From: an uncultured Flavobacteriales bacterium
Lineage (GTDB): Bacteria; Bacteroidota; Bacteroidia; Flavobacteriales_D; Crocinitomicaceae
Reading direction: 5' to 3'
Length of the DNA: 64,000 nucleotides
Assembly: GCA_903945495.1 (NCBI GenBank)
Contig: CAJAVU010000021.1
Span: 186,001-250,000 of the forward strand
The position numbers and the translations under genes are program-made. The notes under the pieces are model-generated. The model made no database searches, had not been told where the DNA came from, and worked only from the letters and a program-made list of their open reading frames with translations. Positions within the stretch are counted from its first letter, which is position 1, and each line of letters begins with the position of its first letter. Positions 1-64,000 of the stretch are shown here, piece after piece.

Positions 1-3000
1 ATAAACTACCAATATCCTCAGTCGTGAACCCGTTGTTCCACAAATAGGTGTAACCCGGATTTCCCCCACCAATTGTCAAATCAATACTTCCATCATTGAA
101 TCCAAAACAACTGATATTGCTACCTGAAGGATACGTGAACGCAGAAACACCTTGTGTTAAAGCTGTTGGTTCAACTAAGGTAATGCTAGATGGAAGCGTA
201 CAACCGTTTAAATCTGTAATAATAACATTATAGGTACCTGCTGGTAAATTTGTTAAATCCTGCGTTGTCGCTCCAGTACTCCACGCATAGGTATAAGCTG
301 GACTACCATTTGCAGGTACTAAATCGATTGAACCATCGCTCAAACCAAAACAACTTATGTTTGTTCCTGAAGGATACGTAAATGCAGAAACTGTTTGAGT
401 AAGCGCTGTTGGCTCAACTAACGTAATTGATGAGTTAATTGTACAACCATTCAAATCCGTAGTCGTTACTGTATAAGTGCCTGCTGGAAGAGAAGCAATA
501 TCTTGAGTTGTTGCACCTGTATTCCATACATACGTATAACCAGGACTTCCGCCGCCAATTGTTAAATTAACAGAACCATCACTTAAACCGAAACAACTAA
601 TATTGTCTCCACTAGGATATACAAATGCAGTTGTTCCTTCCGTTAACGCTGTAGGTTGTGTCAATGTAATTGAAGAAGGAATTGTACATCCATTCACATC
701 GGTTACTAAAACTGTATACGTTCCGATTGGTAAACCCGCAATATCTTCTGTGATTGCACCAGTTGACCATAAATAAGTGTAAGCTGGGTTACCTCCGTTA
801 ATTGTTAAATCAACTGAACCATCACTCAATCCAAAACAACTAATGTTACTTCCTGAAGGATATGTAAATGCAGTAATTCCTTGCGAAAGCGCTGTTGGTT
901 GTGTCAAAGTAATTGTACTCGTGATTTGACAACCATTTTGATCTGTCACTAACACATTGTACGTTCCTGCCGGTACATTTGTTAGATCCTGAGAGGTTGC
1001 ACCGTTACTCCATGCGTATGTGTATGGTCCAACTCCACCATTTATTGTTAAATCTATTGAACCATCACTTAAACCAATACAACTAATGTTTGTTCCTGAT
1101 GGATAAACGAATGCTGAAATTGTTTGTGTCATTCCAGCTGGCGATGTTAAAGTAACTGCACTTGTTGTTTGACAACCATTTAAATCTGTAACTGTTACAG
1201 AATATGCTCCTGCTGGCAATAAAGAAATATCTTGGTTGTTAGAACCGTTTGACCAAACATATGTGTATCCAGGATTTCCACCAGCCACAGTTAAATCGAT
1301 TGAACCATCAGGTAAACAACCAGAAACGTTGAATCCTCCAGGATAGACAAATGGCGTAACATTCGAAGTTAAAAGAGTCGGTTGAACCAATGTAATCGTT
1401 GAAGGAATTGAACATCCATTTACATCAGTAACAGTAACATTATAAGTTCCTGATGGTACATTACTCAAATCTTGGGTAATTGCTCCGTTCGACCATGCGT
1501 ATGAGTATGCTGGACTTCCACCATTGATTGTCAAATCAACATTTCCGTCAGATAATCCAAAACAACTGATGTTTGTTCCTGAAGGATAAATCGTTGCACT
1601 GATATTTTGAGTTAATGCTGTCGGTTGCGTCAATGTGATCGTTGATGGAATTGTACATCCATTCACATCCGTTACAGTCACAGAATAAGTTCCTGCTGGA
1701 ATTGCTGCTAAGTCTTGTGACGTTGCGCCGTTTGACCAAACGTATGTGTAACCTGGATTTCCTCCATTGATCGTTAAATCAACCAAACCATCAGATAATC
1801 CGAAACAACTAATGTTTGTTCCACTTGGGAAAGTTGGCGACGAAATTCCTTGAGTTAATGCTGTCGGTTGTGTAAGTGTTACTCCTGTTGCGATAGTACA
1901 ACCATTAACGTCTGTTACTAAGACATTATACGTTCCAGCTTGGACATTGGTTAAATCTTGCGTTAATGCTCCATTTGACCATGAATACGAATAACCAGGA
2001 TTTCCTCCACCAATTGTTATATCAACATTTCCATCACTCAATCCAAAACAACTGATGTTTGTTCCACTTGGGAAAGCTGTTGCTGTTAAACTTTGAGTAA
2101 GTGCTGTTGGTTGAACCAATGTTATTGTAGAAGGAACTGTACAGCCATTCACATCTGTTACAGTTACATTGTATGTTCCAAAAGGAATAGTTGTTAAATC
2201 TTGTGTTGTTGCACCATTCGACCAAGCATAAGTATAACCAGGATTTCCTCCATTGATCGTTAAATCTACAGATCCATCCGAAAGTCCGAAACAGCTAATG
2301 TTTGTTCCACTTTGGTAGATTGCCGCTGAAATCGTTTGAGTTAATAGAGTTGGTTGTGTTAACGTAATTGAACTTGAAATTTGGCAACCAACTTGATCAG
2401 TAATAACAACACTATATGTTCCAGCTGGAATATTTGTTAAATCTTGTGTTGTTGCTCCAGTGTTCCACAAGTATGTATAACCTGGACTACCTCCTCCAAC
2501 TGTCAAATCAATATTTCCATCGCTCAATCCAAAACAACTGATATTCGTTCCACTTGGGAATGTTGTCGCAGTAATGCTTTGTGTTAATCCTGATGGTTGC
2601 GTTAAAGTGATATTACTAGAAGTGATACAACCATTTACGTCCGTCACATTCACAATGTAGTTACCAGCAATCAACGACGAAATGTCTTGTGTTAAAGCAC
2701 CATTTGACCAAGCATACGTATATCCAGGATTTCCGCCTGCAACTGTCAAATCAATTGTTCCATCTGCAACACAACCTGAAACATTGAAGCCTCCTGGATA
2801 AAGGGAAGGAACCAGTCCTGAAGTTAATGCCGTTGGTTGAGTTAACGTAATTGAGGATGTAATAGTACAACCATTCAAGTCCGTTACTGTTACATTGTAT
2901 GTCCCTGCTGGTACATTCGTTAAATCTTGTGTTGTTGCACCGTTTGACCATGCATAAGTGTAAAGCGGCGTTCCACCATTAATCGTTAAATCTATTGATC

Positions 3001-6000
3001 CATCAGATAATCCAAAACAACTGATGTTGGTTCCTGAAGGATATGTAAACGCTGTAATTGCTTGCGATAAAGGAGGCGGAGTTGTTAATGTAATTGAACT
3101 TGTTGTTTGACAACCGTTCACATCAGTAACTGTGACCGTATACGCTCCAGCTGGTAATGCCGATAAATCTTGCGTTGTTGCACCATTTGACCATGCATAC
3201 GTGTAAGCTGGATTTCCACCACCAACTGTTAAATCAATCGTTCCGTTATTCGCACAGCCTGTTAAGTTATAACCTCCGGCATATAGAGAAGGAACAACAC
3301 CTGATGTAAGAATCAACGGTTGAGTTAAGTTAATTGAGGATGTAATTGTACAACCATTTAAATCTGTAACAATAACAGTATAACTTCCTGCTGGAACATT
3401 TGTTAAATCTTCTGTAGTTGCTCCATTTGACCATGCATAGCTATAGCCTGGTGCTCCTCCTGCGATTGTTAAATTGATACTTCCATCAGATAAACCGAAA
3501 CAACTAATGTTTGTTCCTGAAGGATAGACAAATGCAGAAATTGTTTGTGTTAATGCTGTTGGTTGGGTAATTGTAATTGTTGCTGTTGCGGCACAACCTC
3601 CGGCTAAACCATTTGCATCGTGTACGTTGACCGTGTAAGTCCCTGCTGCTAAACCATTGATGTCTTGAGACGTTGAACCATTGCTCCATGTGTATGTATA
3701 TGGCAATGTTCCACCAGCTGGTGTTAAATCAATCGCTCCTGTTGCTGCTGAATTACACAATACATTTGTTTGTGTAAATGCCAAAGTTAACGCTGCAGCT
3801 GGTTGAGTGATTGTAACAGTTGCTGTTGCCGTACAACCGCCAGTTGATCCATTCGCATCTGTAACTGTTACAGTATATGTTCCAGCGATTAATCCAGTTA
3901 AATCTTCCGTTGTTGCTCCATTGCTCCAAACATACGAATACGGTGATGTTCCACCTGCAACCGTTAAGTTGATTGCTCCAGTATTTCCACCATTACATAA
4001 AATATTTGTTTGTGACGTATTCAATGTAATTGGTGCGGCTGGTTGAGTAATTGTGATTGTTGCCGAAGCAGCACAACCGCCAGTAGAACCATTTGCATCA
4101 GTTACTGTTACAGTATATGTTCCTGCAATTAAACTCGTTAAATCTTCCGTTGTTGCTCCATTTGACCAAGCAAAGGTATAAGGTGCAGTCCCTCCGGCCG
4201 GTGTTAAATTGATTGAACCAGTATTTCCTCCGTTACATAAAATATCCACTTTAGTAGATGTTAATGTTAAAGGCGCTGCAGGTTGAGTAATTGTAATTGT
4301 AGCTACTGCCGCACAAGAACCTGAAAGGCCATTCGCATCATGAACATTTACAGTATAAGAACCCGCTGGTAAATTCGTAATGTCTTGCGTAATTGCTCCA
4401 TTGCTCCAAGAATAGGTATAAGGTGCTGTTCCTCCTGCTGGTGTTAAATCAATTGAACCTGTTGTTGCACCATTACATAAAACATTTACTTGTGTACTCG
4501 TTAATGTTAAAGCTGCTGCTGGTTGCGTAATAGTAACAGTTGTAGTTGCTGTACAACCACCAACTGAACCATTTGCATCTGTAACAGTTACGGTGTATGT
4601 TCCTGCTGGAATAGTTGTTAAATCCTCTGTTGTTGCTCCATTGCTCCACACATACGAATAAGGAGCTGTTCCACCAGCAACTGTTAAGTTAATTGCGCCT
4701 GTTGAAGCACCAAAACACAAAACATTCGTTTGTGTTGTTGAAACCGATACTGGAGCCGATGGCTGTGTTATTGTTACTGAAGTAGTTGCCAAACAACCAC
4801 CAGTTGAACCATTCGCATCTGTTACTGTTACAGTGTATGTTCCTGCTGCCAAACCGATCAAATCTTCTGTTACTGCTCCATTCGACCATGCAAAGTTATA
4901 AGGTGCTGTTCCTCCTGCTGGAGATAAATTGATTGAGCCTGTTAAGCCACCATTACATAAAACGTTTACTCTTGTTGAAGTTAAGCTTAAAGGTGCAGCA
5001 GGTTGCGTGATTGTGACTGTCGTTGTAGCAGCACAACTTCCTGTACTACCATTCGCATCCGTTACTTGTACCGTATATGTTCCTACTGCAATTGCTGTTA
5101 AATCTTGTGTTACTGCACCATTACTCCATAAATAGGTATAAGGTGCTGTTCCTCCTGCTGGCGTTAAATCGATCGCACCTGTTAATGCACCGAAACATAA
5201 CACATTTGTTTGTGTTGTTGAAACTGTTAATGCAGCAGCTGGTTGAGTAATTGTAACAGTTGTTGTTGCTGTACAACCCCCTGTTGAACCATTTGCGTCA
5301 GTAACAACTACCGTATATGTTCCTGCAGCTAAAGCTGAAATATCTTGGGTTGTTGCTCCATTGGACCAAACGTATGAATATGGAGCCGTTCCACCAGCAA
5401 CTGATAAGTTAATTGCACCAGTTGATGCACCAAAACATAGAATATTTGTTTGCGTTGTTGAAACAGAAAGAGCAGCTGAAGGTTGAGTGATTGTTACAGA
5501 CAACGTTGCTGAACATCCACCAGCTGAGCCATTCGCATCCGTTACAGTGACAGTATATGTACCCGCAGCTAAACTAGAAATATCTTGATTTACAGCACCA
5601 TTTGACCATAAATACGTGTACGGCGCTGTTCCACCGGCTGCAGTTAAATCAATCGAACCGGTTGATCCACCATTACATAAAACATTCACTTGCGTAAATG
5701 ATAATGATATTGCTGCGGCAGGCTGAGTGATTGTTACAGATGTTGTCGCGGCACATCCACCAGTTGTTCCGTTAGCATCATGAACGTTGACCGTATACGT
5801 TCCAGCTGCTAAACCGCTAACATCTTGTGTCGTTGCACCATTACTCCATGAATAAGTGTAACCTGGAGTTCCTCCTCCTGCTGTTAAATCGATTGAACCT
5901 GTTGCCCCTCCGTTACATAAAACATTAACATTCGCACTATTTAAAGCGACTGGAGTGTCAGGTTGAACAATTGTAACTGAAGTTGTTGCGGCACAACCAC

Positions 6001-6425
6001 CAGTTAATCCGTTTGCATCATGCACGTTCGCAGTATATGTTCCTTCAGGTAAGCTGTTCAAATCTTGTGTTACTGCTCCATTGCTCCATAAATAAGTGAA
6101 CGGTGCTGTTCCACCAGAAACACTCAAATCAATTGCTCCAGTGCTACCTCCAAAACATAAAACATCTGTTTGAGTAAAAGATAAAGTAAGCGGAGCAGCT
6201 GGTTGCGTAATTGTCACCGTAGTTGTTCCTGTACATCCATTCGCATCTGTAACAGTAACAGAATATGTGCCTGCTGGCAATGAATTCAAATCTTCCGATG
6301 TTGAACCATTACTCCATAAATAAGAAAAAGGGGCGGTTCCAGAAGATACTGTTAAATTGATTGAACCAGTTGTTCCTCCATTACAAGCAACATCTACTTT
6401 CGTTGTTGATAAAGAAGGTAATGGC
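1..6425 (-). repeat. Tandem array of about 27 SprB-type repeats (~240-243 bp, ~80 aa each), continuing past the window edge
   Basis: The C[FN]G..[DT]G.[IV][DN]LT..GG......W[SN][NT]G motif recurs every ~240-243 bp, at about 6390, 6155, 5915, 5675, 5435, 5195, 4950, 4710, 4470, 4230, 3990, 3750, 3495, 3250, 3010, 2770, 2530, 2285, 2040, 1800, 1560, 1315, 1078, 835, 590, 350 and 110. Confidence 0.93.
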
Positions 6426-7900
6426 GTAACAGTAATTGGAGTTGTATACGTACTCGTACATCCATCAGTTGAAACAACAGTTAAAATAGGATTGTATGTT
6501 CCAACTGTTGAATATGTATGATCTAATAATGTATATGTCCCAGTTGTATTAGTGACACCTGTTATACTTCCGCTGGAAGCGGGTGAATTTATTCCATCTC
6601 CAAAATTCCACTGATAGGTGTTAATAATACCAGGCGCTGGAATACTGGAAGTACTCGTTATGGTCGCAGGACTTCCTAAACAAACCGTTGGATCAGTTAC
6701 CGTAAATCCAGCAACTGGTTGTGGATATACAGTTACAGGCACACTTAATGTAACAGAACATGTTGCTCCCTGAGGAGGAGTTAATGTACAAGTATATGTA
6801 CCACCTGTACCAACAGTTATACTTTGTGTAGTTGCTCCTGTACTCCATAAATATGTTCCAACACCCGATGGGGCTGTCAATGTAGTAGTTTGCCCAGGAC
6901 AAATGAAACCCGGACTTGCAATCAATTGTTGAAACGCACAAGATGCATCAACATACGCATATCCATAATGTCCCCCTAACGAACAGTCAGCTGAAGTAAA
7001 TTCAATAGTAACATTTTGACCAACATAAGCCGACAAATTGGTAAATACGGATGTCCAATTCGTGTACAACACTGTGTTTCCACCTACAACAACAGATTGA
7101 AAATTGGATGCATTCGCTGGGTCAGCATAAACAGAATATTCACCACAAGCTATATTAATGCCACCAGCGTCATACACACGTACTGTGAAATAAGGTCGTT
7201 CGTTAGCGGTATGTCCATTTGGTGATTGGAAAACAACTGCGTAATTATACGTGAAATACATGTTTGTTGGATCAACCAAAAACGATTGTGTCATACGTGC
7301 AGCTCCAGAACCTGTTGTTGTTCCGTTACCTAAACGACATGAAAAATTTCCACCTGGACAAACTCTTGGGATACCAACAACAGGATCTACTCCTCCTCCA
7401 AAAATTTGGTGATTTGCGCCAGGGCCAACTGGAGTTGAACCAGAAAAATTATACAAAGTTGCATTTGTTCGCGTTCCTGTGAAAAGAGACCAACCTGTAG
7501 TGTTTCCCGTTTCAAAATCCATATTTACACATGGTCCATTCAATACTTTTTGTTGGTTAACTGGTCTATCTTTATTTACAGGTGTATTTTTAACATATTC
7601 GATTAATTGAACTAGAAACTCATTTTCAATAGTACTGATTTCTGATTCTGAAGGATTTGATTCTGATTCAAACAAATTCTCCACCTTACTTTGAAAAAGC
7701 ATAAAATTTGAATTCACCAATTCTTCCACAACACTTTCAGTGTAATAGCGCTCTGAAATTTTCAACGTGTCTACTACAAAGCTTAAGGGCCATTTCGATA
7801 ACACTTTGTCAACTTTTTCGTGATGATCATCTTGTGATAACGATGTAAAAGCAATCATCATGAAAGCCAAAAAAATATGGTATGCTCTAGTGAACTTCAT
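1..7900 (-). CDS. Giant SprB-repeat cell-surface protein (partial; C-terminus lies beyond the left edge of the window)
   Basis: Reverse-strand ATG at 7900 gives [23 protein letters not shown] (signal peptide), then a Cys-containing jelly-roll-like N-terminal domain, a PKD-like segment ([21 protein letters not shown]...[15 protein letters not shown]), then tandem '..[52 protein letters not shown]..' units. Codon phase at position 58 equals that at 7900. The ORF is missing from the supplied track, as expected if it has no stop in the window. Confidence 0.93.
   Translation of the reverse strand, partial: [2633 protein letters not shown]
3546..5465 (-). repeat. Higher-order repeat: 3-unit (about 720 bp) super-period inside the SprB array
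   Basis: Units cycle as [AINLxVAGG..[8 protein letters not shown]]-[xIDLTPAGG..YTYxWSNG]-[SINLxPAGG..YxFAWSNG]. YSYVW units lie near 5372, 4650 and 3930; IDLTPAGG units near 5125, 4405 and 3685; FAW units near 4885 and 4165. Confidence 0.8.
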
Positions 7901-8177
7901 AGCACAATAGATTAAGAGTGGAAAATTTGAAAATGCTGAGTATGAATAGCTGTAGGAGAATTTAATAGAGTAGAATTATGAAAAAAAAGAAACCAGAAAA
8001 ATCTACGAAGGGATTTATCGTTTCTAAATTTGGTTTCAAATAATAATACATAATTGCTCATCGCATGCAGTAGTTTCAGCCGATAAAAAAATTTTTACCG
8101 TTTACTATAATACGAAGAATTTAACAAACAGTTGCCATTTTGCTAGTTATTATAGCTTAAAATGATTGTTATGTCGA

Positions 8178-8639
8178 TTAATTACGAAGAAATACGTATA
8201 AGTTTAAAGAGAATGCGACACATAACCAAAGCAGATAAGGTAAAACCAACCCTAATTCAATCCGTTTTTTACTTACAAATTTCACGTGAAAAAACACTAA
8301 AACGAAAAACAACAAAAGAATAAAAACACAACCTAACACCAATGCATGATGAACAAAAAAGATTGGATTCCAAAACACATTGAAACACCATTGCATCACA
8401 TACAAACCTATAGCAAAAGCTAATTTTTCTTTTGGAATGGATTTAAAAACACGCGACAAATAAACACTATATAATAGCATAATGCTTGTCCACGCAAAGC
8501 CAAAAACCCAACCCGGAGGAGTCCACGGAGCTTTATTTAACGCTTTGTACCATTCGTTTTCAGCGGGACTTCCACCCATAAAAAGAGCCCCCACATAGAG
8601 GGCTCCGAAGTTCAATACAAGAAAAAGTGCGATTCTCAT
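8178..8639 (-). CDS. TspO/MBR family protein (tryptophan-rich sensory protein)
   Basis: 153 aa, multi-TM; W-rich motifs 'NKAPWTPPGWVFGFAWTSIMLLYSVYLSRV' and 'MQWCFNVFWNPIFF' are characteristic of TspO/MBR. Confidence 0.93.
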   Translation of the reverse strand: MRIALFLVLNFGALYVGALFMGGSPAENEWYKALNKAPWTPPGWVFGFAWTSIMLLYSVYLSRVFKSIPKEKLAFAIGLYVMQWCFNVFWNPIFFVHHALVLGCVFILLLFFVLVFFHVKFVSKKRIELGLVLPYLLWLCVAFSLNLYVFLRN

Positions 8640-9961
8640 TAGTTAAAAATCACACGTTGAGAAGTTGAATTTCCATTTTTATCAGATAGGATCAACAAAT
8701 AAATTCCATTGTTAATTCCTTTTCTATTCAGTTGAAAATCTTTTCCATTCACTACTTCCGTACGAATTAATCTTCCAGAAAAATCAACTAAACGAACATT
8801 CATTTCAGCACTTGAATTCCATGTAATTGTCATATTATCAGTTGCTGGATTTGGGTAAACACTCAAGCCGAAATCATTCGCTGATTCAGTAAGACCTGCA
8901 CCTTGACAAACATCCACAATTGGATTACCTGAACAATCGTTGATTGGGTATAAATAAGCTGCTTGTGCTCGTGCATTTTCTGGTTGCAGCAAGGCATTTG
9001 GACAGCCCAACTGACCAATCAAGAAGTCGCGCACAAAATTTACTGTTGTATCCATGTAGGCTAACGCATTTGCACTTGTTCCAGCGTATGGAACGTGAGG
9101 AGCTCCATTAAACGTATAAAATTGATTTTCTAGATCCACAGCACATGCTCTTTCGTGCAACATGCGGCTTCCATCTAAATACATTAAAGCAATACCAGGA
9201 TTCACGATTCCGCGGTTGTATTTTACCGTTCCATCTGATGTTCCATGCAATGAACATAAAGGAACATCATTTCCTTCTAACCAACTGTAGCGTGCCAATG
9301 CACCACACAAATTAATTACACCTTGAACAGTTGTTGAATAACCAGGATTTCCTGAGGCCCCTTCCAAACCACCTAAAGCCGTAATTGCTGCACCATTCAA
9401 GTAATCGCTGATTTTACATTCATCATCTAAGTAGGCAACGTGCAAAGATGTAATTGCACCGGCTGAACTTCCTCCGATGTAGATTTTCGTTGTATCAATT
9501 TTATACGTATTTGCTCCTTGAGCATCCGCATAGAAAAAACGAATTGATGCTTTCATATCCTGAACAGCACGAACAACTGCTTTCACAGAATTAACAGAAT
9601 CTATTGGAAAGAATCCAGTTCGGTAGTCAATAGATGCACATACATATCCTTTTTTTGCAAAATGTTGAGAAAGTGATACAACATCACCATCCGCTTTTGT
9701 TCCACCAAGAAAACTTCCTCCATGTGCCCAAATAATCAAAGGACGTGCTTGGGCCGTGTCACCAGTAGGTTCGTAAAAATCTAACTTCAATGTAGTATTT
9801 GCACCTGAAAAGGATGTGTTTGCTCCATATACAATATTACTTGTTGTTGTAATATTCGTATAAACATCAGAAGCGTATCGTCCTGTTGAACAAGGATCTT
9901 GTGCATTCGCACCAAAACTTGTCAAAGCAACTAAAGAAAGTAGCGTAAGGGTTTTTTTCAT
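8639..9961 (-). CDS. Alpha/beta hydrolase (carboxylesterase-like) with signal peptide and T9SS type A sorting domain
   Basis: 'IIWAHGGSFLGG', 'IYIGGSSAGAITSLH' nucleophile elbow; C-terminal 'LSVYPNPATDNMTI...GIYLLILSDKNGNSTSQRVIFN'. Confidence 0.88.
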   Translation of the reverse strand: MKKTLTLLSLVALTSFGANAQDPCSTGRYASDVYTNITTTSNIVYGANTSFSGANTTLKLDFYEPTGDTAQARPLIIWAHGGSFLGGTKADGDVVSLSQHFAKKGYVCASIDYRTGFFPIDSVNSVKAVVRAVQDMKASIRFFYADAQGANTYKIDTTKIYIGGSSAGAITSLHVAYLDDECKISDYLNGAAITALGGLEGASGNPGYSTTVQGVINLCGALARYSWLEGNDVPLCSLHGTSDGTVKYNRGIVNPGIALMYLDGSRMLHERACAVDLENQFYTFNGAPHVPYAGTSANALAYMDTTVNFVRDFLIGQLGCPNALLQPENARAQAAYLYPINDCSGNPIVDVCQGAGLTESANDFGLSVYPNPATDNMTITWNSSAEMNVRLVDFSGRLIRTEVVNGKDFQLNRKGINNGIYLLILSDKNGNSTSQRVIFN

Positions 9962-9988
9962 AGTTAATTGTTTATTTATGATCTTAAA

Positions 9989-11302
9989 TTACGGAAAGAT
10001 AACACCTCTAAACAAAGTAGCATCTACCGTTGGTATATTTGATTTGTATTTTGCATTGATTGCTTTAATAAATTCATTCGCCAAAAGCGCATTTCCTCTA
10101 GGGTTCAAGTTGATTCCATCTAATGAATACGCTCCACCAGAAACAAAATTAGGATTCAATCCAATTCCATTGAACACAATACCTGAAGTTAATGAGGCGT
10201 AAAAATCATCCGTTTCAACAAGCGCAATGTTTTTTTCTGCAGCTTTTGCAGTGATATAATTATTGTACAATTCTGTATTGTTTTTAATCGAATTTACCTC
10301 ATCAAGCGTAAGAACAAACTCATCTCGGAAAGGAAAAACTGAACCCATTTTGTTGCATTTAACTGAATCCAAGGGTACGCTTAACACTATTTTTTCTCCA
10401 GGCACCATTTGTCGAACTCCGAACGTTCCCGCACTTGGATCTTGAATTACAAAGGCATTTTTTCCAACAACAAAGGATAAACCGATTGGATTATAAATTG
10501 CATTTAAACTTGCTGCATTGGCTTCATCCAAATTCAAACCATCATACGGAATTGTATTGAAATAAGGCATTTTGGTTACATCCGGCAACGTTGAAACAAT
10601 TCCTTGATTACTCACTGAGGTAACTTGATCAATTATGGGTGAATAAAGCGCTTGAAATTGCGATTCTGTCAACAAGGTTGTATTTTTTCCTCCCGCTTTT
10701 GCATACGTCATGACTTCATCTAAACCAACATACAATGAGAAAAAAGTCGGTGTAGAATTCAATGCATCACCAATTACCGAAGCGCTTGTTGAAGAGGCCA
10801 TGCGCTTGAAAAAGTTATTCTGGCTTGAATACGCAGGACTAAAAGCATACGCCATATAAAACCCTGGAATTCCATAATTTCCAAATGGTTTCGTGGCATC
10901 ATACAAGTTATCAGAAAATATAGATGCGTCTCCCGAACTTGCTTTTCTGACAGGTGAAAGACTGGTAACATTTAAACAATCTGTTTTGAATCCTAAAATC
11001 AGTTGCGCTAAATTATCTGTATTGATTCCAACTGAATTCTCAGCAACAAATGGCTGATTGAACAATCCACCACCAACGATTTCGAATTGTTTGGCTAAAA
11101 TTGCTCCCAAAGAATTTTCTTGACCTTCACGGTACAAAGCGTCACCCATATATCCGCTTGTAGAAGTTCCTCCAATTGCAACGAAATTTGATAAATTCAA
11201 ATCACCCGCTGTATAATCCGTCTTGCTTTCTTTTGGTTTACATGCAGCAACCAACAAAGCCGCAACAGAAAAGAATGCTATCTTTTTAAAATTCGTTTTC
11301 AT
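9989..11302 (-). CDS. SGNH/GDSL hydrolase-like lipoprotein
   Basis: Lipoprotein signal 'FFSVAALLVAACKPKES'; 'FVAIGGTSTSGYMGDALYREGQENSLGAILAKQF' resembles SGNH-family block I; ends in 'LNPRGNALLANEFIKAINAKY' (block V-like). Confidence 0.6.
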   Translation of the reverse strand: MKTNFKKIAFFSVAALLVAACKPKESKTDYTAGDLNLSNFVAIGGTSTSGYMGDALYREGQENSLGAILAKQFEIVGGGLFNQPFVAENSVGINTDNLAQLILGFKTDCLNVTSLSPVRKASSGDASIFSDNLYDATKPFGNYGIPGFYMAYAFSPAYSSQNNFFKRMASSTSASVIGDALNSTPTFFSLYVGLDEVMTYAKAGGKNTTLLTESQFQALYSPIIDQVTSVSNQGIVSTLPDVTKMPYFNTIPYDGLNLDEANAASLNAIYNPIGLSFVVGKNAFVIQDPSAGTFGVRQMVPGEKIVLSVPLDSVKCNKMGSVFPFRDEFVLTLDEVNSIKNNTELYNNYITAKAAEKNIALVETDDFYASLTSGIVFNGIGLNPNFVSGGAYSLDGINLNPRGNALLANEFIKAINAKYKSNIPTVDATLFRGVIFP

Positions 11303-11307
11303 AGTTC

Positions 11308-12531
11308 CTAAAATTTGTAGATGATTGCTAAACCTGGAGCAAGAACATTGGTTGTAAAAGTTCCACTTAAATTCGTTTCAAGGTTCGTATCGGTACGTTT
11401 CAAATGTGTAAAAAACACCGATGCATCCAATTGGAAATGATCCCCGATTTTATAACCTAGTCCAGCCGTATAATTAAAACGATTTGCATCTGGTGTTTCT
11501 GGTGTTACATAGCCATTCTGAACAGGTGTTAAACCATACGCTAAGCCTAAACGCGCATCGAACTTTTCCGTTAAGGCATAATTTGCTCCAAAGCGAAAAG
11601 CAAGAGTGTTTTTATAATTTCTTGCAGATTTTGTGTCAATTAATGAAGTTGTATTTTGTGCATAATCAAAGGCCAAGGTATCGTATGCTTTCCAACCGAC
11701 ATAATTAACATCTAACGCAAAGGCCAATTTATCATTCAGTTTGTACGCAAGACCAAGAGTTGCAACTTGCGGAAGCGGTAATGCTGAAGAAAACGTTCCA
11801 CTCGGAAAATTAGCTGTTAAAGAACTTGGTACAGTAAACGTTGCTGTTCCTTCCGCCACTTCCATATTCACTTTTGAACGATATGAAAGTCCGATGTTCA
11901 ATTTTTCGGTTGCTTGCACAAGAAATCCAACATTGTAACCAAAACCACTCGCTTTACCATCCAATTCTGCATGGCCATAAGTTCCATCGGCGTCTTGAAC
12001 AGGAATATCTTTTTGAAGATTTACGTTTCCAATTGTGTAAACGAATCCAGCACCAATACCAATTTTTTCGTTCAATTTATAACTCACTGTTGGTTGGATA
12101 AAAATCGATTTTAATTGCAATTTAGTTAAGGCAAAACGACCTGTCCATGCATCTTCGTATTGGATTGTACTTCCAAACGGAGTATAAATACCTACACCAT
12201 AGAAAAACTTACTTTCCTCGTTTTTTCTATAAACAGCATACACAGAAAACGGTGTTCCCATTGGCGAATTTGTTCGACCAATCGAAGTTGTGTTTGCATC
12301 TTCAAAAAGGGTGTTTGCAAAGGTTGGTGTGAAACCGATATTTACACTGTTTTCTTTTAAGAAAGAAACACTCCCTGGATTGAAAAACACACTTGCAGCA
12401 TCAAGAGGTAGTGCATTTCCTGCACCTCCCATGCCTTGTTGTTTTTGTCCTTGAAAATTAACTTGAAATCCTTGAGAAAAAAGAAAATTTCCAGCAAGAA
12501 ATGTCATTCCAAGTAGTAGATTTTTAACCAT
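11308..12531 (-). CDS. OmpP1/FadL/TodX-family outer membrane transport protein
   Basis: ORF track start is 12564, but the internal Met 'MVKNLLLGMTFLAGNFLFSQGFQVNFQGQKQQGMGGAGNALPLDAASVFFNPG' at 12531 gives a clean signal peptide and the FadL 'GxGGA..A...DASxxFxNPG' motif. Confidence 0.92.
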   Translation of the reverse strand: MVKNLLLGMTFLAGNFLFSQGFQVNFQGQKQQGMGGAGNALPLDAASVFFNPGSVSFLKENSVNIGFTPTFANTLFEDANTTSIGRTNSPMGTPFSVYAVYRKNEESKFFYGVGIYTPFGSTIQYEDAWTGRFALTKLQLKSIFIQPTVSYKLNEKIGIGAGFVYTIGNVNLQKDIPVQDADGTYGHAELDGKASGFGYNVGFLVQATEKLNIGLSYRSKVNMEVAEGTATFTVPSSLTANFPSGTFSSALPLPQVATLGLAYKLNDKLAFALDVNYVGWKAYDTLAFDYAQNTTSLIDTKSARNYKNTLAFRFGANYALTEKFDARLGLAYGLTPVQNGYVTPETPDANRFNYTAGLGYKIGDHFQLDASVFFTHLKRTDTNLETNLSGTFTTNVLAPGLAIIYKF

Positions 12532-12725
12532 GAAAATGAAGTATATATTATTTGTAAAACACAAATTAAAAACTAAATATACACTTCTTTTTGTAGAATT
12601 GACAAATCTGTTTTGGGTGTTTCCTTTGATTAGAAATAAATTAAAGGGTTTAGCAGACTACCAAACTGAGAGAAATCATTTATTGCCTAAATTACAGATC
12701 GTGTTCTATTTTCAATAATAAAATA

Positions 12726-12758
12726 AAAAAGGGTACACAAACCGCGCACCCCTTTTGT
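12726..12758 (-). terminator. Probable rho-independent terminator of the FadL-like gene
   Basis: Minus strand: AAAAGGGGTGCGCGGTTTGTGTACCCTTTTTT, an imperfect hairpin followed by a T run. Confidence 0.55.
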
Positions 12759-12804
12759 ATTGATAATAAAAAACCTAACCTTATCAATACCCTTCAGAAA
12801 GTCT

Positions 12805-15800
12805 TTATTTCACACAGATTTTAAAGCTTGAGACATTATCTCCATCAAGCTGTAAAATAAGTTGATAGACTCCTGGATCTACATTCAATTTTGAAAGTGT
12901 AATTTGTTCGGTCGCTTTCATTTGTTGTGAATACACTAAAGTTCCTTGCATTGAATACATTTGAACGAAAATGAAGTCAACTTTGTCATTACGCAACTCA
13001 ATTGTCAATTCTTGATCGGTAATTGGATTTGGATAAATAATCGGTTCCAACGTACGTGTTGATTCAACGCATTTCTCTTGAATTGTCGCCAATAAATTCT
13101 CGCTTCCATCAACATCGTATTGCCATAATTTGTAATATGCACCTCTCGTTTTTTCCGTATCTACAAAGGAGTAATCCATACGCTCTGTTGCGTTTCCAGC
13201 AGCAGCAATCTTCGCCAAAACTGACCAATTGGTGCCATCTGTTGACTTTTCTATTTTGAAATAATCAGAATTATATTCACTCGCCGTTGACCACTTTAAA
13301 TCCGTTGTATTTGTTTCGCTACATGTTGCTGTGAAGTCTATAAATTCGACTGGTAAGCTTGAAATAGCAGTATTAATTGAACCAGTAAAACTTAATCCAT
13401 ATGATCCTGCAGAAGGCGAATTAAATCCCCAACCACCTGTTGTTGTTTGTCCACTAGCATAATAACGAATGGTAACAGTTGTTGTTTCTGAAATACTTTG
13501 TAACGCCGAAATACCGGATAAATCTACAGTCATAGTTAATGATGTGGACTGCACTGGAGAACCGATTAAAGTAAAGTTGGTGCCGTCTAAACTATAAGCA
13601 AATTGTGACGTAACTCCCGGACTGGCAACAAATGTAGCCGTACCCGCAAAACGTGCATTTATCGAAGTTAATGAAAGAGTATAACCAGTACTAGCAGACA
13701 AGGTTGTTTGGAAATAATCTGTATTCGTCGTTGAAATACCATCATTTTTAAATGCCACTGTTCTAAAAGAATTACCTGCATTGCTTGGAGTAGCTAATAA
13801 TCCTCTAGATATTAGATTGGATGCATCTAAATTCGAATTGTAAACTTCTGCTACTGAAGTAGCTACACCTGTATTCTCCCCAAAGAAATCCCATGCAGCA
13901 ATTGTTGGATAAACAACTGTTAAGTTTTGATTCACATCATTTGCAACCAAATAGTTACTATTTCCCGCTTGCGAGGCCGTAATCGTTGTTGTACCAACTC
14001 CAACCACATGAATTAACCCACCAACTATTGTTGCAACAGCAGGATTAGAACTTGTATACGTTACAGTTAATCCAGAACTCGCTGTTGCACCTGGAGTGTA
14101 ATCAGCAACTCCAACTGTTTGATTTGCTAGAGGGCCAAATGTAATTGTTTGTGACCCTTGTGTTATATCAGCACTCAACCCTGACGGTTGCGTCAAGGTA
14201 TAATTTCCAGCATCCGCTCCACTGATAGAGAAATTTGGTGTTACTGCTATTCCAGTTCCTACATTCGCCGAAACAAAGTTCCCTGCTTGTGTTAAAGTAA
14301 CTGCATCCGGCGAAATAACTCCGATTAAACTTCCTCCTGTAATGCTTGCTGTTGTTGTTCCATCGTATGGTTTGTTCGCAGCACTTGCTCCAGAAACGGT
14401 TAATGCTTTTGTAGTAATGTCAGCAGATAACGTTGGTTGTGTCAAGGTGTAATTTAAAGACGGAGCAGTATAACCTGTTACAGTAATTGGTTTACTTGTT
14501 CCAACACCAGCTGTAGTAAATGTTGCACTTGGTGTTCCAGCAACTGAGAACGTTTCTCCGTTCACTAAACCAACGTAACTAGCCGTTCCAGTGAATGTTG
14601 CAGCGGTTGTTCCATCGTATTCTTTGTTTGTGCCTGTTAAACCTGAAAGGGTTAAAACCACTGGACTTACTGCGCTACTCACTGTTGAGACATTTACAGA
14701 AGTTGCTCCCGTACTCGTCAGCACAATCGTTCCTGCATAGGTTCCAACAGCTGTTGTTGCCGCTAAACGCACGTTAATTGTTGTTGAAGCAACAACTCCT
14801 CCACTTTGTATTAGAATCAATGTAGTTGAATAACCAGAACCTGATGAAAGTTCATATCCTGCAGGTGCTGTTAGTGTTATATTGTCGGATAAAGAAGATC
14901 CTGAAACAGCAAATGTTGCTGGGCTGATACTTGCAGTTCCATAGGTTGTGTTTACTGAAGTCAATGAACCACTGTACGAAATTGTAGGAAGCGATGCAAC
15001 GGTCCAAACGGCATACAATGTTGCATTACTCGTTCCCATTGTATAACTCGCCCCATCAGCATAGGTAACTGAACCACCTGCAGATGTTGACCAACCGGTA
15101 AAAGTATATCCTGTTCTTATAAATCCGTTTGATGTCAAGTTGGAGCTTGCATTTGTCGCAATCGTTTGTGCGGCAGTCGATCCAGAAGTAGCGCCGTTTC
15201 CATCAAAAGTCAGTGTGTTATTATTTGCTGTCCATTGCGCGTATAGCGTTGCGTTTGCAGCACCCATTGTGTATGATTGCGCATTGGCATACGACGTGCC
15301 TGTTCCATTTGCTAATGTGTTCCATCCTGCGAATGAATATCCAATTTTTGTAAATGAATTTGACGTTAAATTAGCTGCTGCACCATAAACGATTGTTTGA
15401 TTGGTCATTGATCCAGAACCAGTATTTGCGTCAAACGTTACTGTGTAATTGTTGGTTGTCCACTGAGCATATAAAACGGTGTTTGCTGCTGGCATGCTAA
15501 AAGTGCTTGAAGCTGCTTGTGCTGTTCCGCTGCCATTTGCCGCTGTGTTCCAACCTGCGAACGTACTGCCTGTTTTTGCTAAAGACCCAGTGTTTCCAAG
15601 TGTCGTAACTGTGGCTCCCGAAACATACGGGCTTGTGGGATCAACTGGAGCAGTACCTGAAGTATTGCCGTTTCCGTTGTAAGTTAGGGAGTATGTTGGT
15701 GGTGAAAAAGTTGCTGTACAAACAACGTTATCAATACCAATGCCTTGTGAATTACCACCACTCGTATTTAACACCCATTTTAAATAAAATGAAGAACCTG

Positions 15801-16419
15801 GCGCAATGTTTAGTGAAGAAATTGTAATATTCGATTTGTTGATTATTCCACAATTTGTTGAACTAGGTGCGCCAGTTGTTGTATAATTATATGCAGAAGT
15901 GCCTGTAGGCAATGCGGATGTTGCAATGTCGCCTGCTGCCACTGTAATCCAGCTTGTTCCGTCTAAAGAATAGTAAAATAAAACAGATGCGGCAGCAGTA
16001 TTTATTCTGTAGCGTTCCAGGTCATAAGCGATGGTTAGTGTTGTTATATTAGACGTTCCACCGTTCGTATAGAAGGACATAATACCTGAAGTAGAGGCAT
16101 AGCCTCCAGAGGTCATAACACCCAAACTTCTTTCAGTGCTTGATGTACCCCAATTATATCTTCCTCCTGTGGTTGGCGAACCAGTACTTGCCTGCTGTGT
16201 TACTGCTGTTACATTTGTTGCTGTTGCCCATCCACTTGAAGAGCCTAAACCTGCGCCAGACATTTTCCAATTTGCTGGAAGTGTTGCAGTCGCGGAGGTA
16301 CCCATTGCATCAAAATTTTGGGTATTCGAAGCTGCCGCATTTGTTAGACTAACCTGACCTACACCCATCTTACTCACTAAAACACTTAAAACAATGAGTA
16401 ACGTAATTTTAAATTTCAT
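12805..16419 (-). CDS. Large secreted multidomain protein: InlB B-repeat (Listeria-Bacteroides type), MBG/YDG-like repeats, T9SS type A sorting domain
   Basis: Repeated 'YTVTFDANTGSGSMTNQTIVYGAAANLTSNSFTKIGYSFAGWNTLANGTG..' (InlB B/Flg_new type); 'GTNKEYDGTTAATFTG' and 'ANKPYDGTTTASITGG' (YDG type); C-terminal 'EPIIYPNPITDQELTIEL...'. Start chosen at the internal Met MKFKITLLIVLSVLVSKMGVGQ. Confidence 0.88.
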   Translation of the reverse strand: MKFKITLLIVLSVLVSKMGVGQVSLTNAAASNTQNFDAMGTSATATLPANWKMSGAGLGSSSGWATATNVTAVTQQASTGSPTTGGRYNWGTSSTERSLGVMTSGGYASTSGIMSFYTNGGTSNITTLTIAYDLERYRINTAAASVLFYYSLDGTSWITVAAGDIATSALPTGTSAYNYTTTGAPSSTNCGIINKSNITISSLNIAPGSSFYLKWVLNTSGGNSQGIGIDNVVCTATFSPPTYSLTYNGNGNTSGTAPVDPTSPYVSGATVTTLGNTGSLAKTGSTFAGWNTAANGSGTAQAASSTFSMPAANTVLYAQWTTNNYTVTFDANTGSGSMTNQTIVYGAAANLTSNSFTKIGYSFAGWNTLANGTGTSYANAQSYTMGAANATLYAQWTANNNTLTFDGNGATSGSTAAQTIATNASSNLTSNGFIRTGYTFTGWSTSAGGSVTYADGASYTMGTSNATLYAVWTVASLPTISYSGSLTSVNTTYGTASISPATFAVSGSSLSDNITLTAPAGYELSSGSGYSTTLILIQSGGVVASTTINVRLAATTAVGTYAGTIVLTSTGATSVNVSTVSSAVSPVVLTLSGLTGTNKEYDGTTAATFTGTASYVGLVNGETFSVAGTPSATFTTAGVGTSKPITVTGYTAPSLNYTLTQPTLSADITTKALTVSGASAANKPYDGTTTASITGGSLIGVISPDAVTLTQAGNFVSANVGTGIAVTPNFSISGADAGNYTLTQPSGLSADITQGSQTITFGPLANQTVGVADYTPGATASSGLTVTYTSSNPAVATIVGGLIHVVGVGTTTITASQAGNSNYLVANDVNQNLTVVYPTIAAWDFFGENTGVATSVAEVYNSNLDASNLISRGLLATPSNAGNSFRTVAFKNDGISTTNTDYFQTTLSASTGYTLSLTSINARFAGTATFVASPGVTSQFAYSLDGTNFTLIGSPVQSTSLTMTVDLSGISALQSISETTTVTIRYYASGQTTTGGWGFNSPSAGSYGLSFTGSINTAISSLPVEFIDFTATCSETNTTDLKWSTASEYNSDYFKIEKSTDGTNWSVLAKIAAAGNATERMDYSFVDTEKTRGAYYKLWQYDVDGSENLLATIQEKCVESTRTLEPIIYPNPITDQELTIELRNDKVDFIFVQMYSMQGTLVYSQQMKATEQITLSKLNVDPGVYQLILQLDGDNVSSFKICVK

Positions 16420-16536
16420 CTTGATAATTATTAAATAACTTATCAATGGAGTGGTGCTAGAATACAATTACAAAATTAACACTTAAACATTAAGCATGTG
16501 TAAAGCCATTAATAAAAAATAGAGCAATGTGAAAAT

Positions 16537-16668
16537 TTAATATTCGCCAAATAAGAGCCTAATTTTGATTGCATTAAGGATTGAAATTACCAAGGCGAGA
16601 ATTGCCAAATAAAATGCCACGTTGCTTCGTTTGCTGTAATTATTCGCTTTGTTTGGTTTGTTTGCCAT
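16537..16668 (-). CDS. Small single-TM protein (43 aa), hypothetical; below the ORF-track size cutoff
   Basis: Hand translation: MANKPNKANNYSKRSNVAFYLAILALVISILNAIKIRLLFGEY*. Sits 6 bp downstream of the glycosyltransferase CDS in the same orientation. Confidence 0.55.
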   Translation of the reverse strand: MANKPNKANNYSKRSNVAFYLAILALVISILNAIKIRLLFGEY

Positions 16669-16674
16669 TTTGAA

Positions 16675-17730
16675 TTAGAAAAAATAACGGTAAAATTGCC
16701 AGTTCATTTTTGGAGAGGCTATAATTTCTTTCGAATCTTCTAATTGAATTGCGTGTTCACGAACAATACGCGCAATGATTGTTTCCGTTTCATGGGAATA
16801 ATTCACTTCTACAGGGCGAGCAAACTTTAGCCAATTATACATTGCTCTGTAATTAATTAAGTCAAGTTTAGGTAAAACGGTAACTCCCATGCGTTTTAAA
16901 CTTTCAGCGTTGCATTGTTGCTCAAACTGATTCTCCATTGGAATCACCATTAACTTCTTCTTCAAAAACATTGCTTCTGACGGTAACTCAAATCCGGCTC
17001 CTGTCAAAACGCCTTTGCACGATGCCAATTCATTCAAAAACACTTCGTTCTCAACTGGTAAAAAAGTCACGTTATCTTTCGTGTATTTTGTTGAAGTATA
17101 TTTGGAAAAAACAACCCAACGCGCAGAAAAATTCCACAAGAATTTATACAAGACCTCATCATGATAGGCCGGCAAATAAACAACATATTGTCCTTGATCA
17201 CTTGCTTCCAACTCTCTTACTTGCTTGCGGATTACAGGAGAAAAAATGGCTTCTGCATACTTTTCAAAATGAAAGCCGTATTTTACTGTTGATGGGCAAT
17301 AATGGTTCAATACATAATTGCCAAAACGGTATTTAATATCGGGCTTTGGACTTTCTTTAAGCATCACTGCTGCTTGGTGGCTCAACTGAACACATTTAAC
17401 GTTTCTAATGGCACAAGCCCATGCAGAAATTGGCTCAAAATCACTGATTACTAAATTATAGCGTTCTACTTTCAGTTTCCGAATTTCGTTGATTAATCTG
17501 AATAACTTTATATTCATCAAGGTTTTAAAAAAGCTAATTCCTCCAGATTTTGAAGCAACAAAACTCAATCCATGAAAACGATAATTGACTTCAAAAGGCA
17601 ATTCAACTTGCGATTGATTTCCAGAAATTAAGATATCTACTTCTCCCTGTTGTTGTAGGATTGGAATAATTTCTAAAGCACGACTCAAATGGCCATTTCC
17701 AGTTCCTTGTATTGCATATAATATTTTCAT
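16675..17730 (-). CDS. Glycosyltransferase family protein (MurG/UDP-glycosyltransferase-like)
   Basis: 'MKILYAIQGTGNGHLSRALEIIPILQQQGEVDILISG' N-terminus; 'CKGVLTGAGFELPSEAMFLKKKLMVIPMENQFEQQCNAESL' C-terminal nucleotide-sugar region. Confidence 0.85.
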   Translation of the reverse strand: MKILYAIQGTGNGHLSRALEIIPILQQQGEVDILISGNQSQVELPFEVNYRFHGLSFVASKSGGISFFKTLMNIKLFRLINEIRKLKVERYNLVISDFEPISAWACAIRNVKCVQLSHQAAVMLKESPKPDIKYRFGNYVLNHYCPSTVKYGFHFEKYAEAIFSPVIRKQVRELEASDQGQYVVYLPAYHDEVLYKFLWNFSARWVVFSKYTSTKYTKDNVTFLPVENEVFLNELASCKGVLTGAGFELPSEAMFLKKKLMVIPMENQFEQQCNAESLKRMGVTVLPKLDLINYRAMYNWLKFARPVEVNYSHETETIIARIVREHAIQLEDSKEIIASPKMNWQFYRYFF

Positions 17731-17737
17731 CCGTGAT

Positions 17738-18598
17738 CTAGTTTACGTTTGCCGCATGATTGATTACCTCTTTTAAAAGAGATTCGTAGTTCAATGCTTC
17801 TTTAAAGTTTTCTTTATGATTTCGCAACGCCGAATGATTTTTTAGATAGTCTTTTTCGTCGTAACGCTTTAAGATCCAATTCCCTTCATTGTATTCTAAG
17901 GCGGTTAAATTTTCAATCCAATCACCTGAATTCAAATACATAACTTTTCCTTGCTTCACGCTTATTTGTTTCAGCGCAGGTTGATGAATGTGACCACAAA
18001 TCACAAAATCGTAGCCGTTTTCTATTGCAATTTCTGCTGCCGTTTCCTCAAAATTGTTGACGTATTTTAAGACGCCTTTTACACTGTCCTTCACTTTTTT
18101 CGATAAGGAAACTCTACCTCTTCCAAATTTTTCACTTACCCAGTTAACCAGTGTATTCAGTGCAATCAGCAAATCATAACCCTTCCCACCGAGCTTTGCA
18201 ATCCATTTTGAATGTTTCATTGCTGTATCGAAAACATCTCCATGAAACAACCACGCTTTTCCAGCATCTAGGTTCAACACCAATTTATTGACAATATGAA
18301 ATTGACCCAATGAAAAACCATTGAACTTTCGCAGCATTTCATCGTGGTTCCCTGTGATATAATAAATGGTTGTTCCTTTCGAAAGCATACTCGTAATCGT
18401 TTTGATCACTTGCATATTTGATGTGGGAAAATAATGTTTGTTGAATTGCCAGATATCAATAAAATCTCCATTCAGCACAAGGGTTGTAGGATTAATTGAG
18501 TTCAAATAGTTGTTTAACTCTTCAGCGCGTGAACCATACGTTCCTAAATGAACATCTGAAATAACGACCAATTCAACTTCTCTTTTTTCCTTTTGCAT
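17738..18598 (-). CDS. UDP-2,3-diacylglucosamine diphosphatase-like metallophosphoesterase
   Basis: 'VVISDVHLGTYG', 'LVLNGDFIDIWQ', 'YITGNHDEMLR', 'FVICGHIHQPALK' metallophosphoesterase motifs. Confidence 0.88.
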   Translation of the reverse strand: MQKEKREVELVVISDVHLGTYGSRAEELNNYLNSINPTTLVLNGDFIDIWQFNKHYFPTSNMQVIKTITSMLSKGTTIYYITGNHDEMLRKFNGFSLGQFHIVNKLVLNLDAGKAWLFHGDVFDTAMKHSKWIAKLGGKGYDLLIALNTLVNWVSEKFGRGRVSLSKKVKDSVKGVLKYVNNFEETAAEIAIENGYDFVICGHIHQPALKQISVKQGKVMYLNSGDWIENLTALEYNEGNWILKRYDEKDYLKNHSALRNHKENFKEALNYESLLKEVINHAANVN

Positions 18599-18991
18599 CG
18601 GGCTAGTTTTAACGTATACAAAATTGACGCATTCAGATTGTTTGGTTTTTAAGTCTATTTTAAATCTGCATTCTGCTTTAACATTAAAAAGTTGAAAACA
18701 TGGATAAGCACCATATTTCTTGATGATTACTCATTTTAAATAGAAAAATATTTATTGCTATGGTAACCTCTATTTTACAAGGGGGTAATTTTTCGAGCCA
18801 TTTTTAAAATTCCTGTGAAAATTCCTGTGAAAGTTGATAACACAGTATTAATCTTCCATCAAGTGCTTGTTGTGATTCAACATGTTGCTTCAATCTCGCA
18901 GACTATTACTTCTATTGTTTATTCCGCTTTCAACTGAAAAGATTGTTTAAATCCTAGAAAAGGTCTTTTGACTTGCGAACCACTTGCTGGT

Positions 18992-20818
18992 TTAGACAAT
19001 TTTTTTGTCTACAAAGTACATATCGATTTTTCCTTTGTTCTTTGCTTCTATCTTTCCGCGGTACGTGCATTGATAGTGTTCCTTAATCAGTTCGTAGGTG
19101 GCTCCAGAAATATTAATTTTATTGATCTCTCCACTACTTTCCATACGCGAGGCAATATTGACCGTATCACCCCAAATATCGTAAGAGAACTTCTTGATAC
19201 CAACGATTCCAGCGATTACAGGACCGGTATGAATACCAATTCGAATATCGAAATAGGGTAAGTTTTTTTCAATGCGTTCTTGCTTTAAGCCATCAATTAA
19301 CAGGAGTATTTCTTCAGCAGCCATCACCACATCAATGGGGTGGCTTGTGTTTTTGTTCGGTAAACCACCCGCTGCCATATATGCATCTCCGATGGTTTTG
19401 ATTTTTTCAATTTGGTATTTCTCCATGATCCGATCAATTCCTTTAAAGCAAGTGTCGATCTCGGTGATTAATTCTTTTGGACTCAACAATTCTGAAATGG
19501 TCGTAAATCCTTTAAAATCGGTAAAAAGAACCGTCGCGCTTTCAAAGTTCTTTGTTTCAGCATATCCCTTCTTTTTCAATTCTTGCGCCGTTTCAAAGGG
19601 CAAAATATTCAACAGTAACTCTTCGGAGCGTTTTTTCCCTTTTACCACGACCACCATTAAAACAATGATTAACAGCAAAATTCCGCCTGTTGAAATCAAT
19701 CCTATCCGTTGTTTTTGAATTTGCGAATCGGCAATAATTTCTTTTTGCGCATATTCCAAGCTATCGCCCAATTGTTCTTTTTCATATTTAAAATTCAATT
19801 CCTTTTCAACCATTGATCGCTCATTGTCAATGTTCTGAATAGAATCGTTCATTTCTTTGTAAATCTCAAAATACTTGAGAGCTTCGGGCATATTACCTGA
19901 CCCTTTTGTGCTTTTATACATGCAATCACAGGCATCGCGAATCAATGGTGGAATTTTCAACTCTTCAGCCGTTGTAAAAGCCGATAAACACCATTTTTTT
20001 GCGGTTCCAAAATCTTTAAGCTCATTGTATACTAAGCCTATATTTAATTCTGCTATAATAGAGAAGCGGCGATTGTTCAAGTCTTCAAATAGTTGTTTGG
20101 CTTTCATTGAAGCCTCCAGCGATTGATCAAAATAGCGTTTGGCCTTTTCAGGGTTCTCCAATTTTACCCTGCTGCCTTCTTCATAATACACGTAACCAAT
20201 ATTTCCATACGCAACGCCCACTTGTTCTGGATTTAGCTTTTCGTTGATGTAACTTAAACTTTCGCGATACGATTTTAATGCTTTATCGGTTTGTTTTGTT
20301 GCACCATAAATATTACCCAATAAGCTTAAAGAAGTAGCAATGCGCACAGAATCTCCAATGTTTCTGTTCAATTTCAACCCTTTGAGGTGATAAGCCGCCG
20401 CTTGTTGATTGTTTTCTTGACGCTCATATATCTGACCAATCACACTGTAACAATCCGAAATCAATTCCTTATTTTTTAGTTTTTCAGACAGCTTCAATGC
20501 TTTTTGGGCAAATTCTAGGGCTTTTGGATAAACTCCCTGAATAAGCAGTGTTTTCGACCGAATCAGGTAATTTTCTTGCTGAAAACGCACATTGTTTAAT
20601 TTCTTGTTTAATTGATCTGCTTTATCCAAAACAAGTATCGAACTATCGGGAGAGGTATTCGTCATTAACTCAGCAACTGAATGCAAAGATTGAATGCGCT
20701 TCTCTGTTTTAAGCTTGGAATTAAACCCATCGGAAACAAGTTTGCTTGTCGTATTCTGACCAAGCATCGAAAAAGGAACTATACAAAAAAGTACGTGCAG
20801 TATATACTGTCTCATCAC
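18992..20818 (-). CDS. TPR-repeat protein with TM helix and class III adenylate/guanylate cyclase domain
   Basis: N-terminal TPRs (ALEFAQKALKLSEKL..., AAAYHLKGLKLNR...), TM 'IGLISTGGILLLIIVLMVVVV', then 'ATVLFTDFKGFTTISE', 'KIKTIGDAYMAAGGLP', 'FSYDIWGDTVNIASRMES'. Confidence 0.93.
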   Translation of the reverse strand: MMRQYILHVLFCIVPFSMLGQNTTSKLVSDGFNSKLKTEKRIQSLHSVAELMTNTSPDSSILVLDKADQLNKKLNNVRFQQENYLIRSKTLLIQGVYPKALEFAQKALKLSEKLKNKELISDCYSVIGQIYERQENNQQAAAYHLKGLKLNRNIGDSVRIATSLSLLGNIYGATKQTDKALKSYRESLSYINEKLNPEQVGVAYGNIGYVYYEEGSRVKLENPEKAKRYFDQSLEASMKAKQLFEDLNNRRFSIIAELNIGLVYNELKDFGTAKKWCLSAFTTAEELKIPPLIRDACDCMYKSTKGSGNMPEALKYFEIYKEMNDSIQNIDNERSMVEKELNFKYEKEQLGDSLEYAQKEIIADSQIQKQRIGLISTGGILLLIIVLMVVVVKGKKRSEELLLNILPFETAQELKKKGYAETKNFESATVLFTDFKGFTTISELLSPKELITEIDTCFKGIDRIMEKYQIEKIKTIGDAYMAAGGLPNKNTSHPIDVVMAAEEILLLIDGLKQERIEKNLPYFDIRIGIHTGPVIAGIVGIKKFSYDIWGDTVNIASRMESSGEINKINISGATYELIKEHYQCTYRGKIEAKNKGKIDMYFVDKKIV

Positions 20819-20944
20819 AATTAAAAATTAAACGAAGATCCACCCTTAGACACGTATCTTCTTAATTCGACGCGCAGTGCTTCACTAGCGCATCATTCGT
20901 CAAATATACAACGCGTTTTAATGTGCTGGTGAAAAAAGTGTGGG

Positions 20945-22312
20945 TTACTTTCCAATACAAAACTTGGAGAAAATATTCCCAAGCAGATCATCGGTAGAAA
21001 TATCGCCTGTGATGGTGCCTAAATCGTACATGGCTTGACGAATATCCATCGCTACGAAATCTGCAGAAATGTTGTTGTCTAAATCGAATTTTGCTTTTTC
21101 GAGAGAAACAGCTGTGCGCACCAACGCGTCGTAGTGACGAATGTTTGAAACAATTGTATCATTGGCCAAATTAAAATCTCCTGTTACCAATTCAACCAAT
21201 TTCTCACGCAGGGTTTCCATTCCAATTCCCTCTTTGGCAGAAATAGATATGCACTCCTTTTCGCAAGATTCAACTTTTTCTTGAGAAATATCTTGTTTAT
21301 TGGCTAGAACCAGTACTTTTTTATCTGGAAATTCTGTTTCGATTTCTGTCGCCCAGTTTGCCACTTCTTTCAAACTTGAGGGGATAGAAGTATCAGCCAA
21401 ACACAAGACTACTTGCGCCTGTTTGATTTTTTCTTTCGAGCGTTCGATTCCCATGGCTTCAATCTCCTCAGCTCCTTCTCGAATTCCAGCTGTATCAATT
21501 AAGCGGAATAAAATTCCTTCGATGTTCAATGTTTCTTCAATCACATCGCGTGTTGTCCCAGCAATGTTACTAACGATTGCCCGATCTTCACCCAATAGCT
21601 GATTCAACAAAGTACTTTTTCCGGTATTTGGTGCGCCAACAATTGCAACAGGAACACCATTTTTAATTGCATTTCCCAATTCAAAGGATTTCGCCAAACG
21701 ATTGATGTACGATAAAACATCCGTTACCAATTGTTTCAGTTCTTTGCGATCTGCAAATTCAACATCTTCTTCTGCGAAATCGAGTTCCAATTCAACCAAG
21801 GAAGCAAAGTGGATTAACTTTTCACGTAACTCTTTCAACTCATTGGAGAAACCTCCGCGTAATTGTTTCAAGGCAATATCGTGGGCACTTTTCGATTGAG
21901 AAGCAATTAAATCTGCCACAGCTTCCGCTTGCGATAAATCCAATTTACCGTTCATGAAAGCACGCATCGTGTATTCTCCTGGTTCTGCCAAGCGACATCC
22001 TTTTTGCAATAAGGCTTGAATGATTTGTTGTTGAATGTAGGGTGAAGCGTGACAAGCAATTTCTGCACTTTCTTCACCAGTGAAGCTTTTTCCTTCAGCA
22101 AAAACAGTGATCAATACCTCATCGATGACTTCGTTTTGTTCATTTTTTACGGTACCAAAATGTGCAGTATGTGAAGCCTTGTCGTGTAAACTCTTCGAAA
22201 AGATAGCAGAAACAATTTCCAAGGATTTAGCACCAGAAACGCGAATCATCGCGATGGCTCCTACTCCATTCGGTGTTGCTAATGCACAAATAGTATCGTT
22301 TGAATGTATCAT
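20945..22312 (-). CDS. mnmE: tRNA uridine-5-carboxymethylaminomethyl(34) synthesis GTPase MnmE
   Basis: 'DTICALATPNGVGAIAMIRVSG', G1 'GAPNTGKSTLLNQLLGEDRAIVS', 'GTTRDVIEE', 'DTAGIREGAEEIE', C-terminal 'IFSKFCIGK'. Confidence 0.98.
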   Translation of the reverse strand: MIHSNDTICALATPNGVGAIAMIRVSGAKSLEIVSAIFSKSLHDKASHTAHFGTVKNEQNEVIDEVLITVFAEGKSFTGEESAEIACHASPYIQQQIIQALLQKGCRLAEPGEYTMRAFMNGKLDLSQAEAVADLIASQSKSAHDIALKQLRGGFSNELKELREKLIHFASLVELELDFAEEDVEFADRKELKQLVTDVLSYINRLAKSFELGNAIKNGVPVAIVGAPNTGKSTLLNQLLGEDRAIVSNIAGTTRDVIEETLNIEGILFRLIDTAGIREGAEEIEAMGIERSKEKIKQAQVVLCLADTSIPSSLKEVANWATEIETEFPDKKVLVLANKQDISQEKVESCEKECISISAKEGIGMETLREKLVELVTGDFNLANDTIVSNIRHYDALVRTAVSLEKAKFDLDNNISADFVAMDIRQAMYDLGTITGDISTDDLLGNIFSKFCIGK

Positions 22313-22468
22313 TGTGGTACAAAGATAAGAAATGAAAAAATAGTGCTTCTAAAGATTTTTATTTATATATTTAGCTTAATCAATAACAATTCGTTCATTT
22401 TGTTTTAACCATTAAAATGAACACCTATTGATTCATATTTTGTTTCTTTGCACTCTAAAAATTTGATT

Positions 22469-22786
22469 ATGAAAAAATTCATCTTGGTTTCTGCTTTATT
22501 CATGATGGCGATAACATCATGCAACGTTTTAAAAGAATATGATACTACTGGGTTTACAATAGAAGGAAATACTGTATCTTTTAATAACTCTCCAATGGCC
22601 GAATTAGTAGGGTTAGAATTTGCATTAGACAATAATAAATTGGTAAAAGAACTTACATTTCGCGTTCTAGAAACTTCGAATAATGATAAAATCAACAATT
22701 TGATTGCCTTTTTGCATGCAAAACACCCAGAATACGAAATTGAAGTGGAAATTCCGTTTGAACATATAGAAGTGTTTAAAAAGTAA
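22469..22786 (+). CDS. Hypothetical lipoprotein
   Basis: Start reassigned from 22448 to the internal ATG: 'MKKFILVSALFMMAITSCNVLKEYDTTGF' contains a lipobox-like TSC. Confidence 0.7.
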   Translation: MKKFILVSALFMMAITSCNVLKEYDTTGFTIEGNTVSFNNSPMAELVGLEFALDNNKLVKELTFRVLETSNNDKINNLIAFLHAKHPEYEIEVEIPFEHIEVFKK

Positions 22787-22890
22787 GAATTGAAATTGAG
22801 GTATTTTCGTAAGTTATCATTACGTTAACTTTTAAAGGAAAGAGCACGTCTATTGTGAGATTCAAATACATTTGCTAAAAATTTATAATT

Positions 22891-23538
22891 ATGGCATCTG
22901 GTATTTTAAAATTCTTTTTACCAAAAGACAAGGTTTTCTACACATTATTTGAATCAGCGAGTAGTAATTTAGAGACACTTGCTACTAAATTAGTTCAAGT
23001 TGTAAATGAATCTGATTACAACAAACGCGCAGTTCTTATTAAAGAAATGGAAGATTTGGAGCACCAAAACGACCAATTAACGCACGAAATTTTTGTTGAA
23101 TTAGGAAAGAACTTTATCACTCCATTTGATCGTGAGGATATCCACAGTTTAGCAACTGCCTTGGATGATATTGCAGATTATATGTATGCATCTGCGAAGA
23201 AAATCAATTTCTATAAAATTGAGCCAACAACAGATTCTGGAATTCAAAAATCAGCTGATGCAATTAAAGAAGCAGTATTGGCTGTAAATAGCGCCGTTGT
23301 TGAGTTAAGAAACTTGAAAAACACACAAAAAATCGTTGAATGTATTATCAAAATCAACAGTGCTGAAAACAGTGCAGACGATTTATTTGATTTAAGCATC
23401 GAGAAATTGTTTGATTCTGATGTTGACGCAAAAGAATTAATCAAAAAACGTGAATTGTATATGGTTCTTGAAACAGTTACAGATAAGTGTGAAGACGCTG
23501 GTAACGTTATCGAGTCAATCGTTGTAAAATACGCTTAA
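22891..23538 (+). CDS. DUF47/PhoU-like phosphate transport regulator
   Basis: 'FYTLFESASSNLETLATKLVQVV...', 'FVELGKNFITPFDREDIHSLATALDDIADYMYASAKKINFY', typical of the DUF47 family; directly upstream of a PiT transporter. Confidence 0.92.
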   Translation: MASGILKFFLPKDKVFYTLFESASSNLETLATKLVQVVNESDYNKRAVLIKEMEDLEHQNDQLTHEIFVELGKNFITPFDREDIHSLATALDDIADYMYASAKKINFYKIEPTTDSGIQKSADAIKEAVLAVNSAVVELRNLKNTQKIVECIIKINSAENSADDLFDLSIEKLFDSDVDAKELIKKRELYMVLETVTDKCEDAGNVIESIVVKYA

Positions 23539-23566
23539 TCGCCATTTATCATTAAAATCTGTAACG

Positions 23567-25168
23567 ATGTTTACACTATTAATAGTTGTTATTGCTATTG
23601 CCTTACTTTTTGATTTGGTAAATGGTTTTCACGATGCTGCGAACTCAATCGCCACGGTTGTTTCAACGAAAGTATTAACTCCTTTTCAAGCTGTAGTTTG
23701 GGCTGCGACTTTCAACATTATTGCTTTTTGGGTATTCGATATGAGTGTTGGAAACACTGTTGCAAAAACCGTTGATGCAAGTGCAATTGACCTTTGGGTT
23801 ATCCTTGCTGGATTGTTAGCAGCTACTGTTTGGAACTTGTTTACTTGGTATTTAGGAATCCCTTCCTCTTCTTCACATACCTTAATTGGTGGATTTGCTG
23901 GAGCGGCTGTTGCTCATGGTGGATTTGACGTTATTGCATCTGCTGAAATCATTAAAGTTATTTTGTTCATTTTCCTTGCGCCTTTTATTGGAGGTATAAT
24001 TGCCTTCCTGATTGCAATGGTCACCATGAGTCGACGCTTCTTCTTGAAATTTATATTGGTTCTCATTGGTACTTTAGGAATCTATTTATTGATGGATTAC
24101 ATGGTTGAGTTCATGGACATGAAGAAAGAAATGATGTGGATTACCATGGGAATGATGGCAATTTTCATTTTGGCGTATATTTATTACATGTTTGTTCATG
24201 GAAAACGTCAAACTGCGCTGAAAGAATCGAACATGTACAAACGTCTTCAATTATTGTCTTCAGCTGCCTTTTCATTAGGACACGGTGGTGCTGATTCCCA
24301 AAAGGTTATGGGGATTATCTGTGCAGCATTGATGGTCTATGGAAACATGCAACGGGATGCACACAAAGAAAATGAAATCAATTCGTTTTTCAAGATTTCT
24401 GAAGTGATGCAGATTGAGCACGATGATGCGGGTGGACACTTGAAAAAATTCAAACCAGAATATGGAACCGTTAATGGGGTAACGTTTTATGCGAACGGAG
24501 ATGATTTAATCGATGTTAAAACACAAAAGGTTATCTTTCATAAAGAAGAGTTAAATAAAGAATACGCCAATAAATTCAAGGACTTTAAACAAGCAGATAA
24601 AGCACTTGAGAAACTGCACATTTATTCTAAAGGTCACGATATTTACGATGCTTCCAATAAACAATTAATCTTCCGTGATCACGAATTAGACACTAATTAT
24701 TCTAAAGCTGCCATGTTCAGCAGTTATGTTAAAGTGACTAAAAATGATGCTGGAAAGAAAATTGTTGAATTAAAAGAAGGCCACAAAATCAAAACGAAGG
24801 TGAACTCAGAAACAATGCCCTTCTGGATTTCATTCGGTTGTTACATGATGATTGGTATTGGAACTTTATTCGGTGGTTGGAAAATTGTGAAAACAATGGG
24901 TACAAAAATCACGAAAGTGACACCATTAGAAGGTGTTTGTGCTGAAACGGCTGGTGCTTTGACATTGTTTACTGTATCTCAAATGGGTATTCCAGTATCA
25001 ACAACTCACACAATCACTGGTTCGATTATCGGTGTTGGTGCAACGAAACGTTTAAGTGCTGTTCGTTGGGGTGTAACTATCAACTTACTTTGGGCTTGGG
25101 TTCTTACCATTCCAGTAAGTGGTTTGTTAGCAGCATTATTCTACTACGGAATTTTATTGTTCATCTAA
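23567..25168 (+). CDS. PiT-family inorganic phosphate transporter with large central hydrophilic insert
   Basis: PiT signature halves: 'DLVNGFHDAANSIATVVSTKVLTPFQAV' and 'EGVCAETAGALTLFTVSQMGIPVSTTHTITGSIIGVG', separated by ~150 aa of hydrophilic sequence. Confidence 0.94.
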   Translation: MFTLLIVVIAIALLFDLVNGFHDAANSIATVVSTKVLTPFQAVVWAATFNIIAFWVFDMSVGNTVAKTVDASAIDLWVILAGLLAATVWNLFTWYLGIPSSSSHTLIGGFAGAAVAHGGFDVIASAEIIKVILFIFLAPFIGGIIAFLIAMVTMSRRFFLKFILVLIGTLGIYLLMDYMVEFMDMKKEMMWITMGMMAIFILAYIYYMFVHGKRQTALKESNMYKRLQLLSSAAFSLGHGGADSQKVMGIICAALMVYGNMQRDAHKENEINSFFKISEVMQIEHDDAGGHLKKFKPEYGTVNGVTFYANGDDLIDVKTQKVIFHKEELNKEYANKFKDFKQADKALEKLHIYSKGHDIYDASNKQLIFRDHELDTNYSKAAMFSSYVKVTKNDAGKKIVELKEGHKIKTKVNSETMPFWISFGCYMMIGIGTLFGGWKIVKTMGTKITKVTPLEGVCAETAGALTLFTVSQMGIPVSTTHTITGSIIGVGATKRLSAVRWGVTINLLWAWVLTIPVSGLLAALFYYGILLFI

Positions 25169-25191
25169 TCATTTGAACAACATATTATGAA

Positions 25192-25217
25192 GGGAGTCTA
25201 GTAGACTCCCTTTTTTT
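25192..25217 (+). terminator. Rho-independent terminator
   Basis: GGGAGTCTAGTAGACTCCCTTTTTTT: near-perfect hairpin plus T run after the PiT gene. Confidence 0.9.
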
Positions 25218-25287
25218 GTTTTCTTAACCTACATCAATTCAATCAAGCATTTGCTTTTGTATTTTTACCCTAATTAAACAAAAGGTT

Positions 25288-26418
25288 ATGAAAGATCAAC
25301 TTCAACGTCGCACGTTTTTACAGCGCTTTTCTTTGGGACTATCCTCTTTGATAGCACTTCCTCTATTCGGTCAATCCACTTCAGATAAACATACCATGGC
25401 AACAAAAAACAACATTCTTCGCATACGTCCTCTTGGTTTTCAATGGGAAACTGCAGATCCATTCTTATTTTGTGTTCACCACGAAGACAAGTATCCAAAA
25501 GGAAATGAAAAAATGGGTCCTGTCACTTCATTAGACGGACGCTATTTAGGACAAGATTTCATCGTGAAAGATGGTTTTCGTATGTATCACGGAATGGAAG
25601 TTCCAGGTTTTCCAGGACATCCGCACAGAGGATTTGAAACCATTACAGTTGTTCGCGAAGGATTGGTTGATCATGCTGATTCTACTGGAGCCGCGGGACG
25701 CTACGGAAATGGCGATGTGCAATGGATGACTGCTGGAAAAGGCGTTCAACATTCTGAGATGTTTCCTTTGTTGCACACGGATAAAGAAAACCCTATGGAA
25801 TTGTTCCAAATTTGGTTGAATCTTCCAGCAAAAAGTAAAATGGTTGAACCACATTTTAAAATGATCTGGAATGAAGATGTTCCACGTTTCACCGATACAA
25901 ATGCCAACGGAAAAACAATTGAAGTAGTAGTGTTGGTTGGAAAATTAGGAACGCACACTGCTTCAACTCCTCCACCTAACTCTTGGGCAGCAGATGAAAA
26001 CAATGCTGTAGCCATCTATAATATTCAATTGGAACCAAATTCAGAATGGACTTTACCAGCAACAGTTGAAGGAATTAACAGAACGATCTATTATTATGAA
26101 GGAACTGGGTTGACTGCAGAAGAAACGGTTATTCCGGATTATCACGCTGCAGAAGTAAACCCTATTGCACCAATCGTTCTAAAAAATAGTGGAGAACGTT
26201 CGAAAGTGTTAGTGCTTCAAGGTCGCCCAATTAATGAACCAGTTGTGCAACACGGACCATTCGTGATGAATACAAAAGCGGAAATTTATCAAGCGTTTCA
26301 AGATTACCAAAACACACAATTTGGCGGTTGGCCCTGGCCGAAAAACGATCAAGTTCATGCACGTGAATTAGGCCGTTTCGCAAAACATTCGGATGGAACA
26401 GAAGAAATTAAAGGTTAA
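25288..26418 (+). CDS. Pirin family protein with N-terminal RR/hydrophobic leader
   Basis: 'GFRMYHGMEVPGFPGHPHRGFETITVVREGLVDHADSTGAAGRYGNGDVQWMTAGKGVQHSEMFP' pirin core; N-terminal 'RRTFLQRFSLGLSSLIALPLFG'. Confidence 0.93.
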   Translation: MKDQLQRRTFLQRFSLGLSSLIALPLFGQSTSDKHTMATKNNILRIRPLGFQWETADPFLFCVHHEDKYPKGNEKMGPVTSLDGRYLGQDFIVKDGFRMYHGMEVPGFPGHPHRGFETITVVREGLVDHADSTGAAGRYGNGDVQWMTAGKGVQHSEMFPLLHTDKENPMELFQIWLNLPAKSKMVEPHFKMIWNEDVPRFTDTNANGKTIEVVVLVGKLGTHTASTPPPNSWAADENNAVAIYNIQLEPNSEWTLPATVEGINRTIYYYEGTGLTAEETVIPDYHAAEVNPIAPIVLKNSGERSKVLVLQGRPINEPVVQHGPFVMNTKAEIYQAFQDYQNTQFGGWPWPKNDQVHARELGRFAKHSDGTEEIKG

Positions 26419-26789
26419 CTATCTAAAATATCTGAATCAATATTCGGACGTTCATTCAAAGGTTTTCTGTAAAATAGAATTGCTTGGATGATGATTCCTA
26501 TAGCCAAATAGGCTGCAACAACATATAGAATCTCTGACTGTCTGCTATAAATGAGAATAACAAAAGCCGTAAGAATTGCTAATAAACCATGTAGTAATTG
26601 TAAATAAACGAAATTGGTTATTTTTCTTGCCGCTATACAATAGATGATTAAATACGGTAAAGAACTTAAACCAGATAATAAAATAAAAAACACGATCAAC
26701 TGCATCTCTTTACCTGCAAAAAAAGTACAAACAGCACTTCCTAATAACACTGTTAACACCCACGCTAAAACCGTTTCTCCAATTTTCAT
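26415..26789 (-). CDS. Hypothetical multi-TM membrane protein
   Basis: 124 aa with four hydrophobic segments; 4-bp overlaps with both neighbouring genes. Confidence 0.7.
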   Translation of the reverse strand: MKIGETVLAWVLTVLLGSAVCTFFAGKEMQLIVFFILLSGLSSLPYLIIYCIAARKITNFVYLQLLHGLLAILTAFVILIYSRQSEILYVVAAYLAIGIIIQAILFYRKPLNERPNIDSDILDS

Positions 26790-27232
26790 TTACGTTTGTT
26801 TTGAAAGAATTGTAACATTATTTCCGAGCATTCTTTTTCTAAAATCCCATTCACAACCAATGTTTTTGGATGATACAATTCATTTTTGTAACGTCCCGCA
26901 CCACGTTTTTCATCACGCGTTCCAAAAACAACTTTATCAACTTGTGACCAAAACAATGCCCCTGCACACATAACGCAAGGTTCGACCGTAACGTATAATG
27001 TACACCCTTTTAAATATTTTCCTCCTAAAAATTCTGCTGCAGCAGTGATTGCCTGAATCTCTGCATGCGCCGTTACATCATTTAAATGCTCTGTAAAATT
27101 ATGGGAACGCGCAATGATTTGATTGTTTGCCACGACAATTGCTCCAACGGGAACCTCATCTTGTTCATAAGCCTTGTATGCCTCTTGAAGCGCTTGCTTC
27201 ATGAAATATTCGTCGTTGTAAGGAGTAATCAC
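26786..27232 (-). CDS. tadA: Nucleoside deaminase, TadA-like tRNA adenosine(34) deaminase
   Basis: 'DEVPVGAIVVANNQIIARSHN', 'HAEIQAI', 'LYVTVEPCVMCAGALFWSQVDKVVFGTRDEKRGAGR'. Confidence 0.93.
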   Translation of the reverse strand: MITPYNDEYFMKQALQEAYKAYEQDEVPVGAIVVANNQIIARSHNFTEHLNDVTAHAEIQAITAAAEFLGGKYLKGCTLYVTVEPCVMCAGALFWSQVDKVVFGTRDEKRGAGRYKNELYHPKTLVVNGILEKECSEIMLQFFQNKRK

Positions 27233-27729
27233 TTTTTGCCGGGTTTTGTTTTTGTATTAAATACCGATCGATCAATTGCCGATAATTGAACAAGGTGTCC
27301 ACGGAAAATTTTATCGAACGTTGCAAATGCACTTGTAATATGAATCTCCACTTGTTCGTTTGCTAAATAGGTCATTTTTACCGTTAATGAACCTCTTCCT
27401 AATCCACGTGAAACCATGTAAAAATTCGATTGACATTTACCGTCTTTGTTTAAACTCGATTTCCATCTTCCTACTTTTCCCTTTTTCTTAAATTTTGAAA
27501 AATCATATGCACCCGCTGTATAAACCATGTTGTTTTCAATGATAAAAAAACTAATTGCATGTTTCATCATTTTTGGCTTATCAATTCCTGGAAGCCACAT
27601 GGTGTCTAATTCGACCACAAACAATGGTGGCACAGAATCATAGCTTGAACAAGTTTTCGTTTCCTGCGAAAAAGCAGTGGGAACGGAAAGTAAAAAGGCG
27701 ATTAACAAACCAATAAATCTCAACGGCAT
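27229..27729 (-). CDS. Hypothetical secreted protein
   Basis: Start moved from 27765 to the internal Met giving signal peptide 'MPLRFIGLLIAFLLSVPTAFSQ'; 4-bp overlap with the tadA start. Confidence 0.65.
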   Translation of the reverse strand: MPLRFIGLLIAFLLSVPTAFSQETKTCSSYDSVPPLFVVELDTMWLPGIDKPKMMKHAISFFIIENNMVYTAGAYDFSKFKKKGKVGRWKSSLNKDGKCQSNFYMVSRGLGRGSLTVKMTYLANEQVEIHITSAFATFDKIFRGHLVQLSAIDRSVFNTKTKPGKK

Positions 27730-27825
27730 ATCTTCTATTTGTTTCAAATGTAAGGATTCTTTCAAATTTAACTTCCGTGTATGGATAAATCCTTCAAGTA
27801 AGCATATGGTTCAACAAGAATAGTT

Positions 27826-27833
27826 TTAAATTT
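27826..27833 (+). promoter_or_regulatory. Candidate Bacteroidota -7 box (TTAAATTTG context)
   Basis: TAAATTTG (TAnnTTTG consensus) ends about 4 bp before the ATG at 27838. Confidence 0.4.
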
Positions 27834-27837
27834 GACT

Positions 27838-28737
27838 ATGAATACAGCAATTCCCTATTTAGAAAAAGGTGATTTGATTTACATCACCGCTCCAGCAAAA
27901 GCAATTGAAGCGATTCACGTTGACTATGCTAAACACTTTTTTGAGAAAGAAGGTTTTAGGGTCTTGGTAAGCGAAAATTGTTTGGGTCAACACCACTACT
28001 TTTCAGGAACGGATGCTGAACGTTTAGCTGATTTTCAATACGGAATTGATCATCCAGAAGTAAAAGCAATTGTATGTGCAAGAGGTGGTTATGGTTGTGT
28101 TCGCATTGTTGATTCTTTGCAGTGGGCTGCACAATTGCGTCACCCAAAATGGATTGTTGGTTTTAGCGATGTTACTGTGTTTCACCAACGCATGCAGCGC
28201 TTCGAATTACCTAGTATTCATGCTTCGATGGTATTGAATTTTAAAGATAATAGCGCTGAAGCATTAAAAACGATGGTTGACGCCATGACTGGAAATTTAA
28301 CTTCCATGAGTTGCGAAGCTTCTTTGTCCAACAAAATTGGATCAGCTGAAGGACAATTGGTCGGTGGAAATCTGAGTATTCTTTACAGTTTATTGGGTAC
28401 AAATGACCAAATCGATTATTCGAATACCATCTTGTTTATTGAAGACTTGGCGGAACATTTATACCATTTAGACCGCATGTTATACGCTTTTTCCAAGGCA
28501 GGAATTTTTGATAAAATCAAAGGATTAATTATCGGCGGAATGACCGACATGGAAGATACGACTGTTCCTTTTGGCAAAACAGTTGAAGAAATCATTTGTG
28601 AACACTTTACGTATCGTCCAATTCCAATTGCGTTTAATTTCCCTGCTGGACACATTGACGATAATCGTGCACTAACATTAGGTTCTAACTGTAAATTAGA
28701 AGTAAGCGCTAACGGAACGCTGCTCACTTACTTCTAA
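27838..28737 (+). CDS. LD-carboxypeptidase (peptidase S66 family)
   Basis: 'YLEKGDLIYITAPAKAI', 'VKAIVCARGGYGCVRIVDSL', 'GQLVGGNLSILYSLLGT', 'ILFIEDLAEHLYHLDRML', 'IPIAFNFPAGHIDDNRALTLGSNCKL'. Confidence 0.94.
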   Translation: MNTAIPYLEKGDLIYITAPAKAIEAIHVDYAKHFFEKEGFRVLVSENCLGQHHYFSGTDAERLADFQYGIDHPEVKAIVCARGGYGCVRIVDSLQWAAQLRHPKWIVGFSDVTVFHQRMQRFELPSIHASMVLNFKDNSAEALKTMVDAMTGNLTSMSCEASLSNKIGSAEGQLVGGNLSILYSLLGTNDQIDYSNTILFIEDLAEHLYHLDRMLYAFSKAGIFDKIKGLIIGGMTDMEDTTVPFGKTVEEIICEHFTYRPIPIAFNFPAGHIDDNRALTLGSNCKLEVSANGTLLTYF

Positions 28738-28812
28738 TTTTCTGAATGTAAGGTTAGTTACATTGTTTGTTCTTGTTTGTTCCTTCCTTTGAAGTATAAA
28801 ACGACATTGAAC

Positions 28813-28905
28813 ATGACAACAACACTCATTATCGTCATTACAGTTATTGTTCTGCATTTTGCAGTTGGAATATACTTTTTGGTTAAAAAACTCGGTAAGA
28901 AATAA
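28813..28905 (+). CDS. Small membrane protein (30 aa), hypothetical; not in ORF track
   Basis: Hand translation: MTTTLIIVITVIVLHFAVGIYFLVKKLGKK*. One long hydrophobic helix followed by a basic tail. Confidence 0.45.
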   Translation: MTTTLIIVITVIVLHFAVGIYFLVKKLGKK

Positions 28906-28937
28906 TTTTGACGTTGTTTTAATTAATCGAACTCAGG

Positions 28938-29300
28938 TTATAAAACAATAAATTTCTTCATCGTACGCTGTTCCTGAAAATTGATTGAGCAGACAAAAGA
29001 TCCTTGCGGCAAGTCGGTCAATTCTACTTTTCCACTTTCACCAATTTCCCACGTTCCAACATAGGTTCCTTCAATACTGTAAACAGTCACTTTAGCACCA
29101 TTTTGCCCCTCCACAAACAAGTTTCCTTGCGATGGATTTGGATAAACGGCAACATCGAGTGTCATTAATTGACGTGATTCAGCAACCTTTTCAATTGAGT
29201 TTGGAGAAGACTCAAATTCAGTTCCTTTCAAATGGTTTTGTTCTTGTGCAAAATAAGCCCCGCTCATCCCGATGCACGCTACTAAGGCAATTGCTTTCAT
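28938..29300 (-). CDS. Short secreted protein with T9SS type A sorting domain
   Basis: 'LDVAVYPNPSQGNLFVEGQNGAKVTVYSIEGTYVGTW...LPQGSFVCSINFQEQRTMKKFIVL'. Confidence 0.8.
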   Translation of the reverse strand: MKAIALVACIGMSGAYFAQEQNHLKGTEFESSPNSIEKVAESRQLMTLDVAVYPNPSQGNLFVEGQNGAKVTVYSIEGTYVGTWEIGESGKVELTDLPQGSFVCSINFQEQRTMKKFIVL

Positions 29301-29429
29301 TGTTTCTAGTTTCCCTTAAAACACCTTGTTAGAAAAACGTTACACATTCCTTGCAAAATGCCAAATTTTAACACTTATGTAAAATCAATCTAAATAAGAA
29401 CTAAAACGCTATTGCTTTGTTCTAACTAT

Positions 29430-29437
29430 TAAATTTG
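29430..29437 (+). promoter_or_regulatory. Candidate -7 box of the sdh operon
   Basis: TAAATTTG 24 bp upstream of the sdhC ATG at 29461. Confidence 0.45.
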
Positions 29438-29460
29438 TAACCGTTAACAAAAATTTTAAT

Positions 29461-30126
29461 ATGAGCAATTCTACATTACTAAAGTCTTCCATAGCAAAGA
29501 AAATTGCGATGGCGCTATCGGGACTTTTTTTGATTTCATTTTTATCACTCCATTTTTTCATCAATTTAATGTCAGTTTTTAGTGCTGATGTATTTAACTC
29601 GATGTCGCATTTTATGGGTTACAACCCGGTAATTCAATTTTTAATGCAACCGATTTTAATTGTGGGGGTTATTTTCCACTTTGTAATGGGTTTTGTGTTG
29701 GAAATTAAAAACAGAAACGCACGAACTGTTGCTTATGTTAAGTTCAACGGCGCTGCGAATTCATCATGGGCTTCAAGAAACATGATTATTTCAGGATTAG
29801 TTGTATTGGCATTCTTAGGATTGCACATGTACGATTTTTGGGCACACGAAGTAGTTTACAAATATGTTGATGCTAAAGCAATCGACACTACACGTTATTA
29901 CAGTGAATTAGTTGCGAAATTTGAAAGTCCTGTTCGTACAGTTTTATATTCGTTGGCATTTGTACTTCTTGCATTACACTTGTGGCATGGCTTTAATTCT
30001 TCGTTTCAATCTGTTGGATTTAACAACAAATACTCGAAAAAACTACATAAACTAGGATATGCATTTGCAATTATAGTTCCTGTTGGATTTATTTTCATTG
30101 CATTGTTTCATCACTTCAATAATTAA
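29461..30126 (+). CDS. sdhC: Succinate dehydrogenase cytochrome b subunit
   Basis: 221 aa, 5-TM b558-type: 'SSIAKKIAMALSGLFLISFLSLHFFINLM', 'LHLWHGFNSSFQSVGFNN'; directly upstream of sdhA. Confidence 0.94.
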   Translation: MSNSTLLKSSIAKKIAMALSGLFLISFLSLHFFINLMSVFSADVFNSMSHFMGYNPVIQFLMQPILIVGVIFHFVMGFVLEIKNRNARTVAYVKFNGAANSSWASRNMIISGLVVLAFLGLHMYDFWAHEVVYKYVDAKAIDTTRYYSELVAKFESPVRTVLYSLAFVLLALHLWHGFNSSFQSVGFNNKYSKKLHKLGYAFAIIVPVGFIFIALFHHFNN

Positions 30127-30217
30127 TATCAATAAAATATGAATTGAGCATTACTTAATTGAAAGGAACTTTTAAGAAATGCGAATTACATCTTGACGTT
30201 TAAATACAGATCAAAAT

Positions 30218-32227
30218 ATGAAATTAGATTCTAAAATACCAGAAGGTCACATTTCTCAGAAATGGACAGACTATAAAGATCATTTAAAACTTGTTGCACC
30301 AAACAACCGTCCAAAAATTGACATTATTGTTGTTGGAACTGGTTTGGCTGGAGCATCTGCTGCTGCTTCACTTGGTGAAATGGGATACAATGTAAAAGCA
30401 TTTTGTTTTCAAGATTCTCCACGTCGTGCACACTCAATCGCTGCACAAGGAGGTATAAATGCTGCAAAAAATTACCAAAATGACGGTGACTCAATTTTCC
30501 GTTTATTTTACGATACAATTAAAGGTGGTGACTACCGTGCACGTGAAGCAAACGTTCATCGTTTAGCTGAGGTTTCTGGAAACATCATTGACCAATGTGT
30601 TGCGCAAGGTGTTCCTTTTGCTCGTGAGTACGGTGGTTTATTGGATAACCGTTCATTCGGTGGAACACAAGTTCAACGTACATTCTACGCAGCTGGACAA
30701 ACAGGACAACAATTATTATTAGGAGCTTATTCAGCGCTTTCTCGTCAAATTGGTTTAGGACGTGTTAAAATGTACAACCGTCACGAGATGCTTGACATTG
30801 TTAAAGTAGATGGAAAAGCACGCGGAATTATTGCTCGTAACTTGGTAACAGGTGAACTTGAGCGTCATTCAGCACATGCTGTGATTATTGCATCAGGAGG
30901 ATACGGAAACGTATATTTCTTATCAACAAATGCAATGGGATCGAACGTAACTGCAGCTTGGAAGGTTCACAAAAAAGGAGCTTTCTTCGCAAATCCTTGT
31001 TATGTACAAATTCACCCTACTTGTATTCCAGTTCACGGAACAAACCAATCGAAATTGACATTGATGTCAGAATCATTGCGTAACTCTGGACGTATCTGGG
31101 TACCGAAGAAAAAAGAAGATGCTGAAGCAATCAGAGCTGGGAAATTGAAACCAACTCAAATTGCAGAAGAAGATAGAGATTATTACTTAGAAAGAAGATA
31201 CCCTGCGTTTGGTAACTTGGTTCCACGTGACGTTGCTTCACGTGCAGCGAAAGAGCGTTGTGATGCTGGTTACGGAATCGAAGCAAATGATACAAACGAA
31301 GGTGTTTACTTAGATTTCTCATCAGAAATCAAAGCAAAAGGAAAACAAGCTGCTTATGCTGCTGGTGATCACAATCCTTCTGAGGCAAAAATCATTGAAT
31401 TAGGTAAAAAATGGGTTGAAAGTAAATACGGAAACTTGTTCCAGATGTATGAAAAAATTACAGATGAGAACCCGTATGAAACACCTATGAAAATTTATCC
31501 AGCTGTTCACTACACAATGGGTGGTGTTTGGGTTGATTACAACTTACAATCAACAATTCCTGGATGTTTCGTTGCTGGAGAGGCAAACTTCTCTGACCAC
31601 GGAGCAAATCGTTTAGGTGCTTCTGCTTTAATGCAAGGTTTGGCTGACGGTTATTTCGTTTTACCGTATACAGTTTCTGATTATTTAGCGAATGAAATTC
31701 GTACTGGTTCAATCCCAACAGATTTACCAGAATTCGTTGAGGCTGAAAACAGCGTAAAATCATTAATTGATAAATTCTTGAACAACAATGGAACAAAATC
31801 TGTAGATCACTTCCACAAACGTTTAGGATTAATCATGTGGAACAAAGTTGGAATGGGACGCAGTGAGCAATCATTAACAGAGGCGATTTCAGAAATTGCA
31901 GCGCTTCGTGAAGAGTTCTACAAAGATGTTTTTGTTCCTGGTGACGCAAACGAAATGAATCCTGAATTGGAGAAAGCACTTCGTGTTGCCGACTTTATGG
32001 AGTTAGGACAATTAATGGCGAAAGACGGTTTACAACGTAAAGAATCGTGTGGTGGTCACTTCCGTGAGGAATACCAAGATGCTGAAGGTGAAACATTGAG
32101 AGATGATGAAAACTTCAAATTCGTTGGAGCTTGGGAATACAAAGGTGAAGACATTAATCAGTCTGAATTGCACAAAGAAGCATTGAACTATGAGTTCATT
32201 AAAATTGCTGCACGTAACTACAAATAA
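30218..32227 (+). CDS. sdhA: Succinate dehydrogenase/fumarate reductase flavoprotein subunit
   Basis: '[51 protein letters not shown]', '[50 protein letters not shown]'. Confidence 0.97.
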
Positions 32228-32248
32228 GGCATTAGAAGGTAGTTATTA

Positions 32249-32264
32249 GGCATTAGTAAAGAGT
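32249..32264. repeat. Left arm of imperfect inverted repeat flanking the four-helix-bundle gene
   Basis: GGCATTAGTAAAGAGT at 32249-32264 versus the reverse complement of 32663-32678 (GGCAATAGGCAAGAGT): 13 of 16 match. A second GGCATTAG occurs at 32228-32235. Confidence 0.5.
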
Positions 32265-32269
32265 TAACA

Positions 32270-32641
32270 TTGGCAGAAATTAAAACATATAAAGATTTAT
32301 TAATTTGGCAAAAAGGAATTTTATTGGCAGAGCATGCTTATGTTCTTACAAAAGATTTTCCTCAAGATGAGATTTATTCATTGACAAATCAAATTAAACG
32401 ATCAGCTGTTTCAATTTCGAGTAATATTGCTGAAGGATACGGACGTAATTCTACAAAGAGCTATGTGAACTTTTTAAAAATTGCACGTGGATCACTTTAC
32501 GAATTAGAAACACAGTTAATTCTTGCTGATAAATTCAACTTCATTTCAGATAAAGCAATGTTAAAAGAAGTTTTTTCAGAAATTGAAGAGGAAAGTAAAA
32601 TGCTAAATTCATTTATAAAAAAAGTAGATAACATTAATTGA
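32270..32641 (+). CDS. Four helix bundle protein (S23 rRNA-intervening-sequence/IVP-like)
   Basis: 'YKDLLIWQKGILLAEHAYVLTKDFPQDEIYSLTNQIKRSAVSISSNIAEGYGRNSTKSYVNFLKIARGSLYELETQLILA' is the diagnostic family signature. Start codon is TTG. Confidence 0.93.
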   Translation: MAEIKTYKDLLIWQKGILLAEHAYVLTKDFPQDEIYSLTNQIKRSAVSISSNIAEGYGRNSTKSYVNFLKIARGSLYELETQLILADKFNFISDKAMLKEVFSEIEEESKMLNSFIKKVDNIN

Positions 32642-32662
32642 GTGGTTTTGGGAATGGGCATC

Positions 32663-32678
32663 ACTCTTGCCTATTGCC
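32663..32678. repeat. Right arm of imperfect inverted repeat flanking the four-helix-bundle gene
   Basis: ACTCTTGCCTATTGCC; reverse complement aligns with 32249-32264. Confidence 0.5.
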
Positions 32679-32701
32679 AAACAACTAAAAACTGATTAAA
32701 T

Positions 32702-33463
32702 ATGGCATCAAAAACAATCAATATCACCCTTAAAATCTGGCGTCAGAAAAATGCTAACGCAAAGGGAAGTATGGAAACATACAAATTGGATAACGTTTCA
32801 ACGGATAGTTCATTCTTGGAAATGTTGGATCAATTGAATGAACAATTAATAAATGAGCGTCAAGAGCCAATCGCTTTTGATCACGATTGTAGAGAAGGAA
32901 TTTGTGGAATGTGTTCATTGTATATCAATGGTGAAGCGCACGGACCAGATAGAGCTGTAACTACATGTCAATTGCACATGCGGAAATTCAAAGATGGTGA
33001 GACAATCTATATCGAACCTTGGAGAGCTAAAGCATTCCCTGTAATCAAAGATTTAGTGGTTGACAGAAGTGCATTCGATCGTATTCAACAAGCTGGAGGA
33101 TTCGTTTCTGTGAACACATCTGGTAGAACAATGGATGCGAACGCTATTCCAATTGCAAAAGTTGACGCTGACAAAGCCTTTGAAGCAGCGACTTGTATTG
33201 GATGTGGAGCGTGTGTTGCAACATGTAAAAACTCTTCTGCGATGCTATTCGTTTCTGCTAAAGTTTCTCAAATGGCTTTATTACCACAAGGGAAAGTTGA
33301 AGCAACACAACGTGTATTGAACATGGTTAAGCAAATGGACGAAGAAGGATTTGGTAACTGTACAAACACAGGAGCTTGTGAAGTTGAATGTCCAAAAGAA
33401 ATCTCTTTAGAGAACATTGCGCGCATGAATCGTGAATACATGAAAGCATCTTTGAAATCTTAA
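32702..33463 (+). CDS. sdhB: Succinate dehydrogenase/fumarate reductase iron-sulfur subunit
   Basis: '[23 protein letters not shown]', '[19 protein letters not shown]', '[29 protein letters not shown]'. Confidence 0.97.
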
Positions 33464-33487
33464 ATAAGTATTATTCTTCATAATTTA

Positions 33488-33521
33488 AAAACCGTCCTGC
33501 GCATGTTGGACGGTTTTTTTT
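33488..33521 (+). terminator. Rho-independent terminator after sdhB
   Basis: AAACCGTCC-TGCGCATGTT-GGACGGTTTTTTTT hairpin. Confidence 0.9.
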
Positions 33522-33615
33522 GCGTTTAAACCAACGCTTGTCCATAATTATTCGTTCTGAAGCATATACAATTATGAATTTTGTATTAATTTTAGTGCAA
33601 ATTAATTTTAAGCTT

Positions 33616-35418
33616 ATGAAAAAATTATTACTTGGAGTAGTTGCTTCCTTCTTTGCTTTAGAGGTAGTAGCTCAAGTTGTGGTTGCAGGTATTTCACCAG
33701 CATCGATACAACGCAATTTTACATTTGGTGTTCAAGCCGGAGCAGGCGGTTGGCCAGGAGAAACAGAAGATGGAACTTGGGGTTTAGCCTCTGATTTCAA
33801 CGTTGATGGTACGTATGTTCAAGGAGAATTAATTCTTATGAACGATGGTACGCCAGGAACTAACGCAACTTACGGAAACTTACTTTCTGAAGAAGGTTGT
33901 AACCCATCTCCTGCAGGTGCTTACGCTGGAAAAATTGTTGTTTTGAGAAGAAACACATGTGAATTCGGAACAAAAGCATTGAACGCTCAAAACGGTGGTG
34001 CATTAGCGGTTATTCTTGTAAACAGAGAAGATGCAGAAATTGGTATGTTAGGTGGAGTTGATGGTATCAATGTTACTATCCCGATGGTTGCAATTTCATC
34101 TTCAGATGGTAACCAATTAATTACTGAAATGGCAAGTGGTCCAGTTGTTATGTTTATCGGTAACAAATTCGGTATTTTCAACAACGACCTAGGATCTGAT
34201 CCAGGCAACACAATTATTGCTACGCAAGCAAGTACACCTTCTATTTTGGCACAAAATGGTACTGAATTTTCTTTCACACCAGGAATCCAAATCGTAAACT
34301 ACGGGTTAAACACGCAATCTGATATTTACGTAACAGCTACTGTTGCTGCACCAGGAAACCCAACTGCATATTCTGAAGTACTTGGTCCATTAACAATGAA
34401 CTACAAAGATACTGCTGCATTATTCGCAGGAAACCCTGACGCTTTCCCAGCACTTGCTTTGGCTTCTTATCCTGTAGGTGAATACACTTTAACGTATACT
34501 GTTTCTTTAGGTGTTAACACTGACGAAGCTCCAGGAGACAACGCATTTACATCTAAATTCTATGTTACTGAAGATATCTTCTCTTATGCACGTCACAATG
34601 CATCAGCAGGAGAACCAGTTGTAAATTCTTTCCCTAAAAACTATACACAAGGTTACAAATCTTGTATTCGTTTCAACGATGCAAATGCTGACCGTGCTGG
34701 AGTATTAGGTTTACACACTGCTGTGAGCATTGATACTTCACAATTTGCTTTAGGACAACAAATTCAATTATTTGGTTACAAATGGAATGATGCGGTAAAC
34801 ACATTAACTCCAGCTGCAACGTATGATGCGTTGGTTCAAGTTGCTTATGCTTCTTTTGATGCAATTGAAACTTCAGGTTTCTTAAATGGACAGGAAGTAT
34901 TTATTCCTTTCGAAACTCCATTCATTTTAGAGAACAACCAACTTTACTTATTCTGTGTTGTTACAGAAACTCCTGAGCCAGCATTCGGATATGACAATGG
35001 TGTTAACTACAACGCAAACATGGGTATTTCAAACAACGTAACATTCCCAATCTACATTGACAACACTGGAACAACAACTGACCAATGGTTCTCTGCTGGT
35101 TGGAATGGAAACCCTGCTCCATCAATCGGATTACAATTATTCCCTGCTGCTGAATTAGGTTTAACTGAAACTTCAACTATCGAAGCTAGTGTTTACCCTA
35201 ATCCAACAAATGATAACGTAACAATTACAGTGAATGCTAAAGGAGCAGGAAACTTAGTAGTTACTGACATCACAGGTAAAATCGTTATGAACAACGCTAT
35301 TTCTTTAGCTAATGGTCAATCAAATGTTAACATGTCTTCTTTAGAAGCTGGTTTATACATTTTCAACATTACTTTAGACAATGGAAAAACTGCACAGTTC
35401 AACGTTGTGAAAAAATAA
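33616..35418 (+). CDS. Secreted PA (protease-associated)-domain-containing protein with T9SS type A sorting domain
   Basis: Start reassigned from 33520 to MKKLLLGVVASFFALEVVAQ; 'GKIVVLRRNTCEFGTKALNAQNGGALAVILVNRED' is PA-like; C-terminal 'ASVYPNPTNDNVTITVNAKGAGNLVVTDITGKIV'. Confidence 0.85.
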   Translation: MKKLLLGVVASFFALEVVAQVVVAGISPASIQRNFTFGVQAGAGGWPGETEDGTWGLASDFNVDGTYVQGELILMNDGTPGTNATYGNLLSEEGCNPSPAGAYAGKIVVLRRNTCEFGTKALNAQNGGALAVILVNREDAEIGMLGGVDGINVTIPMVAISSSDGNQLITEMASGPVVMFIGNKFGIFNNDLGSDPGNTIIATQASTPSILAQNGTEFSFTPGIQIVNYGLNTQSDIYVTATVAAPGNPTAYSEVLGPLTMNYKDTAALFAGNPDAFPALALASYPVGEYTLTYTVSLGVNTDEAPGDNAFTSKFYVTEDIFSYARHNASAGEPVVNSFPKNYTQGYKSCIRFNDANADRAGVLGLHTAVSIDTSQFALGQQIQLFGYKWNDAVNTLTPAATYDALVQVAYASFDAIETSGFLNGQEVFIPFETPFILENNQLYLFCVVTETPEPAFGYDNGVNYNANMGISNNVTFPIYIDNTGTTTDQWFSAGWNGNPAPSIGLQLFPAAELGLTETSTIEASVYPNPTNDNVTITVNAKGAGNLVVTDITGKIVMNNAISLANGQSNVNMSSLEAGLYIFNITLDNGKTAQFNVVKK

Positions 35419-35436
35419 TTTCCTTATGGAAAAAAG

Positions 35437-35466
35437 AAAGGCTCGAAGTTTCTTCGGGCCTTTTTT
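35437..35466 (+). terminator. Rho-independent terminator
   Basis: AAGGCTCGAAG-TTT-CTTCGGGCCTTTTTT. Confidence 0.88.
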
Positions 35467-35474
35467 ATGCGCAC

Positions 35475-35506
35475 AAAAAAAGCTGATTCATTGTTTGAAT
35501 CAGCTT
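35475..35506 (-). terminator. Rho-independent terminator of the convergent gene
   Basis: Minus strand AAGCTGATTCAAACAATGAATCAGCTTTTTTT: 11-bp stem plus T run. Confidence 0.85.
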
Positions 35507-35535
35507 TCCCTTTCTTGCTTATGTTTACTACTTAC

Positions 35536-36354
35536 CTAAAAATTTAATGATAATCCGAATGTCAAAGGATACACTTCTGTTGTTTTAGCGGTATCGAACA
35601 ATGGTAAAAGGCTGTACGATGCAAACGCTCCCCAAGAACCGTAACCTAGGCGAACTGTTCCATCTAATTTGAATGAATTCAATCCATAAGTACCTTTCAG
35701 TTTTTCTTGGAATTCTTTTCCGTCATATTCACCAATTCTTTTTACACGAGAAGCGATACGAACACCACCGACAACACCTGCAGCTAAATAGAAACTTTTG
35801 TCTTCATCGGCATGTGTACAGAATTCAAGTAATACAGGAACCGTAAGATAAGCTGCACGTAATTTGTTTTTTGAATAAACATTTACCGTGTCAATGGTTG
35901 CAAATAAACTATCGCCTGTGGTTTGCAATAAATAATTGTCTTTGAAAGCTACTTGAGTAAAACTAAAACCTAAACCTGTTGTAACACCAAAATACTGTTT
36001 CGCAATTGCAAATTTATGCTCTAAAACATTCACATTCCATGTCATTGAACGAGCAGGATCATTTTTCCAATAAGGATAATTATCAAAATTGGTGTTCATG
36101 TCTTTGTTTAACAACATACTGAATCCCATGTCAACCCCTGCCCAATGTGCTTCAAATCGTTCTTTTTCATCCTCGTCAGGAATGGCATCCAACGTATCGA
36201 TCTCGCCTTCATCTTCCAAATCCTCATTTGAATGATCAACCAAAATGATTTCTATTTTACCCATATTCACACGTGTTGTGTCAGGATTAAGCTCTTCTTG
36301 TCCAAACAAGGTAGTGCTCAGTAAGAAAATCGATGTGTAAATAATTGTTTTCAT
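35536..36354 (-). CDS. Outer membrane beta-barrel protein (PorT-like), hypothetical
   Basis: Signal peptide 'MKTIIYTSIFLLSTTLFGQ'; 'YFGVTTGLGFSFTQVAFKDNY...LRAAYLTVPVLLEFCTHADEDKSFYLAAGVVGGVRI' barrel pattern ending in F. Confidence 0.75.
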   Translation of the reverse strand: MKTIIYTSIFLLSTTLFGQEELNPDTTRVNMGKIEIILVDHSNEDLEDEGEIDTLDAIPDEDEKERFEAHWAGVDMGFSMLLNKDMNTNFDNYPYWKNDPARSMTWNVNVLEHKFAIAKQYFGVTTGLGFSFTQVAFKDNYLLQTTGDSLFATIDTVNVYSKNKLRAAYLTVPVLLEFCTHADEDKSFYLAAGVVGGVRIASRVKRIGEYDGKEFQEKLKGTYGLNSFKLDGTVRLGYGSWGAFASYSLLPLFDTAKTTEVYPLTFGLSLNF

Positions 36355-36459
36355 AACTTTTGATTTTAAGTCGTTTTAAAGTGTTTTACCCTTTTTTTGA
36401 GGTAAGACTATCAACTTAAATAAAAGTTACAGCAAACGTGAAAAAAATATAAAAAAGTG

Positions 36460-36837
36460 CTATTCCCAGTCAACCAAGAAGTCGTCGATTTCTCTTCGAT
36501 CCTTTTTCGATGGTTTTCCACTGCCGTTTTGACGATATACTTGCTGTGATAATTGGTAGGTTTTAAATTTTTCTATTTCTTCAAGAGGAGTTGTATCAAT
36601 CAGATAATCAGCAACCAATTTGGCGCCTACTCTTTTATCCAATAATTGAAGAACTTTAAACGAAAAGGTAGCAGTGTTTTTAGAAATGCTAATTACATCT
36701 CCAACTTTCGGTTCTTTCGCTGGTTTAATTTGTTGTCCATTCACCTTGATTCGACCTTTAGACAATTCTTCCGATGCTTGTGAACGCGTTTTTGCCAAGC
36801 GAACAGCCCAAATATACTTATCCCATCTCAAGCTCAT
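36460..36837 (-). CDS. S4-domain RNA-binding protein (Hsp15-like)
   Basis: 'MSLRWDKYIWAVRLAKTRSQASEELSKGRIKVNGQQIKPAKEPKVGDVISI'. Confidence 0.9.
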   Translation of the reverse strand: MSLRWDKYIWAVRLAKTRSQASEELSKGRIKVNGQQIKPAKEPKVGDVISISKNTATFSFKVLQLLDKRVGAKLVADYLIDTTPLEEIEKFKTYQLSQQVYRQNGSGKPSKKDRREIDDFLVDWE

Positions 36838-37171
36838 TTCTAACTTTTTTAGGAAGTGAATTATAAATTAACGAATACGAATGGTCAATTAATTCAAGAA
36901 TCAATTCGTCCGACACATCTTCTTGAACTGAAACAGTATTCCAATGTGTTTTGTTCATGTGCCAACCAGGTTGTATTCCCATATAACGCTCACGAAGGTC
37001 GATTGATTTTTCTGGATCTGCTTTTAAATTGATTCCAGTGAAATTATCAATATCACTTAGAGCAAACATTTTTCCCCCAACCTTCAACACATGTGTAGAA
37101 GCATCAAAAGGAAAGCCTTCTGTAACAAAAGGCTTTCTTAAACAATATTCACGAAAAAATTCAAATGTCAT
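36818..37171 (-). CDS. MmcQ/YjbR family protein
   Basis: 'EGFPFDASTHVLKVGGKMFALSDID...INLKADPEKSIDLRERYMGIQPGWHMNKTHWNTVSV'. Confidence 0.92.
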   Translation of the reverse strand: MTFEFFREYCLRKPFVTEGFPFDASTHVLKVGGKMFALSDIDNFTGINLKADPEKSIDLRERYMGIQPGWHMNKTHWNTVSVQEDVSDELILELIDHSYSLIYNSLPKKVRNELEMG

Positions 37172-37176
37172 TTTAC

Positions 37177-38283
37177 TTAATGCATTGCTGGGGCATTATC
37201 AAAATTACCCAATTGATATAACATCTTAGTATGATCAGATAATGCTTGTCCAAATGTTTTATACGAATGATAAGGTAACTTAAATTCTTCAGCAGTTTCT
37301 TTTACAATTTTAGAAATAGAACTGTAATGAATATGGCAAATATTTGGAAATAAATGATGTTCAACTTGATAATTCAAACCGCCAACATACCACGAAAACA
37401 ACTTAGCACCAGGAGCAAAATTTGCCGTATTGTACAATTGACTAACCGCCCAATCCGCATCAATATTTCCAGAATCGTCTGGCATTGGATAATCAGAAGT
37501 TGGAACAACGTGTGCCGGTTGGAAAATGATTCCCAAAATAAATCCAGCAATAAATTGCATTACTAAAAACCCTAGAATTGTAAAATACCAAGGTGCTGGT
37601 GATAACCATATTGGTAAACCAAAGATCATTGCAGCATACAAGGTTTTAGAAATTATAATTCTTGTCAACAATTTTCCATACGTTAATTTTTGAGTACCAA
37701 GAAGACCAAGCTTATTGTAGCGAGCTGCTTGTTTATAATCTTTTGTTGTACACCAAACCAATGTCATCAAACAGTAAAGAAAATAGGCATAAATATGTTG
37801 GTATTTATGCATAGGTTTTCTTTCTTCATGGGGAGTAAATCGCATAACAGGTCCTGGATTGATGTCCTCATCAAAACCTGTTACGTTTGTGTACGTGTGA
37901 TGTAAAATATTGTGCTGAATTCTCCAGTTCGCGTCAACACCACCAAGAAAATATAAGATTGAACCAACGAATGTATTAACACCCTCTTTGTTTGAATACG
38001 CTCCGTGATTTGCATCATGCATCACAGAAAGACCTAGACCTGCCATACCAAATCCCATTAACATCCACATCCCTATAATGAACCATGTATTTGATGCATA
38101 AGTAAGAATGATGGTAAAAGGAACGAAATACAAAAGCAACATAAAAATCGTCTTGAAAACCATTTTAGAATTTGCATAACGCGTAATATTCTTTTCTTTA
38201 AAGTATTCATTTACGCGCTGGCGCAATACTTTATAGAATTCTTCGTTGTGGTTTCTTGCGAATTTTATATCTGAAAAATTCAT
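37177..38283 (-). CDS. Membrane fatty acid desaturase (acyl-CoA desaturase-like)
   Basis: His boxes 'HDANHGAYS', 'QHNILHHTYTN', 'GGLNYQVEHHLFPNICHIHY'. Confidence 0.94.
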   Translation of the reverse strand: MNFSDIKFARNHNEEFYKVLRQRVNEYFKEKNITRYANSKMVFKTIFMLLLYFVPFTIILTYASNTWFIIGMWMLMGFGMAGLGLSVMHDANHGAYSNKEGVNTFVGSILYFLGGVDANWRIQHNILHHTYTNVTGFDEDINPGPVMRFTPHEERKPMHKYQHIYAYFLYCLMTLVWCTTKDYKQAARYNKLGLLGTQKLTYGKLLTRIIISKTLYAAMIFGLPIWLSPAPWYFTILGFLVMQFIAGFILGIIFQPAHVVPTSDYPMPDDSGNIDADWAVSQLYNTANFAPGAKLFSWYVGGLNYQVEHHLFPNICHIHYSSISKIVKETAEEFKLPYHSYKTFGQALSDHTKMLYQLGNFDNAPAMH

Positions 38284-38456
38284 AGATCTAACTTTTTTGT
38301 TTTTTCAAATTTAACAAAATATTAACGGAAATTTTTATTTTCCAAGATTATCAACGCAAGCTTGTCATAAACTTCATTTTGTAAATCCAATCAAAACATT
38401 TTAATCTCTACTTTTGTTTTAAACGTACACAACAATACATTTCATACTAACTTATT

Positions 38457-40394
38457 ATGATTGAAGCAAATAAGAATTTAAACTATTGCATAAACATGTT
38501 CGACAGAGAACGTTTACCAACAGTTGAAGTTTCAATAGGTTCATTAAAATTAGGCGGGAATAATTCTATTCGCGTACAATCAATGACCACCACCGACACA
38601 ATGAACACCGAACTATCTGTTGATCAATCTGTTAGAATGATTGAAGCTGGTTGTGAACTGGTTAGACTTACTGCACCAAGTAAAAACGAAGCTGAGAATT
38701 TAAAGGTAATCAAACAACAATTAGTTGATAAAGGGTACACAACGCCGTTGGTTGCAGATATTCATTTTACACCCAACGCAGCCGAAATTGCCGCAAAACA
38801 TATTGAAAAAGTGCGTGTAAATCCTGGTAACTACGCTGATAAAAAGAAATTTGAAGAAATAGATTTCACTGAAGAGAGTTATCAAAAGGAATTAATTCGC
38901 ATCGAAGAAAAATTTACGCCGCTTATTCATATTTGTAAAGAAAATAATACTGCAATGCGAATTGGTACAAACCACGGTTCTTTGTCCGATCGCATTTTAA
39001 GTAAATACGGTGACACTCCCGAAGGAATGGTCGAATCGGCGATGGAATTTATTCGTATTTGTGAGAAAAATGAATTTTACAACTTGGTGATTTCGATGAA
39101 AGCAAGTAACACACTTGTAATGGTTCAAGCATATCGATTGCTCGCAGCTAGCATGATAAAAAATGGTCGTTGCTATCCATTGCATTTAGGTGTTACAGAA
39201 GCTGGAGATGGTGAAGATGGAAGAATTAAATCAGCAGTTGGAATTGGTGCTCTTTTAGAAGATGGTTTGGGCGATACTATTCGTGTTTCGTTAACAGAGG
39301 AACCAGAATTTGAAATGCCTGTTGCTAGAAAACTGATTGAAAAATTTGAAGTAAGCACTAACATCTTTACATTACCTGAGGTTCATGCTCAACGTCCATA
39401 TTCTCCATTCCATTACGAACGCAGACATTCTTCCGAAACACATAATATTGGAGGGAAACATGTTCCAGTAGTAATAGCGGATTTTTCAAATAAAGAAACA
39501 ATTACACCAGCCAACTTTTATGGATTTGGATATAACTATTCAGTACAACTTGATAAATGGAATTTACAAGATCAAGCGGCAGATTATGTATTCATAGGTG
39601 ATAAACAAATCGATTTTGAAGTACCCGGGACATTAGGTGTGATCTGTAATATACAAAACTGGAAAACCAACTATTCAAATAAACAAGGTTTTTACCCGCT
39701 TGTCAATTTGAACGAATTAGAAGCTCTTTCAAACGACCAAATGTGTTTTGTGACTGTTGATCCTAGCCACGAGAACAACTACTCAACGCTTGTTAATCAC
39801 CCAAAATCAGTTGTTTTATTAGACACTGAATATTCAAACAAAACTCAATTATATCGTTATATTTATTTTATTTTTGCGGAATTAAATATAAATAACGCCG
39901 TAATTTTCAAAATAAGTGATAAAGCAACAGACCCAGAAAACTATCAATTGAATGTTTCGAGTTCAGCTGGATCATTGTTTATTGATGGTTTTGGGGATGG
40001 ATTAATGTTAACTGGGACACAAGCCCAAACATTGATCAACTCTACAGCCTTTGGAATCCTCCAAGCAACTCGTACACGTATCTCCAAAACAGAATACATT
40101 TCATGTCCATCATGTGGAAGAACATTGTTTGATTTACAAGAAACGACAGCTAAGATTCGAAAAGAAACTTCCCATTTAAAAGGAATCAAAATCGGAATTA
40201 TGGGTTGTATTGTAAACGGACCAGGAGAAATGGCAGATGCAGATTACGGTTATGTTGGAACAGGACCAGGAAAAATAAATCTGTACAAAGAAAAGACGGT
40301 TGTCAAAAAGAACGTTCCTGAAGACGATGCCGTTCATCAACTCATCGAGCTCATCAAAGAAAATGGTGATTGGATAGCTCCAAAAGAAGCATAA
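38457..40394 (+). CDS. ispG: (E)-4-hydroxy-3-methylbut-2-enyl-diphosphate synthase, long three-domain form
   Basis: 'SIRVQSMTTTDTMNTELSVDQSVRMIEAGCELVRLTAPSKNEAENL', C-terminal 'ISCPSCGRTLFDLQ...KIGIMGCIVNGPGEMADADYGYVGTGPGKINLYKEK'; 645 aa. Confidence 0.97.
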   Translation: MIEANKNLNYCINMFDRERLPTVEVSIGSLKLGGNNSIRVQSMTTTDTMNTELSVDQSVRMIEAGCELVRLTAPSKNEAENLKVIKQQLVDKGYTTPLVADIHFTPNAAEIAAKHIEKVRVNPGNYADKKKFEEIDFTEESYQKELIRIEEKFTPLIHICKENNTAMRIGTNHGSLSDRILSKYGDTPEGMVESAMEFIRICEKNEFYNLVISMKASNTLVMVQAYRLLAASMIKNGRCYPLHLGVTEAGDGEDGRIKSAVGIGALLEDGLGDTIRVSLTEEPEFEMPVARKLIEKFEVSTNIFTLPEVHAQRPYSPFHYERRHSSETHNIGGKHVPVVIADFSNKETITPANFYGFGYNYSVQLDKWNLQDQAADYVFIGDKQIDFEVPGTLGVICNIQNWKTNYSNKQGFYPLVNLNELEALSNDQMCFVTVDPSHENNYSTLVNHPKSVVLLDTEYSNKTQLYRYIYFIFAELNINNAVIFKISDKATDPENYQLNVSSSAGSLFIDGFGDGLMLTGTQAQTLINSTAFGILQATRTRISKTEYISCPSCGRTLFDLQETTAKIRKETSHLKGIKIGIMGCIVNGPGEMADADYGYVGTGPGKINLYKEKTVVKKNVPEDDAVHQLIELIKENGDWIAPKEA

Positions 40395-40396
40395 AA

Positions 40397-40428
40397 AAAG
40401 GTCCGAAATTAAGTTTCGGATCTTTTTT
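40397..40428 (+). terminator. Rho-independent terminator after ispG
   Basis: AAGGTCCGAAA-TTAAG-TTTCGGATCTTTTTT. Confidence 0.88.
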
Positions 40429-40438
40429 GTTTCATATT

Positions 40439-40454
40439 AGTTCCACGTGGAACT
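40439..40454. promoter_or_regulatory. parS-like site (ParB-binding), perfect 16-bp palindrome
   Basis: AGTTCCACGTGGAACT, compared with the canonical parS TGTTNCACGTGAAACA; lies just 3' of mnmG. Confidence 0.75.
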
Positions 40455-40461
40455 ATTCGTT

Positions 40462-42333
40462 TTATCTTCCTAAATGAATCAAAAGCACAGTAATATCACT
40501 TGGAGAAACACCACTAACGCGTGCCGCCTGTCCAATTGTAACTGGTTTTATTGCTGAAAGCTTTTCTTTTGCTTCTGAACTTAAGCTTTTCAACGCACGA
40601 TAATCAATAGAATCAGGAATCTTCACTTCTTCCATACGACCCATTTTCTTCGCTTGATCCTCTTCACGTTCAATATAACCTTCGTATTTCAATTGAATCT
40701 CAGCTTGAGAAACAACATCCGGATGTACCAAATTTAATTCAGAAGCCAGTTCATTTATCTCCACAGACATTTCCAAAACATCGTTCATCTCAATTTGAGG
40801 TCGTGTAATTAAACTACCCAACTTAACTTGTTGCGTAATTTCAGCACTTTCCTTTCTAGTTAAAATTGGATTTGCCATAGAAGGAGTGACGCCAATCGAC
40901 TTAAGTGCCTTTTTGAATTGATCAGTTCCAGCAACCTTTTTATTAACACGCTCTAACATTTCATCATCCGCCAAACCTATTTCATGACCAATTGGAGTCA
41001 AACGAACATCCGCATTATCTTGACGCAACAAGATGCGATACTCTGCACGACTTGTAAACATACGATACGGTTCTTTTGTCCCTTTCGTAATTAAATCATC
41101 AATCAAAACACCAATGTACGCATCACTACGATTCAAAATAATTGGTGACAATTCACGTACTTTTCTATGCGCATTTATTCCAGCCATCAAACCTTGACAA
41201 GCAGCTTCTTCGTATCCTGTCGTACCATTAATTTGTCCAGCGAAATACAAACCTGAAATCAATTTCGTTTCCAAGGTATGTTTCAACTGAGTAGGAGGGA
41301 AGTAATCATATTCAATCGCATATCCTGGACGAAACATTTTTGCTTGTTCAAAACCAGGAATTGTTCGCATTGCTTTCAACTGAACATCTTCAGGCAACGA
41401 TGTACTAAAACCATTCACATATATTTCAACAGTATTCCAACCTTCTGGTTCAACAAAAATTTGATGACGATCTCGATCTGCAAAACGATTTATCTTATCC
41501 TCAATACTCGGACAATATCTTGGACCCGTACTTTTAATTGAACCATTGAACATTGGTGAACGATCAAAACCTGTTCTCAATAAATCATGTGTTTGTTCAT
41601 TCGTATACGTAATGTGACAAGCATGTTGTTTTTGCAAAGCCAGCGTATTTCCAAAACTAAACTTCGAAGGATTCAAATCGCCATCTTGGATTTCCATTTT
41701 AGAATAATCCAACGAACGACCATCAACTCGAGGAGGTGTTCCTGTTTTCATTCTACCAGCCTCAAAACCTAAACGAATTAAATCTTCTGTAATTCCAGTT
41801 GAAGCTCTTTCTGCTGCACGTCCACCTCCAAATTGTTTTTCACCCATGTGAATCAAACCATTCAGAAACGTTCCGTTTGTCAAAACAACTGCCTTTGAAA
41901 AAATATCGATTCCAAGAGACGTTTTCACTCCGCGAATTTCTTCACCCTCCACAATCAAACCTGTGCACATGTCCTGCCAAAAATCAACATTTAGATTTCT
42001 TTCTAGCAACAGTCTCCATTCCTCAGCAAACAACATTCGATCATTCTGCGTTCTTGGTGACCACATTGCAGGACCTTTTGACAGGTTCAACATTCGAAAT
42101 TGAATCGCGCTTCGGTCGCTCACAAAACCTGAACCACCACCAAGCGCATCAATTTCTCGAACAATTTGTCCTTTTGCAACTCCACCCATCGCTGGATTGC
42201 AACTCATTTGCGCAATTGTATTCATGTTCATCGTCACCAACAACACACTACTTCCCATCTTCGCAGCAGCATTTGCGGCTTCACAACCCGCATGACCACC
42301 ACCAACAACTATAACATCATACTCTTTTAACAT
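40462..42333 (-). CDS. mnmG: tRNA uridine-5-carboxymethylaminomethyl(34) synthesis enzyme MnmG (GidA)
   Basis: '[62 protein letters not shown]', '[28 protein letters not shown]'. Confidence 0.98.
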
Positions 42334-42340
42334 AACTCAA

Positions 42341-42356
42341 TGTTTCACGTGGAACA
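42341..42356. promoter_or_regulatory. parS-like site (ParB-binding)
   Basis: TGTTTCACGTGGAACA; its reverse complement TGTTCCACGTGAAACA matches the TGTTNCACGTGAAACA consensus exactly. Confidence 0.85.
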
Positions 42357-42378
42357 AAATTACAACCATTCAAGAAGA

Positions 42379-42804
42379 TTATGTTTCACGTGGAACATAT
42401 TTCTTAAGATAAAAATCTTCCTTCACACGCATTTGTTTTTCATCTTCATCCGACTTATCCTTATAACCACATAAATGCAACACACCATGGACACAAACAC
42501 GTCTTAATTCAGAGTCATATTCAGTGTTCAACTCGACAGAATTATCCAGAACACGATCTATTGATATAAACAAATCACCACTCACTATGTTTTCTTCACA
42601 ATAGTCAAACGTGATAATATCCGTATAATAATCATGCTGTAAAAAATCAATATTCATCTTCAGCAAGGCCTCATCTGAACAAAAAATCAAATTTACATCA
42701 CCCGCTTCAAAACCTTCATCCACTATAACTTGCTCGAGCCATAAAGCAAAATGTTCCGAGTCAAGACCCGGAACATTCACATCTTCTAAAGAAAATTCTA
42801 TCAT
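42379..42804 (-). CDS. ybeY: Endoribonuclease YbeY (rRNA maturation RNase)
   Basis: 'DIITFDYCEENIVSGDLFIS', 'VCVHGVLHLCGYKDKSDEDEKQMRVKED' (H-G-x-L-H-L-x-G-x-x-H/D-like motif). Confidence 0.94.
   Translation of the reverse strand: MIEFSLEDVNVPGLDSEHFALWLEQVIVDEGFEAGDVNLIFCSDEALLKMNIDFLQHDYYTDIITFDYCEENIVSGDLFISIDRVLDNSVELNTEYDSELRRVCVHGVLHLCGYKDKSDEDEKQMRVKEDFYLKKYVPRET
42382..42397. promoter_or_regulatory. parS-like site (ParB-binding)
   Basis: Second identical TGTTTCACGTGGAACA, 41 bp from the first, encoding the last residues (VPRET) of YbeY. Confidence 0.85.
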
Positions 42805-43218
42805 CTATTTTGTAAAATATATATTCACACTTGTTCCAGCATCTTCATAAACTACTTCATCCGCCAGATTCTTCATTAAGAAAATACCTCGACCGTTTTC
42901 CTTCAAAATATTCTCAGGGGCAGTAGGGTCGGGTAGGTGATCGAAATCAAATCCTCTTCCTTGATCTTTCACATTGAAACAAAACTCAGAAGGATTATCT
43001 CCAACCGCAACTTTAACTTCAGTTGTCACAACCTTTCCATTACCGTGTTCGATTGCATTGTTCACAGCTTCAGTCACCGCAATTAAAACATTACCATAAA
43101 AGTCTTCATTCACACCTAACTGGTTACAAACACGATCTACAAGCATTTCAACTTGTGAGACTGCCTCAAAATCAGACGGGATAGATAACGTGTCAATAAT
43201 TGTAAATCCTTCTTTCAT
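42805..43218 (-). CDS. HATPase-domain protein, anti-sigma regulatory factor-like (RsbW/SpoIIAB type)
   Basis: 'AVTEAVNNAIEHGNG', 'FCFNVKDQGRGFDFDHLPDPTAPENILKENGRGIFLMKNLADEVVY' GHKL motifs. Confidence 0.9.
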   Translation of the reverse strand: MKEGFTIIDTLSIPSDFEAVSQVEMLVDRVCNQLGVNEDFYGNVLIAVTEAVNNAIEHGNGKVVTTEVKVAVGDNPSEFCFNVKDQGRGFDFDHLPDPTAPENILKENGRGIFLMKNLADEVVYEDAGTSVNIYFTK

Positions 43219-43242
43219 ATCAAATTACTATAGTTAAATCAA

Positions 43243-46200
43243 CTATAAACTCTGATTGAAATATTCGTTCGCTTTATCCTTATAGTACTTTCTATACACT
43301 GGATCAACCGTACGTAACAATTCAATTTGATTGAGTTTTTGCTTGTTATACTCATCAAAGCGAATTTTGTTACCATAATTCTCATTTTTTCCAGAAGTTG
43401 ATTCTCTTTTTTCCTCAAAGCCTCTTTCCATCAGCGCCTTCTCGCTCTCCAATAAACGCGTTAAAATATCTTTTTGACGCTTTACTAGATCCTTAGAAAA
43501 ATTCTTATTAATTAAATCCTTTTCTTGTTCTTCCAATTCTTTAATTAACGGATTCAGTTGATTGCCCTTGCCTTTACCGTCTTTGTTTAATTCATTTCTC
43601 ATCTGCTCAAGTCGCTGACGAATGGCCGTTTGTTCAGCAGCCATTTTAGCAATTTCCTTATTTCCCAACCCCGGCATTCCCATACCACTTTGACCAGGTT
43701 TCTGTCCTGGTTGATCGCCAGGTTTCTCTCCTCCGGGATTCGGACCTTTCTCCATTTGCTGTAATTGCTTTTTCAACATTTGTTTCATGTCACCTGGGTT
43801 CATAGAACTACCCGGTTTTGGTTTCCCTTTTCCTCCTGGTTTATTGCAACTACCTGAACCTTCCATTTTATCTTTCATCTGGTTCTGCATACTCTGTAAA
43901 CTTTCATTTAACAACAGTGCCAAATTATTATATGCTGTCATCACAGTTTGTTGACGTAATCCCAATTCACGTTTACGGTGTTCATCAATATCTTCCAAAG
44001 CAAGATCATGATTCTCCTTAATAACAGCTAATTCCTTATCCACAAAAGATGCGATTTTCGGCTGTCGTTTTGCTAACGCTAACAAACTATCACGCACAAT
44101 CTTTGTGTCATCTACAATAGTCCTTTGTTTACGACCGTAACGTCTGTAAGCAGGATCAGAATCATTTATACGTGAGAAACGAAGCATAACATCTTCCTGA
44201 TCAAAACTCAAAGCCATAAGACTCTCTAAAATATTCCTCAAACTATTGATGTCCTCTTCTTCCTGTTGTTTGTTTGACTCTTGTTGCTGACTATCCAACT
44301 TCTCAGCTAACTGTTCCATTTCCTCTGCTGCACTTTTTTGACTCTCACCAGCTTTCTTCGATTTACCACTTTCCATATTGGACTTCGAATCATTCAAATC
44401 CTGCTGGATCTTTTCCTGCTCTTCCTTCGTATCGCCAATCTCCATTGGTTTCTCTAATGACTTATTAAGCTCATTCATCTCATCCAAGTCCTTCTTAAGA
44501 TCATCAAACTTCTTATTGATTTCTTCTTGTTTTTTCAGTCCTTCTTCTTTGCTTAAAGATTCCTTCTCCAACTGTTCTTTCAAATTATTTTGCTCCTTAG
44601 CAAGCTCTTTAAGCTCTTTTTCTATGTTATCAATCTTCTCATTAACTTGAAGGCGTTTAAGCATCTCTAACGAGCGGTCTAATTGCTTATTCATATCCTC
44701 AGATGATTGTTCTATCTCGTCAAGTTTTTCTTTTAATTCTTCCTTGTTGTTCTGCTCTAATAACTTCTCTAGTTGATTCAAAAGATCACGCAATTCATCA
44801 TCCATCAACTCTTCCAACAACTTCTCAATCATATCTTGTTTTTCCATCAACTCCTTGTCCATTTCAGACAGTTGATTCTTCTCTTGCGTACTTTGCTCCA
44901 TCATTTGTTGCATGTTCTCAAGCGACTCCAAAATACTTTTTTGTTCTTCTTTCAGCTGATTGATTTGGTTCGTTTTGTTCCAATCACTCTTCTTACTATT
45001 CAGCACATCTTTCTTCAACTTGTCTACGTCCTTTTGGAAATCTTTCGTTCGTTTCAAAAGATCTGTTAGATCTTCATTTACCTTCGTTTGATCTTCTTCG
45101 CGTTTCTCATTTAACTCTTCCAAAGAAGGTAACTTATATGTATAAACTTGACTTCTTGTTGACTTAGATCCATTCACACCGTCATTGTCTGAAACAACAA
45201 AATAATACTCGATTCGATCATTTAACTTGACGTTCTCTCGTCTGAAATCTACTCCAAAATCGAATGATTGGCTTGTACCATTTACACGTTGAACAGACAT
45301 ACGTTCTTCACGTTTCTGACCTTTTTCTGAAATGATTGTATAGACAAAATTCAATCCATTCAACCCATAATCGTCTGAAACTTGACCTTTGAAATAGCGA
45401 ACGCCTTCAGAAACTGTATCGTTCATTTCCTCAACTTGTATTGCCGGATAAGCGTCCTTCACAACACTTATCTGATACGAAACAGAATCAATTTTTGAGG
45501 AATATTGGTTACCTAGTACAAGTCCCAATTGCGATGACTGAACCAACTTCTTTGAAAATTTCAATCCTTCAGTTGAATAACGTTTCTTAGAACCGTTGAA
45601 CAACACTTCTATAAAACGTGTATTCTTTGCTACTAAACTCCACTCTATTTCCGTACCTTCTGGCACAGTTAAATCCCCAGAATTTGTAATAATTTCATCT
45701 GTTTTACCTAAATATTTAGGATAGACTAAACGCGCTTCAAACTTCCCAACTGTTGCTTTACCAAACACTTTTAAATTATACTGAGCACTCTCGAATTCAT
45801 TTGCCTCAAAACTAAAAGAACCCGACTTTTTTGGTTTTTTAATGATTCCTGAGAAAGAGTTCTTCCCTGTTTTCTTCATTAAAAACTTACCATTTTCACT
45901 AAGTAAATAAACCTGTTCAGGTAATTCTTTTCCTTTCAAAACTACTTCAACTGGTAAATCGTCACCCTCTTCAACCACCAATTTTCCATCAGCAAGAACG
46001 AATTCAAAAGGCGCTTCTTCTTTAAATTCTTTCGAGTAGTTTACAACCCTTTCCGTTCCGTCCGTAAATAAACTTGGTGCCGCAACACCTATCACAATGA
46101 AAACAAGAAAAACTGGAAGTAGATATTTTACATAACGACGATTCGATTTAAAATCAATTGCAGAAGTAAATGGAACTACACTTAAGGCGTTTGAACGTTG

Positions 46201-46602
46201 TGCAACACTCGCTCTTAACAATTCAATATTTCCTTCATTACTATCTAAAGCATCATGTAACTGAAGTGTGTTTTTCAAGCGGTCCGAAACAGCAGGGAAA
46301 AAAGAACCAATAATTTCAGATGCCTGATAGCGATTAATTCTTTTTCCAAAAGAATACAACCTCATTAATGGAATCAATAAATACTTTCCTAGAATGAAAA
46401 GATTAACCCCAATAAATGTAAAGAACAATGTTCCACGTGTAATGCTTCCAAAACGACCGAAATACTCTAAAGTCGTTGTGAGTAAAAAAGAACCTAACAG
46501 AACCCCAACAAAAAGTAGTGCACCTTTTATCATTTGATTCTTGTAATACTTGCGTATAAAAGCATCAATTTGTTCAATTAATCGATCAAAAGAATTCACC
46601 AT
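43243..46602 (-). CDS. DUF4175-like large membrane/coiled-coil protein
   Basis: Two N-terminal TM helices, 'VAAPSLFTDGTERVVNYSKEF', long Q/E/K-rich coiled coil (LKEEQKSILESLENMQQMMEQ...), Gly/Pro-rich linker. Confidence 0.8.
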   Translation of the reverse strand: MVNSFDRLIEQIDAFIRKYYKNQMIKGALLFVGVLLGSFLLTTTLEYFGRFGSITRGTLFFTFIGVNLFILGKYLLIPLMRLYSFGKRINRYQASEIIGSFFPAVSDRLKNTLQLHDALDSNEGNIELLRASVAQRSNALSVVPFTSAIDFKSNRRYVKYLLPVFLVFIVIGVAAPSLFTDGTERVVNYSKEFKEEAPFEFVLADGKLVVEEGDDLPVEVVLKGKELPEQVYLLSENGKFLMKKTGKNSFSGIIKKPKKSGSFSFEANEFESAQYNLKVFGKATVGKFEARLVYPKYLGKTDEIITNSGDLTVPEGTEIEWSLVAKNTRFIEVLFNGSKKRYSTEGLKFSKKLVQSSQLGLVLGNQYSSKIDSVSYQISVVKDAYPAIQVEEMNDTVSEGVRYFKGQVSDDYGLNGLNFVYTIISEKGQKREERMSVQRVNGTSQSFDFGVDFRRENVKLNDRIEYYFVVSDNDGVNGSKSTRSQVYTYKLPSLEELNEKREEDQTKVNEDLTDLLKRTKDFQKDVDKLKKDVLNSKKSDWNKTNQINQLKEEQKSILESLENMQQMMEQSTQEKNQLSEMDKELMEKQDMIEKLLEELMDDELRDLLNQLEKLLEQNNKEELKEKLDEIEQSSEDMNKQLDRSLEMLKRLQVNEKIDNIEKELKELAKEQNNLKEQLEKESLSKEEGLKKQEEINKKFDDLKKDLDEMNELNKSLEKPMEIGDTKEEQEKIQQDLNDSKSNMESGKSKKAGESQKSAAEEMEQLAEKLDSQQQESNKQQEEEDINSLRNILESLMALSFDQEDVMLRFSRINDSDPAYRRYGRKQRTIVDDTKIVRDSLLALAKRQPKIASFVDKELAVIKENHDLALEDIDEHRKRELGLRQQTVMTAYNNLALLLNESLQSMQNQMKDKMEGSGSCNKPGGKGKPKPGSSMNPGDMKQMLKKQLQQMEKGPNPGGEKPGDQPGQKPGQSGMGMPGLGNKEIAKMAAEQTAIRQRLEQMRNELNKDGKGKGNQLNPLIKELEEQEKDLINKNFSKDLVKRQKDILTRLLESEKALMERGFEEKRESTSGKNENYGNKIRFDEYNKQKLNQIELLRTVDPVYRKYYKDKANEYFNQSL

Positions 46603-46761
46603 AAATCAGCTTGTGTATTGCTTAACTTACTAAAGTAAAACATATCTATCAAAACGCGTAATTATTAAGCTTATTTAACGATACATTATAATACTTGAAA
46701 CGTTCAACGTCTTCACGTTCACAAAAAATCAGAATCAGAATTTCAATACTTTAATTCTACT

Positions 46762-46769
46762 TATCTTTG
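46762..46769 (+). promoter_or_regulatory. Candidate -7 box of gltX
   Basis: TATCTTTG (TAnnTTTG) 17 bp before the ATG. Confidence 0.45.
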
Positions 46770-46785
46770 CTGCAAAATTCAAACA

Positions 46786-48315
46786 ATGTCTGATAAACCA
46801 GTAAGAGTAAGATTCGCCCCGTCACCAACAGGTCCATTACACATGGGAGGTGTACGAACAGCGTTATACAATTATCTTTTCGCAAAGAAAAACAATGGTA
46901 CTTTTTTAATCCGTATTGAAGATACAGATCAAACACGATTCGTTCCTGGCGCACAAGATTATATCATGGATGCGTTGAAATGGTGTGGAATTATGCCTAA
47001 AGAAGGACCGGGATTAGGTGGAGAATACGGACCATATGTTCAATCAGAACGTAAGGAAATGTATCAACCGTATGCAGAACGATTGGTTCAAGAAGACAAA
47101 GCATATTACGCTTTTGATACAGCTGAAGAGTTGGAATTAATGCGTGAACGTGCAAAACAAATGGGTATGCCGAACTGGCAATACAACCACGTTACCCGTA
47201 CGTCATTAAAGAATTCATTGACACTTCCACAAGACCAAGTTGAAGAATTGTTGGCCAATAACACACCATATGTTATCCGAATGAAAATGCCTCGTAATAG
47301 AGACATTCGTTTCGAAGACATCATTCGTGGATGGGTAACTGTTAACACAAATAACTTAGATGATAAGGTTCTATTCAAAAGTGATGGAATGCCAACATAT
47401 CACTTAGCGAACATTGTTGACGACCATTTGATGAAAATTAGTCACGTTATTCGTGGTGAAGAATGGTTGCCATCTGCGCCATTACATGTTATGTTGTACG
47501 AAGCTTTTGGTTGGGATTGTCCGCATTTTGCTCACTTACCATTGCTATTAAGACCTGATGGAAACGGTAAATTATCGAAAAGAGATGGAGATCGTTTAGG
47601 TTTTCCTGTGTTCCCAACAGATTGGACAACAGCAGAAGGGGAACTTTATTCTGGTTACCGCGAAAAAGGTTACCATCATCAAGCTTTCATTAACATGCTA
47701 GCTTTCTTAGGATGGAATCCAGGAACACATCAAGAAATTTTCTCGTTAGATGAATTGTGTGAAGCCTTTACTTTGGATCGCGTTTCAAAAGCTGGAGCGA
47801 AGTTCGACCCAGACAAAACGAAATGGTTCCAACAACAATATTTACGTTCAACACCAAACGAAGAATTAGCAGATCAACTTTCTGAAGTTCTTGAGCATAA
47901 ATACGATGTTTCACGTTTAACAACTGTTTGTCATTTGATGAAAGAACGTGCAACATTTATTCAAGACATCGCAACGGAAGGAGCTTATCTTTTAGAACGA
48001 CCAACTTCGTATGACGAACAAACCGTTTCTAAAAAATGGAAAGAAGACACAAGTGCGTTGATGACTGAATGGAAAAATAATTTGGAAGCACTTTCAACTT
48101 TTGATCACGATTCAGTTGAAAATGCCTTTAAAGCGTTCTTGGAAGCAAAAGGAATGGGAATTGGTGCTGTTTTACCAAATTTCAGACTTTTAATCACAGG
48201 AACAGGAATGGGTCCAAGTATGTTCGAAATAGCTGCTTTCTTAGGTAAAGAAGAATGCTTAGAACGTATGAATCAAGGACTTACAAAAATTGAAGCGCTT
48301 AAAAATCAAGCATGA
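46786..48315 (+). CDS. gltX: Glutamate--tRNA ligase
   Basis: 'RVRFAPSPTGPLHMGGVRTALYNYLFAKKNNGTFLIRIEDTDQTR', 'KLSKRDG' signature. Confidence 0.98.
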   Translation: MSDKPVRVRFAPSPTGPLHMGGVRTALYNYLFAKKNNGTFLIRIEDTDQTRFVPGAQDYIMDALKWCGIMPKEGPGLGGEYGPYVQSERKEMYQPYAERLVQEDKAYYAFDTAEELELMRERAKQMGMPNWQYNHVTRTSLKNSLTLPQDQVEELLANNTPYVIRMKMPRNRDIRFEDIIRGWVTVNTNNLDDKVLFKSDGMPTYHLANIVDDHLMKISHVIRGEEWLPSAPLHVMLYEAFGWDCPHFAHLPLLLRPDGNGKLSKRDGDRLGFPVFPTDWTTAEGELYSGYREKGYHHQAFINMLAFLGWNPGTHQEIFSLDELCEAFTLDRVSKAGAKFDPDKTKWFQQQYLRSTPNEELADQLSEVLEHKYDVSRLTTVCHLMKERATFIQDIATEGAYLLERPTSYDEQTVSKKWKEDTSALMTEWKNNLEALSTFDHDSVENAFKAFLEAKGMGIGAVLPNFRLLITGTGMGPSMFEIAAFLGKEECLERMNQGLTKIEALKNQA

Positions 48316-48665
48316 AACACACAATTGAGGTCAATGGCATAAAAATTTACGCTTTTCACGGTTGCTTGCCAGAAGAAGGAGAAATTGGCGGCCATTACAG
48401 TGTTGATGTTATGTTAAATACAAACTTTAAGGAAGCGGCTCATACAGATGAATTGAAAAAAACTGTTGACTACGTCGATGTGAATAGAATTGTTTGTGAA
48501 GAAATGGCCATTCGTTCAAAGTTGATAGAACATGTTGGTCAGCGCATCATCAACCGATTAAAATCAGAAATTGATACCATTGATTTTATTAAATTGAAAG
48601 TAACGAAAATTTGTCCTCCAATAAATGGAGATGTTGACAATGTCGCAATAATCATAGAAGAATAA
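48312..48665 (+). CDS. folB: Dihydroneopterin aldolase
   Basis: 'IEVNGIKIYAFHGCLPEEGEIGGHYSVDVMLNT...TVDYVDVNRIV...IEHVGQRIINRL'; ATGA overlap with gltX. Confidence 0.94.
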   Translation: MKHTIEVNGIKIYAFHGCLPEEGEIGGHYSVDVMLNTNFKEAAHTDELKKTVDYVDVNRIVCEEMAIRSKLIEHVGQRIINRLKSEIDTIDFIKLKVTKICPPINGDVDNVAIIIEE

Positions 48666-48696
48666 AAAAAGGGGAAATTAATTTTTCCCCTTTTTA
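48664..48696. terminator. Bidirectional rho-independent terminator between convergent genes
   Basis: AAAAAAAGGGGAAATTAATTTTTCCCCTTTTTA. Confidence 0.85.
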
Positions 48697-48697
48697 T

Positions 48698-49984
48698 TTA
48701 TAATTTGCTGATCTTCGTATTAGAAACAATTTCAAATGTTTCGGCATCACTAATTTCCACTATATACATTCCTGTATTTAACGATTTCAAATCAAGTACA
48801 ACTTCCGTTTGATTCATTTCATCAACAGTAAGCATAAACACTTCTTTTCCATTCAGATCGCGTATTTTAATAAGTGGTTTACGTGTCGCTCTTTTATCCA
48901 ACTTTACAACAACATTGTTTTCAAATGGATTCGGAAAAACCTCCACATCTGGTCTTGTACAGGCCACATAGATTACATCCGTTTGATCAGTTTGACCGTC
49001 AAAATCTACTTGTTTCAATCGATAATAAGAACCTCCATCAGCCGAAACTCTTGCATAGTAATTAACTTCTGTCGTACTTGTTCCAGCTCCATCTATTTGT
49101 GCAACCTTTTCGAAATCAACTCCATTTATACTTTGTTCTAACAAGAAATAATCGTTATTTAATTCTGTTGCTGTTGACCATTTCAACTCACTCACATTAT
49201 CCTTACACGTTCCATAAAAACTTGTCATTTCAATTGGTAATGTAACACATCCTACTCCAGTCGGAGTTAGCGTCAAATTACTGATAGAAATGTACTGGGC
49301 TGCGGGATGGGTTCCAACACTATAATATGCATTAGCTGAACTTGTTCCATATCCCGGTCGATATTTAATCGTTATCGTTTTCAACGCAACTCCCGCCGGT
49401 GGAGTGATCGTAATTAATGTGTTATTACAAGGCGATGAAGAAAAAGAACCTACCGTTTCTTGTGTACTGTTGTGTCCTACAATTCTTCGTGTACTTCCAG
49501 AAGTTGTTTGAGCCGTTGAACCCGGAAGTGAAGCCACAATACTTGCTGCCGGAATAGCCATATTATTTCCGTCTACTGCTGAAATTTCAACAACATCCAA
49601 AAAATCCGCAAACGATTCTCCTGAATTGATGTCTTTAATAGAAAATTGTACACTGCCGCACGTTCCATTCGTTGTTCCACCCGAAGTAAAATTCATAGAA
49701 AGGGTTACATGCGAATTTGCCGCTGCGGTATAACTATTAAAAAAAGCAGTATATAGTGCTAAACTTCCAGCTGTATAACAAGGTGTTCCCGGATTCGAAG
49801 CATAATATTTAGGGGTTGCAGAACCGCTTCCATCAGACATGGTAACACTATTCTTGGTTATTGTTGCCGTCATTATCCCAGTTGTATAAGTTGTTCCACT
49901 TGTTGGAAAACCGGACCAAGATATAGATTGTGACATTAGGTTGAAAGCACATAACGACAATAGAAATAGTAGAGTGGTCTTCAT
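48698..49984 (-). CDS. Secreted protein with T9SS type A sorting domain
   Basis: Signal peptide 'MKTTLLFLLSLCAFNLMSQS'; 'DVEVFPNPFENNVVVKLDKRATRKPLIKIRDLNGKEVFMLTV'; 'PIEMTSFYGTCKDNVSELKWSTATELNNDYFLLEQS' motif. Confidence 0.87.
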   Translation of the reverse strand: MKTTLLFLLSLCAFNLMSQSISWSGFPTSGTTYTTGIMTATITKNSVTMSDGSGSATPKYYASNPGTPCYTAGSLALYTAFFNSYTAAANSHVTLSMNFTSGGTTNGTCGSVQFSIKDINSGESFADFLDVVEISAVDGNNMAIPAASIVASLPGSTAQTTSGSTRRIVGHNSTQETVGSFSSSPCNNTLITITPPAGVALKTITIKYRPGYGTSSANAYYSVGTHPAAQYISISNLTLTPTGVGCVTLPIEMTSFYGTCKDNVSELKWSTATELNNDYFLLEQSINGVDFEKVAQIDGAGTSTTEVNYYARVSADGGSYYRLKQVDFDGQTDQTDVIYVACTRPDVEVFPNPFENNVVVKLDKRATRKPLIKIRDLNGKEVFMLTVDEMNQTEVVLDLKSLNTGMYIVEISDAETFEIVSNTKISKL

Positions 49985-50162
49985 ATTTATAACAATTTAC
50001 ATTTAACACTACATTGCAGCGCTACATATATTTGTTAAGGAGATACTACAAAATTAAGTTAAGAAGAGAAATTATTCTGATGTGCTAGCCCCTCAAAATG
50101 AATCTCTTGTTTATAAAATTGAAATTCATAAAAAACTACTGAGTTATTTCTAATTTTTTACT

Positions 50163-50170
50163 TACTTTTG
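50163..50170 (+). promoter_or_regulatory. Candidate -7 box of tRNA-Cys
   Basis: TACTTTTG about 30 bp upstream of the tRNA. Confidence 0.4.
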
Positions 50171-50199
50171 CAATCCTTGATTGACTAAATCAAGAAGTT

Positions 50200-50270
50200 G
50201 GTCTCGTGGCCGAGCGGCTAGGCACCGGTCTGCAAAACCGTCTACTCCGGTTCGAATCCGGACGAGACCT
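50200..50270 (+). tRNA. tRNA-Cys (anticodon GCA)
   Basis: GGTCTCG...CGAGACC acceptor stem, discriminator T, anticodon loop 'CTGCAAA', T-arm 'TCCGGTTCGAATCCGGA'; 71 nt, CCA not encoded. Confidence 0.97.
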
Positions 50271-50277
50271 CAAAATA

Positions 50278-50312
50278 AAATCCTTCAGCAATCTTGTTGA
50301 AGGATTTTTTTT
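50278..50312 (+). terminator. Rho-independent terminator after tRNA-Cys
   Basis: AATCCTTCAGCA-ATCT-TGTTGAAGGATTTTTTTT. Confidence 0.88.
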
Positions 50313-50328
50313 AACTTAAACTCAATAC

Positions 50329-51030
50329 ATGTTATTTGGTCAAGATTTCGAAAAAATCAGTATAACAATAGGAAATTATCACATCCTAGAACCGAACGTA
50401 TTTATCACTGATACACTCATGGCTGGTGTTAGCCTTTTGCTTTCATTCTATATTCTTAAAATGAATAGTAAATCGGAATTTATACGCTATTGGTTTCTCT
50501 TCTTTTTTGTCTACGGAATTAGTTCTTTTGTTGGTGGTTTAGGACACGCTCTTTTCTATTATTTTGGCGTTCCAGGAAAGTTTTTTACCTGGATTACAGG
50601 AATCCTTTCCATCTATTTTATCGAGCGAGCCATGATTGCTGTGATCAAAGAAGAACGTTTGTATTCTTTGTTAAAAAGACTGGCTTTTAGTAAACTTTTA
50701 TTTGTTTTTGCGGTTTTCTCGCTTGTTTGTATCACACAACCGATTGTAGAAAAACCTTCAATAGGGTTCTTACCTGTTGCAATTAACACGATTGTAGGGG
50801 TTATCCTTTCCGCCGGAATTCTTGGATATCGCTTTTCAAAAAGCATTCATAAAGATTTTAAATACTTCTATTTTGGCGTACTAATTATGGTACCAAGTGC
50901 AGTTATCTTTTTGGCTAAAATCAACCCGCATCCTTGGTTCGATAAAAATGATTTAAGCCACGTTCTACTGACAATTGGAATTGTTTATTTCTATATTGGA
51001 ATAGATAAAACAAAAGACTTAGTTCGTTAA
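50329..51030 (+). CDS. Hypothetical multi-TM membrane protein
   Basis: 233 aa, about seven hydrophobic helices; no family recognised with certainty. Confidence 0.75.
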   Translation: MLFGQDFEKISITIGNYHILEPNVFITDTLMAGVSLLLSFYILKMNSKSEFIRYWFLFFFVYGISSFVGGLGHALFYYFGVPGKFFTWITGILSIYFIERAMIAVIKEERLYSLLKRLAFSKLLFVFAVFSLVCITQPIVEKPSIGFLPVAINTIVGVILSAGILGYRFSKSIHKDFKYFYFGVLIMVPSAVIFLAKINPHPWFDKNDLSHVLLTIGIVYFYIGIDKTKDLVR

Positions 51031-51031
51031 A

Positions 51032-51904
51032 TTAACGTTGACTATTAATTCTTAAACTTTGAGATTTAGATAGTTGTTTGCCATTTGAATCTCTTGCGGT
51101 AATATAATATAAATAATTACCATCTAAGACCTTTTCATTTGAAAAGTTAGTACCATCCCATTTGAAATGTGCATCGGTTGTCTGAAATACTGGTTTACCA
51201 TTCATGTCCAACACAACTAAACTAAAATCCGTTAATCCCTCGCTTTTAATTTCAAAATAATCATTTGCTCCGTCATTGTTTGGAGAGAAATAATTTGGTA
51301 ATTCCAATTCCTCTTTTACTCTTTCAGGAGTTGAATTTGTATTTGTACTATTATCTTCCGAAACATTCGTTGCTATCTCTGGTTCTATATTATCTTCTGA
51401 TTGTTTCTCCTCAATTATTTCACTTTGCTTAGTATCAGCTATTTGAACATATGAAATAGGTAATTCTTTGTTCTCAAGCAATACATCCAAGAAATCTTCA
51501 GAAGTTGGTAAATTGAATTCACCAATCATTTCATTCGTTGGATACGTATCAATGGCATTTTCATTACGACCGTTTCTTTGAACTGTGTTTTGCGCATCAG
51601 TAGAAGATTGAATAGTAGTGTTTTCTTGCGTTACTTTTTTATCAGCTGTGACTTGTACATCATTTTTTTCTGGCTGTTGATCATCATTATTCCAGGCGAA
51701 ATAACCAAAACCTCCAATCGCAGCTGCAACCGATAAACCAATAATTGTTTTTGTGAAGAGTGAAAGACCTGTAGAAACAGTTGCAACAGTCGTAGTTGCT
51801 CCAATTTGAGAAGCAATATTAGACCAAAGTTCAGGGCGCACTGAAGATTCAAAGTTCCCCAACTTTTCACTAAACAGATCCTTTATTTTGTCGTTGTGTT
51901 CCAC
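51032..51904 (-). CDS. Membrane-anchored, anti-sigma-like protein with C-terminal gliding-motility (CHU_C/T9SS type B-like) domain
   Basis: N-terminal 'MEHNDKIKDLFSEKLGNFESSVRPELWSNIASQIG', single TM 'LFTKTIIGLSVAAAIGGFGYFAW', acidic linker, then 'LELPNYFSPNNDGANDYFEIKSEGLTDFSLVVLDMNGKPVFQTTDAHFKWDGTNFSNEKVLDGNYLYYITARDSNGK'. Confidence 0.8.
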   Translation of the reverse strand: MEHNDKIKDLFSEKLGNFESSVRPELWSNIASQIGATTTVATVSTGLSLFTKTIIGLSVAAAIGGFGYFAWNNDDQQPEKNDVQVTADKKVTQENTTIQSSTDAQNTVQRNGRNENAIDTYPTNEMIGEFNLPTSEDFLDVLLENKELPISYVQIADTKQSEIIEEKQSEDNIEPEIATNVSEDNSTNTNSTPERVKEELELPNYFSPNNDGANDYFEIKSEGLTDFSLVVLDMNGKPVFQTTDAHFKWDGTNFSNEKVLDGNYLYYITARDSNGKQLSKSQSLRINSQR

Positions 51905-51906
51905 TA

Positions 51907-52431
51907 TTAATTTTTTTCTAATCGTTCTCTTAAATACGCTCTTGCTCTTGAATACTGAGATTTAGACGTGTTTTCACTAATACCTAAGGTATCAGCAATT
52001 TCACTGTGCGAATAACCTTCAATGGCAAACATGTTGAAAACAACCTTGTAACCATCTGGCATCGCTTGAACCATTTTCATTAAATCTTCAGCCATCATAC
52101 TTTCAACAATGAAATCATTGTTTTCAATCTTATAGCCAACATCATCAATGTTCGTGTCTCCCAATTGTTTATTGTTCTTACGAATTTGATCCAATGCTGT
52201 GTTCACCATGATTCGTCGTATCCATCCCTCTAATGATCCTTCACTTTTGAAGTCTTTTAGTTTTCCGAACACTTTTACAAAACCATCTTGTAACACATCC
52301 TCAGCTTGCTCTTCATTTTTAGCGTAGCGTAAACAAACACTAAACATTTTACGAGCAAATTTGTCAAACAACAAGCGCTGCGCACGGGGATTCCCATTAA
52401 CACATTCTATTATCAATGTTGCATCGTCCAT
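51907..52431 (-). CDS. RNA polymerase sigma-70 family (ECF-type) sigma factor
   Basis: 'DKFARKMFSVCLRYAKNEEQAEDVLQDGFVKVFGKLKDFKSEGSLEGWIRRIMVNTALDQIRK' region 2; 'MFAIEGYSHSEIADTLGISENTSKSQYSRARAYLRERL' region 4. Confidence 0.96.
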   Translation of the reverse strand: MDDATLIIECVNGNPRAQRLLFDKFARKMFSVCLRYAKNEEQAEDVLQDGFVKVFGKLKDFKSEGSLEGWIRRIMVNTALDQIRKNNKQLGDTNIDDVGYKIENNDFIVESMMAEDLMKMVQAMPDGYKVVFNMFAIEGYSHSEIADTLGISENTSKSQYSRARAYLRERLEKN

Positions 52432-52532
52432 AAGCGCTTATCTCCAAAGACAGTATTTTTTTAAAAAAGGTTGCATTTGATATAAAGTTACTTTAAAAAA
52501 GCATTATTTTCGCTTTCCAAAGATAAACGTAC

Positions 52533-53777
52533 ATGCTTAAAACTCTATGCTGTGGTTGGTTTTTACTAATCTCAGTTTCGCTCTTCAGTCAGAAACACAC
52601 TCTTCCAAAATTAAAAACTGGCAGTTGGACTGGTAATTTACAACTTGCAGAAAACGTTTCTTTGCCTTTTAAATTTGTTATATCTAAAACGGATCAAGGT
52701 TTATCCTATTCTGTTTTCAATGATTCTGAAGAAATTATTCTTACAAACCCTCGTTTTAAAAAGGATAGCTTAACAATCGATTTTCCAACATTCAATTCAA
52801 AACTCGTTTTAAAACCTTGGAAGAAAAAACAATTAACTGGATATTGGCAAAACCTAAATAAAGGGGTTAATTATAAAATTCCTTGTACAATTACCGAAGG
52901 TTATAACCACCGTTTTGAAAATATGAAATTGTATGTAAGTAATACGTATATGCCAAGTAATTTCAATGGAAAATGGGAAAGTACTTTTGAACCTACTACC
53001 GCTGATGCATACAAGGCTGTTGGTTTATTTATACAAAATTCAACTTCAATTAGCGGAACTTTTCTAACAGAAACAGGTGATTATCGCTTTTTAGATGGTA
53101 CTGTTGTTGAAGATAGTTTGTTCTTATCATGTTTTGATGGTTCACATGCCTTCTTATTTACAGGTAAACTAAGCAATGATAAAATTGACGGTAAATTCTA
53201 TAGTGGAAAACATTGGCAAACCGATTGGATTGCAACGCGAAATGATTTATTCGAGTTAACACACCCTGATTCATTAACGCATATTGTTAATTCAGATCCT
53301 TTTACCCTAACACTTAAAGATTTAAAAGGCAACGATTTTACTTTTCCAAACGAGCAATACAAAGGTAAAGTAACCATCATTCAAATAATGGGAACTTGGT
53401 GTCCGAATTGCATGGATGAAACACGTTATTTCAAAGAATTGTACGCAAATTATCACAACCAAGGATTGGAAATTATTTCTGTTGGTTATGAAGTTGGTGA
53501 AACCTTTGAAGAATATGCAGCTAAAATTAGCACACTTAAAACTCGTTTAAACCTTGAGTATACATTCTTGGTTGGTGGTTCCGCAAATAAAGGACTAGCT
53601 TCTGAACAATTTAAAATGTTGAATCAGATTATTTCTTTTCCAACTGCCATTTTTATAGGTAGAGATGGAACGGTTAAAAAAGTCCACACAGGATTTAACG
53701 GACCAGGAACTGGACAGTATTATACAGACTACGTTAAAGAAACAAATGCTTTTATTCAAGAATTACTAAAACAGTAA
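52533..53777 (+). CDS. TlpA-like thioredoxin-fold protein
   Basis: 'GKVTIIQIMGTWCPNCMDETRYFKELYANYHNQGLEIISVGYE' with WCPNC active site; signal peptide. Confidence 0.9.
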   Translation: MLKTLCCGWFLLISVSLFSQKHTLPKLKTGSWTGNLQLAENVSLPFKFVISKTDQGLSYSVFNDSEEIILTNPRFKKDSLTIDFPTFNSKLVLKPWKKKQLTGYWQNLNKGVNYKIPCTITEGYNHRFENMKLYVSNTYMPSNFNGKWESTFEPTTADAYKAVGLFIQNSTSISGTFLTETGDYRFLDGTVVEDSLFLSCFDGSHAFLFTGKLSNDKIDGKFYSGKHWQTDWIATRNDLFELTHPDSLTHIVNSDPFTLTLKDLKGNDFTFPNEQYKGKVTIIQIMGTWCPNCMDETRYFKELYANYHNQGLEIISVGYEVGETFEEYAAKISTLKTRLNLEYTFLVGGSANKGLASEQFKMLNQIISFPTAIFIGRDGTVKKVHTGFNGPGTGQYYTDYVKETNAFIQELLKQ

Positions 53778-53781
53778 GTTC

Positions 53782-54222
53782 TTAGTTACACGCAATTTTG
53801 TTCACACGATTTTGATGTCTCCCACCTTCGAAAGCAGTTGCTAAAAACACATCAACCATTTCAATTCCTTCTTCTTCAGAAATAAAACGAGCTGGTAAAG
53901 CGATAACGTTTGCGTTGTTGTGTTGACGAGCCAATTCAGCAATCTCTTTTTTCCAACACAATGCACTGCGAATTCCTTGGTGTTTGTTCGCTGTCATGTT
54001 GATACCATTTCCTGAACCACAAATTACGATTCCTAACATGTTTTCGTTTTCTTCCACCATGGATGCTACAGGATGAGCGTAATCTGGATAGTCAATGCTT
54101 TCTTCTGAATAACATCCGAAGTCTTTCACCTCGTATCCTTTTGCCTCTAAATGTGCTTTTACACGTTCTTTTAATTGAAATCCTGCGTGATCTGCTCCAA
54201 TTGGAATAATAACTTTGCTCAT
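53782..54222 (-). CDS. rpiB: Ribose 5-phosphate isomerase B
   Basis: 'IPIGADHAGFQLKERVKAHLEAKGYEVKDFGCYSEESIDYPDYAHPVA', 'GIVICGSGNGINMTANKHQGIRSALCW'. Confidence 0.96.
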   Translation of the reverse strand: MSKVIIPIGADHAGFQLKERVKAHLEAKGYEVKDFGCYSEESIDYPDYAHPVASMVEENENMLGIVICGSGNGINMTANKHQGIRSALCWKKEIAELARQHNNANVIALPARFISEEEGIEMVDVFLATAFEGGRHQNRVNKIACN

Positions 54223-54927
54223 ACTTCTAATTTGAAAACAAAGGTAAACTATATGAACAATTGATTCAAGTTTTAAACATTTAAGAAATCAACCGTTTTA
54301 TAAACAACCAATTTTAAAGGCATTACTAAATCTACTTTTACACACAAACTACATAGACAATTGTTAATTAACGTGTATAAGTTCTAAAACTATTTTCTTG
54401 TTTAATCCAATATTATTTCCAAACCACATTGTTTTTGAATTATGCAAGAAAAGTTTGTACGATTTGTTGTTTTTCTTTCAGTATAGTTTGACACATTTTT
54501 AACGTTAAATTCATCTTTTAGTTATTCACAGTTAATGAAATGCACATTATTGTTAATATCTGCATAAACCATTCAAAACAAAGGATTAATGATTGAATCT
54601 CGTTGTTAATAAGCTCAGTTAAAACTGTAATAAGTCATATAAACAATCTATTCATCAAAGAATTTCTAACATATTAACACAACTAATAAAAAGGAATAAA
54701 TATTCTTTTCTAAAAATCTTTTTAATTATTCTTTTACTTCTTACTTATAAACCTGAAGATTTGATTTTTAAAAATAATAAACTAGCTTTAATGAAGAGGC
54801 GAAGAGGTTTTTTATAGTAAAAGACTAGGTATCAAGTGATGAACCTTATTTATTACATCTAGAATTCGCATCTTTACAAAGTTATATGGTAGCGACGAAA
54901 TATAAAGAAGAAATTTCTTTCTTGAGC

Positions 54928-57306
54928 ATGATAAATATCAACAACATATTTAATATTTCTAATTCCAATAAAAAGGAGTTTAAACCGTATTATGAAAAAG
55001 AAAATGACTTTAAACGTTTAGCGCTGTTGTATGGAATAGCGGGATTGGTCATTAGCCCAATTTTCTGTTTTTTTATTTATAAATCGTCCATTCCATATAT
55101 TTATTTTCAAATAGGAGTTTCTTTTACGGTTCTTTTTCCAACTTACATTACGCTTTGTTATTTTGTAAAACCGCTCAACAATAAGTTGATTTACTTCTTC
55201 GTCGTCCATTTTTTCATCGTGACGTTTATTGCATTTCAATCTAACTTACAAAGTAATTTTGAACTGATTCATACCTTTTGTTTTTACGCATTGTTTACAG
55301 TTATTCTTTTTGTAATTCAGCGCTTGTATCCGGCAATACTCTATAATTTCTTTGTGCTGTTTTTGTTGATTTATGCCTACAATCGTGTACAGAATGCTGA
55401 GATACCTGTGATTGGAACAATAGGAATGTTTTCTGTCATTTCGCTTATTTCAATTTTAGTATTGGTTTCCAGAAAACGCCTTATAACAAGTGTTGAAGAT
55501 TATTCAGATTATTTAAGTACGATCGTAAACAATCCAGGAATTGGATATGTGTTATTAAAATTTTCAAGCAATAAGGAACAAGTTATTGATTTCAACACGG
55601 AATCGTATCGATTATTAAATTGTAAAAAAGAAGATTTACCAAGTTTACTTTTTCAGCATTTTTCTCCAGAGGAACAACAACAAATGTTTAACCTGAAGAT
55701 TGGAAATGAATTTGAGAAAACAGTTACCTTAAGCGTCATTGGTAAAACACGCTTTTTAGAATTAGATGTGACGATTCTTCCTTTGAAAAGTGGAATGTAT
55801 TGGCTTCTAAGAATTGTTGATGTAACAAGTAAAATTTATGAAAAGGAAGCATTGGAACGAAATCGCCAAAGTTTTAAATCTATTTTAGAAAATACACCTG
55901 AAGGGATTTTGATTGTTCATGAAAATCGATTGCTTTATACCAATAAAGGAATTAATGAAATATTAGAAAGTGATACTGTTGTTTTAGATCAGTTGTTTAT
56001 TGAAAAAGATCAGGTAAAGTTTACGGAAATGCTTAAAGAACAGCGCCAAAACAAAACGATTTATCAGCAACAATTAAATTTAATCACCCATAAAAAAAAC
56101 ATTGTTTTAGTTGATGTAACGGTTGTTTCAACATTGTTTGAAGACAATGAATCTGTTTTAGTGATTATTAAAGACATTTCGCTTCAAAATAAACTTTCTC
56201 GTGAAATGTTGCGTGCTGAAATCGCTGAAGAAACCAACAAAAAATTAGCGACAGAAATTAAAGAGCGTATACGAACTGAAAAATTACTTCAAGAGCAATT
56301 CTTGCGTAGCAATGCCATATTTGATAGTTCATCAAACACCTTGTTGTTGACCTTAGATACAGATTTTAAAATTTCTTCATTTAATACACATTGTCAAAAC
56401 TACTTTTGGTATTTAATAGAAGAACGCATGTTGGTGAATGATTCCTTCACAGGTTTCTTTAGCCAGGTTTATGATAAAGCGCAAATACGTTATTTTCTTT
56501 TGATTTTAAATGCCGTTAAAAAAGGTGAATCAAAGCAGATGGAAACCTATTTTACGTCGAAAGGATCCTTGCGTTGGATTGAGTTATTTATCAATCCAAT
56601 TTTCGATATTGAGGGACAAGTAACTGAAATTTCATTGGTTGCGCACGACATTACTGAGAAAAAACTTTCTGAGAAAGAGATTGTTGAATCATTGAAAGAG
56701 AAAGAAGTTCTTTTAAAAGAGATTCATCATCGTGTAAAAAACAACCTACAAGTAATATCGAGTATTCTAAATCTGCAAAGTTCATTTGTAAAGGATGAAA
56801 AAACACTTGAAATTTTGGATGAAAGTCGTAACCGAATACGTTCTATGGCCATCATTCATGAAAACTTGTATAGAACTACTAATTTCTCGTCGATCGATTT
56901 TTCGAGTTATTTGCAGAATTTATGTATCAATTTAATTTCTTCTTACCATGTCTATTCTGGTGTAGTTGAGTTTAAAGATGAAATGGAACATGTCGACTTG
57001 GTCTTGGATCAGGCGATTCCGTGTGGTTTATTGGTAAATGAATTGATCACAAATTCCATTAAATATGCATTTCCAACCAAACAAGCAGGAGAAATCACGG
57101 TTGGATTGGAAGAAAAAGAGGAGAAAATCTATCTACGAATCGAGGATAATGGCATTGGTTTACCAAAAGATTTTGACATGATGAAAACTGACACGCTTGG
57201 TTTACAACTCGTTTCAACCTTGGTAGAGCAATTGGATGGAGAAATTACCGTTCGCAATCACCAAGGAACGAAATATTTGATTACATTTGGGAAAGTCAAA
57301 CTCTAA
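54928..57306 (+). CDS. Membrane sensor histidine kinase (7TM-like N-terminus, PAS domains, HisKA_2/HATPase)
   Basis: 'LLKEIHHRVKNNLQVISSILNLQSSFVKDEKTLEILDESRNRIRSMAIIHENLY' HisKA_2; 'GLLVNELITNSIKYAFP', 'LRIEDNGIGLPKDFD'. The upstream in-frame ATG at 54886 is an alternative start. Confidence 0.93.
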   Translation: MININNIFNISNSNKKEFKPYYEKENDFKRLALLYGIAGLVISPIFCFFIYKSSIPYIYFQIGVSFTVLFPTYITLCYFVKPLNNKLIYFFVVHFFIVTFIAFQSNLQSNFELIHTFCFYALFTVILFVIQRLYPAILYNFFVLFLLIYAYNRVQNAEIPVIGTIGMFSVISLISILVLVSRKRLITSVEDYSDYLSTIVNNPGIGYVLLKFSSNKEQVIDFNTESYRLLNCKKEDLPSLLFQHFSPEEQQQMFNLKIGNEFEKTVTLSVIGKTRFLELDVTILPLKSGMYWLLRIVDVTSKIYEKEALERNRQSFKSILENTPEGILIVHENRLLYTNKGINEILESDTVVLDQLFIEKDQVKFTEMLKEQRQNKTIYQQQLNLITHKKNIVLVDVTVVSTLFEDNESVLVIIKDISLQNKLSREMLRAEIAEETNKKLATEIKERIRTEKLLQEQFLRSNAIFDSSSNTLLLTLDTDFKISSFNTHCQNYFWYLIEERMLVNDSFTGFFSQVYDKAQIRYFLLILNAVKKGESKQMETYFTSKGSLRWIELFINPIFDIEGQVTEISLVAHDITEKKLSEKEIVESLKEKEVLLKEIHHRVKNNLQVISSILNLQSSFVKDEKTLEILDESRNRIRSMAIIHENLYRTTNFSSIDFSSYLQNLCINLISSYHVYSGVVEFKDEMEHVDLVLDQAIPCGLLVNELITNSIKYAFPTKQAGEITVGLEEKEEKIYLRIEDNGIGLPKDFDMMKTDTLGLQLVSTLVEQLDGEITVRNHQGTKYLITFGKVKL

Positions 57307-57314
57307 TTAGCTCT

Positions 57315-58070
57315 ATGTCAAAAACCAATATTCTTGTAGTAGAGGACGAATCAATCGTTTCAAAAGACATTCAACATAGCTTGAATAAATTGGGCTACAA
57401 TGTTGTTGGTGCAGCATCGACTGGAGAAAAAGCATTAGAATTAGCGCGCAGTGAGCGTCCAGACATCGTTTTAATGGACATTATGCTCAAAGGCGATATG
57501 AATGGAATTGAAACGGCAGAAATCATTCGCAATGAGTTGGCTGTTCCGGTTGTTTTCTTGACAGCTTATGCAGATGAGTCTACCTTATCAAAAGCAAAAG
57601 TAACTGAGCCTTACGGCTATATCATTAAACCATTTAAAGAGATTGATTTACACACGTCAATCGAAATGGCAATCTACAAACACGGGAAAGAGCAAGAAAT
57701 TATTCGCGAACGTGATTTGTTATACTCAATCGTTGAAAACAAAGAAGCATCAGCAGATTTCATTTTCGTTAAGTCCAATAGTAAATTGGTGAAATTGAAA
57801 ACAGCGGATATTTTCTACATTGAAGCATTGAAAGATTACGTCGTGATTCACACTTCTGACACGCGTTACACGATTCATTCAACAATGAAAGATATCGAAA
57901 ACAAAATGGGAACAGCAGAGTTTATTCGTGTCCACCGTTCCTTTATTGTTCGTTTGGATAAAATTGCTTCAATTGAATTCCCAAATCTTACTTTGGAACA
58001 CGATAAGAAAGTGATTCCAATCGGAGGTTCTTACCGCGATGATTTAAACAATCGCATCAAAATGGTATAA
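57315..58070 (+). CDS. LytTR-family response regulator
   Basis: Receiver 'ILVVEDESIVSKDIQHSLNKLGYNVVGAASTGEKALELARSERPDIVLMDIMLKGDMNGIE'; LytTR 'TADIFYIEALKDYVVIHTSDTRYTIHSTMKDIENKMGTAEFIRVHRSFIVRLDKI'. Confidence 0.95.
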   Translation: MSKTNILVVEDESIVSKDIQHSLNKLGYNVVGAASTGEKALELARSERPDIVLMDIMLKGDMNGIETAEIIRNELAVPVVFLTAYADESTLSKAKVTEPYGYIIKPFKEIDLHTSIEMAIYKHGKEQEIIRERDLLYSIVENKEASADFIFVKSNSKLVKLKTADIFYIEALKDYVVIHTSDTRYTIHSTMKDIENKMGTAEFIRVHRSFIVRLDKIASIEFPNLTLEHDKKVIPIGGSYRDDLNNRIKMV

Positions 58071-58077
58071 AGTTAAC

Positions 58078-58476
58078 TTAAGCAACAAATTTTTGTGTCG
58101 TAAAAGCGTGTTTAACATTAATCTTGATTTTTGTAGCGTTTTCAAACAATTCTATTAACTCCAGTTGGTCTTCATCTCGATCGTAACACGTCCAATTCAC
58201 TTCAAGTGCTAATCCTTTCTTTTCAAGAAAACGCGTCATCTTAAGCAAAGACATCAAACGTGATGAAGTTTGTGTGTTGAAATATTCTAAATCAATATTG
58301 AGTACTGTTTTATCTTTTGGGTTTCTGAGATAACCCATATACCATATAAACAATCCATCCCAGAAATGATCTTTCTCAAAAAAGATCGATTTTCCAGTTA
58401 AACTCATTTCGCCAGTGGTTCCATTAAAATCAATCATAGGTGTTAGGTTGGTGCCGTTAATTCTAAATGTTCTCAT
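58078..58476 (-). CDS. SiaC-family regulatory phosphoprotein (DUF1987)
   Basis: 'MRTFRINGTNLTPMIDFNGTTGEMSLTGKSIFFEKDHFWDGLFIWYMGYLRNPKDKTVLNIDLEYFNTQTSSRLMSLLKM' follows the DUF1987/SiaC pattern. Confidence 0.85.
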   Translation of the reverse strand: MRTFRINGTNLTPMIDFNGTTGEMSLTGKSIFFEKDHFWDGLFIWYMGYLRNPKDKTVLNIDLEYFNTQTSSRLMSLLKMTRFLEKKGLALEVNWTCYDRDEDQLELIELFENATKIKINVKHAFTTQKFVA

Positions 58477-58637
58477 ACCTTCATAATTGATGAAGCAAAC
58501 ATACAGCGCATTTCAGGTCTTCAAATAAAAAAACAGCAACAAGAAGTTAAAATAGGGCGTAAGCACTAAGTGCTATTACGTTAAAACACGTAAAAGGAAT
58601 CAAAAAAGGAAAGAAAAAAGGAAATTATGTAACCTTT

Positions 58638-60773
58638 TTAATCTACTACAAGCTCTAAATCGATCTGACGTTTGCGCGGATGAACTTCGTAAATACGCAC
58701 GCGTACTTTATCACCAAAATTGTATTCTTTCTTCGTTTTTCCACCAATGATGCGGTATTTTTCAGCATCGAAATAGAAACGGTCGCCCGGAATATCATTC
58801 ATTGGAACCATGCCTTCACAATAGTTTTCGTCCATTTTCACAAACAAACCAAATTCGGCAATTCCAGAAACGGTTCCTGTAAATTCTTCACCGATGTGGT
58901 CTTGTACAAATAAGGTTTGGAAGTATTTAGTCGATTCACGTTCTGCTTCAACAGCTTTGCGCTCCATGCGCGAAATACGTTTACAGACATCGTCCAATTC
59001 TTTTCCGTAACGGTGTTTTTTATGCGTCAATTCTTCCTGAAGAATACGGTGAACAACCAAATCGGCATAGCGACGAATCGGTGACGTAAAATGCGTGTAG
59101 AAATCAAATGCCAATCCGTAGTGACCAATATTCGTTGTTTCATACGTTGCTTTTGCCATCGAACGAATCGCCATGGTTTGGATCAAGGAATACTCATTTT
59201 TTAAACGAATATCATCCAACAAACGATTGATGCTTCCAGCAATTTGATCAGGCGTTGTGAAGTCCAATTTGTAACCAAATTTATCGATGAAAACATTGAA
59301 CAAAGCAATTTTTGCCACATCCGGTTTGTCGTGTACACGGAAAACAAAGGGAACAGGATCTCTTCCTTTTTTCGGTTCGGCAACAAACATTGCTACTTTT
59401 TTATTCGCCAATAACATGAATTCTTCAATCAGTTTATGCGCGTCTTTTGATGTCTTAATAATCACTTCTGATGGGTGACCAGTTTCATCCAATTTGAAAC
59501 GCATTTCTTCTGATTCAATGCTCAACGCTCCGTGTTTTAAGCGCGCTTTTCGCAAAATTTTAGCTATTTTATCGAGAATAAGGATTTCTTCTTTGTAATC
59601 ACCCTCTTTTCCTTCGATGATTTCTTGTGCTTGTTCATAGCTAAATCGACGATCAGAATGAATCACTGTTTTACCAAACCATTGGTTATAGACCTTTCCA
59701 TTTTCGTCCATTTCAAAGACGGCAGAGAAACTAAATTTATCTTCATTTGGTCGCAATGAACACGCCATATTCGACAATTGTTCTGGCAACATTGGAACAA
59801 CGCGATCGACCAAGTAAACAGAATTTGAACGCTTCAACGCTTCTTTGTCCATTTCACTTCCTGGACGCACGTAATAACTTACATCCGCAATGTGAACACC
59901 AATTTCAATGTGTCCATTTTCTAAGCGCTTGAACGACAAGGCATCATCAAAATCGCGTGCATCAACTGGGTCAATAGTAAAGGTTGTAATGTTTCTAAAA
60001 TCGCGACGCGTTTTCACTTCTTCAGGATCCAAGTCCAATCCAATAACTTCAGCTTCAGCCAATACTTCTTGAGGGAATTTGTAATCGATTCCTTGGTTGC
60101 ACAATATGCTGATCATTTCAACATCATTTGAACCTGGTTTACCTAATACTTCAACAACTTCGCCGTACGGATTTTTGGAAGATTTCGGCCAAACCGTAAT
60201 TTTCACCAATGCTTTGTCGCCTTGTTTTGCGCCTTTTAATTTTTCTTTTGCAATGTAAATATCTGTTCCAGCTTTCGCATTATCTGGTACCAAAAAGGCA
60301 AATTTTTCATGCATTTCAATGGTTCCAACAAATTGTGTGCGTTCGCGGTTCAAGACGTCAATTACTTCACCTTCATTACGCGATTGACCTCGCTTGAAAA
60401 TATGAACGCGCACACGATCGCCATTCAATGCTTGTCCAACATTTTGTGGAGCAATGTAAATATCAGCTTGTTCGTCATCCGTGATTACAAAACCTGCACC
60501 TCGTGCTGTCAACTCAATGTTTCCTTCAACCGAACTGCGCGAAATGCCTTTTGTGTATACGCCATGTGAAGCACGTTGCAATAAATTTTGCTTCACCAAA
60601 TCCTCCAAAATGTCATAAACCAATTTTCGAAGCGCATTTTCACGCACATCGATCAGTGCGCACACTTGTTTGTGAGAAAGCACACTTTCAGGGTTTTTAT
60701 CAAACACTTTACGAACCACATGCGTTAAGCTGTGCTTCATTTTTGAGGATTTATTTTGCTTGTTTTTTGACAT
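58638..60773 (-). CDS. rnr: Ribonuclease R
   Basis: 'FTIDPVDARDFDDALSFKRLENGHIEIGVHIADVSYYVRPGSEMDKEALKRSNSVYLVDRVVPMLPEQLSNMACSLRPNEDK', C-terminal S1 domain. Confidence 0.97.
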   Translation of the reverse strand: MSKNKQNKSSKMKHSLTHVVRKVFDKNPESVLSHKQVCALIDVRENALRKLVYDILEDLVKQNLLQRASHGVYTKGISRSSVEGNIELTARGAGFVITDDEQADIYIAPQNVGQALNGDRVRVHIFKRGQSRNEGEVIDVLNRERTQFVGTIEMHEKFAFLVPDNAKAGTDIYIAKEKLKGAKQGDKALVKITVWPKSSKNPYGEVVEVLGKPGSNDVEMISILCNQGIDYKFPQEVLAEAEVIGLDLDPEEVKTRRDFRNITTFTIDPVDARDFDDALSFKRLENGHIEIGVHIADVSYYVRPGSEMDKEALKRSNSVYLVDRVVPMLPEQLSNMACSLRPNEDKFSFSAVFEMDENGKVYNQWFGKTVIHSDRRFSYEQAQEIIEGKEGDYKEEILILDKIAKILRKARLKHGALSIESEEMRFKLDETGHPSEVIIKTSKDAHKLIEEFMLLANKKVAMFVAEPKKGRDPVPFVFRVHDKPDVAKIALFNVFIDKFGYKLDFTTPDQIAGSINRLLDDIRLKNEYSLIQTMAIRSMAKATYETTNIGHYGLAFDFYTHFTSPIRRYADLVVHRILQEELTHKKHRYGKELDDVCKRISRMERKAVEAERESTKYFQTLFVQDHIGEEFTGTVSGIAEFGLFVKMDENYCEGMVPMNDIPGDRFYFDAEKYRIIGGKTKKEYNFGDKVRVRIYEVHPRKRQIDLELVVD

Positions 60774-60879
60774 ATATGCGAAGTTAGTGGTATTTTGTAT
60801 TCAAAACACGGGAAAAAGCACATATTCAAAACGAAAAAAAGATTCTTCTTGTTTGGTAGCACAATAAAAAGAAGAATGA

Positions 60880-60887
60880 TAACTTTG
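60880..60887 (+). promoter_or_regulatory. Candidate -7 box of the ferritin gene
   Basis: TAACTTTG 17 bp before the ATG. Confidence 0.45.
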
Positions 60888-60903
60888 TAAAAAACACCTA
60901 ATT

Positions 60904-61425
60904 ATGAACACACGCGTTGAACAAGCATTGAACGATCAGATCGAAAAAGAAGCATCTTCTTCTCAGTTTTATTTAGCAATGGCCTCTTGGGCTGAAAACA
61001 ATGGAATGAATGGTACAGCAAAATTCATGTATCAGCATTCGGATGAAGAGCGTTTTCACATGTTGAAATTGGTGAAATTTGTCAACGAACGAGGAGGAAA
61101 AGCGATTATTCCAGCAATTGCAATTCCACCGAAAGAGTTTAACGACTTGACAAATGTGTTTGAATTGTTGTTGAACCATGAAATCATGGTAACAGAAAGC
61201 ATCAACAATTTAGTGGATATTTGTTTACAAGAAAAAGACTACACGACACATAATTTTATTCAATGGTACGTTTCTGAGCAATTAGAAGAAGAAGCATTAG
61301 CGCGTTCAGTGTTGGATAAAATCAAATTGATTGGTGGCGACAAAGGTGGAATGTACATGTTTGACCGCGACCTTGAAAATTCTGCTATTGCTGCAGCTCC
61401 AGTAAATGGAGGAACAGGTGCGTAA
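60904..61425 (+). CDS. Ferritin
   Basis: 'ALNDQIEKEASSSQFYLAMASWAENNGMNGTAKFMYQHSDEERFHMLKLVKFVNERGGKAIIPAI', ferroxidase residues in place. Confidence 0.96.
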   Translation: MNTRVEQALNDQIEKEASSSQFYLAMASWAENNGMNGTAKFMYQHSDEERFHMLKLVKFVNERGGKAIIPAIAIPPKEFNDLTNVFELLLNHEIMVTESINNLVDICLQEKDYTTHNFIQWYVSEQLEEEALARSVLDKIKLIGGDKGGMYMFDRDLENSAIAAAPVNGGTGA

Positions 61426-61454
61426 GCACTAACAATCTACGATAATACTACAGA

Positions 61455-64000
61455 ATGAAACTAGTTTTAAGCGGTTTGCTGTCCCTTTTTGTGTTGACTA
61501 TTTTTAGTCAAACGGCATATCGCTTTCGAAACTATTCAATCAATGATGGACTTTCGCAAAGTTCAGTTACAAGTATTATTCAGGATGATAATCACGCATT
61601 GTGGATTGGAACGCAAGATGGTTTAAATCGTTTTGATGGAAAGACTTTTGAGATTTTTACCTCCGATGACACAAAAGGATTGGAAAGTGAATATATCAAA
61701 TGTTCTGCTAAAACCAAAGATGGAAAATTGTGGTTTGGAACAACGAATGGATTAACACTTTTCAACCCAAATTCAGAAACATTTGTAACTTATTCTCTCG
61801 ATCAAAAGACAGCCTTGCAGATTGAAAGCATTGCTTTGGATAAATCTGAAAATTTATGGATAGGGACAAGTAGTAAAGGATTATTGAGTTTTAATCGTGT
61901 AACTGAAAAGTTCAAAGATTATTCTGGACTGATTCCAACGAAAAAAATTCAATCCGTTTTTTGTACGAGTGAGGGAAGGTTGTTCATTAACACAGAAGAC
62001 AAGGGTTTATTTTTAATTAATGAATCTAGAACAATTGCCACAAAAATTGAAATAGGCAGCAAGAATGAAAATCCTGTTATTATTCAGCGCATTGTGCAAA
62101 TGGCTAATTACAGTGTTCTATTTGGCACCAACCAAGGGGTTTTTGAATATGATTTAAACCTGAATAGAGCACAACCGAAATTTCCGAACTTGGACAAAGA
62201 GTTTGGTTACATGGGAATTTCAGACATCTATTTATCCGACAACAATACGTGGTTTTTAGGCACGACGAACAAAGGGCTATTTACGATTACGAACAGCGGA
62301 GAAATCTACAATAGCACACAAGACATTTTTCAAAAAAACGCCTTATTGTTTAACGACATCAATTTGCTTTTTGTTGATGAATCAGGAACATTTTGGGTTG
62401 GTACGGATCGTGGATTAGCCAGTTTTAATCCGAACAACCAAGGATTTTTGGGCGTTGGACCGAGTGGTAATTTGGAAAAAGGAATTCCGTCTTCCAATGT
62501 TTGGTCTTTTGCAGAGGATGAAAAGGCAAATTATGTGTTTGTTGGAACAGACCTTGGAATTTCTCGCTACAATCGAAAAACAGGAAAATTCGAACAGTAT
62601 TACAGAGATAATTCGCAGTCTATCACTGGTGAAAGTGCAGAAACGGCCGTTTTATCGATGATTGTTATTAATGAAAACCATGTTTTAGTAGGTTGTGTTG
62701 ATGGATTATTTGATTTAACTATTTCGGGGAAAAACAATTATACATTCAAACGCATTAACTATTTAACAGAAGAAGAAGCAATAGAGCATGTCAGAATCTA
62801 TTCTTTAGTTCACTGGAAAGATGATAAATACTTTTTAGGAACGAAAGCAGGAGCTGTTTTAGTTGACTTAAAAGCTAAAAAAGCACAAGCATTTGAACAC
62901 AGTTTTAAAAATCCAAAAGCAACGATAACAGCTGGAATTTGTCGCAATGTTTATAAGGATAAATACGATAGAATTTGGTTTGCAACCAGCACAGGTGAGA
63001 TGAACCAATTAGTGGATAAGAATGGAAGTTTATCTATTGTTCCATACAAATACAATTCGATTTTATTAAAAAACTCAAAGGATTACATTACGTCAATTCT
63101 TCAAACGAGTAAGCACGAATTTTGGTTTGGGACACTGGGTTCTGGTTTGATGTATTGGAATGAATTCACCAAAAAAGTCAAAGTATACACGAAAAAAGAT
63201 GGTCTACCAAACAATGTTGTGTATTGCGTAATTCAAGATCAAAACAAAAATTTATGGATGAGTACCAACAAAGGAATTTGTTGTTTTAATCCAACGACAA
63301 AAGTTGCAACAAATTACACCGAAACCGATGGTTTAATGAGTAATGAGTTTAACCTTGGTGCGCACATGTTTTCGCATACAGGTGAATTGTTTTTCGGAGG
63401 TATTTACGGGTATAATTTCTTTAATCCACGTAAAATGGGATTAAACAAAACGGATGTAAGTGTAAAAATCACCAAGTTTAAATTTGACAAAGGTTGGCTA
63501 CACCCCAATGAAAGTGGTTCACCATTTGTGCGACCAATTTCGCAAACAGAAAAAATCACACTTAGTTATCGCCAACGAAGCTTTACAGTTCGTTTTCAAC
63601 CTTCTGACTTGAGTAATCCAGAATTGTTAAACTATAAGTACATTCTTGAAGGATCGGATGAAGGAGAAATATTACTTGGAAACAGCAATGAAATTCATTT
63701 TAATGCACTTTCTCCTGGACATTATACGCTTAAAATTTATGCTCGAATTGGTGACGGACCTTGGGGAAAAACACCAGCAGTATTAGAAATCCATGTAAAA
63801 TCACCTTTCTGGGGAACATGGTGGTTCTGGGTAATTGTTGCCGTTATTTTGGGGATTGCAGTTAGAATCTTTATCCGCACGAAAATTGAATCAGGACGAA
63901 GAGAGCAAGTGCGTTTGGAAATGAAAATTACTGAGCGAACGAAAGAAATCCGTGCGCAAAACGTGAAGATCGAAAAGCAGCGTAAATTATTAGAAGAAGA
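61455..64000 (+). CDS. Two-component-regulator-propeller sensor protein (partial; runs off right edge)
   Basis: Hand translation from ATG 61455: signal peptide MKLVLSGLLSLFVLTIFSQ, propeller repeats 'NHALWIGTQDGLNRFDGKTFE', 'DGKLWFGTTNGLTLFNP', 'SENLWIGTSSKGLLSFN'; Y_Y_Y-like domain; TM 'GTWWFWVIVAVILGIAVRIFI'; coiled coil 'ITERTKEIRAQNVKIEKQRKLLEEE'. Absent from the ORF track because no stop lies in the window. Confidence 0.9.
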   Translation, partial: MKLVLSGLLSLFVLTIFSQTAYRFRNYSINDGLSQSSVTSIIQDDNHALWIGTQDGLNRFDGKTFEIFTSDDTKGLESEYIKCSAKTKDGKLWFGTTNGLTLFNPNSETFVTYSLDQKTALQIESIALDKSENLWIGTSSKGLLSFNRVTEKFKDYSGLIPTKKIQSVFCTSEGRLFINTEDKGLFLINESRTIATKIEIGSKNENPVIIQRIVQMANYSVLFGTNQGVFEYDLNLNRAQPKFPNLDKEFGYMGISDIYLSDNNTWFLGTTNKGLFTITNSGEIYNSTQDIFQKNALLFNDINLLFVDESGTFWVGTDRGLASFNPNNQGFLGVGPSGNLEKGIPSSNVWSFAEDEKANYVFVGTDLGISRYNRKTGKFEQYYRDNSQSITGESAETAVLSMIVINENHVLVGCVDGLFDLTISGKNNYTFKRINYLTEEEAIEHVRIYSLVHWKDDKYFLGTKAGAVLVDLKAKKAQAFEHSFKNPKATITAGICRNVYKDKYDRIWFATSTGEMNQLVDKNGSLSIVPYKYNSILLKNSKDYITSILQTSKHEFWFGTLGSGLMYWNEFTKKVKVYTKKDGLPNNVVYCVIQDQNKNLWMSTNKGICCFNPTTKVATNYTETDGLMSNEFNLGAHMFSHTGELFFGGIYGYNFFNPRKMGLNKTDVSVKITKFKFDKGWLHPNESGSPFVRPISQTEKITLSYRQRSFTVRFQPSDLSNPELLNYKYILEGSDEGEILLGNSNEIHFNALSPGHYTLKIYARIGDGPWGKTPAVLEIHVKSPFWGTWWFWVIVAVILGIAVRIFIRTKIESGRREQVRLEMKITERTKEIRAQNVKIEKQRKLLEE

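Follow-up and report, generated by a model that had tools for sequence, protein, structure and literature searches.

Three 16-bp palindromes that lie around mnmG in a 64,000-nucleotide stretch of an uncultured Flavobacteriales genome (hereafter the window; contig C21:186001-250000) almost certainly form a chromosomal parS centromere. By analogy with established ParABS biology, each 16-mer would be a binding site for ParB dimers, which would load as clamps in a CTP-dependent manner and spread across the neighbouring DNA (mnmG, ybeY and beyond), and ParA would then move the ParB-parS complex, giving the newly replicated origin region priority in segregation. The identity of the palindromes as parS is supported by their sequence, their uniqueness in the genome, the presence of a ParA/ParB pair, a nearby switch in GC skew and the wide conservation of the sites and their linkage to mnmG, and the initial annotation, which had proposed a ParB-loading cluster, is upheld on these grounds. 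The element is of a type long known, an ordinary chromosomal parS cluster: the 16-bp inverted-repeat consensus, the small number of copies and the clustering that define chromosomal parS are all found here.

Sequence and location of the palindromic sites

The three sites and the features around them are listed in Table 1. On the minus strand the order is ybeY, parS-C (overlapping the ybeY end), parS-B, mnmG, parS-A and then the convergent ispG gene. All three 16-mers occur with the sequences and at the coordinates given by the initial annotation (starting at 40439, 42341 and 42382), and direct reading bears out its description of parS-A as a perfect palindrome located between the ispG terminator and the mnmG stop. 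The chromosomal parS consensus of Livny et al. 2007, which PMC10197239 cites and uses, is TGTTTCACGTGAAACA. When the window was scanned with TGTTNCACGTGNAACA, allowing up to 3 mismatches, 21 matches were obtained as compared to a mean of 5.3 in shuffled sequence; only parS-B and parS-C matched with 0 mismatches, in agreement with the claim that these two sites fit the consensus. parS-A differs from TGTTNCACGTGNAACA at two positions, both of which are outer bases, and its 14-base core GTTCCACGTGGAAC is intact. Read on the mnmG strand, parS-B and parS-C are GTTCCACGTGAAAC. parS-C is in frame with the C-terminal codons of ybeY (42379-42397), which read Y-V-P-R-E-T-stop, and this in-frame placement at the end of ybeY recurs in many of the closest relatives, mostly as V-S-R-E-T. 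Elsewhere in the window, mnmE, which encodes the tRNA-modification partner of mnmG, is located at 20945-22312, ~18 kb from mnmG, and the left end (320-6165) contains arrays of ~240-bp diverged tandem repeats.

Table 1. Features of the parS-mnmG region (positions are those of the window).
Feature	Position	Strand	Sequence or description	Context or support
parS-A	40439..40454	.	AGTTCCACGTGGAACT	perfect palindrome, 7 bp beyond mnmG stop
parS-B	42341..42356	.	TGTTTCACGTGGAACA	ybeY-mnmG spacer, 7 bp ahead of mnmG start
parS-C	42382..42397	.	TGTTTCACGTGGAACA	overlaps final ybeY codons
mnmG (gidA)	40462..42333	-	623 aa, bracketed by parS sites	TIGR00136, E 2.9e-254
ybeY (rRNA maturation RNase)	42379..42804	-	3' end hosts parS-C	TIGR00043, E 1.6e-27
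Putative mnmG -7 promoter element	42355..42362	-	TAATTTTG; overlaps parS-B edge	predicted only
ispG terminator-like hairpin and T-run	40400..40428	+	separate from parS-A	read in sequence

Conservation of the mnmG-parS linkage

A parS cluster at mnmG, positioned upstream, downstream or on both sides, is conserved across most of Bacteroidota. The nearest named mnmG loci belong to Fluviicola and Crocinitomicaceae of the order Flavobacteriales (74-81% protein identity), and the window is accordingly assigned to a Crocinitomicaceae/Fluviicola-like bacterium. A site lies a few bases beyond the mnmG stop at 6 of the 16 closest loci. At least one exact core (GTTNCACGTGNAAC) is present at 58 of the 80 named Bacteroidota mnmG loci, 55 of which have a site within 220 bp upstream of the gene and 3 of which have sites downstream only. 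Neighbouring upstream sites are commonly separated by 34-49 bp, and the GTT of the proximal site is positioned 21-36 bp ahead of the mnmG start in 51 of 56 cases. Among further mnmG loci, a site lies within 470 bp at 28 of 30, often downstream only, and 27 of the 29 site-bearing loci of the order Flavobacteriales abut mnmG. At the level of whole genomes, the motif is present in 58/60 members of this order and in 184/198 genomes sampled across the phylum, most often in two copies. Comparison of the listed sites with mnmG positions in the phylum sample places sites beside mnmG in 21 genomes, and the gene is bracketed as in the window in several genomes that belong to the same class (G118, G107, G103, G170, G057, G021, G142 and G084). 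The linkage that the initial annotation suggested looking for in relatives is therefore conserved, both as upstream sites (55/80 loci) and as sites abutting the gene (27/29). In one genus (G072:C11 and G166:C3) a parS core occurs ~27 kb from mnmG, which in G072 is additional to a core beside mnmG. We found no published description of mnmG-parS linkage in Bacteroidota in a search that did not extend to Livny et al. 2007, and we do not claim that it is unpublished.

The 22 of 80 named mnmG loci that are devoid of sites are largely from Saprospiraceae and Hymenobacteraceae. In whole-genome searches of 13 genomes with site-less loci, the core was found elsewhere in 11 and a close pair was found in 7. 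In locus L175 (Saprospiraceae) the pair follows ybeY, which, like its counterpart in the window, has an ATPase-domain gene ahead of it, and a peptidase-like gene stands in place of mnmG; in other genomes of this set the pair is near either that peptidase gene or one resembling threonine synthase; in loci L185 and L186 (Hymenobacteraceae) a single parS is near recF-like and DUF721-like frames, the gene names at loci of these types being readings of the translations as opposed to library matches. The persistence of the centromere without mnmG in these two families argues against the sites being a mere mnmG operator. The view of mnmG as the parS neighbourhood thus holds with respect to conserved placement, but the link is positional and some lineages keep parS without mnmG. 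Finally, 14 of the 198 phylum genomes contain no exact GTTNCACGTGNAAC, and all 14 have a clear ParB and may have a diverged or lost parS (G033, G047, G055, G077, G082, G091, G116, G139, G148, G176, G180, G184, G190 and G191), indicating that ParB and the motif are imperfectly coupled.

Possible roles of the sites in mnmG expression

The sequence TAATTTTG at the edge of parS-B resembles the Bacteroidota -7 element, which we take to have the consensus TAnnTTTG. The sites could accordingly be true parS that also control mnmG, with ParB bound to parS-B covering the presumed transcription start and lowering or timing mnmG transcription. We consider this dual role unlikely. parS-B overlaps the TAnnTTTG element in the window and in the nearest relatives, and ParB-linked repression of the promoters adjoining parS3 and parS4 in Pseudomonas aeruginosa is reported in the title of PMC5521831; however, the promoter was predicted by eye, the overlap occurs mostly in one clade, and in other lineages the sites are downstream of mnmG. 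A TAnnTTTG element abuts the proximal site in 10 of 56 cases, nearly all of which are from the Fluviicola clade, and this fit does not support a general rule that would make parS a component of the mnmG promoter.

It is very improbable that the palindromes are instead an operator or a 5'-leader RNA hairpin for mnmG/ybeY that is bound by a transcription factor and not by ParB. The proximal site is only 7 bp from the mnmG start, its distance to the start codon is confined to the narrow range given above in 51/56 cases, and in the Fluviicola clade a promoter-like TAnnTTTG element is found at the site edge, all of which would suit an operator. Nevertheless, the sites are solely downstream of mnmG in many lineages, in Saprospiraceae and Hymenobacteraceae they are located at other genes (once directly after ybeY without mnmG), and their sequence is the ParB consensus. 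An RNA hairpin is further disfavoured because the form present on the mnmG strand in two of the window sites breaks one pair, whereas the CACGTG centre is always kept. Both the operator and the hairpin are thus disfavoured by the occurrence of the motif downstream of, or away from, mnmG in several lineages, and we retain the assignment of the palindromes as parS.

Uniqueness of the sites in the genome

The genome comprises 3,642,191 bp in 114 contigs and is rated 99.99% complete. Exact GTTNCACGTGNAAC occurs in it 3 times, in each case at mnmG and within 2 kb, as compared to 0.14 occurrences per genome expected from base composition and 0 occurrences of a reversed control pattern, which agrees with the earlier assertion that the clustering is far beyond chance. 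Allowing up to 2 mismatches to TGTTYCACGTGRAACA, 14 places in the genome match versus 4 for the control. The best further site has 1 mismatch to the 16-mer and is located 136 kb away within coding sequence, and the whole-genome scan therefore yielded no equally good site outside of the mnmG cluster. Chance occurrence, in favour of which there is nothing beyond the shortness of the motif, is rejected as vanishingly improbable by these counts and by the retention of site position in relatives, which show no visible conservation of the intervening sequence.

Partner proteins

A single ParB-family protein above the cut-off is encoded in the genome (307 aa, contig C57), and its gene directly follows a ParA gene. 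Among solved structures, chromosomal ParB and Spo0J are closest to it, followed by Noc. In the alignment to Caulobacter ParB (6s6h), from which the Caulobacter residue numbering was transferred by hand, the protein has R173 and G201; residues Q162, K171, S172, N178 and R204 are also conserved and G170 is replaced by A, such that 7/8 of the known parS-contact residues are kept. R173 and G201 are absolutely conserved in ParB and are replaced in Noc (Jalal et al., PMC7383237). The retention of these two residues, together with the other contact residues, implies that the protein should read parS and not a Noc site. No Noc-type protein (Q173, R201) was found among ParB-family proteins above the cut-off, the sole member having R173 and G201, and the reading of the palindromes as a Noc-binding site (NBS) was set aside for this reason. 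The comparison with parAB that had been proposed therefore revealed a ParA/ParB pair with parS-reading residues, though it is encoded on another contig.

Position relative to the replication origin

Contig C21 is 399,593 bp long, and its cumulative GC-skew minimum falls at window position 60,719 when all bases are used or 53,856 when third codon positions are used. This minimum, which is broad, is 12-18 kb from the parS sites (40.4-42.4 kb) on the same contig. Third-position skew in 20-kb bins of C21 is negative throughout the first 240 kb (12/12 bins) and positive in 7/8 of the remaining bins. In two single-contig relatives the sign change in third-position skew falls roughly 50-150 kb from mnmG, a coarse estimate as each was sampled at 20 places; third codon positions were used because raw GC skew proved too noisy when a complete relative was sampled sparsely. 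Taking skew as a proxy for the origin and not as a mapped origin, these data support an origin-proximal location of the parS cluster, as the initial annotation had surmised when it suggested comparison with the skew minimum. Its companion suggestion was comparison with dnaA. In this draft assembly dnaA is on a different contig from the parS sites, and C21 contains no consensus DnaA-box cluster that would mark oriC (19 boxes versus ~20 expected). The excerpted text of PMC10197239 likewise indicates that dnaA is not always an origin marker and that parS clusters and skew are used instead.

Comparison with known systems and absence of detectable condensin

As in other chromosomal ParABS systems, the sites are clustered 16-bp inverted repeats that are few in number and near a skew switch, and ParAB is encoded in the genome; unlike in those systems, they are located at mnmG/ybeY and not beside parAB, and Smc and ScpB were not found. 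In Bacillota and Proteobacteria the origin region contains the genes gidA-gidB-parA-parB. The arrangement described here is similar in that gidA (mnmG) is near parS and the origin, but here mnmG alone adjoins parS, parAB being located on a different contig. A further comparison is provided by a Hi-C study of the gut Bacteroidota Bacteroides caecimuris and Muribaculum intestinale, in which parS clusters occur at ori (PMC10197239). These bacteria belong to the same phylum, a parS cluster and skew likewise place their origins, and no homologue of a known condensin was found in them either; they are from a different order, and mnmG/ybeY are not named as neighbours in the excerpted text of that study.

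In the 99.99% complete genome, Smc was not detected above the cut-off (best match of 24 bits versus 567) and ScpB gave no match; the condensin search covered these two proteins. With both Smc and ScpB undetected, recruitment of canonical Smc-ScpAB is unlikely, and we do not ascribe Smc loading to the palindromes. In agreement with this, the excerpted text of PMC10197239 reports no known condensin in the two Bacteroidota studied; it also describes a secondary diagonal in one of them, Bacteroides caecimuris, an observation compatible with the action of another complex. It is conceivable, if rather doubtful, that mnmG-linked parS serves as a platform for an unidentified arm-aligning complex in Bacteroidota without Smc-ScpAB and that the retention of mnmG/ybeY reflects that origin domain. 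The apparent absence of Smc and ScpB makes this bacterium a candidate setting for a ParB-parS centromere that operates without canonical condensin. More broadly, a GTTNCACGTGNAAC cluster, usually touching mnmG, is a sequence-only marker of the origin region in Bacteroidota, and its use includes fragmented metagenome assemblies, where dnaA guides poorly.
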